A stretch of 37,509 nt of DNA from the NCBI GenBank assembly GCA_023265015.1, contig JAHFUO010000006.1:1-37509 (forward strand), given 5' to 3'. Below, one piece after another: positions 1 through 37,509 of the stretch. The number at the start of each line of letters is the position of its first letter. Position 1 is the first letter of the stretch. The stretch comes from Acidobacteriota bacterium (lineage in GTDB: Bacteria; Acidobacteriota; Vicinamibacteria; Vicinamibacterales; UBA2999). Both the position numbers and the translations under genes were made by a program. The notes under the pieces are model-generated. The model did no database searches and was not told the origin of the DNA. It was given only the letters and a program-made list of their open reading frames with translations.

Positions 1-309
1 CTTGCCGAGCCGGTCGGCCAGCGTCTCCCCCTCGAGGTACTGCATGACGAGGAACGACGTCCCCTGCTCCTCCCCCACGTCGTAGAGCGCGCAGATGTGC
101 GGGTGATCGAGCTGGGAGATCGTCCGCGCTTCACGCTCGAAGCGGTCACGGAATTGAGGGTCGGACGCCAATTGCGCGGGCAGCACCTTGATCGCGACCG
201 TGCGATCGAGGCGGGTGTCGCGGGCTTTATAGACCTCGCCCATGCCCCCCGCGCCGATGGGGGACTGGATCTCGTACGGGCCAAGCCGTCGGCCTGGTTC
301 GAGCGGCAT
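1..309 (-). CDS. Ser/Thr protein kinase, N-terminal part (cut by window edge)
   Basis: Bacterial Pkn-type Ser/Thr kinase that transfers phosphate from ATP to protein Ser/Thr. Reading the minus strand from the ATG at 309 gives MPLEPGRRLGPYEI, then the glycine-rich loop GAGGMGEVYKA, the VAIKVL lysine, and the hinge-region phrase VMQYLEGETL just before the window ends. The catalytic loop and everything downstream lie outside. The ATG is chosen because kinases of this phylum usually start a few residues before the GxRLGPYEI phrase. It is divergent from the diguanylate cyclase gene, with about 80 bp between. The plus-strand ORF 97..336 is its shadow. Confidence 0.9.
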   Translation of the reverse strand, partial: MPLEPGRRLGPYEIQSPIGAGGMGEVYKARDTRLDRTVAIKVLPAQLASDPQFRDRFEREARTISQLDHPHICALYDVGEEQGTSFLVMQYLEGETLADRLGK

Positions 310-327
310 GTGGTTGTTGAGGGGCGG

Positions 328-333
328 ATTATA
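328..333 (-). promoter_or_regulatory. candidate -10 box for the kinase gene
   Basis: Read on the minus strand there is a perfect TATAAT about 18 nt before the kinase ATG at 309. A TTGCAC lies upstream, but at only about 12 nt spacing, too short for a normal -35. Only the -10 is offered, as a sequence match without other support. Confidence 0.3.
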
Positions 334-391
334 TAGCCAATGTCCGTGCAACCTGTGTAGACAGCGCCCGGGGCATCGGCTCTACTGAGAA

Positions 392-1687
392 TTGAGAATG
401 ATGTCCTCCCGGGAGGGGCGGCGCGTCGTCTGGCTGATCCTGGTGGTTGCGCTGCTCGGGCCGCCTGTGGCGGCGTTTGCCCTCCAGCCCTCGCCGGATC
501 TGCTGCGCGGCATTCACAGCACGCTGAGCAGCATCCCGACTCCACAACCGATCGAGATCCGGCCGCGGCTCTTTACCGCCTACGGCGCGCTGGTGGCCGC
601 CGCGACGCTTGGCATCCTCTACCTGTACCGGGGGCGCGCGTTCGTCGTGTACTGGATTGCAAGCTGGACGCTGTTGGCGGGGTCGTACATGCTGATCGCG
701 CGAGGATACGAGGACGTGCGCCTCGGCAGCGTGATGATCGGCTTGTCGCAGCTGCTGGGCGTCTGGGCCGCCGGTCTCCTGCTGCTCAGCATCGACGCGT
801 TCTCGGAGGAGCGGCACCGCTGGAATATTCCGGTGCAGGCGGGGGCCGCCTCCGCCGTCTGGTTCCTGGCGGCGCCGTTCATCCTGCCGCTCAGCGCCGT
901 GCTGTTTACCGGGCCCGCGGCATCCGCTGTGCTGCGCGGGTGGGCGTCGTTCCGGTATGCGCGCCTGACGAAGCGGACGCCGATCATCGGCGCGTTCATG
1001 ATCAGCGCGGCGCTCGCGGTCATGAGCGCATGGGACGGCGCCGGCGCGATCATGATCCTCCGGCCGGCCTGGGGCGTGTCGTACGCCAACGGCCTTCTCG
1101 CCTTCAACGTGGTCACCAGCATCTTCATCGCGCTGGGCATGCATCTCCTCGTCTTCGAGGACATGACCGATGAAATCCGGCGGACGAACCTGGCGCTGGC
1201 GCTCGCGAACGAGCAGGTCAGACAGCTCGCGATCACCGATCCGCTGACCGGCTGCCACAACCGGCGTTCCTTCGACGAGATCGAGCGGCGGGAGATGGGA
1301 CGCCATCGGCGGTACGACCGGCCCCTGTCGGTGGTCTTCGTCGATCTGGACCGGTTCAAGCAGCTCAACGACACGTTCGGCCACGACACCGGCGACAAGG
1401 TGCTGCGCACGTGCGGGGAGCTGCTGCGCGAGCAGGTGCGACAGTCCGACTACGTGATCCGGTGGGGCGGCGACGAGTTTATCCTCCTGCTCTCGTGCAC
1501 GGGCGACGAGGCGCTCGTGAAGGCCAGTGAGCTCAAGGCGGCGTTTGCCCTCGAACGCGAGGCGGCGGGGCTGCCCGCGACCACCGGGTTGAGCGTCGGC
1601 GTGGCGGAGGTGCAGAAAGACTCGGAAACGCTCGTGGACGCCATCCGCGCCGCCGATGCCCAGATGTACCGGGACAAACCGGGCTGA
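392..1687 (+). CDS. membrane-bound diguanylate cyclase (GGDEF)
   Basis: Makes cyclic-di-GMP from two GTP. The N-terminus is a signal or first membrane helix (VWLILVVALLGPPVAAFAL), followed by several hydrophobic helices to about residue 255. A GGDEF domain starts near DPLTGCHNRRSF. The catalytic motif is an intact RWGGDEF (GGDEF at about residues 359-363). RQSD lies five residues before it, which is the canonical RxxD inhibitory I-site, so product feedback inhibition is likely. No extracellular sensor domain is recognised; the membrane part may itself be the sensor. The ORF track start is TTG at 392; ATGs at 398 and 401 are equally plausible. It ends at a TGA before a repeat-rich spacer. Confidence 0.9.
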   Translation: MRMMSSREGRRVVWLILVVALLGPPVAAFALQPSPDLLRGIHSTLSSIPTPQPIEIRPRLFTAYGALVAAATLGILYLYRGRAFVVYWIASWTLLAGSYMLIARGYEDVRLGSVMIGLSQLLGVWAAGLLLLSIDAFSEERHRWNIPVQAGAASAVWFLAAPFILPLSAVLFTGPAASAVLRGWASFRYARLTKRTPIIGAFMISAALAVMSAWDGAGAIMILRPAWGVSYANGLLAFNVVTSIFIALGMHLLVFEDMTDEIRRTNLALALANEQVRQLAITDPLTGCHNRRSFDEIERREMGRHRRYDRPLSVVFVDLDRFKQLNDTFGHDTGDKVLRTCGELLREQVRQSDYVIRWGGDEFILLLSCTGDEALVKASELKAAFALEREAAGLPATTGLSVGVAEVQKDSETLVDAIRAADAQMYRDKPG

Positions 1688-1728
1688 GCGGGCAGAGACT
1701 TGCGTAAGTTGTTCTGCTATAGGATATT

Positions 1729-1787
1729 GATCGCCGATCGGCGATCCCCGATCCCCGATCCCCGGTCCCCGGTCCCCGGTCCCCAGG
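1729..1787. repeat. 7-bp GATCCCC/GGTCCCC array with an 18-bp palindrome
   Basis: The spacer before the TPR gene begins with the perfect 18-bp palindrome GATCGCCGATCGGCGATC (1729-1746). It continues as roughly three GATCCCC and three GGTCCCC units. The array ends at the AGGAG ribosome-binding site of the gene at 1798. Confidence 0.8.
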
Positions 1788-1797
1788 AGTAGCCAAC

Positions 1798-2541
1798 ATG
1801 CGACGTCTTCCGTTTCTCGTCTTCGCAGCCCTGAGCCTGGCCCTCGCCTCGTCTGCCGCAGCGCAGACCGGCCGCATCACCGGCACGATCAAGGATGCCG
1901 ACGGCAAGGCGATCAAGGGCGCGATCGTGCGCGCCGCCAACGACGCTTCGGCCGCGAAGGTCACGTCGACGACCGACGACAAGGGCCGCTTCGCGATGAT
2001 CGGCCTGCGCAGCGGCGAGTGGAAGATCACGATCGAGGCGCCGAATTTTCTGACGCTTCAGGGGCAGGCGGCAGTCAGCGCCGGCGTCGCCCCGGTGCTG
2101 GCCCTCGTCATGCTGCGCGATCTCGGACCGATCCCAGGTGCGCTCTCCAAGACGATCGGCGATGAAATCACCGCTGCGGAAACGCTGAGCAAGGCGGGGC
2201 GCTACGACGAAGCGATCGCCGCGTACCAGGCCATCCAGTCGAAGAACTCGAAGCTGACGAGCGTGAGCCTGCTGCTGGCCGCTCTGTATCGCGAGAAGGC
2301 GCAGCAGGAGAAGGACTCCACCGCTCGACAGGCGCTGCTCGGCCGCGCCATCACCGCCTACAGCGACGTGCTGAAGAGCGACGAGACGAACACGCGCGCG
2401 CGCATCGAGCTCGGCATGACGCAGATGGCGGCCGGCAACGCTGACGCCGCCGCCAAGACGTTCCAGGATGTGATTACCGCGAACCCGAAGGGCTCTGCGG
2501 CCGTCGAAGCGGCCGCGCATCTTCAAGAAATCAGAAAATGA
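1798..2541 (+). CDS. exported carboxypeptidase-regulatory-like / TPR protein
   Basis: A 247-residue protein with a clear Sec signal peptide (MRRLPFLVFAALSLALASSAAAQ). Residues about 24-105 read as a carboxypeptidase regulatory-like beta-sandwich (GRITGTIKDADGKAIKGAIVRA). Residues about 120-245 are helical and TPR-like (AGRYDEAIAAYQAI, ITAYSDVLKSDETNTRARIELG). The exact function is unknown; TPR parts usually hold partner proteins in the periplasm. AGGAG lies just before the ATG. The stop overlaps the next start (ATGA at 2538), so it is translationally coupled to the sulfatase-TPR gene and the two products probably work together. Confidence 0.8.
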   Translation: MRRLPFLVFAALSLALASSAAAQTGRITGTIKDADGKAIKGAIVRAANDASAAKVTSTTDDKGRFAMIGLRSGEWKITIEAPNFLTLQGQAAVSAGVAPVLALVMLRDLGPIPGALSKTIGDEITAAETLSKAGRYDEAIAAYQAIQSKNSKLTSVSLLLAALYREKAQQEKDSTARQALLGRAITAYSDVLKSDETNTRARIELGMTQMAAGNADAAAKTFQDVITANPKGSAAVEAAAHLQEIRK

Positions 2542-4745
2542 ACCGCACGTCTGTCGCGCCGAGACGCTGGCAGGCTACTTTCATCATCACGCTGTTCATG
2601 CTTGCCGTGGCCGGCGCGGCATTCACCGGCTGGCGGTTCGCGCGCGAGTCGACCCCGCACCAGGGTCCCATCGTTCTGATCTCCGTTGACGGCCTGCGTG
2701 CCGATCGCCTGACGGCGTACGGCGCGCGTCCCGGCGCCACGCCCGCCATTGACGCGCTCGCGGCCGAGAGCATCGTGTTCGATCGCGCCTATGCGCACTC
2801 GCCTCAGACGCTGCCGGCGCACGCCGCGCTCCTCTCCGGTCAGCTTCCCGTCGACAACGGCGTGAGAGACGACGCGGGATATGCGCTGAAGGGCGGCGCG
2901 CGGACCATCGCTGCGCTGCTGAGGAATCGCGGCTTCAACACGGGCGCGGCTGTCTCCTCGTTCCTGCTGCGACGCACGACCGGCGTCGCGCAGGGCTTTT
3001 CGTTCTACGACGCCGACATCCCCGACGAGCCGCTCGAAGATGGCGGCCTGCCCGAGCGCGCCGGCGGCGCCACGTTCGAGGCGGCGGACCGTTGGCTGAA
3101 GACGCAGAGCGGGCAGCGGTACTTCTTGTTTCTCGAGATCGATACCCGCTCCGCCGACGCCGTGGTTGGCCGGCTGGTCGAAGAGCTGAAGAAGACCAGG
3201 CGCTACGGGGACGCCACGATCTTCCTGACGGGGGATCACGGAGATGCGGGCAACGGCGCCTCGCTCGACGACGGCACGCTGCGGGTGCCGCTCGTCGTGA
3301 AACAACCGGGAGGGGCCGGTGCCGGACGCCGCGTCGTGCAGCCTGTGCAGCACATCGACCTGCTGCCGACGATGCTCGACCTGGTGCGTGCGCCGACGGT
3401 CTCGGGCCTGCGTGGGCGATCGCTGCGCGCGATTCTCGACAAGACCAGCGGCTTCGTCCCCGACCAGCCGATCTACGCCGAATCGCTGGCCGCGCAATTC
3501 AGGTTCGGTGGCCGTCCCGTGTTTGCGTTGTCCGGTGGCGCGTATCGAATCGTCCGCGGCCCGGATGACCAGCTTCAGCGCCTCGTGCCCGAGGCTGCGG
3601 CCATCGATCCCGCGCGGCTGGCTCAGTTGAACGCATCCCTCGATCGCCTGCTCCAGGGACGGGCGATAGAGCCGCCGGCGCGTCCGGCGCAGGCGGACGA
3701 GGATCGGCTCGCGGCATTCGGCTACCTGCAGGGCCTTCGCACTTTCGCACCTCTCGCACCTCTCGCAGCTCTCGCACCCCTCGCACCGCTCGCACCGCTC
3801 GCACCCCTCGCACCCCTCGCACGCCTCGCACCCCTCGCACCGACAATGGATGCGGCGGATCAGGCATCCCTGGTCGCCGCTCATCGCGTCGCTGTCCTGC
3901 TCGTCGCGCAGAAGCGATTCTCCGCGGCGCTCGATGGCCTGCGCGCGATTGCGGCGGAGCACCCGGATCTCGCTGCCGTGCAGTATCAAATCGGTTCGCT
4001 GCTCGCGCGGATCGGCCGATTCGACGAGGCCACGAAGACACTGCAGGCGGTGGCGGCGCTGAGGCCGGACGATCCTGAAGTGCCGATGGCGCTCGCCTCC
4101 ACGATGCTGCGCGCCCGCCGCCTGGACGATGCCTCGATGCAGGCGGATCGCGCCGTGGAGCTCGCGGAGGCCGGCGGCGACACGCGGATGAAGGCGGGCG
4201 CGCATGAAATCGCGGCGCGCGTAGCACTCGCGCGCGACGACGCCGGTGGCGCAAACGCTCACGCGCTCGAGGCGCAGAAGGCCGACCCCTCGCTGCCGCT
4301 GCCCCAGTTCGTTCATGGGCGGCTCCTCTACGAGGATGCGCGGTACGAGCAGGCGCTCGCGGCGTTCAAGGACGCTGAGCGCGCGCTCAAGCCGGAGGGC
4401 CGCTCGATCGCGGAGCTGCACCTGTATCTTGGAAATGTCTTCGCGAGGCTGGACAGGTACATGGAGGCCGAAGCCGAATTCCGGGAGGAGCTGCGCGAGT
4501 TCCCGCAGAACATCGGCACCTACGCGAGCCTGGCGATGCTCTATCGCGCGTCGAACCGAGCCCAGGCCGTGGAGCACGTGATCGGCGATCTCGTCGAAAC
4601 CACGCCGACGCCGGAGGGGTACTCGATGGCCGCGCGGCTCTTGACGATCGTCGGCGAGCGCGCCCGCGCGGAGGCCCTCAGGTCCGACGCGCGGCGAAAG
4701 TTCCGCGGCGATCCCTCGCTCGCGCTGCTCGGACGATCCCGGTAG
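2538..4745 (+). CDS. sulfatase/alkaline-phosphatase-fold membrane protein with TPR domain
   Basis: A 735-residue protein. One N-terminal membrane helix (about 13-32) precedes an alkaline-phosphatase-superfamily domain to about residue 350. Metal-ligand motifs are visible: VDGLRAD (D51) and LTGDHGD (D233, H234). Where a true sulfatase has C/S-x-P-x-R, this protein reads QTLPAHA, with Thr91 at the nucleophile position. It is therefore unlikely to be a formylglycine sulfatase and may be a phosphodiesterase, a phospho-transferase or a non-catalytic member. The C-terminal half (about 440-735) is a run of TPRs (FDEATKTLQAVAALRPDDPE). The two halves are joined by a (Leu-Ala-Pro)n linker at about 400-435 encoded by a 9-bp DNA repeat. 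It is coupled by ATGA overlap to the preceding TPR gene. Confidence 0.8.
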   Translation: MNRTSVAPRRWQATFIITLFMLAVAGAAFTGWRFARESTPHQGPIVLISVDGLRADRLTAYGARPGATPAIDALAAESIVFDRAYAHSPQTLPAHAALLSGQLPVDNGVRDDAGYALKGGARTIAALLRNRGFNTGAAVSSFLLRRTTGVAQGFSFYDADIPDEPLEDGGLPERAGGATFEAADRWLKTQSGQRYFLFLEIDTRSADAVVGRLVEELKKTRRYGDATIFLTGDHGDAGNGASLDDGTLRVPLVVKQPGGAGAGRRVVQPVQHIDLLPTMLDLVRAPTVSGLRGRSLRAILDKTSGFVPDQPIYAESLAAQFRFGGRPVFALSGGAYRIVRGPDDQLQRLVPEAAAIDPARLAQLNASLDRLLQGRAIEPPARPAQADEDRLAAFGYLQGLRTFAPLAPLAALAPLAPLAPLAPLAPLARLAPLAPTMDAADQASLVAAHRVAVLLVAQKRFSAALDGLRAIAAEHPDLAAVQYQIGSLLARIGRFDEATKTLQAVAALRPDDPEVPMALASTMLRARRLDDASMQADRAVELAEAGGDTRMKAGAHEIAARVALARDDAGGANAHALEAQKADPSLPLPQFVHGRLLYEDARYEQALAAFKDAERALKPEGRSIAELHLYLGNVFARLDRYMEAEAEFREELREFPQNIGTYASLAMLYRASNRAQAVEHVIGDLVETTPTPEGYSMAARLLTIVGERARAEALRSDARRKFRGDPSLALLGRSR
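3735..3842 (+). repeat. in-frame 9-bp CTCGCACCC array encoding (LAP)n
   Basis: About eleven degenerate copies of CTCGCACCC/CTCGCACCG lie inside the sulfatase-TPR gene. The 9-bp period keeps the frame and yields APLAPLAALAPLAP and so on. The reverse complement, GGGTGCGAG, is the unit of the intergenic array at 20491-20566. Confidence 0.9.
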
Positions 4746-4802
4746 CCACGAAGATCACGAAGACGGTTTCAACCACGAAGGTCACGAAGGTCGCGAAGGA
4801 AA
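4746..4802. repeat. CACGAAGRT 9-bp direct-repeat array
   Basis: Directly after the TAG stop of the sulfatase-TPR gene come repeated CACGAAGAT, CACGAAGAC, CACGAAGGT and CGCGAAGGA units. The copies are all in one orientation, so no long hairpin forms here, unlike the sites at 5815 and 29314. The spacer runs to the Tat amidohydrolase gene. Confidence 0.8.
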
Positions 4803-4830
4803 GCAGTTCACAAAGAAACTCTTGTTTAAA

Positions 4831-5778
4831 ATGATCGCTCGTCGCACTTTCATCAAGCGCGTGTCGATGGCGGCTGTCGCGGCAACCGCCTCGGGAATGT
4901 CCGTTCGACGAAGCGATGCCGGGCAGCTGCCGAACTCGTCCGGCAACGAGCGGCCGAGAACCAAGGCGCCCGCAAACGCGGCCGACTGTCACGTCCATAT
5001 CTACGACGCGCGCTTTCAGTCGGCCCTCGCGGCGCTCCCGGGCGCCACGGTGCGGGACTACCGCCTGTTGCAGCAACGCAACGGCACATCGCGCGTGGTT
5101 ATCGTCACGCCTCGCAACTACGTGACCGACAACGCCGTGACGCTCGACGCGATCAGACAGTTCGGCGCCAACGCGCGAGGGGTTGCTGTCCTCCGTCCCA
5201 CCGTCACGGATGCCGAACTCAAGAGTCTCAATGAGGGCGGCATTCGGGGCATCCGGTTCACGGTGGCCGATCCGAGCGTCGCTGTTGTGTCGATCGACAT
5301 GATCGAGCCGCTCGCCGGACGTGTTGCCGATCTGGGCTGGCATGTTCAGTTGAACATGGCGCGCGAGCAGATCGTGGACAACGCGGAACTCCTGCGGCGT
5401 CTGCCTGTTCCCATCGTGTTCGACCATCTCGGAAGGCTTACACCGCCGGCAGGCATCGAACATCCAGCCTACGGAGTCATTCGTGGACTCATTGACAAGG
5501 GCCGCACGTGGGTGAAGCTGTCAGGTGCGTATTCCAACAGCTCAATAGGGCCACCGACGTACGCGGACGCGACCAGAGTCGCGCAGGCGTACGTCAAGGC
5601 GGCGCCGGAGCGTCTGGTATGGGGCAGCGACTGGCCGCACCCGAGCGAGACGGAACATAAGCCCGACGACGCGTTGCTGTTCGACCTGCTCGCCACGTGG
5701 GCGCCCGACGAGACGACGCGCAATCGCATCCTCGTGCAGAATCCCGAGTCGCTCTACGGCTTCGTCGCTCGCACGTAA
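4831..5778 (+). CDS. Tat-exported amidohydrolase (LigI / PDC-hydrolase-like TIM barrel)
   Basis: Amidohydrolase_2-type metal-dependent hydrolase, closest in look to 2-pyrone-4,6-dicarboxylate hydrolases and sugar-lactone hydrolases. The N-terminus MIARRTFIKRVSMAAVAA carries a twin-arginine motif, so it is probably exported folded. The metal motif is DCHVH (H54, H56). Later landmarks are VFDHLGRL, VKLSGAYSNSS and LVWGSDWPHP with the late barrel Asp. The track start is TTG at 4822; the ATG at 4831 is preferred because it places the RR motif at the extreme N-terminus. The substrate cannot be read from sequence; a lactone is likely. It ends just before a repeat hairpin shared with the convergent gene. 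Confidence 0.8.
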   Translation: MIARRTFIKRVSMAAVAATASGMSVRRSDAGQLPNSSGNERPRTKAPANAADCHVHIYDARFQSALAALPGATVRDYRLLQQRNGTSRVVIVTPRNYVTDNAVTLDAIRQFGANARGVAVLRPTVTDAELKSLNEGGIRGIRFTVADPSVAVVSIDMIEPLAGRVADLGWHVQLNMAREQIVDNAELLRRLPVPIVFDHLGRLTPPAGIEHPAYGVIRGLIDKGRTWVKLSGAYSNSSIGPPTYADATRVAQAYVKAAPERLVWGSDWPHPSETEHKPDDALLFDLLATWAPDETTRNRILVQNPESLYGFVART

Positions 5779-5814
5779 GCCACGGAGAGCACGGAGAGCA
5801 CGGAGACGATTTCA

Positions 5815-5869
5815 ACCACGAAGGTCACGAAGGAAAGCAGTGCTTCGTGCTCTTCGTGACCTTCGTGGT
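5815..5869. terminator. bidirectional hairpin terminator built from CACGAAG repeats
   Basis: ACCACGAAGGTCACGAAG (5815-5832) pairs perfectly over 18 bp with CTTCGTGACCTTCGTGGT (5852-5869), with a 19-nt loop. It lies between two convergent genes, the amidohydrolase (+) and the YbhN-like gene (-, stop at 5870-5872). Short CACGGAGAG repeats precede it from 5780. A transcription-terminator role is inferred from structure and position. Confidence 0.65.
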
Positions 5870-6853
5870 TTAGACCGTCTTGGTGGCCTTCGTGGCGGCG
5901 TCAGCCTCGGCAGGATGCGCGGCGATCAGCATCAGCCCAATCGCCGCCCAGAAGAGATTCCTCACCTTCCGAACCACCGCGAGCGCGACACCGGCCGCAG
6001 GATTGACGGCCAGGATCGGTGCGAGCGCGCCTGTCAGCGCTTCGTCGACGCCGACGCGGAACGGCACGAACTTGAACGCGACTGTGACTCCGCGGTTGAG
6101 CGCCTCGAAGGCGATCGCCTGGACGAGCGTGGGGCTGCGGTCGCCGAGCAGCCACCGCAGCGTGAGAAAGACTTCGAGCACGGCGAGCGCGTGAAACACG
6201 AGGTCGAGCACGAAGACCCGCCACAGCCGGCGCGGGTATCCGCCTGAGAACCGCAGCACCTCTTCGCGCACGCCCGCCAGCCGCTCGCGCCAGCGTGGAC
6301 GCTCGCCGCGCCGCGGATCCCAGGTGCCGCGGATGGCGCGCACGACGATCGCTGGGCCGGCCGCCATCGCGACCAGCGCGGCGACGATGATCGCGAGCCA
6401 GGCGCGCGGCATCGGCACCGTGGCCATCACGACGACGAGGCCCACGGCGATCATCCCGACCACGGACGCGGCGTAGACGAGGTTCTCGACGGCCAGCGAC
6501 GACACCGACTCGCGCGTCGCGAGGTGATGCCGCGTGAGCAGCACCTTTGTCGGCTCGCTGGCGAGAAGGCCGAGCGGCGTCACGTTCCCTACGGCGTCGC
6601 CGGCGAGGAATGCGGCGAGCGCGCGGCGCAGCGGAAGCTGCGTGCCCGGCGGCAGGCACGAGCGCCAGCACTCCGCGCGCACGATGAAGCGCAGCCCCGC
6701 CAGCGCGAGGACCGCCAGCAGGCCCCAGCCGACCCGGCGGACGCCGCCGACGATCTCACCAGCGCCCGCGCGCTCGACGGCGTAGTAGAAAAGAATCGCG
6801 CCCGCGGCGGCGCCACCATACGTCAGGGCGCGCCGGCGGGACGCGGAAGGCAT
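5870..6853 (-). CDS. YbhN/LPG-synthase-TM-like integral membrane protein
   Basis: A 327-residue polytopic protein resembling the lysylphosphatidylglycerol synthetase transmembrane region (UPF0104/YbhN) family, often called flippase-like. Visible family features are a first helix (ALTYGGAAAGAILFYYAV), the segment ALAAFLAGDAVGNVTPLGLLASEPTKVLL with the conserved N-TP-G pattern, and about seven or eight hydrophobic helices. No catalytic aminoacyl-transfer domain follows, so it is not a complete MprF. It lies 28 nt downstream of atpE on the same strand and may share that transcript. Its last codons (ATKATKTV) run into the CACGAAG-type repeat, so the tail looks repeat-derived. Confidence 0.75.
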   Translation of the reverse strand: MPSASRRRALTYGGAAAGAILFYYAVERAGAGEIVGGVRRVGWGLLAVLALAGLRFIVRAECWRSCLPPGTQLPLRRALAAFLAGDAVGNVTPLGLLASEPTKVLLTRHHLATRESVSSLAVENLVYAASVVGMIAVGLVVVMATVPMPRAWLAIIVAALVAMAAGPAIVVRAIRGTWDPRRGERPRWRERLAGVREEVLRFSGGYPRRLWRVFVLDLVFHALAVLEVFLTLRWLLGDRSPTLVQAIAFEALNRGVTVAFKFVPFRVGVDEALTGALAPILAVNPAAGVALAVVRKVRNLFWAAIGLMLIAAHPAEADAATKATKTV

Positions 6854-6881
6854 GAACGAGAGCGGAAGGCTCAGCGGGGTC

Positions 6882-7229
6882 TTATCCCCCGAACGGCTTG
6901 AGGAAGAACAGGATCAGCGAGATGAGCAGCACGTAGATCACGAGCGACTCCATCAGCACGAGGCCGAGAATGAGCGCGCCGCGAATCTCGCCCGCGGCGC
7001 TCGGATTCCGCGCGAGCGCTTCCGTGGCCCTGCCGACGCTGAGCCCCTGTCCGATCGCGGCCAGTCCCGCGGCAATCCCGAGCGGGAAGCCGGCGGCGAA
7101 GATGGACGCGAACGCGATGTCAGTGGCGCCTGCGCCTGCGGCGGCGGCGGTCTCCTGAGCGAATGCGGGGGACAGCGCGCCCAGCGCCACGAATACGAAA
7201 AGGGTTGTCAGAACGGACCGTGTGCTCAC
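6882..7229 (-). CDS. atpE: F-type ATP synthase c subunit, with signal-like N-terminus
   Basis: Rotor-ring proteolipid of F0. The GTG start at 7229 is chosen because a strong GGAGG lies 8 nt upstream; the longer track ORF is an out-of-gene extension. The 115-residue product begins with a signal-like stretch (STRSVLTTLFVFVALGALSPAFAQ). The c-subunit hairpin follows: AAGLAAIGQGLSVGRATEALARNP, then GALILGLVLMESLVIYVLL. The ion-binding Glu is E94. Q61, S95 and Y99 fall at exactly the spacing of Q32, E65, S66 and Y70 of the Ilyobacter Na+ ring, which suggests Na+ binding, although Thr67 is replaced by Leu. It follows atpI directly, without atpB between. Confidence 0.92.
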   Translation of the reverse strand: MSTRSVLTTLFVFVALGALSPAFAQETAAAAGAGATDIAFASIFAAGFPLGIAAGLAAIGQGLSVGRATEALARNPSAAGEIRGALILGLVLMESLVIYVLLISLILFFLKPFGG

Positions 7230-7288
7230 GTCGAAAGCCTCCTGCAGCGTGTAACTGGTGGGACTGACTCGCGGAGTGATCGTGGATC

Positions 7289-7744
7289 TCAACATCGGGT
7301 GCGGAACTGGCGCACGGCCTCGACCATCACTGCAGCCACCAGCGACGTTGCGCCGGCCAGCATCCACATCGGCTGCGCGCGCAACCGGACCATCATCACA
7401 TACGCGATCCCAGCGAGTATAGCGTATCTCGTGATGTATTTCACAAGACGCCACCACCTCGAAGCACGCCGATGGTCGGGCTGATCTGCGGCAGCAGCCG
7501 GCAACTGCATCGCGGCGTCGACCGCGGCGCGCAGCGCGCCGTAGCTCATCGCGATGAGGGCGCCGCCGCCAACGACGGCCGCCGCCGATCGCCATCCGTT
7601 GTCGGTCACCGCGCCGACGAGGGCGATCGCCGCGCACGCGATGACGCCGGTCCGCTCGATGCGTCGCAGCTGCGGATCGCGTTCAATCCCGAGCCCTGAG
7701 CCCTGGGCCTTGAGCCCTGAGCCCTGAGCCCTGAGCCTTCTCAT
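7289..7744 (-). CDS. atpI: ATP synthase subunit I (AtpI-like)
   Basis: Small membrane protein of the ATP-synt_I family, thought to help c-ring assembly. About four hydrophobic helices are visible: VIACAAIALVGAV, AAAVVGGGALIAMSYGAL, YAILAGIAYVMMV and MWMLAGATSLVAAVMVEAV. Its ATG at 7744 overlaps the atpZ stop (ATGA), which fixes this start. The first ~20 residues (MRRLRAQGSGLKAQGSGLG) are encoded by a 7-bp TGAGCCC repeat array and are probably not part of the functional fold. Length is 151 residues. The gene for subunit a, normally next, is missing; atpE starts 59 nt downstream. Confidence 0.75.
   Translation of the reverse strand: MRRLRAQGSGLKAQGSGLGIERDPQLRRIERTGVIACAAIALVGAVTDNGWRSAAAVVGGGALIAMSYGALRAAVDAAMQLPAAAADQPDHRRASRWWRLVKYITRYAILAGIAYVMMVRLRAQPMWMLAGATSLVAAVMVEAVRQFRTRC
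7690..7740. repeat. 7-bp TGAGCCC array forming the atpI 5' end
   Basis: About seven units of TGAGCCC or close variants (GAGCCCTGAGCCCTGGGCCT...). Read on the minus strand it encodes RAQGSGLKAQGSGLG at the start of AtpI. The array begins immediately after the atpI start codon, which itself overlaps the atpZ stop. Confidence 0.85.
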
Positions 7745-7962
7745 TGTCTCGGACTGGATGCCTGTCCGGCCGTGCGGAAGACGTTGACGGCGCCCGCGGC
7801 GAGTCCAAGAAAAAAGAACAGGAACGTCAGCCAGGGCCGCGTGCCGAGCCACCGGTCGAGCGTCGATCCGATCCACCATCCCATGACGACGGCAATCACG
7901 AACGCAAAGCCGACCGATCCGACGGTCCCCAGCGCCTTCAGAGCGCCATCAGACTTCGCCAT
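7741..7962 (-). CDS. atpZ: AtpZ/AtpQ-like ATP synthase accessory membrane protein
   Basis: A 73-residue protein with two hydrophobic helices (GFAFVIAVVMGWWIGSTLD and LTFLFFFLGLAAGAVNVFRTA). It matches the 'ATPase gene 1'/AtpZ pattern G-x-x-x-D-x-x-x-G-(S/T)-x-P. Family members sit at the front of F-type ATPase operons, and some affect Mg2+/Ca2+ entry. The ATG at 7962 is preferred over the GTG at 7968 given by the track; GGGGTGGGT lies just upstream. It is divergent from the VWFA/hem operon. Translational coupling to atpI by ATGA overlap. Confidence 0.8.
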   Translation of the reverse strand: MAKSDGALKALGTVGSVGFAFVIAVVMGWWIGSTLDRWLGTRPWLTFLFFFLGLAAGAVNVFRTAGQASSPRQ

Positions 7963-8011
7963 ACCCACCCCAAGTCTAGTCTTTTCAATGAGTTTGAGCT
8001 ACGGGTCGCCC

Positions 8012-8041
8012 TTGACCCGCCGGAATCGCGGGACCTATACT
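8012..8041 (+). promoter_or_regulatory. sigma70-type promoter of the VWFA/hem operon
   Basis: TTGACC (8012-8017), an 18-nt spacer, then TATACT (8036-8041), about 35 nt before the ATG at 8076. It is the best -35/-10 pair seen in the window. It sits in the divergent atpZ/VWFA interval, in the right orientation to start the long operon of overlapping genes 8076-14570. Confidence 0.6.
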
Positions 8042-8075
8042 GCCCTAATCGATCGCCTCGAGCATCAGACGATCC

Positions 8076-8984
8076 ATGTGCAGAACCTCACGGCTTCATC
8101 GGGCCTCCGCAGTGGCTCTGGCGATCGCATCGGCGTGCATCGTCGTCGAGCGCGCGGCGCTTCGCGCTCAGGGCGGGCGCGAGCGAACGCTCTTCGTCAG
8201 CGCGGTGGATCAGAAGGGCGAGCCGGTCGATCGTCTTGGCCCGAACGATTTCATCGTTCGCGAAGATGGCGCGGCGCGCGAAGTGCTGCGCGTCACGCAC
8301 GCGACCGAGCCGATTGACATTGCCATGCTCGTCGACGACAGCGCCGCCTCGGAAGGCGTGATCCCGCGCGTCCGCGAAGGGCTCACGGCGTTCTTCGGCG
8401 CGATGGCGAAGGGCAACCAGATTGCGCTCGTCGGCCTCGCCGATCGTCCGACCATCCTGGTCAACTACACAGCGAACACGAAGCTGCTGCAGGACGGTAT
8501 CGGCCTGCTGTGGCCGCGCACGCACGCGGGAGCGACGTTCATGGACGCGATCTACGAGGTCGCACTCGGCCTCGAGAAGCGCGACACGCCGCGCGCGGTG
8601 ATGGTGCCGGTCATCACGGACGGCGCCGATTTGAGCAACCGCCAGTACATCCAGGTGACTGCCGCGCTGAAGCGCGCCGGCGCCGCGGTCCACGCGATCA
8701 CGGTCGGCGACTTCGGCGCGACCGATGACGACGACCTTCGGAATCGCGCGCGCGTCCTGGCGGAAGGGACGCGGATGACCGGCGGCCAGCGCGTCAACCT
8801 GCTCACCCCGAGCGCAGTGCAGCAGGCGCTCGAGCGGCTCGGCCGCGAGCTGTCGTCGCAATACAAGGTCGTGTACGGCCGGCCGGAGTCGCTCATCCCG
8901 CCGGAGAAAATCGAGGTGAGCGCGCGGCGCCCCGAGGTGACCATGCGAGGCACACCGGAGCGCGGAACGGGGAGCTCGAAGTGA
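8076..8984 (+). CDS. VWFA-related protein, TIGR03436-type (first copy)
   Basis: A 302-residue exported protein. The N-terminus is signal-like (ASAVALAIASACIVVERAALRAQ). A short beta segment (LFVSAVDQKGEPVDRLGPNDFIVREDG) precedes a von Willebrand A fold. The MIDAS region reads MLVDDSAAS; the canonical DxSxS is imperfect (D-D-S-A-A), so metal binding may be weak. Later landmarks are ALVGLADRPTILVNYT, VMVPVITDGADLSNRQ and SSQYKVVYGRPE. This architecture is characteristic of Acidobacteriota, but its role is not established. It is first in an operon in which every following gene overlaps or abuts, and it is coupled to the second copy by GTGA. Confidence 0.85.
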   Translation: MCRTSRLHRASAVALAIASACIVVERAALRAQGGRERTLFVSAVDQKGEPVDRLGPNDFIVREDGAAREVLRVTHATEPIDIAMLVDDSAASEGVIPRVREGLTAFFGAMAKGNQIALVGLADRPTILVNYTANTKLLQDGIGLLWPRTHAGATFMDAIYEVALGLEKRDTPRAVMVPVITDGADLSNRQYIQVTAALKRAGAAVHAITVGDFGATDDDDLRNRARVLAEGTRMTGGQRVNLLTPSAVQQALERLGRELSSQYKVVYGRPESLIPPEKIEVSARRPEVTMRGTPERGTGSSK

Positions 8985-9895
8985 AGCGTGTTGCTTTTCT
9001 CGCCGCCGCCGTCGTTGCGGCGCTCGTGTCTGCGCCGTCGGCGCAGGCTCCAGGCACATTCCGCGCGGCGATTGACGTCGTCTCGCTCAACGTCACGGCG
9101 ATGGACGCGTCGAACCATTACGTCACCGACCTCGACGAAAAGGATTACTCCGTATTCGAGGACGGCGTGAAGCAGGACCTGACGTTCTTCACCCGCAAGC
9201 AGCAGCCGATCGCGTTGTCGCTGCTCCTCGACAGCAGCGCCAGCATGGAAGACAAGCTGGCCACGCTGCAGACGGCCGCGACGAATTTCGTGCGCCGCCT
9301 GAAGTCGAACGACCTCGCGCAGGTCATCGACTTCGACAGCCGCGTCGAGATCCGCCAGGCCTTCACCTCGACTCAGGGCGAGCTCAACTCGGCCATCCTG
9401 CAGACGCAGGCGGGCGGATCGACGTCGCTCTACAACGCCGTCTACATCTCGCTGAAGGAGCTCGCCAAGGTCCGCGCGACGGGCGATGAAGACGTCCGGC
9501 GCCACGCGCTCGTGCTGTTTTCCGACGGCGAGGACACGTCGAGCCTGATCTCGTTCGACGAGGTGCTCGAGCTCGCCAAGCGCGGCGAGACGGCGATCTT
9601 CACCATCGCGCTCCGCGGCGCCGACACGCAGAGCAAGGGCTTTCACGAGGCCGAGTTCGTGATGCGCCAGCTCGCCCAGGAAACGGGCGGACGCTCGTTC
9701 TTCCCGGCCAAGATCGACGACCTGAACGGCGTCTATGCGGAGATCGCCGACGAGCTCGCCAGCCAGTACACGCTGGGGTACTCCTCGAAGAACATCAAGC
9801 GCGACGGTGCGTTCCGCCGAATCGTGGTGCAGATCGACAGGCCGAACGTGACGCCGCGCACCAAGCGGGGCTACTACGCCCCGACAACGCGTTGA
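8981..9895 (+). CDS. VWFA-related protein, TIGR03436-type (second copy)
   Basis: A 304-residue paralogue of the preceding protein. It has a signal peptide (VAFLAAAVVAALVSAPSAQA), the TIGR03436 opening (IDVVSLNVTAMDASNHYVTDLDEKDYSVFEDGVKQDLTFF) and a VWA domain with an intact MIDAS DSSAS in LLLDSSASMEDK. VLFSDGEDTSS carries the later MIDAS acidic residue. The ending LASQYTLGYSSKN...RGYYAP is typical of the family. The GTG start overlaps the previous stop (GTGA), and its own stop overlaps the TTG start of the HemX-like gene. Probably a periplasmic or membrane-anchored adaptor; the target is unknown. Confidence 0.88.
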   Translation: MKRVAFLAAAVVAALVSAPSAQAPGTFRAAIDVVSLNVTAMDASNHYVTDLDEKDYSVFEDGVKQDLTFFTRKQQPIALSLLLDSSASMEDKLATLQTAATNFVRRLKSNDLAQVIDFDSRVEIRQAFTSTQGELNSAILQTQAGGSTSLYNAVYISLKELAKVRATGDEDVRRHALVLFSDGEDTSSLISFDEVLELAKRGETAIFTIALRGADTQSKGFHEAEFVMRQLAQETGGRSFFPAKIDDLNGVYAEIADELASQYTLGYSSKNIKRDGAFRRIVVQIDRPNVTPRTKRGYYAPTTR

Positions 9896-10719
9896 ACACG
9901 CTCCCGCTGCTGCTGTACGCGGCCGCAGGCGTCGCGTACGCGATCCACTTCGCGCGGCGGGATCCTTCGATCGGCCGGACGGCCACCACGCTCCTCCTCT
10001 TCGGCGCGCTCGTGCACACCTTCGTGATCGGGATGCAGACGATGGAGGTGAGGCATGTGCCGTTCACCAACCCGTCGCGCGCGGTCTCGACGTTCGTGTG
10101 GCTGCTGGCGCTGTCGTATCTCTACCTCGAGCTCACGACCGATGAGCGCTCGATGGGCGTCTTCATCCTTCCCGTCGTCATCGGCCTGCAGGTCATCCCC
10201 GCGATCTACCCCGGCATGGAGTACGCCGACCCGGTGCTCGACAGCGCGTGGTTCTGGGTGCACGTCTCCTCGCTCCTCTTCGCGTACGCCAGCTTCGCGC
10301 TGGCAGGGGTGCTGGGGGTCACGTACATGCTGCAGTTCAAGGAGATCAAGAAAAAACATCTCGGCTATTTCTACACGCGGCTGCCGTCGCTGCAGATTCT
10401 CGACGTGATGAACTCGCGCGCGGTGGCGGTCGGCTGGCTCTTTCTCACCATCGGCGTCATCGTCGGCGCGGTGTGGACGGCGCAGGCGCGCGCCGCGGCG
10501 CCCGACGACCCGAACCTGCAGGCGATGTCGCTCAACGACCCGAAGATTTTCATGGCGATGCTGACGTGGGTGGTCTACTCGTTCGCGGTGTTCGCACGCC
10601 GCACGATGGGATGGACCGGGCGGCGCGCCGCGTGGCTGTCGACGGTCGGGTTCGCCTTCGCGATGTTGAACTTCCTGCCGATCAAGTACTTCGTGAACAC
10701 GAGCCACACGTTCTACTGA
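9892..10719 (+). CDS. HemX/CcsA-like cytochrome c assembly family membrane protein
   Basis: A 275-residue protein with about eight hydrophobic helices in the CcsA/ResC/HemX family (cytochrome c assembly protein, PF01578 type). Conserved histidines are visible in VHTFVIG, FWVHVSS and the C-terminal NTSHTFY. The heme-binding WWD motif is not intact: where a WDPKE-like stretch is expected it reads LNDPKIFMAMLTWVVY. It is therefore more like HemX, which affects HemA level in Bacillus, than a heme lyase. It starts at TTG overlapping the VWFA stop (TTGA) and ends one base before hemA, which fits a hemX position. Confidence 0.78.
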   Translation: MNTLPLLLYAAAGVAYAIHFARRDPSIGRTATTLLLFGALVHTFVIGMQTMEVRHVPFTNPSRAVSTFVWLLALSYLYLELTTDERSMGVFILPVVIGLQVIPAIYPGMEYADPVLDSAWFWVHVSSLLFAYASFALAGVLGVTYMLQFKEIKKKHLGYFYTRLPSLQILDVMNSRAVAVGWLFLTIGVIVGAVWTAQARAAAPDDPNLQAMSLNDPKIFMAMLTWVVYSFAVFARRTMGWTGRRAAWLSTVGFAFAMLNFLPIKYFVNTSHTFY

Positions 10720-10720
10720 C

Positions 10721-12025
10721 GTGGATTTCTTCCTTCTCGGCGTGAGCCACCGGACGGCGCCCATCGACCTCAGGGAGCGCCTCGACTTCTCCAGCCGCGA
10801 CGTCGGCGCGGCAGTGGAGGCGGTGTCCGCGCGGCCGTTGATGGCCGAATCGGTCGTGCTGTCGACGTGCAACCGCTCGGAGATCTACGGCGCGAGTGAC
10901 GATCCGACGCGCGCGCGCGAGGAGCTCGTGGCGTTCCTCAGCGACTACCACCACCTCCCGGCCGGCGCGTTCCTGCCGCACCTCTTTGCCCTCGAGAACA
11001 GCGCGGCGGTGACACACCTGTTCCGAGTGGCCGCGGGGCTCGACTCGCTGGTCGTGGGCGAGCCGCAGATCCTCGGCCAGGTGAAGGACGCCTTTCAGGC
11101 CGCGGCCGAGAGGCGCTGCGCCGGACCGATTCTGAGCAAGGTGTTCCGCTGGTCGTTTGCCGTCGGCAAGCGCGTCCGCACGGAGACGGCGCTCGGCGAG
11201 GGCGCGGTGTCGGTGAGCTTTGCGGCGGTCGCGCTCGCCCGCAAGATCTTCGGCCGCCTGCAGGGACGCCACGTGCTGGTCGTCGGCGCCGGCGAGATCA
11301 GCTCGCTCACCGCGCAGCACCTGCGCAGCCACGGGGTCGGCGAGATCGTGATCACGAGCCGCACCCTCGCGCATGCCGAGGCGCTGGCGGCCGAGGTCGG
11401 CGGCAGGGCCGTGCCGTGGGACGGGATGATCGCGGCGCTCGGCGCCAGCGATATCGTCATCACCGCAACCGGATCGCAGCGGCCGATCATCACGCGCGCG
11501 CAGCTCGAGACGGTGAAAGGACGGCGCCGCAGCGACACGCTGTTCATCATCGACATCGCCGTGCCGCGCGACGTCGATCCGGCGGTCGGCGACATCGAGC
11601 AGGTGTTCCTCTACAACATCGACGATCTGCAGTCAATCGTGCAGGAGAACCTGTCGCGGCGCGCAGGGGAAATCGAGCGCGCGGAATCGATCGTGTCCGA
11701 AGAGGTGACGAAGTTCGCGTCGTGGCAGCGATCGCGGGGCGCCGTGCCGACCGTCATCGCGCTCCGGCAGCGCTTCGACGCCATCCGCCGCGCCGAGCTG
11801 CTGCGCCTCGAAGGCAAGCTGGGGGCGCTTCCGCCGGAGGCGCGGGCGCGCGTCGACGAAGTCACCCGACTCATCGTCGAGAAGCTGCTCGTCGAGCCGA
11901 CCGAACAGCTCAAGGCGCTGCCCGACGAAGAGACCCAGGCCGCCTACACCGAGGCGATCAACCGGCTGTTCCGGCTGCGCGAAGAGGAAGACGAGTCCAG
12001 CACGAGGGAGCCGCGCGGGCAATGA
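10721..12025 (+). CDS. hemA: glutamyl-tRNA reductase
   Basis: Reduces glutamyl-tRNA(Glu) with NADPH to glutamate-1-semialdehyde, the first committed step of tetrapyrrole synthesis by the C5 route. The 434-residue length is normal. Landmarks are GVSHRTAP, the catalytic Cys50 in STCNRSEIY, the recognition stretch LFRVAAGLDSLVVGEPQILGQVK, the NADPH-binding loop VVGAGEISSL, and a helical dimerisation tail. The GTG start at 10721 lies one base after the HemX-like stop. Its stop overlaps the hemC ATG (ATGA). The long out-of-frame ORF 11416..13020 is partly a shadow of this gene. Confidence 0.97.
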   Translation: MDFFLLGVSHRTAPIDLRERLDFSSRDVGAAVEAVSARPLMAESVVLSTCNRSEIYGASDDPTRAREELVAFLSDYHHLPAGAFLPHLFALENSAAVTHLFRVAAGLDSLVVGEPQILGQVKDAFQAAAERRCAGPILSKVFRWSFAVGKRVRTETALGEGAVSVSFAAVALARKIFGRLQGRHVLVVGAGEISSLTAQHLRSHGVGEIVITSRTLAHAEALAAEVGGRAVPWDGMIAALGASDIVITATGSQRPIITRAQLETVKGRRRSDTLFIIDIAVPRDVDPAVGDIEQVFLYNIDDLQSIVQENLSRRAGEIERAESIVSEEVTKFASWQRSRGAVPTVIALRQRFDAIRRAELLRLEGKLGALPPEARARVDEVTRLIVEKLLVEPTEQLKALPDEETQAAYTEAINRLFRLREEEDESSTREPRGQ

Positions 12026-13020
12026 CCCTGAAGCTCGGGACGCGCGGCAGCCAGCTCGCGCTCTGTCAGGCCAACGCCGTCGCGGCGCTGCTGCTGGGTC
12101 GCGCGGGCATCGAGTGCGAGATCGTCATCATCAAGACGTCGGGCGACCAACTGGCGGAGGCGACGCTTGCGCAGATCGGCGGCAAGCGGCTGTTCGTGAA
12201 GGAAATCGAGGATGCGCTGCTCGGGGGCGAGATCGACCTCGCCGTGCACAGCAGCAAGGACATGCCGGCCGTGTTGCCCGACGGCCTGGCGATCGGCGCG
12301 GTGCTGCCGCGCGAGGACGCGCGCGATGCGGTCGCGCTGCCGGCCGACGGCGCGAAGGTCCGCCGGAAAACGGACAGGGGCGACGTCGGCGTCTCGCTCG
12401 AGGAGCTCGTCGCGCGGTTGGGGCAGGGCCCCCGCATCGGCACGAGCAGCGTGCGGCGGACGGCGCAGCTCACGCGCCTGTTTCCCCGCGCGTGCTTTCT
12501 CCCCATTCGCGGCAACCTCGACACGCGTCTTCGCAAGCTGGATGCAGGCGAGTACGATGCGCTCGTGCTGGCATCCGCCGGGCTGATTCGGCTGGAGCAT
12601 CGCGCGAGGATCTCCACGGCGCTTCCCGTCCCGGCCTGCGTGCCTGCGCCCGGCCAGGGCATCATCGCACTCGAGGTGCGTGCCGACGATGACCGCATGG
12701 CGCGGGCGTCGGCCGCGATCAACGATGCCCGCGCGAGAGCCGCGCTCGACGCCGAGCGCGCGGTCGTCATCAGGCTTGGCGGCGGCTGCCAGATGCCGAT
12801 CGGCGCGCATGCGCAGGTCGTGGGAGGCACGCTGCACATGACGGCCATCGTCCTGTCGCTCGACGGGGCGCAAGCGGTGCGCGCGGAATCGTACGGGGCG
12901 ATCGGGGACGGTCGGACCGTCGGGAGCGCCGCGGCCGAACAGCTGCTCGAGCAGGGCGCCGAGGACATTCTCGCGGACGTCGAGCGCGCGCACGCGGCGG
13001 TCGAAGGTCTCCAGCCATGA
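12022..13020 (+). CDS. hemC: porphobilinogen deaminase (hydroxymethylbilane synthase)
   Basis: Joins four porphobilinogens into hydroxymethylbilane. The start ATG at 12022 (overlapping the hemA stop) gives MTLKLGTRGSQLALCQA. The 332-residue product shows VKEIEDALLGGEIDLAVHSSKDMP with the catalytic Asp, IGTSSVRRTAQL, PIRGNLDTRLRKL and APGQGIIALEVR. The dipyrromethane-cofactor cysteine is C256 in LGGGCQMPIGAHA. It is a little longer than usual because of an insert (KVRRKTDRGDVGVSLEELVARLGQ) before the TSSVRR motif. Its stop overlaps the next start (ATGA at 13017). The track ORF 11416..13020 contains it with a false N-terminal extension. Confidence 0.96.
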   Translation: MTLKLGTRGSQLALCQANAVAALLLGRAGIECEIVIIKTSGDQLAEATLAQIGGKRLFVKEIEDALLGGEIDLAVHSSKDMPAVLPDGLAIGAVLPREDARDAVALPADGAKVRRKTDRGDVGVSLEELVARLGQGPRIGTSSVRRTAQLTRLFPRACFLPIRGNLDTRLRKLDAGEYDALVLASAGLIRLEHRARISTALPVPACVPAPGQGIIALEVRADDDRMARASAAINDARARAALDAERAVVIRLGGGCQMPIGAHAQVVGGTLHMTAIVLSLDGAQAVRAESYGAIGDGRTVGSAAAEQLLEQGAEDILADVERAHAAVEGLQP

Positions 13021-14570
13021 GGCACCCGGCTGTCTACCTGATTGGCGCGGGCCCCGGAGATCCGGGTCTCATCACCGCGCACGGGCTTCAGTACCTTCGC
13101 GCTGCGGACGTCGTCGTCTACGACCACCTCGTTCCGACGCGTCTGCTCAAGTACGCGCGACAGGGAGCCGAGTTGATTGACGTCGGCATCGCCGCCCCGC
13201 AGGCCATGGCGCAGGAGGCGATCAACTACCTGCTGGCCGAGAAAGCGCGCGAAGGGAAGCTCGTGGCGCGCCTCAAGTGGGGCGATCCGTTCGTGTTCGA
13301 TCGCGGCGGCGAGGAGGCGCTCTTCCTGCACGAGAACGGTGTGCCGTTCGAAGTCGTGCCGGGCATCCCGGCGGGCCTCGCGGTCCCCGCGTACGCGGGT
13401 GTGCCGGTGACCTATCCCGGCGGCGGCGACACGATCACGCTCGTCCGCGGGTACGAGGACGAAAGCCGCACGCTGCCGAACATCGATTGGGCGAGCCTCG
13501 CGCGGCTCGAGGGGACGGTCATCTGCTACGCCGGGTCGCAGCAGCTGCCCCGCATCCTCGAGGCGCTCATCTCGAACGGCTGGCCCGCTGACGGTCCCGC
13601 CGTCATCGTCTACAACGGGACGCTGCCCAGCCAGGAAACCGTCCCGGGTTCACTCCGCGAGCTGCTGGGGAGCGTGCGGGAGAGCCCGCGGAAGCGCGAG
13701 GGCGCGATCCTCGTCGTCGGGCGGGTCGTCGGGCTGCGCGAGCATCTTCGCTGGTACGACTCGCGGCCGCTGTTCGGCAAGCGCGTGCTCGTGACGCGGC
13801 CGCGCGACCAGGCGGCCGAGTTGACCGATTTGCTGACCGCGCTTGGCGCCGACTCGATCGAGGCGCCGATGATCCGGATGGCTCCGCCCGAGGATCCCGG
13901 TCCGCTGCTGCACGCGGCGTCGCGCCCGGAAGCGTTCGACTGGATCGTCTTCACGAGCGCGAACGCGGTGGATGCGTTCATGACGGCGCTCCTCGACGGT
14001 GAGCGCGACGTCCGCGCGCTCAAGGGACCTCGCCTCTGCACGTCGGGAACCGCCACGGCGGACAAGCTCGCGGCGTACGGCATCAAGGTGGATCTCATCC
14101 CGAACGAGTTCCGCGCGGATGCCGTGGCCGCGGCGCTCGTCGCCACGGGGTCCATGCAGGGCGTGCGCGTGCTGCTGCCGCGCGCGGACATCGGCCGCGA
14201 AGTCATCGCCGAGCAGCTGCGCGAAGCGGGGGCGGTGGTGACGGAAGTGATCGCGTATCGCACGATCCTCGAGGACACGCAGCGCGAAGGGGATCCTGAC
14301 GTGTACGGCATGCTGCTCGAAGGGCGCATCGACGTCGTCACCTTCACGAGCCCGTCGGCGGTGCGCAACTTCGCGAAGATCTACGGGGCCGAGCAGACTG
14401 CGGATCTGCTGAAAAACACCGTGGTCGCCACGATCGGACCGGTCACGGCCGACGCCGCGCGGCAGCTCTCGATTCCGGTCACCGTTCAGCCCCGGACGTA
14501 CACCATTCCGGCGCTGGTGGATGCAATCGCCGCGCATTACGCGCCCACCAAGAGCACGAAGACGGCTTAG
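13017..14570 (+). CDS. hemD: fused uroporphyrinogen-III C-methyltransferase / uroporphyrinogen-III synthase
   Basis: A 517-residue fusion. The first part (about 1-245) is a CobA/SUMT-type SAM methyltransferase (YLIGAGPGDPGLITAHGLQYL, YAGVPVTYPGG, ILVVGRVVGLREHLRWY). The second part (about 250-510) is HemD, which cyclises hydroxymethylbilane with ring-D inversion (RVLVTRPRDQAAEL, DWIVFTSANAV, VTFTSPSAV, VVATIGPVTA). The methyltransferase half departs from the canonical GGDPFVFGRGGEE: it reads KWGDPFVFDRGGEE, and the usual GK-x-x-G region is GIAAPQAM, so its activity needs testing. The last residues (PTKSTKTA) are encoded by the CACGAAG-type repeat. It is coupled to hemC by ATGA. Confidence 0.9.
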   Translation: MRHPAVYLIGAGPGDPGLITAHGLQYLRAADVVVYDHLVPTRLLKYARQGAELIDVGIAAPQAMAQEAINYLLAEKAREGKLVARLKWGDPFVFDRGGEEALFLHENGVPFEVVPGIPAGLAVPAYAGVPVTYPGGGDTITLVRGYEDESRTLPNIDWASLARLEGTVICYAGSQQLPRILEALISNGWPADGPAVIVYNGTLPSQETVPGSLRELLGSVRESPRKREGAILVVGRVVGLREHLRWYDSRPLFGKRVLVTRPRDQAAELTDLLTALGADSIEAPMIRMAPPEDPGPLLHAASRPEAFDWIVFTSANAVDAFMTALLDGERDVRALKGPRLCTSGTATADKLAAYGIKVDLIPNEFRADAVAAALVATGSMQGVRVLLPRADIGREVIAEQLREAGAVVTEVIAYRTILEDTQREGDPDVYGMLLEGRIDVVTFTSPSAVRNFAKIYGAEQTADLLKNTVVATIGPVTADAARQLSIPVTVQPRTYTIPALVDAIAAHYAPTKSTKTA

Positions 14571-14589
14571 AGCTTTTCTTTCGTGATCT

Positions 14590-14694
14590 GCCGCGATACA
14601 CGTCACCAATGCCGCCCGCCCCGAGCGAGCCGGTGATCTCGTACGGCCCGAGCCGCGTGCCGACGCTCAGGGACATCGACGCAAATTCTGCCAT
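14590..14694 (-). pseudogene. beheaded Ser/Thr kinase remnant
   Basis: On the minus strand from the ATG at 14694 (or 14676) the sequence reads MAEFASMSLSVGTRLGPYEI, then TGSLGAGGIGDVYRG, which is the start and glycine-rich loop of a Pkn-type kinase. Homology stops there. The next codons (RSRKKSSKPSS) come from CACGAAAG-like repeat and the back of the hemD 3' end. No lysine-bearing strand or catalytic loop follows. The fragment is the left edge of Uma2 cassette copy A. The breakpoint falls in or next to the CACGAAG-type repeat. Confidence 0.8.
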
Positions 14695-14807
14695 GGAGGA
14701 CCCGCGCGCGCGGTGAAATATCTGCGATCCCCGGCGATGCGGCCGACCGGAGTCGCGCGCCGTTCGTGGTGCGGCCGTGATGGCAGGCTCCATGCTTCGT
14801 CAACGGC

Positions 14808-14820
14808 TACAATGAGCCGA
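14808..14820 (+). promoter_or_regulatory. candidate -10 giving a leaderless Uma2 transcript (copy A)
   Basis: TACAAT (14808-14813) lies only six bases before the ATG at 14820, so a transcript from it would start at or next to the start codon. No Shine-Dalgarno sequence is present. Copy B has the same arrangement at 17382-17396. No clear -35 was found. Confidence 0.4.
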
Positions 14821-15404
14821 TGTCCGGGAGCGATCGCGTGAAGCCGGCCAGCCCTGGCTTGAGGCTCACCTACGACGACTTCGTGCTCTTCCCCGACGAC
14901 GGGAAGCGACACGAGCTCATCGACGGAGAGCATTACGTGACACCGTCGCCGAACCTTAAACATCAGAAAGTCTCTGGCAACGTCCATTTACTGATCGGCG
15001 TCTGGCTGGAAGACCATCCGATCGGCCAGATCTTCTACGCCCCGTTCGACGTGGTGTTCTCCCGGTACGACGTAGTGGAGCCCGACCTGCTCTACGTGTC
15101 GAACGCGCGGTCGGCCGAGGTGCTGACGCCAGCGAACGTGAAGGGCGCGCCTGACCTCGTCATCGAAATTGGCTCGCCGAGTACTCGGAAGCGCGACGAG
15201 ACCATCAAGCGACATCTATACGAGCGTTCTGGCGTATCCGAATACTGGGTCGTGGATCCCGACCTGGACATCGTCCGCGTCTACCGCAGGGAGGCAGAGG
15301 GCTTCGGTCGGGCGATTGAGGTGTCGGCTGACGCCGGGGACATCCTTACGACGCCCCTGCTGCCAGGCCTGGCACTGCCGCTCGCGCGCGTCTTCAAGAC
15401 GTAG
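14820..15404 (+). CDS. Uma2 family endonuclease (copy A)
   Basis: A 194-residue Uma2 (DUF820) protein of the PD-(D/E)XK nuclease superfamily. Visible family features are the N-terminal TYDDFVLFPDDGKRHELIDGE, the active-site-like EPDLLYVS followed by PDLVIEIGSPSTRKRD, and the family signature YERSGVSEYWVVDP. Uma2 proteins are common in multicopy in several phyla; their biological role is not established. It is about 73% identical over the full, ungapped length to copy B (141/194 counted by eye). It sits between hemD and the PQQ dehydrogenase gene, which is convergent. Confidence 0.88.
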   Translation: MSGSDRVKPASPGLRLTYDDFVLFPDDGKRHELIDGEHYVTPSPNLKHQKVSGNVHLLIGVWLEDHPIGQIFYAPFDVVFSRYDVVEPDLLYVSNARSAEVLTPANVKGAPDLVIEIGSPSTRKRDETIKRHLYERSGVSEYWVVDPDLDIVRVYRREAEGFGRAIEVSADAGDILTTPLLPGLALPLARVFKT

Positions 15405-15470
15405 TCGCTCTCAACTCCCGGCCTCCTGCGGCTCCCGCCTCCCTCTCCTGCTCAGGATCGCCGACGGGGG

Positions 15471-17180
15471 TTATTCCTCCCCCAGCGCGAACACCATCAG
15501 AACGTTGCTGCCGGTGGGAGTCTTCAGATCCGCGTACAGTTGGGACAGGTGGCGCTGGCCCACCGAGCCGCCACCGGCCGACACCGCGACGTACTGGCGT
15601 CCATCGACCGCGTAGCTGATCGGATAGCCTTCCACCGGCCCGTTCAGCGGAATCTCCCACAGCACTTTTCCGTTCTCCGCATCGAAGGCCCTGAAGTATC
15701 GATGGAAGTCGCCGGCAAACACGAGGCCGCCCCCCGTGGTCAACACCGACCCGATCGCGACCCGTTGATCGTAGGTCCATAGGATCTCGCCGGTGGACGC
15801 ACGGACGGCCACGAGCCGCCCGACGTTGCCGTTGGACCCCGGCATGGGCTCCATGCGGTCCCAGTTGAAGCCGGATGCGCTCTTGTCGAGCGGCAGGATC
15901 TCGAAGTTGCTGCACGCCAGGCTTACGGCGCTGTAGACGGCGTCGGTGCGCGGGTTGAACGCCTTCGACTGGAAGATCTTCCCGCCTCGCATGCCGGGGC
16001 ACACGAGCTGAAATGTGCCGACCGCCTTCGGGATGATTTCCTCATTCATCGTGATCGCGCCCGTCTTCTCGTCGATCTGCTTGTAGATGTTCTGAGAGGG
16101 GACGACGAGCCGGTGCAGCAGATGCTCGCCGGTTCGCCTGTCGAATGCCCACAGCACCGATGGCTTGCCCATCGTGTAGACAACCTGGCGTCTCGTGCCG
16201 CGGATCATCACGTCCGCCAGGATCGGGTTGTCGGCGTGATCGAGGTCGAAGTTGTCGCGTGGCACCATCTGCTTGTACCACGCGATCTCGCCCGTCTCGG
16301 CCTTGAGCGCCAGGATCGACTGCGTGTACAGGTTCGAGCTGCCCGGTGTGCCTTTCGCCAGCTCGGTGTACGGAAACGCGCTCCCCGTCGTCCAGTACAC
16401 CATCTTGAGATCGGGATCGTAGCTGCCGGTCATCCACATCGACGCTTTGATGCGACGCTCGTACGCGAGTCCCTTCCACGTGGCGTTGACCTCCGGTGAG
16501 TCCGTGGGCCCGGCAACGGTCTCGCGTCGCCAGAGTTCTTTACCAGTGGCCGCATCGTGCGCCGCAAGGAAGCATCGCGCGGGGCCGTTTCCTCCGCACG
16601 TGAGGCTCGCGAATACGCGGCCGTCACCCGCGATCGGACCCGCTGTGTAGCTGATGCCCTGACGCGAGTCGGCGACCGCAACGTCCCAGACCGGACGTCC
16701 GGTCCGTGCATCGAGCGCGACCAGATGAGCGTCGCTCGTGCCCACGAACACTTTGTCCTGATAGAGCGCAAGATTTCGACTGACGCCGAGGCCGCCGCCC
16801 CGCGCATCCTTGGGTCGCTCGCGGCGGTATTCCCAGATGGGCGCGCCCGTCCGTGCATCGAGCGCCTGCACCACGTCACCCGGGTGCGGAAGGTACATGA
16901 CGCCGTTGTAGACGAGCGGTTCCGGCTCGAGCGAGCCCGGCTCAAGCGTCGACGCCCACGCCAGGCGCAGACGACGCACGTTGCCACGATTGATCTGGTC
17001 GAGGGGACTGTAGCCCGTTCCCGCGCGATCGCGCCGCCAGGCCGGCCAGTCGGCGGCATTCGGCGATCGCAGCGCCTCGTCGGTCACCGGCGTGAAGCGC
17101 GGGCCTTGCGCGTAGGTGAGAAGCGACGCCGTGGCAACCAGCGCGACAATCCAAGGCGCAATCACAAGCAGTCGTTTCAT
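15471..17180 (-). CDS. PQQ-dependent dehydrogenase-like beta-propeller protein
   Basis: A 569-residue exported protein (signal MKRLLVIAPWIVALVATASLLTYAQ) of the pyrroloquinoline-quinone dehydrogenase-like family. The start of mature protein (WPAWRRDRAGTGYSPLDQINRGNV) is typical. At least seven W-type propeller motifs are visible: ALDARTGAPIWEYR, ALDARTGRPVWDVA, AHDAATGKELWRRE, ALKAETGEIAWYKQ, AFDRRTGEHLL, AVRASTGEILWTYD and AFDAENGKVLWEIP. DNFDLDHADNP is near the position of catalytic-region residues. I do not see the adjacent Cys-Cys pair of classical alcohol dehydrogenases, nor a cytochrome c domain. The ATG at 17180 is chosen for the signal peptide; the track extension to 17507 is shadow of the Uma2 copy. 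Both sides carry direct-repeat Uma2 cassettes. Confidence 0.85.
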   Translation of the reverse strand: MKRLLVIAPWIVALVATASLLTYAQGPRFTPVTDEALRSPNAADWPAWRRDRAGTGYSPLDQINRGNVRRLRLAWASTLEPGSLEPEPLVYNGVMYLPHPGDVVQALDARTGAPIWEYRRERPKDARGGGLGVSRNLALYQDKVFVGTSDAHLVALDARTGRPVWDVAVADSRQGISYTAGPIAGDGRVFASLTCGGNGPARCFLAAHDAATGKELWRRETVAGPTDSPEVNATWKGLAYERRIKASMWMTGSYDPDLKMVYWTTGSAFPYTELAKGTPGSSNLYTQSILALKAETGEIAWYKQMVPRDNFDLDHADNPILADVMIRGTRRQVVYTMGKPSVLWAFDRRTGEHLLHRLVVPSQNIYKQIDEKTGAITMNEEIIPKAVGTFQLVCPGMRGGKIFQSKAFNPRTDAVYSAVSLACSNFEILPLDKSASGFNWDRMEPMPGSNGNVGRLVAVRASTGEILWTYDQRVAIGSVLTTGGGLVFAGDFHRYFRAFDAENGKVLWEIPLNGPVEGYPISYAVDGRQYVAVSAGGGSVGQRHLSQLYADLKTPTGSNVLMVFALGEE

Positions 17181-17269
17181 ACGCTCTCCTCGATCGCAGA
17201 GATCACCTGCCTCGCCGGCACGCACGCCTTCAGCTCCTCGCTCAGCGACATCGACGCAAATTCTGCCAC
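17177..17269 (-). other. short ORF or remnant overlapping the PQQ gene start
   Basis: The minus-strand reading MAEFASMSLSEELKACVPARQVISAIEESV ends in a TGA that overlaps the PQQ ATG (ATGA). Its first ten residues are the same as the kinase remnant of copy A, after which it diverges. This marks the left boundary of Uma2 cassette copy B. It may be a junction between a lost kinase start and the 3' end of a lost gene. I do not recognise EELKACVPARQVISAIEESV. Confidence 0.4.
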
Positions 17270-17978
17270 GGACGACCCGTGCGAGCTGCGAAATATCTGC
17301 GATCCCGGCGATGCCGCCGACTGGAGTCGCACGCTCTTCGTGGTGCGACCGTGATGGCAGGCTCCGTGCTTCGTCAACGGCTACAATGAGCCGATGCCCG
17401 GGAGCGATCCGGTGAAACCAGCCCACTCTGGGGTGAAGCTCACCTACGACGACTTCGTGCTCTTCCCCGACGACGGGAAGCGACACGAGCTCATCGACGG
17501 AGAGCACTACGTGACGCCTTCACCGAATATGCGGCATCAGCAGATCGCCGGCGACCTTTTTGGACTGATGTGGACGTATCTCGAAGCGCATCCGGTCGGC
17601 CGCGTATTCGTCGCCCCCTTCGACGTCGTCTTCTCTCAGTTCGACGTGGTGGAGCCAGACATCCTCTATCTCTCGCACGATCGCGCGGCACGTGTGCTCA
17701 CGCCAGCGAACGTGCAGGGCGCGCCGGATCTCGTGATCGAAGTTGGCTCGCCGGGCACTCGGCAGCGCGACGAGACGATCAAGCGCCGCCTGTACGAGCG
17801 CGCGGGCGTGTCGGAATACTGGGTCGTCGATCCCGGCACGGATATGGTTCGCATCTACCGGCGAACCGGCGACGGATTCGGCCGGGCGATCGAGCTCTCG
17901 CGCGACGCCGGCGACGTCCTCGCAACACCGCTGCTGCCCGGGCTGGATCTGCCGCTGGCGCGCATCTTCCGGGACTAG
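17241..17978 (+). repeat. direct repeat copy B (Uma2 cassette, ~738 bp)
   Basis: Second copy of the cassette at 14666-15404, in the same orientation, with 153 bp of conserved upstream DNA and a 194-codon Uma2 gene. The two copies bracket the PQQ dehydrogenase gene like the ends of a composite element, but no transposase is visible. Confidence 0.9.
17394..17978 (+). CDS. Uma2 family endonuclease (copy B)
   Basis: A 194-residue Uma2/DUF820 PD-(D/E)XK-type protein, paralogous to copy A without gaps. Conserved stretches are LTYDDFVLFPDDGKRHELIDGE, EPDILYLS, PDLVIEVGSPGTRQRDETIK and YERAGVSEYWVVDP. The ATG at 17394 lies six bases after a TACAAT box, as in copy A, which suggests a leaderless transcript. 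Substitutions between copies are mostly conservative and the motif residues are kept, so both are probably under selection. It is followed by a non-coding 220-bp interval with a MITE-like inverted repeat and then hemB. Confidence 0.88.
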   Translation: MPGSDPVKPAHSGVKLTYDDFVLFPDDGKRHELIDGEHYVTPSPNMRHQQIAGDLFGLMWTYLEAHPVGRVFVAPFDVVFSQFDVVEPDILYLSHDRAARVLTPANVQGAPDLVIEVGSPGTRQRDETIKRRLYERAGVSEYWVVDPGTDMVRIYRRTGDGFGRAIELSRDAGDVLATPLLPGLDLPLARIFRD

Positions 17979-18039
17979 CCATCCCGCCTCGCTGACCAAG
18001 GACGCGTGACGCCATCGACGCGTGTCTTGCCTCCTCGAG

Positions 18040-18152
18040 CCCCGGAGTTCGCTGGTGTCGTCAAGACGCGGCGGGGCCCGACCCGACCACACGGTCGCTC
18101 GAATCGAAGCTCCAGTCCCGCCGCGGATTGCCAACACCAGTGAGCTCGGGGG
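18040..18152. mobile_element. MITE-like ~113-bp inverted-repeat element
   Basis: The left arm ccccggagttcgCTGGTGT...CGCGGCGGG (18040-18075) and right arm CCCGCCGCG...ACACCAGtgagctcggggg (18117-18152) are complementary over about 36 bp. The inner 24 bp contain only about four mismatches. The central ~40 bp hold a smaller GACC/GGTC hairpin. There is no ORF. It lies in the 220-bp gap between the second Uma2 gene and hemB; nothing else is recognised in that gap. MITE or REP-like status is inferred from structure only. Confidence 0.6.
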
Positions 18153-18198
18153 TCAGTGGCCAATTCGTCTTTAGGATCTTTGTGGCAAGATCGCGGAT

Positions 18199-19209
18199 AT
18201 GGCAACACACACCTCCACCGCCCGGCTCGCGCTGACGCGCCGCCCGCGCCGCCTGCGGCGCACCGAGGCGATCCGCAGCCTCGTGCGCGAGACGCGGCTC
18301 ACGCCCGACTGCTTCATCCTTCCGCTGTTCGTCTGCGAAGGGCGCGGCGTGCGGCGCGAGGTCAGCTCGATGCCTGGCGTGTTCCAGCTCTCGGTGGACG
18401 AGGCGGTGAAGGAAGCGGCAGCGGCAAAGGCGGACGGCGTGCCGGGCGTGCTGCTGTTCGGGCTTCCCGACAGCAAGGATGCGACGGGCTCGAAGGCGTC
18501 CGATCCCGATGCTCCCGTCCAGAGCGCGGTCCGCGCGATGAAGCGCGAGATCCGGGATCTCATCGTCATCACCGACGTATGCCTCTGCGAATACACGTCG
18601 CACGGGCACTGCGGCATTCTCGAGGGCGAGGAGATCCTCAACGACGTCACGGTCGCGCACGTCGCGGATGCCGCGCTGTCGCATGCCGTGGCGGGCGCGG
18701 ATTTCGTCGCCCCCTCGGACATGATGGACGGGCGCGTGGCGGCCATCCGGACGCTGCTCGACGAGCGCGGCCTCGATCGCACCGGCATCATGTCGTATGC
18801 GGCGAAGTACTGCTCGGCCTTCTACGGGCCGTTCCGCGATGCCGCCGATTCGGCGCCGCAGTTCGGCGACCGGCGCAGCCACCAGATGGATCCGGCCAAC
18901 GTCGAGGAGGCGCTGCGCGAGGTCGAGACCGACATCGAGGAAGGCGCCGACATCATCATGGTGAAGCCGGCGCTGCACTACCTCGACGTGATCTCGCGCG
19001 TGAAAAGGCAGTTCAACCAGCCGACCGCCGCGTACCACGTAAGCGGCGAGTACGCGATGCTCAAGCTCGCGGTCGCGAAGGGCTGGATCGACGAACGGCG
19101 CGGCATGCTCGAGACGCTCACGGCGATCAAGCGCGCCGGCGCGGACATCATCATCACGTACTACGCGCGTGATGCTGCGCGCGCCCTTCATGAAAAACCC
19201 CGAGCGTAG
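18199..19209 (+). CDS. hemB: porphobilinogen synthase (delta-aminolevulinate dehydratase)
   Basis: Condenses two 5-aminolevulinates to porphobilinogen. A 336-residue TIM barrel. Landmarks are the N-terminal [16 protein letters not shown] and FILPLFV, and the zinc-binding cysteine loop [14 protein letters not shown] (C128, C130, C138), so it is the Zn-dependent type. The two active-site lysines are K203 ([12 protein letters not shown]) and K256 ([12 protein letters not shown], Schiff base). [12 protein letters not shown] follows. The ATG at 18199 is the only sensible start. It overlaps hemL at its 3' end. It is separated from hemD by the Uma2/PQQ island. Confidence 0.97.
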
Positions 19210-20485
19210 CAAGAAGCTTTTCGCGCGCGCCTCTCAGATCCTTCCCGGCGGCGTGGACAGTCCCGTGCGCGCGTTCAGGAGCGTCGGCGGAACGCCTCTG
19301 TTCATCAGCCGCGCCTCGGGCGCCACAATCGAGGACGTCGACGGCAACCGCTTCATCGATTACGTGATGTCATGGGGTCCGCTGGTCCACGGCCACGCCC
19401 CGCGCGGCCTGGTGAAGGCGATCGCCGCGGCAGCCAGGCGCGGAACGAGCTTCGGCGCCCCAAGCCCGCTCGAGCACCGGCTCGGCGGGCTCGTGCGCAC
19501 GCTGATGCCGTCGATGGAGCGCGTGCGCTTCGTCAGCTCCGGGACCGAGGCGGCGATGAGCGCGCTGCGCGTGGCCCGCGCGTTCACCGGGCGCGACCGC
19601 ATCATCAAGTTCGAAGGGTGCTACCACGGACACGCGGACGCGTTTCTCGTCAAGGCGGGCTCCGGCGCGACGACGCTGGGGATTCCGACGAGCCCCGGCG
19701 TGCCGGCGGCGGTGGCGGCCGACACGCTGCTGGCCCGCTACAACGATCTCGCCTCCGTCTCCGCCCTCTGCGCGGCGCAGGCGGGCAGGATCGCGGCCGT
19801 TATCGTTGAGCCGATCGCCGGCAACATGGGGCTCGTCCCGCCGTCGGACGGCTTCCTGTCCGGCCTGCGCGATCTCTGCTCACGCCACGCCGTCGTGCTG
19901 ATCTTCGACGAGGTGATCTCGGGGTTTCGCGCATCGGCGGGGGGCGCCCAATCGATCTTCGGGATTCGGCCGGATCTCACGTGCCTGGGCAAGATCATCG
20001 GCGGCGGCCTGCCGGTGGGCGCGTACGGCGGCCGCGCCGACATCATGGATCTCGTCGCGCCGGCCGGCGCCGTCTACCAGGCAGGCACGCTGTCGGGCAA
20101 TCCCATCGCGATGACCGCCGGCCTCTGGGCTCTCGAGCACTTGTCACCCAGGCTCTACAAGAATCTGGCGCACCGCGGATCGATGCTCGCCGAGGGCCTG
20201 GCCGACGCGGCTCGGGCGGCGAAGGTGTCGCTGCAGGTCAACGCGTTCGGCTCGCTGGTGACGCCGTTCTTCAGCTCGTCGCCTGTTCGCGATTACGCCT
20301 CCGCGCTCAACGCCAATACCTCCGCCTACGCGACGTTCTTCCGCGGCATGCTGGCGCGCGGTGTCTATCCACCGCCATCGCAGTTCGAGGCGTGGTTCCT
20401 GTCTGCGGCGCACACCGATCGTCATGTGAAGAAGACGATCGCCGCGGCGAGACTTGCGATGAAGGATGTCGCGAGGACGATCTGA
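19190..20485 (+). CDS. hemL: glutamate-1-semialdehyde 2,1-aminomutase
   Basis: PLP enzyme turning glutamate-1-semialdehyde into 5-aminolevulinate, the step after HemA. Landmarks are [12 protein letters not shown], the [18 protein letters not shown]-phosphate region, [21 protein letters not shown] and the PLP lysine K268 in [18 protein letters not shown]. The ATG at 19190 ([11 protein letters not shown]) matches the family N-terminus. The track GTG at 19169 adds seven residues and is less likely. It overlaps the end of hemB by about 20 nt. It is directly followed by a GGGTGCGAG repeat array. Confidence 0.96.
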
Positions 20486-20490
20486 CGGAA

Positions 20491-20566
20491 AGGTGCGAGG
20501 GTGCGAGTCGTGCGAGGGTGCGTCCGAGGGTGCGAGGGTGCGACAGTGGGTTCGAGGGTGCGAGGC
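20491..20566. repeat. 9-bp GGGTGCGAG array
   Basis: Degenerate units of GGTGCGAGG fill the space between the hemL stop and the DinB-like ATG at 20568. They are the reverse complement of the coding CTCGCACCC array at 3735-3842. The track ORF beginning at 20466 translates this array as its first 34 residues, which are not part of the protein family. Confidence 0.9.
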
Positions 20567-20567
20567 A

Positions 20568-21131
20568 ATGACAGATTTCGTCGGTTCCATTGCGGCGGAG
20601 TTTCATCGTTATAAGGCGCTTGGCGACTCTGCCCTGGCGCAGCTCGCGGACGACCAGCTCTCGACGACGGGACCGAACGGAGGGAATTCCGCGGCCGTGC
20701 TCGTCTGGCATATCGGCGGCAACCTGTCGTCGCGCTTCAGCGATTTCCTGACGAGCGACGGGGAGAAGCCGTGGCGTCATCGCGACGAGGAGTTCGTTCA
20801 ACGCACGGTGACGCGCGAGGAGCTGTTCGAGAAATGGAACGGCGGCTGGAGCGTGCTGTTCAGCGCCCTGGACGCGCTGGCCGACGACGACCTCGGAAAG
20901 ACGGTGAAGATTCGCGGCCAGTCATTCGAGGTGCACGACGGCCTGCATCGAGCGCTCGGCCACATCTGCTATCACGTCGGCCAGATCGTCTACCTGGCGA
21001 AATCGCTGCGGGGCGACTCGTGGAATTGTTTGAGCATTCCGGTCGGAGCCTCGGAGGCCTACAACCGGAACCCGACGCTTCAGGATCCAGCCGCGCATGC
21101 AGCGGCGGTCACACGACAATCCGGACGGTGA
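20568..21131 (+). CDS. DinB-superfamily (DUF1572-like) protein
   Basis: A 187-residue four-helix DinB/YfiT-like protein. Three histidines at family positions may bind a metal: VWHIGGNLSSRF and HRALGHICYHVGQIVYLAK. The four-helix order and the conserved TTGPNGGNSAAVLVWHI match DUF1572-type proteins. Function is unknown; relatives include thiol transferases and stress-induced proteins. The ATG at 20568 is chosen because the longer track ORF only translates repeat DNA. The gene is bracketed by GGTGCGA arrays upstream (20491-20566) and, shorter, downstream (21134-21160). Confidence 0.78.
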   Translation: MTDFVGSIAAEFHRYKALGDSALAQLADDQLSTTGPNGGNSAAVLVWHIGGNLSSRFSDFLTSDGEKPWRHRDEEFVQRTVTREELFEKWNGGWSVLFSALDALADDDLGKTVKIRGQSFEVHDGLHRALGHICYHVGQIVYLAKSLRGDSWNCLSIPVGASEAYNRNPTLQDPAAHAAAVTRQSGR

Positions 21132-21133
21132 AG

Positions 21134-21160
21134 TGCGACGGTGCGAGCCGCTGCGCTGCG
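21134..21160. repeat. short GTGCGA repeat between convergent genes
   Basis: AGTGCGACGGTGCGAGCCGCTGCGCTGCGC follows the DinB-like stop and reaches the rseP stop. It is a short piece of the same GGTGCGA family as 20491-20566, in the same orientation. Confidence 0.6.
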
Positions 21161-22480
21161 CTAATTTCGCCACGGCATCAGCCGCGCGATCCAGCTGATG
21201 CGCGTGAGGTCGTTGTAGATGACCGTCACCATGAGCAAGAGGATGACCGCGAACCCCGCGAGCAGCATCTTCTCCTTGACCCGCGCGCTGAAGTCGCGGC
21301 GCGCGATGCCTTCGAGCGCCATGATGAGGATGTGACCGCCGTCGAGGACAGGAATCGGCATCAGGTTGAGCAGGCCGAGGTTCAGGCTGATCGACGCCAT
21401 CAGCATGAAGAGCGCCATCCAGCCGGCCTGCGCTGACTCGCCCGAGAGCTGCGCAATCGCGACCGGCCCCATCAGCTGGCGCGGCGAGGTCGTGCCGACG
21501 AACAGGCCGCCGAGCGTCTTGAAGATCAGCGCGCCCATCTCGACATTGCGCTGCACGCTCAGCGTCAGGGCGTCGATCGGCCCCGGCTTGAACGATTTCG
21601 TCGGCTCGGTGAGGACGATGCCGATCATGCCGCGGTCACCCCGCTTCTGCGGGGTCACCTGGATGTGCATCTCCTGCCCGTTCCGCCGGATGGTGAGGTC
21701 GGTGGGGCGATCCGCGTTGCGCGAAATCGCGTCAATGAGCTGCGCGCGCTGCGCCATCCCCTCGCCGTTGACGGCAACGACGACATCGCCCGCCTTCAGT
21801 CCGGCTTTCTCGGCAACGTCCCCTGTGACGAGCGACGCCACGATCGGCGTTGAGTTCGGAAGGACGCCGATGTCCCCCACCTCGAACTTTGTCTGCGAGT
21901 CGGGACGCAGCGTCACCGACTGCGTGCGCCCATCGCGCAGGAACGTCAGCGACACATCCCGGCTGGGCCGCGTGCCGATCTCGATGTCGAGCCTGTCCCA
22001 TGTGGGGACCTCGTTGCCGGCCACCGTGAGGATCCGATCGCCGCGCTGGAGATCGGCCTTGTCCGCGGGAGATCCCGGCTTCACGGCGCCAATCACCGGT
22101 GGCTGGTCGTGATACGCGGGCACCTCGGCGCCCTGGGCGAGCACCACGGCCATGACGATCACCGCCAGCAGCAGGTTCATCACCGGGCCCATGATGAGCA
22201 CCTGGAAGCGCTGCCACTTGGTCTTCGACAGGAATTCGTCCGGCGCCCCGTTCCGCGGATCTTCCATGCTCTCGCCGGCCATCTTCACGTAGCCGCCAAG
22301 CGGGATCGCGCTGATGGCGTACTCGGTATCTCCTCGGCGCGTCGTCAGCAGCTTCGGGCCGAACCCGAACGAAAAGGTCAGCACCCGGACGCCGATGCGC
22401 CGCGCCGCCATGAAGTGACCGAGCTCGTGCACGAACACGAGCACGCCCAGTACGAACAGGAAAGCAAGAATGGTGGTCAC
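21161..22480 (-). CDS. rseP: site-2 membrane metalloprotease RseP
   Basis: Intramembrane zinc protease that cleaves anti-sigma factors and remnant signal peptides. The GTG start at 22480 overlaps the dxr stop (GTGA), giving 439 residues beginning TTILAFLFVLGVLVFVHELGHF. The catalytic HELGH (H18, E19, H22) sits in helix 1. Two PDZ domains follow (VIGAVKPGSPADKADLQRGDRILTV and VASLVTGDVAEKAGLKAGDVVVAV). The third zinc ligand is in NLMPIPVLDGGH near the C-terminus. The track ORF extends too far upstream. It is last in the pyrE-truA-uppS-cdsA-dxr-rseP operon, matching the common uppS-cdsA-dxr-rseP order. Confidence 0.96.
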   Translation of the reverse strand: MTTILAFLFVLGVLVFVHELGHFMAARRIGVRVLTFSFGFGPKLLTTRRGDTEYAISAIPLGGYVKMAGESMEDPRNGAPDEFLSKTKWQRFQVLIMGPVMNLLLAVIVMAVVLAQGAEVPAYHDQPPVIGAVKPGSPADKADLQRGDRILTVAGNEVPTWDRLDIEIGTRPSRDVSLTFLRDGRTQSVTLRPDSQTKFEVGDIGVLPNSTPIVASLVTGDVAEKAGLKAGDVVVAVNGEGMAQRAQLIDAISRNADRPTDLTIRRNGQEMHIQVTPQKRGDRGMIGIVLTEPTKSFKPGPIDALTLSVQRNVEMGALIFKTLGGLFVGTTSPRQLMGPVAIAQLSGESAQAGWMALFMLMASISLNLGLLNLMPIPVLDGGHILIMALEGIARRDFSARVKEKMLLAGFAVILLLMVTVIYNDLTRISWIARLMPWRN

Positions 22481-23643
22481 GCGCTCAATTCTAAAGCCTG
22501 CGCCGCGTCCCGGGCGCAATCGCGCGCCCACGCGTCCACGCGCCGCACGATCTCGAGGGTCGTCACGTTTTCGACATCATGCGCGCCAATCGCCTTCTCT
22601 ATGACGCGCGGGATGGCCGTAAAGCCGAGTTTTCCGTCAAGAAATGCGTCGACCGCGATCTCGTTGGCCGCGTTCAGGACGACCGGCAGGGTGCCGCCGG
22701 TTCGCAGCGCCCGGTAGGCCAGATCGAGACATGGAAAGCGGTCGCGTGCCGGTGCATGAAATTCCAGGCGTCCGGCGCGGGTCAGGTCGAGCGGCGGCAG
22801 CGCCGCCTCCCAGCGCTCGGGGTAGGAACAGGCGTACTGGATCGGCAGCCGCATGTCGGTCACCCCGAGCTGCGCGATGACGGAGCCGTCGGTCAGCTCC
22901 ACCATCGAGTGGACGATCGACTGCGGGTGGATCACGACGTCGATCTGATCGGCGGATACGCCGAACAGCCAGTGAGCCTCGATCACTTCGAGTCCCTTGT
23001 TCATCAGCGTCGCCGAGTCGATCGTGATCTTGCGGCCCATCCGCCACGTCGGATGCCGCAGCGCGGCGTCCGCATCGACCTTCTCGAGCGCATCCGCCGG
23101 GAGCTCGCGGAACGGGCCGCCCGAGGCCGTCAGGATCAGCCGGCGGATCTCGCGGCGATCGCGTCCGTGCAGGCACTGATGGATGGCGTTGTGCTCGCTG
23201 TCGACCGGAAGGATGGCCACGCCCTTGCGGCGAGCCGCCTCCGTCACGAGCGCTCCGGCCATCACGAGGACTTCCTTGTTGGCGAGCGCGACGGTCTTGC
23301 CGGCATCGATTGCCGCAAGCACCGCTTCGAGCCCCGCCGTGCCCGCGGAGGCGCAGATGACGATGTCGACCGGAGGATGGGTCGCAACCGCAACGAGGCC
23401 CTCGGCGCCGCCGACAATCGTCGGTGCGTTCGCGCCGCACGCTTGGCGCAGGCGATCCGCGCCCTCAGCGGTGGCCATGCCGACGACGGCCGGACAGTAC
23501 CGCGCCACCTGCTCGGCGAGCAGCGCGGCATTGTCGCCGGCGGCGAGCGCAGCCACGCGCAGCCGACCGGGGTGGGCGTCGACGACGGCGAGCGCGCTCT
23601 GTCCGATCGAGCCGGTGGATCCGAGAATCGCGAGGTTTTTCAT
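22477..23643 (-). CDS. dxr: 1-deoxy-D-xylulose-5-phosphate reductoisomerase
   Basis: Second enzyme of the MEP isoprenoid pathway, making MEP with NADPH. Landmarks are the Rossmann start LAILGSTGSIGQSAL, the metal/substrate region ILPVDSEHNAIHQ, LTASGGPF, KITIDSATLMNKGLEVIEAHWLF and the C-terminal PVVLNAANEIAVDAFLDGKL. The ATG at 23643 (MKNLAILGS) is preferred to the GTG at 23652. Its stop overlaps the rseP start. The 96-nt gap to the upstream cdsA stop is filled by three tandem palindromes. Confidence 0.97.
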   Translation of the reverse strand: MKNLAILGSTGSIGQSALAVVDAHPGRLRVAALAAGDNAALLAEQVARYCPAVVGMATAEGADRLRQACGANAPTIVGGAEGLVAVATHPPVDIVICASAGTAGLEAVLAAIDAGKTVALANKEVLVMAGALVTEAARRKGVAILPVDSEHNAIHQCLHGRDRREIRRLILTASGGPFRELPADALEKVDADAALRHPTWRMGRKITIDSATLMNKGLEVIEAHWLFGVSADQIDVVIHPQSIVHSMVELTDGSVIAQLGVTDMRLPIQYACSYPERWEAALPPLDLTRAGRLEFHAPARDRFPCLDLAYRALRTGGTLPVVLNAANEIAVDAFLDGKLGFTAIPRVIEKAIGAHDVENVTTLEIVRRVDAWARDCARDAAQALELSA

Positions 23644-23652
23644 ATCCCTCAC

Positions 23653-23739
23653 GGCGCCCCGTAAAGGGGCGCCCTACGTGCCGTGGCGCCCCGCAAGGGG
23701 CGCCCTACGTGCGGCCGCGGCACCCCGTGAAGGGGCGCC
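23653..23739. repeat. three tandem GGCGCCCC palindromes
   Basis: GGCGCCCC-gtaaa-GGGGCGCC (23653-23673), GGCGCCCC-gcaa-GGGGCGCC (23685-23704) and GGCACCCC-gtgaa-GGGGCGCC (23719-23739) are spaced by CTACGTGCCGT-like linkers. All can form tight hairpins. The last overlaps the cdsA stop codon. They lie inside an operon, between cdsA and dxr, so they could stabilise or attenuate the message. Confidence 0.9.
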
Positions 23740-24522
23740 CTACAGTCCCCCACTGCCGTGAAGATAGACGTAGAAGGGCGGCACGGCGAAGAGCAGCGCG
23801 TCGATGCGATCGAGGACGCCGCCGTGACCGGGAATCAGCGAGGAGCTGTCCTTCAACCCCGCGGCGCGCTTCAGGCGCGACTCGAACAGGTCACCGCCGA
23901 TGCCGAGCACCACGATCGCCAGGCCAAGCCCCGCGAGTGACGTGATCGATCGCCCGGGCAGTACGCGCTGGCCTGCAAGCGCCATGAACAGCGTGCCGAC
24001 GATCACGCCGCCGACCGCGCCTTCGATCGTCTTCTTCGGGCTGATCGCGGGCGCAAGCGGATGGCGTCCGAACATCCGCCCCGAGTAGTACTGCGCCGAG
24101 TCGCTGACAACGACGGTGGCCATCAGCAGCAGCGTGGCCGTGCGGCCGCCGAGCATCTGGACGCTCACGAGCATGCCGAGCGGCATGCCGAGATACCAGG
24201 GCGCGAAGAAGCGCGCGGCGGCGTCGCCGATCGGCCGGGCGCGGAGCAGGACCTCCACGCCGACCCAGACCACACCGAACAGGACGAGCACGACGAGATG
24301 CGCCGGCACCGGCTCGGCCATCCACCAGCACGTCAGCGCGACGATCAGGAGCGCCGGCACTTCGCCGCGCGTGGAGCGGCCGCCGGAGACGACATGGACG
24401 TATTCGTGCGCGGCCAGCGCGGCGACCGCACACGCAAGCAGGCGGAGGCCGATGAGAGGGAGAAAGAGAATCGCGGCGAGGGCTGCGGCAGCGAGAAACA
24501 CCCCGCTGATGACGCGCGTCAT
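23740..24522 (-). CDS. cdsA: phosphatidate cytidylyltransferase
   Basis: Makes CDP-diacylglycerol from phosphatidate and CTP. The ATG at 24522 overlaps the uppS stop (ATGA), giving 260 residues with about seven or eight membrane helices. Family motifs are VVVSDSAQYYSGRMFGRHPLAPAISPKKTIEGAVGG and the C-terminal signature SRLKRAAGLKDSSSLIPGHGGVLDRIDALLFA (matches S-x-x-K-R-x4-K-D-x6-P-x-H-G-G). The longer track ORF start at 24630 runs into uppS and is rejected. Confidence 0.96.
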   Translation of the reverse strand: MTRVISGVFLAAAALAAILFLPLIGLRLLACAVAALAAHEYVHVVSGGRSTRGEVPALLIVALTCWWMAEPVPAHLVVLVLFGVVWVGVEVLLRARPIGDAAARFFAPWYLGMPLGMLVSVQMLGGRTATLLLMATVVVSDSAQYYSGRMFGRHPLAPAISPKKTIEGAVGGVIVGTLFMALAGQRVLPGRSITSLAGLGLAIVVLGIGGDLFESRLKRAAGLKDSSSLIPGHGGVLDRIDALLFAVPPFYVYLHGSGGL

Positions 24523-25310
24523 TTCGCGCTGGCGACCGCCGGGGACGGGCTGATGCCGCCATAGCGCCGCTCGCGCTTCTGGTACGCCTGCACCGCCTCG
24601 AGCAGATGCCAGCGGCGGAAGTCGGGCCACAGCGTCTCGGTCACGTAGATCTCCGCGTACGCGATCTGCCAGAGCAGGAAGTTGCTCACGCGCATCTCGC
24701 CGCTCGTGCGGATGAGCAGATCCGGATCGGGCTGGCCAGCGGTATACAGGAAATCCGCGAAGCGCTGCTCGTCGAGGTCGTGCGGGCGGACGCCCGACTC
24801 GATCGCCCGGCGCGCCGCGTCGACGATCTCGGCGCGCCCTCCGTAGTTCAGCGCGATGTTGAACAGCATGCCGCTGTCGCTCGCCGTGCGGTCGATCGCG
24901 GCGTGCAGCTCATCCTGGATGTCGCGCGACAGGTCGTCCATCCGCCCGATCACGCTGAACCTGATGTCGTTCCTGAGGAGCGTGTTCAGCTCGGAGCGGA
25001 GATAGCGCTTGAGCAGCATCATCAGCGTGCTGACTTCCGCCGCCGGTCGCTTCCAGTTTTCCATGGAGAACGCGTAGAGCGTCAGGACCTCGATGCCGAG
25101 GCGCGCGGCGGTTTCAACCGTGTCGCGCACCGCGTCGATGCCGGCGCGGTGACCCTCGACGCGCGGCAGGTGGCGCTGCGCGGCCCACCGGCCGTTGCCA
25201 TCCATGATGATGGCGATGTGCGCCGGGAGGCGGTCGAAGCTGATCTGGCGGGCGAGCGTTTCATCCGGATGGCCGGCCGGAATCCACGCCAGGAGTTCCT
25301 CACGGGACAT
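24519..25310 (-). CDS. uppS: isoprenyl (undecaprenyl) diphosphate synthase
   Basis: cis-prenyltransferase that makes the C55 carrier lipid for peptidoglycan and glycans. A 263-residue protein with the catalytic IAIIMDGNGRWAAQR (Asp in the MDGNGRW motif), HRAGIDAVRDTV, LTLYAFSMENWKRP, IALNYGGRAEIVDAAR and PDPDLLIRTSGEMRVSNFLLWQIAYAEIYVTETLWPDF. It lies eight bases downstream of the truA stop and overlaps cdsA. Confidence 0.97.
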   Translation of the reverse strand: MSREELLAWIPAGHPDETLARQISFDRLPAHIAIIMDGNGRWAAQRHLPRVEGHRAGIDAVRDTVETAARLGIEVLTLYAFSMENWKRPAAEVSTLMMLLKRYLRSELNTLLRNDIRFSVIGRMDDLSRDIQDELHAAIDRTASDSGMLFNIALNYGGRAEIVDAARRAIESGVRPHDLDEQRFADFLYTAGQPDPDLLIRTSGEMRVSNFLLWQIAYAEIYVTETLWPDFRRWHLLEAVQAYQKRERRYGGISPSPAVASAK

Positions 25311-25318
25311 CGGGACTT

Positions 25319-26176
25319 TTAATCATAGTCCACCCGGACCAGGAACAGCCCGTGCGCGGGAGCCGTGGCGCCCGCGTCCGCGCGGGTGCCGCGCGTGATC
25401 AACTCGGCCATCGTCGTCGCGGGACGCCGGCCGCGGCCGATCTCGACGAGCGTGCCGACGATGGCGCGAACCATGTGACGAAGGAAGCCGTCGCCGGTAA
25501 TTTCATAGGCGAGACACTCACGCGGACCCACCCCGACTTCGCTCGCCCAGCTTCGTCGCGCAAGAGGGTCCGCGCCGCATGGGAGTGGAAACCGCGCCAC
25601 AGGGTCGGCGCCGCCTGGGTGTGAAACGAGCTCCGAGCGAAACACCGTGCGGACCGTGCTGCTGGTTTCCCCTCCGGTGCTCTGGAACGCCGCGAAGTCG
25701 TGCGTGCCGGCCAGTACCGCGGCCGCCTGCCGCATGACGTCGACGTCAAGCCCAGCGCCGACATGCCACACGTACGCGCGATCAAATGGATCGGCAACCG
25801 GTGAGATGCGAAGGCCGTATCGATACGTCTTGGACCGGGCACTGAAGCGAGCATGAAAATCAGCCGGGGCGTCGGCGACGTCGACGACACGAATGTCCTG
25901 GGGCAGCTGCGCGTTGAGCGCGCGCGCCAGCGTGGCGGTGTCGTGCGTGAAGGTCACGCGTGCGCTCGCGACCTGGCCGAGCGCGTGCACGCCGGCGTCG
26001 GTGCGTCCCGCGCCATGAACGGTGACCGGCGCGCCCTCGAGCCGCGCGAGCGCCTCCTCGAGGAGGCCCTGGATGGACTCGCCTTCCGCCTGACGCTGCC
26101 AGCCGACGAAGCGCGTGCCGTCGTAGGCGACCGTGAGTTTAAGACACCGGGTGTGATGTACAGGATTTTCACGCAT
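25319..26176 (-). CDS. truA: tRNA pseudouridine(38-40) synthase with an inserted segment
   Basis: Converts uridines 38-40 of many tRNAs to pseudouridine. The catalytic Asp is D60 in HGAGRTDAGVHA, at the same number as in E. coli. Other landmarks are KLTVAYDGTRFVGWQRQ, KTYRYGL, DFAAFQSTG, ITGDGFLRHMVRAIVGTLVEIGRG and the C-terminal APAHGLFLVRVDYD. The ATG at 26176 is chosen; the track TTG at 26197 lies in a palindromic arm. Two oddities: residues 7-13 (HHTRCLK) are encoded by the arm of an inverted-repeat element, and residues about 179-220 (HPGGADPVARFPLPCGADPLARR...) are an extra segment encoded by palindromic and duplicated DNA. Confidence 0.93.
   Translation of the reverse strand: MRENPVHHTRCLKLTVAYDGTRFVGWQRQAEGESIQGLLEEALARLEGAPVTVHGAGRTDAGVHALGQVASARVTFTHDTATLARALNAQLPQDIRVVDVADAPADFHARFSARSKTYRYGLRISPVADPFDRAYVWHVGAGLDVDVMRQAAAVLAGTHDFAAFQSTGGETSSTVRTVFRSELVSHPGGADPVARFPLPCGADPLARRSWASEVGVGPRECLAYEITGDGFLRHMVRAIVGTLVEIGRGRRPATTMAELITRGTRADAGATAPAHGLFLVRVDYD
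25515..25640. repeat. palindromic/duplicated element inserted in frame in truA
   Basis: GCGGACCC...GGGTCCGC flanks a nested hairpin CGAC-ttc-GCT...AGC-ttc-GTCG. This is followed by a near-direct repeat, ggtccgcgccgcatgggagtggaaa and ggtcggcgccgcctgggtgtgaaa. The peptide contains GADPVARF and GADPLARR, reflecting the duplication. The segment sits in a surface-loop position of TruA, before the FLRHMVR motif. Confidence 0.7.
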
Positions 26177-26213
26177 GCTCTCGGAACATTCCGTCAATCA
26201 CACCCGGTGTCTT
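26141..26213. mobile_element. 73-bp element with 17-bp perfect inverted repeats, pyrE-truA junction
   Basis: AAGACACCGGGTGTGAT (26141-26157) and ATCACACCCGGTGTCTT (26197-26213) are exact inverted repeats around 39 bp. One end touches the pyrE stop codon; the other forms codons 7-13 of truA. The truA ATG lies in the loop, so the transcript could fold the start region into a hairpin. Confidence 0.75.
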
Positions 26214-26794
26214 TACAGGCGCGAGCCGGGCTTCACGACAAGCCTTCCGGCAGCGCAGAGCGGGCAGGACTCGGGCTCGTACGTCGGCAGCGCGACGGTC
26301 GCCAGCGCGTGAAACGACACGTCGATCCGCTGCTGGCCTCCGCTGCGGTCGATGATCGCGGCGGCGCCTACGACCTGCGCGCCCGCCGCGCGCGCAACCT
26401 CGATCGTTTCCTGCGTCGACCCACCGGTCGTCACGACGTCCTCGACGACAAGGACCTTCTCGCCCGGCGAGAGCGAGAAGCCGCGCCGCAGCGTCAGCGT
26501 GCTGTCCTGCCGCTCCGCGAAGATCGCTCGAACGCCGAGCGCGCGCGCGACCTCCTGGCCGATCACGATCCCGCCAAGCGCCGGCGACAGGATCGCCTGC
26601 GCGCCGAGCTGGCGCGTGCGCTCCGCGATCGCGGCGCCGAGCGCTTCCGCTTCGCGCGGATGTTGAAGGACGAGCGCGCACTGAAGATACCCGGGGCTGT
26701 GCAGACCCGAGGTCAGGCGGAAGTGCCCGTCGAGCAGCGCGCCCGCCCGGCGAAAACGATCGAGCACGGCGTCGACGGTCACAAATGTCATCAT
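26213..26794 (-). CDS. pyrE: orotate phosphoribosyltransferase
   Basis: Makes orotidine-5'-phosphate from orotate and PRPP in pyrimidine synthesis. A 193-residue protein from the ATG at 26794 (the next ATG, 26791, is equally possible). Landmarks are FRRAGALLDGHFRLTSGLHSPGYLQCALVL, the PRPP-binding motif VLVVEDVVTTGGSTQETIEVAR, and a C-terminal Cys pair (CPLCAAG) seen in some members. The track ORF adds a spurious N-terminus that overlaps the divergent TolC gene. It is first in the operon leading to rseP. Confidence 0.93.
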   Translation of the reverse strand: MMTFVTVDAVLDRFRRAGALLDGHFRLTSGLHSPGYLQCALVLQHPREAEALGAAIAERTRQLGAQAILSPALGGIVIGQEVARALGVRAIFAERQDSTLTLRRGFSLSPGEKVLVVEDVVTTGGSTQETIEVARAAGAQVVGAAAIIDRSGGQQRIDVSFHALATVALPTYEPESCPLCAAGRLVVKPGSRL

Positions 26795-26832
26795 ACGTTC
26801 ATATATCTGCCGTACGCGAGATGCGAGACTGA

Positions 26833-28482
26833 ATGGATACGCCAATGCGAATGACATTGCTTCGAAGCGCCCTCGTGATCGTGACCCTTGCGATCTGGAA
26901 CGTCCCGCCTGCATCGGCGCAGCAGGCGCAACAGCCCGTCCAACGCCTGACCGTCGACGATGCGGTGAGGCTGGCGCTGGAGAACAATCTCGGGATTCAG
27001 ATCGTGAGGTTCAGCCCGCAGATCCAGGACCTCGCCGTCGCGCTCGCGCGATCCGCGTGGATCCCGACGTTCACCAGCACCCTGCAGGGGGCCAGCACCG
27101 ATACGCCGAACACGAGCTTCCTGTCGGGCAGCCAGGGCAACAAGACCACCGACCGCCGGCTCACCGACAACGTCGGCGTCACGCAGTTCACGCCGTGGGG
27201 CGGCAGCTACAACGTCGGATGGGACAGCTCGCGCGCCACGACCACGAACCTCTTTTCCAACTTTTCGCCGACGCTTCGGTCCTCGCTGTCCTTGCACATC
27301 CAGCAGCCGCTCATGCGCAACTTCGACATCGACAGCTTCCGGCAGCAGCTGCTCGTCAGCCAGAAGAACCGGGAAACCTCGGACGTCGAGGTGCAGCAGA
27401 CGGTCGCCACGACGTCGAGGGCCGTGCGTGACGCCTACTGGGACCTGGCGTACGCGAACGCGTCGCTCGTCGTGCAGCAGCAGTCGCTCGACCTGGCGCG
27501 CGAATCGCTCCGCGAAACCAACTCGCGCATCGAGATCGGCACAACTCCCCCAATCGACGCCGTCGAGGCGCAGGCCGAGGTCGCCCTGCGCGACGAGGCG
27601 GTGATCGTGGCGCAGGCCCAGATTGAAACCGCGCAGGACGCGCTCCGCGCGCTCATCTTGAACCAGTCATCGCCCGACTTCTGGACGACGCGGATCGAGC
27701 CGTCGGATCTGCCCGCGTTTCAGCCGGTGACCGTCGACGTCGATGCGGCCGTGCGGAACGCGCTGCAGATGCGCACCGACCTGCAGCAGGCGCGCAAGTC
27801 GATCGAGGCGAACGACATCAGCATCCGCTACTTCCGCAACCAGACGCTGCCCGACGTCACCGCGGCGTTCGACTACGGGTTGACGGGCCTTGGCGGCACG
27901 CAGTTCGTGCGCGGCGCCGGGTTCCCGGGACCGATCGTCGGCCAGACGCAGCGCAGTTTTGGATCCGTCCTCGGCGATCTGTTCCAAAACCAGTTCCCGA
28001 GCTGGACGCTCTCGCTCAACGTCAGCTACCCGCTTGGCAACAGTCAGCAGGCGGCCAGCCTGGCGCGCGCGCAGCTGCAGAGCAGCCAGGCAACGACGCA
28101 GTTGAAGAATGCCGAGCTTCAGGTCGTGACGCAGGTACGCACTATCTCCAGGCAGGTGCAGACCAATCAAAAGCGCGTCGACAGCACGCGCGCGTCACGG
28201 GGTCTCTCCGAGCAGAAGCTCGACGCGGAGCAGAAGAAGCTGGCGGCCGGCACGTCGACGACGTTCATCGTGTTCCAGGCGCAACGCGACCTGGCGCAGG
28301 CACGCAACAACGAGCTGAGCGCCATCCTCGATTACAACCGCTCGGTCGTCGATTTCGAGACGATCCAGCTGGCGCCGATTGCTGGAAGCGCGGGCGGCGT
28401 CACGAGCGTGACTGCCGCGGCCGCCACGACAATCACCGCGGCCGGCGCAGGAACGACCGCGACGGCAGGCGCGACACGATAA
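26833..28482 (+). CDS. TolC-family outer-membrane efflux protein
   Basis: Outer-membrane channel component for tripartite efflux or type I secretion. A 549-residue protein with a signal peptide ending near PPASAQ, then two OEP repeats rich in long helices. The first has LTVDDAVRLALENNLGIQIVRF and the second VDVDAAVRNALQMRTDLQQARKSIEANDISIRYFRNQTLPDV. FPSWTLSLNVSYPLGN and LQVVTQVRTISRQVQTNQKRVD are typical. The ATG at 26833 is used; ATG at 26845 is also possible. It is divergent from pyrE with 38 bp between. No inner-membrane pump or adaptor gene is next to it. Confidence 0.9.
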   Translation: MDTPMRMTLLRSALVIVTLAIWNVPPASAQQAQQPVQRLTVDDAVRLALENNLGIQIVRFSPQIQDLAVALARSAWIPTFTSTLQGASTDTPNTSFLSGSQGNKTTDRRLTDNVGVTQFTPWGGSYNVGWDSSRATTTNLFSNFSPTLRSSLSLHIQQPLMRNFDIDSFRQQLLVSQKNRETSDVEVQQTVATTSRAVRDAYWDLAYANASLVVQQQSLDLARESLRETNSRIEIGTTPPIDAVEAQAEVALRDEAVIVAQAQIETAQDALRALILNQSSPDFWTTRIEPSDLPAFQPVTVDVDAAVRNALQMRTDLQQARKSIEANDISIRYFRNQTLPDVTAAFDYGLTGLGGTQFVRGAGFPGPIVGQTQRSFGSVLGDLFQNQFPSWTLSLNVSYPLGNSQQAASLARAQLQSSQATTQLKNAELQVVTQVRTISRQVQTNQKRVDSTRASRGLSEQKLDAEQKKLAAGTSTTFIVFQAQRDLAQARNNELSAILDYNRSVVDFETIQLAPIAGSAGGVTSVTAAAATTITAAGAGTTATAGATR

Positions 28483-28492
28483 TGCACGATTC

Positions 28493-28560
28493 AAAATGCA
28501 ACATGCAAACACACCATACTTCGCCGCACGCGTTGTTTGCATCTTGAATTTTGTGTTTTG
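28493..28560. repeat. AT-rich 7-bp TGCAAAA-like array and imperfect hairpin
   Basis: TTCAAAATGCAACATGCAAAC and GTTTGCATCTTGAATTTTGTGTTTTGAA form an imperfect inverted repeat of about 19 bp with two mismatches. The units approximate TGCAAAA with a 7-bp spacing. It is strikingly AT-rich against the GC-rich surroundings and occupies the gap before the glycosyltransferase ATG. Confidence 0.7.
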
Positions 28561-28566
28561 AATTAC

Positions 28567-29358
28567 ATGCGTAAGAAGCTGTCGGTCACGATCATCGCGC
28601 TCAACGAAGCCGAGCACATCGCCGCCGCCATCGAGTCCGCCTCCTGGGCGGACGAAATCTTCGTCGTCGACTCCGGAAGCAGCGATGGAACGGCGGCGAT
28701 CGCCCTCGAGAAGGGGGCGCGGCTGCTGACGCGCGAGTGGACCGGGTACGTCGATCAGAAGAATTACGCGGCCACGGCGGCAGCCAACGACTGGATCTTC
28801 TCGCTCGACGCCGACGAGCGGATCCCGCCGGCGCTGGCCGATGAGATTCGATCCGTGCTCGCGACCGAGCCACCGGCCCACGCGTACCGGGTGCCGCGCG
28901 TCACGCGTCACCTCGGGCGGTGGATACGCACCACCGACTTCTATCCCGATTTCCAGACGCGCCTCTACGACCGCCGCTTCGCGCGGTGGCGCGGGCGCTA
29001 CGTCCATGAATCGGTCGTCGTTGATGGACCGTCGGGCCGGTTGAAGAACGACCTCGAACACCACTCGTTCCGCGACTTGGGCGATCAGGCCAAGCGGATC
29101 AACCACTACTCCACGCTCGCGGCGCTTCAGATGTACGAGGCCGGCCGGCGGACGGGACCGGTCGAGATCCTCGTCCATCCGGTTGCGGCGTTCCTGCGGA
29201 ATTACGTGTTGCGGAGGGGGTTCCTCGACGGGACGGCCGGACTCACGATCTCGTTGATGAATGCGTGGTCGGTCGCGCTGAAGTTCGCGAAGCTCTGGGA
29301 GTTACAGCAACAAGCACGAAGACGCGAAGATCTCGAAGGTCACGAAAAACCAAAATAG
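28567..29358 (+). CDS. family 2 glycosyltransferase (WaaE/KdtX-like)
   Basis: A 263-residue GT-A-fold sugar transferase using a nucleotide sugar. Landmarks are LSVTIIALNEAEHI, EIFVVDSGSSDGT, the metal-binding IFSLDADERI (D-x-D), and YVHESVVVDG with the WaaE-type pattern. The C-terminal helices are amphipathic (AAFLRNYVLRRGFLDGTAGL). It probably acts on lipopolysaccharide core or a similar surface glycan. The track TTG start at 28537 lies in the AT-rich repeat; the ATG at 28567 (MRKKLSVTI) is preferred. The last residues (ARRREDLEGHEKPK) are encoded by CACGAAG-type repeats forming a hairpin with the convergent gene. Confidence 0.85.
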   Translation: MRKKLSVTIIALNEAEHIAAAIESASWADEIFVVDSGSSDGTAAIALEKGARLLTREWTGYVDQKNYAATAAANDWIFSLDADERIPPALADEIRSVLATEPPAHAYRVPRVTRHLGRWIRTTDFYPDFQTRLYDRRFARWRGRYVHESVVVDGPSGRLKNDLEHHSFRDLGDQAKRINHYSTLAALQMYEAGRRTGPVEILVHPVAAFLRNYVLRRGFLDGTAGLTISLMNAWSVALKFAKLWELQQQARRREDLEGHEKPK

Positions 29359-29396
29359 TTTTCGTGGTCATCGCGACTTTCGTGATCTTCGTGGTT
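29314..29396. terminator. bidirectional CACGAAG-repeat hairpin overlapping both gene ends
   Basis: GCACGAAGACGCGAAGATCTCGAAGGTCACGAAAAACC is imperfectly complementary to TTTTCGTGGTCATCGCGACTTTCGTGATCTTCGTGG across a short AT-rich centre. Both convergent stop codons (29356-29358 and 29368-29370) lie inside it. A shared terminator is the simplest reading. Confidence 0.55.
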
Positions 29397-30291
29397 TGAG
29401 CTGACGACCCTTGGGGCGGCAGACACCACGGAGCGGACACTGCCGATCGCCCTGGGCGCGGCGGTAGCCGCACGCGTTCATCATCCCGACGTGGCAGAGG
29501 GAGAAGTCGTATCGGACCGGATCGGCTGCATCGATGGTGCGCAGCGAGGCGGTGATCTCCGCCGCCATCTTCCAGCCGGGCGTCGCGTAGCGCGTGAGGC
29601 GAAGGCAACGACCGAGCCGGATCACGTGCGTGTCGAGCGGAACGATGAGCTGCGAAGGGGACACCCGTGTCCACACGCCGAGATCGATCGCGTCGCGGCG
29701 GACCATCCATCTCAGAAACAGGTTGAGCCGCTTGCAGGCGCTGCCCGCCGACGGCCGCGGAAAGAAATAGCAGACGCCGGGCCGTTTCGGCACGCGGCCG
29801 TACGCGGGGCGGAGATCGGTCTGCAGCGCGCGGGTCGAAAACGCGTCGAGCGCAGGGCCGATGTCGGGCGCCCGCGGATCGTCCCCCACGACGAAGAAAC
29901 CCTCAATCGACCCAGACTCGCGCAGCATGCGCTGCAGGATCAGCAGTAACGCCACCAGATCGCGCCCGCGGATCCAGCGATGCACGAGCGGATCGAGACG
30001 CTCGCGATGCCGCGCGGGATCAAACGCGCGGACAAACGCTGCGGGCCTCGGCCCCATGACGGCGAGCAGCGATTCGATCGAGTGCAGCACGCTCGCGACG
30101 CGGCCGAACGCCAGGGCGGAGGCGCAGAAGCCGACCACCTCCCGGTCCTCCCGCGCCTCGTAGCGCCGGACGATGTGGATCGGGTCGGTGGCGGAATTGA
30201 CGTGATCGAAGGTGCGGTACAGGTCATCGAGACGAGGACCGAAGTCGGTTCGTGGGTGCACGGGTGCACGGGTGCACAAGGTTCGGTTCAT
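29368..30291 (-). CDS. TIGR02757-family (DUF2400) conserved protein
   Basis: A protein of the TIGR02757 family, function unknown. Landmarks are VRRYEAREDREVVGFCASALAFGRVASVLHSIESLL, KRLNLFLRWMVRRDAIDLGVWTRVSPSQLIVPLDTHVIRLGRCLRLT and a C-terminal Cys cluster (NACGYRRAQGDRQCPLRGVC) reminiscent of a small Fe-S or zinc loop. The DTHVIRLGR segment recalls helix-hairpin-helix glycosylases. Both ends are repeat-derived: the first ~16 residues (RTLCTRAPVHPR) come from GGGTGCACG repeats and the last (PRRSRKSR) from CACGAAG repeats. The true start is therefore uncertain; the ATG at 30291 is provisional. Confidence 0.78.
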   Translation of the reverse strand: MNRTLCTRAPVHPRTDFGPRLDDLYRTFDHVNSATDPIHIVRRYEAREDREVVGFCASALAFGRVASVLHSIESLLAVMGPRPAAFVRAFDPARHRERLDPLVHRWIRGRDLVALLLILQRMLRESGSIEGFFVVGDDPRAPDIGPALDAFSTRALQTDLRPAYGRVPKRPGVCYFFPRPSAGSACKRLNLFLRWMVRRDAIDLGVWTRVSPSQLIVPLDTHVIRLGRCLRLTRYATPGWKMAAEITASLRTIDAADPVRYDFSLCHVGMMNACGYRRAQGDRQCPLRGVCRPKGRQLKPRRSRKSR

Positions 30292-30420
30292 GGGTGCGCC
30301 GGTTCGGGTTCGGGATGGGTTCGGGATGGGTTCGGGGTTCGTTCCGGGGTTGAATCCGGGGTTGAATTCAGGGTAGGGCTTCGAACCTGTGCACCCGTGA
30401 ACCCGCGCACCCGCGAACCC
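30247..30420. repeat. GGGTGCACG / GGGTTCGGGAT arrays forming a long imperfect hairpin
   Basis: The left arm GGTTCGTGGGTGCACGGGTGCACGGGTGCACAAGGTTCG (30247-30285) pairs with CGAACCTGTGCACCCGTGAACCCGCGCACCCGCGAACCC (30382-30420) with few mismatches. Between them lie repeated GGGTTCGGGAT and CCGGGGTTGAAT units. It fills the space between the CMD-family gene and the TIGR02757 gene, both on the minus strand, and covers the latter's first codons. Confidence 0.8.
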
Positions 30421-31067
30421 TATTTCGGAAACGGCTTGAGCGCGGGCGTGCTGCCCGCCGGCAGCGGCGTCCGCGCGACGTTGAGCACCATCGAGATCAT
30501 CGAGTAGTAGCCGTTCACGCCGACCAGGTCCATCATCCCCTGCTCGCCGAACTTCGCCACCGCCCGCGCATACGTGCGATCGGTGACGCTGTGGAGCTCG
30601 TTCAGCTCCGTGCTGAACTCGTAGACGATTTCCTGCTCGTCGGTCATGTTCTCCGGACGACGGCCGTCCGCAACCGCCTGGATGATCGCGTCGCTCAGGC
30701 CGGCCGTCTTCGCGTCGGCGGCGTGCACGTACCATTCGTACTCCTGCGTCCAGCGTCGCGACTGCAGCAGGATCGCGAATTCGCTGACCGCGCGCGGCAG
30801 CGCGTTGCCGAGGCGCAGGTAGATGCCCATCCGGGCGGCCGTCAGCATGAACTGCGGGCTGCGGCTGAGCGCGATGAATGGGCCGAAGACCTCCTGCTTG
30901 CGCTCCGCCAGGAAGTCGGCCGCCGCCTGCTTCTGCGCGGCGGTCAGCTTGTCCGCGGGAATCGGCGGAAGACGATCTTGCGCGGCACCGTCCGAAACAA
31001 ATGCACAAAGGGACATCACGATGAGAGTCGACGCGGCGACGATGATTTTCATGTGATTGAAATCCAT
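30420..31067 (-). CDS. exported carboxymuconolactone-decarboxylase-family protein
   Basis: A 215-residue protein with a signal peptide (IIVAASTLIVMSLCAFVSDGAAQ). The helical CMD/AhpD-like core is marked by VSEFAILLQSRRWTQEYEWYVHAADAKTAGLSDAIIQAVADGR. The C-x-x-C of AhpD peroxidases is absent, so it resembles the decarboxylase-like branch rather than a peroxidase. The ATG at 31067 has AGGAG unusually close (3 nt); a second ATG lies at 31052. Export of a CMD-fold protein is notable. It lies downstream of the IlvD operon on the same strand, after a tiny ORF. Confidence 0.78.
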   Translation of the reverse strand: MDFNHMKIIVAASTLIVMSLCAFVSDGAAQDRLPPIPADKLTAAQKQAAADFLAERKQEVFGPFIALSRSPQFMLTAARMGIYLRLGNALPRAVSEFAILLQSRRWTQEYEWYVHAADAKTAGLSDAIIQAVADGRRPENMTDEQEIVYEFSTELNELHSVTDRTYARAVAKFGEQGMMDLVGVNGYYSMISMVLNVARTPLPAGSTPALKPFPK

Positions 31068-31073
31068 GATCTC

Positions 31074-31148
31074 CTACTGCGTGGAGCGCATCGAAATCAT
31101 GAGCGCGACGGCGGCGAACCCGGCGCTCATCAAGACTTGCTTTTTCAT
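31074..31148 (-). CDS. possible 24-residue membrane peptide
   Basis: Too short for the ORF track. The minus strand from the ATG at 31148 reads MKKQVLMSAGFAAVALMISMRSTQ and stops at 31074, six bases before the CMD-family ATG. AAGGGG lies about six bases upstream of the ATG. It has a charged start and one hydrophobic stretch, like a small membrane peptide or leader. Coding status is uncertain. The ~100 bases between it and ilvD hold no other recognisable feature. Confidence 0.35.
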   Translation of the reverse strand: MKKQVLMSAGFAAVALMISMRSTQ

Positions 31149-31250
31149 CTCATACCCCTTCGTCACGTTCCACCAGGACACGAGGCCGACGCTTCGTTTG
31201 CGCTGAGAGCTTAATCCAATTTCCGCCGTCCACGTCGCCGGTATTGGCGT

Positions 31251-32966
31251 TCAGGGATCAGACGGGTTCGCCCGCAGAAAATCGAAATCGCAGCCCAGTT
31301 CCGGACCAAGAACTGCCTGCGCGTACAGCCGTGCGTAGCCGCGCGACGGCACCGTCCTCGATGGGACGTGATGACGCCTGGCCGCCAGCTCGCTGTCGGA
31401 CAGCAACACTTCGAGACGCTGCTCTTTCACGCTGAGACGGATCCGATCGCCGTTGCGCACCAATCCGAGCGGGCCACCGATCGCAGACTCCGGCGAGATG
31501 TGGAGCACAACCGTTCCGAACGCGGTTCCGCTCATCCGGGCGTCGGAAATGCGAAGCATGTCCTTCACGCCCGCGCGCGCGAGCTTCGCCGGAATCGGCA
31601 GATACCCGGCCTCCGGCATCCCGGCCCCGACCGATCCGGCATTCTGGAGCACGAGCACGTCGGTCGGGGTGACGTCCAGCGCCGGATCATCGATGCGATT
31701 CGAGAGGTCGTCGAGATCAGTGAACACGACGGCGCGGCCGACGTGCTCGAACAATCGCTCGTCGGCGGCGCCGCGTTTGAGGACGCAACCGTTGGGCGCG
31801 ATGTTTCCAAAGAGCGCAATCAGCCCTCCGGTCGCGCGGAACGGCTCCGCGAGCGGCCGCACAACCGAGCGATCGACGAAGCGGCGCCGACTCCGCAGGC
31901 GATCGCCGAGCGTGTCGCCCGTCACCGATCGGCAGTCGAGGTGGAGCAAGGGCTCGAGCTCCTGCAGGACCGCGTGCACGCCTCCGGCCGCGTGAAAGTC
32001 CTCCATGTAGTGCTCGCCGGTCGGCTTGAGATTCACAAGAACGGGAGTCGATTCGCTCAGCGCGTTCAACGCTCGAAGATCGAGCTGCAGCCCGACCCGG
32101 CCGGCGATGGCCGCGAGATGAATGACACCGTTCGTAGATCCGCCGATGGCGAGCAGCATTCGCGCCGCGTTTTCGATCGCATCGCTGGTGACAATCGCGT
32201 TCGGCGCGATTCCCGAATGCGACAGGCGTACCGCTTCCGTCCCTGTCGCTTCGGCAATCCTCAACCGATCGGCGTGGACCGCCGGCGCGGCCGCGCTGTC
32301 GGGCAGCGTCATCCCGAGCGTTTCGCTGATGCACGCCATCGTGCTGGCCGTGCCCATGACTGCGCAGGTTCCGGCAGTCACGGCCAGATTGTTCTCGACG
32401 TCCTCGATTTCCGCTTCGGTTGTCTCGCCCGAACGGAAGCGTGCCCAGAAGCGTCGGCAGTCCGTACACGCGCCGAGCCGCTCGCCGTTGTAGCGACCCG
32501 TCATCATCGGCCCGACGACAAGTTGGATCGCAGGCACGCCGGCGGAAAGAGCCCCCATCAGCTGCGCCGGCACGGTCTTGTCGCAGCCGCCGATGAGAAC
32601 CGCCGCGCTCATCGGCTGCGCCCGGATCATCTCTTCGACGTCCATCGACATCAGATTGCGAAAGACCAGGCTCGTCGGACTGAGGAACACCTCCCCGAGC
32701 GAAATCGTGGGGAACGGCAGCGGAAGCCCCCCCGCGGCGAGGACCCCCCTGCTGACCGCCTCGACGAGCTCGGGTGTCAACCGATGGCAGTTGTTGAATC
32801 CGCTTGCTGCGGTGGCGATCCCGATAATGGGCCTCTTCAGCATGTCGCCTGAATAGCCCATCGACTTGGCGAACGACCGCCGTAGATAGCTCGCGAACTC
32901 CGGATCCCCGTAGTTCGTCAGACCTTTGTTCAGATCTCCGCGGCGGGTTCTACTGGTTGTCGTCAA
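31251..32966 (-). CDS. IlvD/Edd-family sugar-acid dehydratase
   Basis: Fe-S dehydratase of the dihydroxyacid/6-phosphogluconate dehydratase family, 571 residues. Cluster-ligand motifs are VLIGGCDKTVPAQ, GACTDCRRFW and TCAVMGTASTM. Active-site region motifs are GGSTNGVIHLAAIAG, NIAPNGCVLKRG and ISDARMSGTAFGTVVLHISPE. The branch resembles aldonate (arabonate/xylonate-type) dehydratases, and the neighbours support a sugar-acid substrate, but a role in branched-chain amino acid synthesis cannot be excluded by sequence alone. The TTG start at 32966 lies inside the 3' end of the preceding dehydrogenase gene (17-nt overlap), a sign of translational coupling. Confidence 0.87.
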   Translation of the reverse strand: MTTTSRTRRGDLNKGLTNYGDPEFASYLRRSFAKSMGYSGDMLKRPIIGIATAASGFNNCHRLTPELVEAVSRGVLAAGGLPLPFPTISLGEVFLSPTSLVFRNLMSMDVEEMIRAQPMSAAVLIGGCDKTVPAQLMGALSAGVPAIQLVVGPMMTGRYNGERLGACTDCRRFWARFRSGETTEAEIEDVENNLAVTAGTCAVMGTASTMACISETLGMTLPDSAAAPAVHADRLRIAEATGTEAVRLSHSGIAPNAIVTSDAIENAARMLLAIGGSTNGVIHLAAIAGRVGLQLDLRALNALSESTPVLVNLKPTGEHYMEDFHAAGGVHAVLQELEPLLHLDCRSVTGDTLGDRLRSRRRFVDRSVVRPLAEPFRATGGLIALFGNIAPNGCVLKRGAADERLFEHVGRAVVFTDLDDLSNRIDDPALDVTPTDVLVLQNAGSVGAGMPEAGYLPIPAKLARAGVKDMLRISDARMSGTAFGTVVLHISPESAIGGPLGLVRNGDRIRLSVKEQRLEVLLSDSELAARRHHVPSRTVPSRGYARLYAQAVLGPELGCDFDFLRANPSDP

Positions 32967-33837
32967 GGAACCGGAGCAAACGCTTCAGCCGTTCATTGGC
33001 AGCAACCGGAACCGTGTCCGCGTCGCCGGCCTGCCATTGGTAAAACCCTTTGCCGCTGCGGATGCCGACATCCCCGCGCGCAACCATGTCCTGCAGCAGC
33101 GCCGTCGGCACCCCGGTATGTGACAAGGTGGGAACGATTGACCGCTGCGCCTGCGCATGCATCTCGAGACCGGCGATGTCCTTTTGTTCGAGCAGGCCGG
33201 TGATGCACATACGTGGTCCCAGGAGCCGCTTGGCGACCTTGTCGATCATCTCCGCGCTGGCGATTCCGTCTTCGATCAAGTGGTAGGCCTCGTGCAGAAT
33301 CGAATGCTGCAAGCGATTGATCAGGTAACCGTTGATCGGCCTCTCCAGCAGCACTGGCTCGCGGCCCGACTTTTTCACCGCGCAGACGGCGACGGCCACG
33401 GCGGCATCCTCGGTGCGCGATCCGCGTACGACCTCGATCATCGGAAACAGGTCCGCCGGCATGAAAAAATGCATCGCGAGAAAACGACCGGGAAACCTCA
33501 GGCCTTCGGCGAGCTCGTCCAGCGGCAGACCGGACGTATTCGTCGCCACGACGGGCGCTCCCTTATAGGCGACCTCGATCTGCTCATACACGGACCGCTT
33601 CACCGCGCGATCTTCGAAGACCGCCTCGATCACGAGATCGGGCACGTTATCGAGAGGCGGTTGGCGGACAACATGCACGGCGGGATGTGGAGCGATGATG
33701 TCGCGCGTGTCCATCAACGTCACCGCCATGTTCGCCCCCGCCATGAGTCGGGCAATCCCTTGACCCATGACTCCCCCGCCGGCGACCAGGACGCGACGGC
33801 AGAGAGCCGTGTCGAGCTGTTGATCGGTGATGGTCAT
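32950..33837 (-). CDS. 3-hydroxyacyl-CoA dehydrogenase-family NAD-dependent dehydrogenase
   Basis: A 295-residue NAD-binding dehydrogenase. It has the Rossmann motif VLVAGGGVMGQGIARLMA, ATNTSGLPLDELA, a catalytic-type histidine in LAMHFFMPADLFPMIEVV, and the helical C-terminal domain (INGYLINRLQHSILHEAYHLIEDGIAS). The family includes 3-hydroxybutyryl-CoA dehydrogenases and L-gulonate 3-dehydrogenase (lambda-crystallin). Given the IlvD dehydratase and MFS neighbours, oxidation of a sugar acid is inferred as likelier than fatty-acid oxidation; no thiolase or hydratase is nearby. It starts 21 nt after the MFS stop. Confidence 0.8.
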   Translation of the reverse strand: MTITDQQLDTALCRRVLVAGGGVMGQGIARLMAGANMAVTLMDTRDIIAPHPAVHVVRQPPLDNVPDLVIEAVFEDRAVKRSVYEQIEVAYKGAPVVATNTSGLPLDELAEGLRFPGRFLAMHFFMPADLFPMIEVVRGSRTEDAAVAVAVCAVKKSGREPVLLERPINGYLINRLQHSILHEAYHLIEDGIASAEMIDKVAKRLLGPRMCITGLLEQKDIAGLEMHAQAQRSIVPTLSHTGVPTALLQDMVARGDVGIRSGKGFYQWQAGDADTVPVAANERLKRLLRFLDDNQ

Positions 33838-33858
33838 CCAGCGAGGCTCACGATGGTG

Positions 33859-35190
33859 TCAACAGTCGGTGGCCATTTGCACGTGTGGCTGAGGCGCAGA
33901 GCCAATCCGCGCAAAACCCGACCTCATTGCCGCGTAGCAGGCGATGGCAAGCGTCGCCATCATGGCCATCCCCACCATCCCCGAAAGCCAGATTCCGCGA
34001 TAGTCCGCCAGGGCATTTCCGGGCTGCGAGTTGAGGGAGATTCCGACATAGCCGCTGACGGCGAGAACGCTCGCGCCCGCAAGTTGCCCGAGTGTGTTGG
34101 TGAAAGACGCGATCGACGCGGTTCGCAGCGGTCCGTACGTCTCGGAGATCGCGGCGGGCACCAGCGAAAACAGATTCACCGACATGCCGAGAAGGGCCGC
34201 GATCAGCACCAGCGACCAGACAGTGGACACACCCGCCGACAGAATCAGCAACAGGACGATGCCGGCGAGCAGCCATCCGATGAGCACGACAGTGCGCGAG
34301 ATGCCCCGCCTGGCAAGCACATCCGATAGCTTTCCGGCGAGAGGACAACCCACGGCTCGCCCTAACAGCGAATACGCGCCAAGCGCGAGCAATCCGCCGG
34401 CGACGACGGCCTGATTCAGTGACATTCCATATCTGGCGATGTAGACGTCCGCCGCGTAGACAGCCATCCACGTTTGTGTTCCGCGAATGCCGACGATGAA
34501 CCCTGAATAGATCATCGCGTAGCACCAGAGCTGCACGTCCCGGAGCAATGCCCGGTCGAACGGCTTTCTGATGGTGGCCGGCTCGTCGGCCGGGGCGGAT
34601 TTCAGCAACGCCACGCAGAGCAGGCCCATGGCGGCGATCACCAGGGCGACGGTCCTCATGCCCTGACGCCACCCGGAGGCGAAGTAGATCGAGAGCACCG
34701 GCAACAGAAAGAAGGCCATCCCTTCGCCAAGAGAGCCGCCCACACCGCCAAGGGTCGCCTGGCTCAGGCCACGTTGTGTGCTCGGAAACCACCGAGCAAT
34801 CGTGCCGGTCAGTGGGATATAGACGGCGGCGGCGGCGATACCGGCGCCGACGCGCCACAGGAGGAGCGACTGTTCGGTCTGTCCCGTCGCGAATCCGAGC
34901 GTGGTTCCAGCCGTCAGAAGAATCCCAAGGCCGATGACCCACCGGCTGCCGAATTTATCCGATGCGACGCCCCACGGCATTTGAAAGAACGCGTATGAAT
35001 AGAAGAACACCGACGCGAGGAGGCCCAGCGCTCCCTTGTCCATATGCAGATCGGCCGCGACGAACTTCTGAATCCCGGCGAAGTTCTGCCGTGAGAACTG
35101 GCTGGTGCCGTAGGCCAGGATGCCGACACAGAGGATGACCCAGCGATAGGCTGTTTGTTGGCGTGCTTCGAAGGTGCGAGCGCTGGACAC
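33859..35190 (-). CDS. MFS transporter, anion:cation-symporter-like
   Basis: A 443-residue major-facilitator protein with about twelve helices. The GTG start at 35190 is chosen because GGAGG lies four bases upstream and the product (SSARTFEARQQTAYRWVILCVGILAYGTSQFSRQNFAGI) begins just before helix 1; the track ORF adds a non-family extension. The signature between helices 2 and 3 (GVASDKFGSRWVIG) and the matching AGKLSDVLARRGISR in the second half are typical MFS loops. Its likeness to the ACS group, which imports sugar acids and other organic anions, fits the neighbouring catabolic enzymes. Confidence 0.82.
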   Translation of the reverse strand: MSSARTFEARQQTAYRWVILCVGILAYGTSQFSRQNFAGIQKFVAADLHMDKGALGLLASVFFYSYAFFQMPWGVASDKFGSRWVIGLGILLTAGTTLGFATGQTEQSLLLWRVGAGIAAAAVYIPLTGTIARWFPSTQRGLSQATLGGVGGSLGEGMAFFLLPVLSIYFASGWRQGMRTVALVIAAMGLLCVALLKSAPADEPATIRKPFDRALLRDVQLWCYAMIYSGFIVGIRGTQTWMAVYAADVYIARYGMSLNQAVVAGGLLALGAYSLLGRAVGCPLAGKLSDVLARRGISRTVVLIGWLLAGIVLLLILSAGVSTVWSLVLIAALLGMSVNLFSLVPAAISETYGPLRTASIASFTNTLGQLAGASVLAVSGYVGISLNSQPGNALADYRGIWLSGMVGMAMMATLAIACYAAMRSGFARIGSAPQPHVQMATDC

Positions 35191-35320
35191 GGTGCCTCCT
35201 GCCGGAAGACAGAGGTTTCGAATACCGCGGTGTAGGAGATTTCGTGGGGCGGCACACGCTATCAGATTGAACACGACAGCGCAAACGACAAGAGCGCTTG
35301 CCCATCGCGGAAGGCTGACT

Positions 35321-36124
35321 TCAGCCGTCCGCGCCTGTTGAGTACCGACGAGCGAAGGCCGCGACCCGCGCTTCGTCAACGAAGTTGCCGCCGACGCCAT
35401 CTTTCTTGAAATAGCTGCCGACAATCAAGCCGTTCACCTTCGGCAGCACCGTGTGCATGTTCTCCGGCGTCGCTCCGCTCCCAATCAGCAGCGGCAGCGT
35501 CGTCGCCGCGCGCACGACATCCACATCGTCTGCGCGGGTTTCCGCGCCCGTGCGGTCGCCGGAGACGATGATCGCGTCCGCCAGACCGCGCTCCGCCAGA
35601 TCGCGCGTTTCGCTGGTGAGGCCGCGATCCGCGAGCGACGCGGCATGCTTGACGCCCACATCCGCGAAGATCAGCGCCCGCGACCTGAGCGCCGATCGCA
35701 GCCGGACGGACAGGTGGCTCATGCCCTGGATGATCCCCTGCTCAGACACCACCGCGCTCATGTGGACGTTGACCCGGACGTACTGCGCGCCGGAGGCGGC
35801 CGCGATGGCGATCGCCGCCTCGCCATCGCTCCGCAGCACGTTGATCCCGACGGGCATGGCCGCCGCGCGGACGACCTCGCGCGAGACACCGGCCAGCGCA
35901 GCAACCGTTTCGGCCGGGACGCGCCCCGGGTAGTACGGCACGTCGCGGAAGTTCTCGACGATGACCGAATCAATCGAGTTCCTTTTGAAGATCTCGAGCT
36001 CGGAGAGCGCCTGGTCGTACACCTTCTGCATCGCACCGTCGTACAGCGGCGAGCCTGGCAGCGCCAGCAGGTGCAGGACTCCAATCAAGGGTTTCTTCGA
36101 GCCGAACAGATCCGTGAAGGTCAT
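35321..36124 (-). CDS. BtpA/SgcQ-family TIM-barrel protein
   Basis: A 267-residue protein of the BtpA family (named for a cyanobacterial photosystem I biogenesis factor; SgcQ in E. coli), whose chemistry is not established. Landmarks are KPLIGVLHLLALPGSPLYDG, DSVIVENFRDVPYYPGRVPAETVAALA, QYVRVNVHMSAVVSEQGIIQG, IFADVGVKHA, IIVSGDRTGAETRADDV and LLIGSGATPENM, which together read like a phosphate-binding TIM barrel. Placed first in an operon with an MFS importer, a dehydrogenase and an IlvD dehydratase. A sugar-processing role such as an aldolase or isomerase is an inference. Its ATG is only two bases from the ATG of the divergent gene. The 130 bp before the MFS gene hold no other gene. Confidence 0.85.
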   Translation of the reverse strand: MTFTDLFGSKKPLIGVLHLLALPGSPLYDGAMQKVYDQALSELEIFKRNSIDSVIVENFRDVPYYPGRVPAETVAALAGVSREVVRAAAMPVGINVLRSDGEAAIAIAAASGAQYVRVNVHMSAVVSEQGIIQGMSHLSVRLRSALRSRALIFADVGVKHAASLADRGLTSETRDLAERGLADAIIVSGDRTGAETRADDVDVVRAATTLPLLIGSGATPENMHTVLPKVNGLIVGSYFKKDGVGGNFVDEARVAAFARRYSTGADG

Positions 36125-36126
36125 GT

Positions 36127-37509
36127 ATGAGTAAGATCCGAGGCGATCACGTGAGACGCTCGCCTGTCGTTGCCGCGGCCGCGTCCCTCGTCTCGGCCGC
36201 CGTCATTGTCTACCACAACGCGCTGTCGGCGTATTTCTTCGACGACGACTTCCAGTGGCTCGTCGGGTCGTGGTCGTTTCATCCCGCACAGCTGGTGGCG
36301 TTCGGCAGCCTGAGTCACTTCTACCGGCCGCTCATCGACGTCTACTTCGCCGCCGCGACGCCGCTCTTCGGCGGATCGCCCGCGCTGTTTCACCTGGCCG
36401 GCATCATGCTGCACGCCGCGAACGCGCTGGTCGTGTTCGCGCTGGCGCGGACCGTGTCGCGTGCCGGGCCGGCTCCCGACTTCGCTCTTCGAGCTACGTC
36501 GGGCAAGGAAGCCGGCCCCCACGATCTGTATGGCTTTGTCGCGGCGCTGTTCTTCGTCGTGCAACCGTCGGACATCGACGCGATCGCGTGGGTCAGCGCG
36601 GTGTCGGAAGGGGCGGGTACGTTCTTCGGATCTCTCAGCCTGCTGTGCTTCCTCGAGTGGCTGCACACCGCACGCCCGCGATGGCGCCAGCTCTCGGCGC
36701 TCGCTTTCCTGCTCGCGCTGTTGTCGCACGAAAGCTCGGTGATGTTCCTGCCGGTCATCGCCCTGGCGGATTGGGCCTTCACCCGCGGCCCGAGGCGGGT
36801 CATCCAGGTCAGCGGCGCGGACGTTCCAGGTCAGGTCGGCGGCGCGGGCCTTCCCTTGTCCGCCGAAGCTCGCAGAGCGAAGGCGGAAGGTCCGCGAGAC
36901 ACGCGACACATCGTCCGCATCTACGCGCCCTACGTCGTGCTGACGCTCATGTACCTCGCGGTCGATGTCGTCGTGAACAGCAGGAACTACGTCGTCTCGC
37001 AGGGGCACTACACGATAGGCGTGCACGTCGTCCAGAACGCGCTCGACTACATCGACGCCTTGTATGTCGGCAGGCGCGACGGCGTGAACTACGCGGTCAT
37101 CGGGATCGGGCTCGCGTTGCTTCTGCTGCGCGGCAGCCGGCGCGTGAAGTTCGCCACCGGCTGGATGCTGCTCGCGCTCGCGCCGTTCGTCTTCTTCAAC
37201 TGGGCGAACACGTCGCGGTATCTCTACCAGCCCGCGATCGGATTCTCGATGCTGCTCGCGGAAGCGGTGGTCCGGCTCGACCGGCTCCTGGCGGGGCGGA
37301 TGCCCGGCCTCGCGCGGGCGACAATCGTCGCCGCCGTGGTGGCGGGGATCACGATTCGATTCGCGCTGTTTGCAATGGCCAACGTGACGAGCTTCGCAGC
37401 GCGCACCGAGACGTATCGGACCTACATCGCGTCATTCAGGGAGATTCATGGCGACATCCCGAGCCACACGGTGGTCCCGCCGGACCCGCGGCTCGACGTG
37501 AAGTTGCCC
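36127..37509 (+). CDS. GT-C-like polytopic membrane protein (open at window end)
   Basis: Absent from the ORF track because it has no stop in the window. From the ATG at 36127 (or the in-frame GTG at 36151 with GAGG upstream) the frame is open for 461 codons: AASLVSAAVIVYHNALSAYFFDDDFQWLVGSW. The acidic loop after helix 1 and about ten hydrophobic helices resemble GT39/ArnT-type lipid-linked-sugar transferases. The catalytic residues cannot be confirmed. Two palindromic DNA elements are read through in frame: AGPAPDFALRATSGKEAGP at about 114-132, and a segment around GAGLPLSAEARRAKAEGPRD at about 228-257. Minus-strand ORFs here are shadows. Confidence 0.72.
   Translation, partial: MSKIRGDHVRRSPVVAAAASLVSAAVIVYHNALSAYFFDDDFQWLVGSWSFHPAQLVAFGSLSHFYRPLIDVYFAAATPLFGGSPALFHLAGIMLHAANALVVFALARTVSRAGPAPDFALRATSGKEAGPHDLYGFVAALFFVVQPSDIDAIAWVSAVSEGAGTFFGSLSLLCFLEWLHTARPRWRQLSALAFLLALLSHESSVMFLPVIALADWAFTRGPRRVIQVSGADVPGQVGGAGLPLSAEARRAKAEGPRDTRHIVRIYAPYVVLTLMYLAVDVVVNSRNYVVSQGHYTIGVHVVQNALDYIDALYVGRRDGVNYAVIGIGLALLLLRGSRRVKFATGWMLLALAPFVFFNWANTSRYLYQPAIGFSMLLAEAVVRLDRLLAGRMPGLARATIVAAVVAGITIRFALFAMANVTSFAARTETYRTYIASFREIHGDIPSHTVVPPDPRLDVKLP
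36466..36518. repeat. in-frame palindromic element 1
   Basis: GGGCCGGCT (36466-36474) and AGCCGGCCC (36510-36518) are perfect inverted repeats. They enclose CCCGAC-ttc-GCTC-ttc-GAGC-tac-GTCGGG, a nested hairpin with 3-base internal loops. It is read as peptide in the GT-C-like gene. Confidence 0.8.
36807..36897. repeat. in-frame palindromic element 2 with a direct repeat
   Basis: The core TCCGCC-gaa-GCTC-gca-GAGC-gaa-GGCGGA (36859-36887) has the same arm and loop plan as element 1. It is flanked by CGCGGGCCTTCC and GGAAGGTCCGCG (11/12 complementary). A ~22-nt direct repeat, aggtcagcggcgcggacgttcc and aggtcggcggcgcgggccttcc, precedes it. Confidence 0.75.

Follow-up and report, generated by a model that had tools for sequence, protein, structure and literature searches.

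The sulfatase-like/TPR gene and its hinge

The window, by which we mean the whole 37,509-nucleotide stretch of Acidobacteriota DNA that was analysed, holds one repeat array inside a gene and another between two genes. The features discussed here are the following.

2538 to 4745, plus strand: gene for a 735-residue sulfatase-like (PF00884) and TPR protein, which carries the repeat-encoded hinge and has orthologues with an identical two-domain layout
3744 to 3842, plus strand: coding array of 11 units of 9 bp at the sulfatase-like/TPR junction, consensus CTCGCACCN, read CTC-GCA-CCN, or (Leu-Ala-Pro)n
19169 to 20485, plus strand: class-III aminotransferase gene, the upstream flank, with its stop codon 6 bp before the intergenic array
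20492 to 20565, minus strand: intergenic array of mainly 8-bp period, GGTGCGAG on the plus strand, 3' end taken from TRF; a hairpin-type element, perhaps one arm
20517 to 20535, minus strand: hallmark motif TCGCACCCTCGGACGCACC within the intergenic array
20568 to 21131, plus strand: gene for a DUF1572/DinB-like protein, the downstream flank, with a probable start ATG at 20568 and a reading frame that runs on without a stop across the array as far upstream as 20466

The original prediction held that a (Leu-Ala-Pro)n linker between the sulfatase-like and TPR halves of this protein is built from 9-bp units, and this was borne out: the 11 units at 3744–3842 are in frame and are flanked by a Pfam Sulfatase match at residues 45–198 and by Pfam TPR matches from residue 455 onward. 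TRF reported 10.8 copies with a 92% match over the array, and (Leu-Ala-Pro)n is uninterrupted except for two units with a replacement, Pro to Ala and Pro to Arg. The window contains seven copies of the sequence CTCGCACCC, where 0.63 would be expected, a count that none of 100 shuffles reached; the sequence is also present, on the opposite strand, in the 20485–20568 gap. Codon choice follows the unit closely. Eleven of the 12 alanine codons in the array are GCA, compared with 6 of 120 in the remainder of the gene (Fisher p = 4e-11) and with a GCA share of 6.2% of alanine codons in genome-window usage, and all ten leucine codons of the array are CTC. Such a pattern marks a DNA repeat and does not come from codon selection.

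It could be argued that the (Leu-Ala-Pro)n peptide was selected as a rigid or extended spacer, the DNA repeat being a by-product of protein selection. A proline at each third position fits an extended linker, and the three residues recur unbroken bar the one Ala and one Arg substitution. However, such selection leaves the near-invariant CTC and GCA codons unexplained; moreover, the complementary strand of the unit encodes (Gly-Ala-Arg/Lys)n at the tail of a LigD-type protein, and 8-bp copies of the unit read Ser-His-Pro-Arg-Thr-Leu-Ala-Pro. We regard this explanation as very improbable.

We compared the hinge over common alignment columns. It spans 70 residues here and 60 in a congener, G002, against 42–43 residues in 15 family orthologues, in which the repeat is absent, 46 in three order-level relatives and 43 in a second congener, G001. 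The orthologues therefore do not share a uniform Leu-Ala-Pro linker, and their lengths point to an expansion that is recent and confined to the lineage of the window's genome. The length variation seen is between species, with one genome per species. The G002 protein is 72% identical and its hinge has an Ala/Pro-rich stretch with no exact cores and two within one mismatch (p = 0.09); judging from this hinge, an older Ala/Pro hinge may predate the array. A search of the contigs of the named genomes for the sulfatase–TPR protein found no relative.

Sulfatases carry a Cys/Ser-x-Pro-Ser-Arg motif. At the position of this motif the sulfatase-like domain encoded by 2538–4745 reads SPQTLPAHAALLSG, and because of this replacement the product may not be a true sulfatase.

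A repeat family of intergenic DNA

The array at 20492–20565 shares the 7-mer core TCGCACC/GGTGCGA with the coding array. It had been proposed that exact reverse-complement 9-bp units fill this intergenic gap. The array is real and lies on the opposite strand within 20485–20568, but its period is mainly 8 bp, broken by uneven steps of 20, 28 and 29 bp, and the exact 9-mer GGGTGCGAG occurs only three times, at unit junctions. No opposed partner was seen next to it, and the array may be a single hairpin arm. An Rfam search of the window gave no match.

The window comes from a draft genome of 3.18 Mb in 175 contigs (G000); all genomes compared are draft MAGs, in which unit numbers are open to assembly miscounting. 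Many further arrays were found in this genome. A two-core pattern, CTCGCACC-N(0-2)-CTCGCACC (cores spaced 8–10 bp), gave 48 matches in G000 and none for its reversed control, and a three-core pattern gave 60, again with none for the control. Within the stretches around arrays, to which the census was confined, 31 arrays of at least three TCGCACC cores could be told apart, a few of them loose and maybe due to chance, and most of the 31 are intergenic. The family thus consists of short tandem units dispersed at many, mainly intergenic places. True 9-bp (CTCGCACCY)n arrays also occur in intergenic DNA of this genome. Two arrays (L045 and L040) hold the hallmark TCGGACGCACC at 8-bp spacing beside runs of 9-bp units, which links the 8-bp and 9-bp forms. 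By inspection, all six frames of the units are free of stop codons, and the arrays translate open. The automatic coding test applied around arrays was crude, and its 'N-side' calls, mostly reading frames open upstream of the true start, were not counted as in frame.

We also examined how the arrays are arranged relative to one another. All 21 pairs of opposed arrays within 300 bp, pooled from G000 and named MAG records, run (GGTGCGA)n-spacer-(TCGCACC)n, and none is reversed. Two opposed-array examples, when folded and compared with shuffled sequence, gave z scores of -10.6 (as DNA) and -10.0 (as RNA). Judging from the single orientation and the strong folds, the basic intergenic form is a hairpin of short tandem units; some arrays have no opposed partner. 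Elsewhere in the window, at 30254–30420, a second opposed-array element comprises units (GGGTGCAC)3 and GGGTTCGGGAT followed by CGAACCCG/CGCACCCG, with a fold z of -5.4 as DNA, and seems to belong to a related family of hairpins.

Only close relatives within the Acidobacteria were found to carry the hallmark TCGCACCNTCGGACGCACC. Across a collection of 84,980 species, from which the window's own genome was maybe omitted, a long hallmark pattern matched 38 stretches, all in three Acidobacteria MAGs (RIFCSPLOWO2_12_FULL_68_19, gp6 AA39 and NC_groundwater_289). Among 297 genomes of the phylum a shorter hallmark was present only in G000 and G013, the latter having a NuoL that matches that of RIFCSPLOWO2_12_FULL_68_19 at 100%, and the looser two-core pattern was present in 17 of 99 relatives. 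The hosts of the repeat form one family of soil and groundwater Acidobacteria.

In-frame copies in other proteins

The claim that one repeat family occurs both as non-coding DNA and as an in-frame linker is supported, and in-frame copies extend to further proteins. They occur in genes that are unrelated to one another, encoding the sulfatase–TPR protein, DnaX, a LigD-type protein, an M28 peptidase, a membrane/DUF3108 protein and NuoL. The peptides encoded include (LAP)n, (GAR/GAK)n and SHPRTLAP, from both strands and more than one frame. In the sequences compared, the in-frame copies always lie in variable linkers, loops or tails.

In DnaX, the linker that joins domain III to the C-terminal part contains eight exact cores in G000, six in G013 and four, on both strands, in G005. 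Codon-order shuffling gave no value as high in 2000 trials for any of these three (p < 0.0005 for G000 and G013), and p values of 0.002–0.003 for G015 and G017. No cores were found in the DnaX linkers of eleven others, and relatives have linkers rich in Ala and Pro that lack the repeat. The variable loop of NuoL holds 12 cores with the hallmark in G013, 11 on both strands in G000 and six in G015. The loop region ranges from 42 to 102 residues among relatives; the 102-residue region of G000 (L290) is made of a 21-bp repeat, (SSHQDSA)n, which encloses the 11 cores and is likely, though less securely, derived from the TCGCACC family.

The C-terminal tail of the LigD-type protein (PF13298) is (GAR/GAK)n in G000 and G002, the TCGCACC-family unit being read on the opposite strand, and in G002 it bears the hallmark. 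The tail repeat was absent from the other relatives compared, bar one isolated core, and the G000 tail is also short of about 40 residues present in relatives. In the M28 peptidase, repeat-derived residues lie N-terminal of the domain in G000, G013 and G011. The G013 copy is in frame and bears the hallmark; the start codon and signal of the G000 protein are uncertain. Matches in this linker are weaker in G006, G015 and G001, G002 has (VAP)4 and several others have none.

These copies bear on the possibility that the Leu-Ala-Pro array is of independent origin, a product of local slippage within a hinge rich in Ala and Pro, with a likeness to the intergenic repeats that is due only to chance or to shared base composition. 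The G002 hinge is Ala/Pro-rich without exact units, and the DnaX linkers of relatives indicate that such peptides do without the repeat. The sulfatase array is also a pure 9-mer lacking the hallmark motif, and its tie to the intergenic family therefore depends on three things: the core, the codon bias and the existence of identical 9-bp intergenic arrays. Against an independent origin, the seven-base core is that of the genome's dominant intergenic repeat, identical CTCGCACCY arrays stand between genes of G000, the array's alanines use a codon that serves for 6% of alanines, and hallmark-bearing copies are in frame elsewhere (NuoL and M28 peptidase of G013, LigD-type protein of G002). We consider independent slippage unlikely.

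The membrane/DUF3108 protein raises a different concern. It is a single reading frame in relatives, and in G000 its two halves end in (LAP)n, in matching frame, on contigs C62 and C83 (L033 and L038), so that the assembly breaks within the array at the hinge of the protein. Upstream of its array, C83 carries sequence seemingly from elsewhere, and this junction appears to be either an assembly misjoin or a real rearrangement. Several contigs of the draft terminate inside arrays. By the same token, the array in the sulfatase–TPR gene might be an artefact in which two loci were misjoined at the repeat. Both halves of the sulfatase–TPR and DnaX genes are, however, colinear with single orthologous genes in many relatives. 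Neither gene is therefore a chimera, although the exact unit number could be wrong. We regard a misjoin here as very improbable.

Other reading frames resemble these cases to differing degrees. A LarC-like reading frame (L044, PF01969; 276-fold) was not counted, as its cores number only three and lie where the protein is presumably His-rich by nature. An ImuB-like reading frame in a named MAG (L233; PF00817, E = 5e-6) contains TCGCACC arrays and a (GTGEQ)n repeat and looks like a further in-frame case; near its end lies a peptide resembling translated CACAGAGG-type repeats. In the DnaX linkers of G017, G013 and G015 (L112, L113 and L119) there are CCCAACTCCCAAATCCC-like repeats, which are probably in-frame copies of a further family of intergenic repeats.

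Discussion

We think it probable that the sulfatase–TPR array is an in-frame copy of a tandem repeat that is specific to the lineage, forms hairpins and lacks stops, and that such copies survive where length varies freely. The usual home of the TCGCACC/GGTGCGA repeat would be intergenic DNA, often as opposed, hairpin-forming arrays. Since the units are stop-free in all six frames, a copy that arose in a gene or expanded into it should not truncate the product when its length is divisible by three. Copies would then be retained by purifying selection only at sites of free length, such as inter-domain hinges, loops and tails, where slippage could add or remove units of the 9-bp form and leave the frame intact. 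The sulfatase–TPR hinge would have been lengthened in this way by about 27 residues of Leu-Ala-Pro repeat. The array, its absence from most orthologues, the core and hallmark common to intergenic and genic copies, the in-frame copies in several genes and the hairpin arrangement are observed. A move from intergenic DNA into genes, a part played by slippage, the way the repeat spread and a function of the peptide as a flexible, near-neutral spacer only are inferred. Transposition, gene conversion and local slippage are all compatible with these data.

Intergenic repeats that also occur inside genes are already known. Rickettsia palindromic elements are palindromic, repeated and mostly intergenic, and occur in frame within unrelated genes as an extra peptide (PMC10969869). 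The present family resembles them in the palindromic layout of its opposed arrays and in its in-frame copies within unrelated genes. It differs in that the Rickettsia elements are of about 150 bp with a conserved peptide, whereas here tandem units of 8–9 bp encode several peptides, are translated from both strands and from different frames, and can lengthen or shorten by 9 bp at a time. Enterobacterial RU-1, RU-2 and RU-3 are small mobile sequences, intergenic units found in annotated genes with the reading frame preserved (PMC2759123); they are MITE-like units of 103–168 bp, not tandem arrays like the TCGCACC family.

Short tandem repeats offer a closer comparison. The TAACTGA direct repeats of Beggiatoaceae and cyanobacteria are short, tandem and intergenic, with some copies in reading frames, mainly at the protein periphery (PMC4679880). 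TAACTGA read forward has stops in all frames, unlike the TCGCACC family, and its cases within reading frames are mostly hypothetical proteins or protein ends, whereas here they include internal linkers of DnaX and NuoL. The GGGAATC and GGGGAYT heptamers of Xanthomonas and Nostoc are dispersed and mostly lie between genes, with 7–11% intragenic in Xanthomonas (PMC4692102). Those heptamers are studied as quadruplex-forming DNA, whereas the opposed arrays here form hairpins, and unit, period and host differ. STRR, TAACTGA and GGGAATC repeats have a 7-bp unit, in contrast to the TCGCACC core, which recurs at 8- or 9-bp steps. Coding minisatellites, or VNTRs, share the multiple-of-three period and change of copy number without frameshift, but are defined by length variation among strains; the present unit is also an intergenic family, and its variation was seen between species. 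A search of the literature on intergenic repeats of Acidobacteria found no match. What is new here is the repeat family, its hairpin of tandem units and its presence, checked against orthologues, in core-protein linkers of several genera.

These observations provide an orthologue-compared case of a non-coding repeat supplying protein sequence in several unrelated genes, among them those of the clamp loader of replication and of complex I of respiration. Spacer DNA of a junk-like kind would be turning into protein linkers in these genomes. The observations reveal protein sites that tolerate insertion and offer a testable route for linker evolution. They also serve as a warning that draft genomes break or misjoin at such arrays, splitting real genes.

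Additional repeats were found beyond this family. In G009 another 9-bp unit, GGGGCGAGT/CTCGCCCCA, makes up hairpin arrays, and one array (L306) prolongs an open reading frame in phase, giving the peptide ...EGASGADGASGASG...; a domain search did not name this gene. G002 has an intergenic, hairpin-like (GGTGCGATG)6 array (L309). Tentatively, and with rather more doubt than confidence, we suggest that hairpin-forming repeat families (TCGCACC, GGGGCGAGT in G009 and the CCCAACT-type in DnaX) might be a lasting source of inter-domain linkers in this bacterial family, re-entering the same permissive linkers across genera, so that the length and sequence of linkers in core proteins such as DnaX and NuoL would be set by non-coding turnover and not by protein-level selection.

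The window itself contains other short repeats. There are 7-bp tandem arrays at 7691–7737 (GAGCCCT, 6.7 copies) and 1729–1784 (GATCCCC-like, 8 copies), and a palindromic 31-bp unit (CGGCGCCCCGTAAAGGGGCGCCC...) is present in 2.8 copies at 23652–23743.
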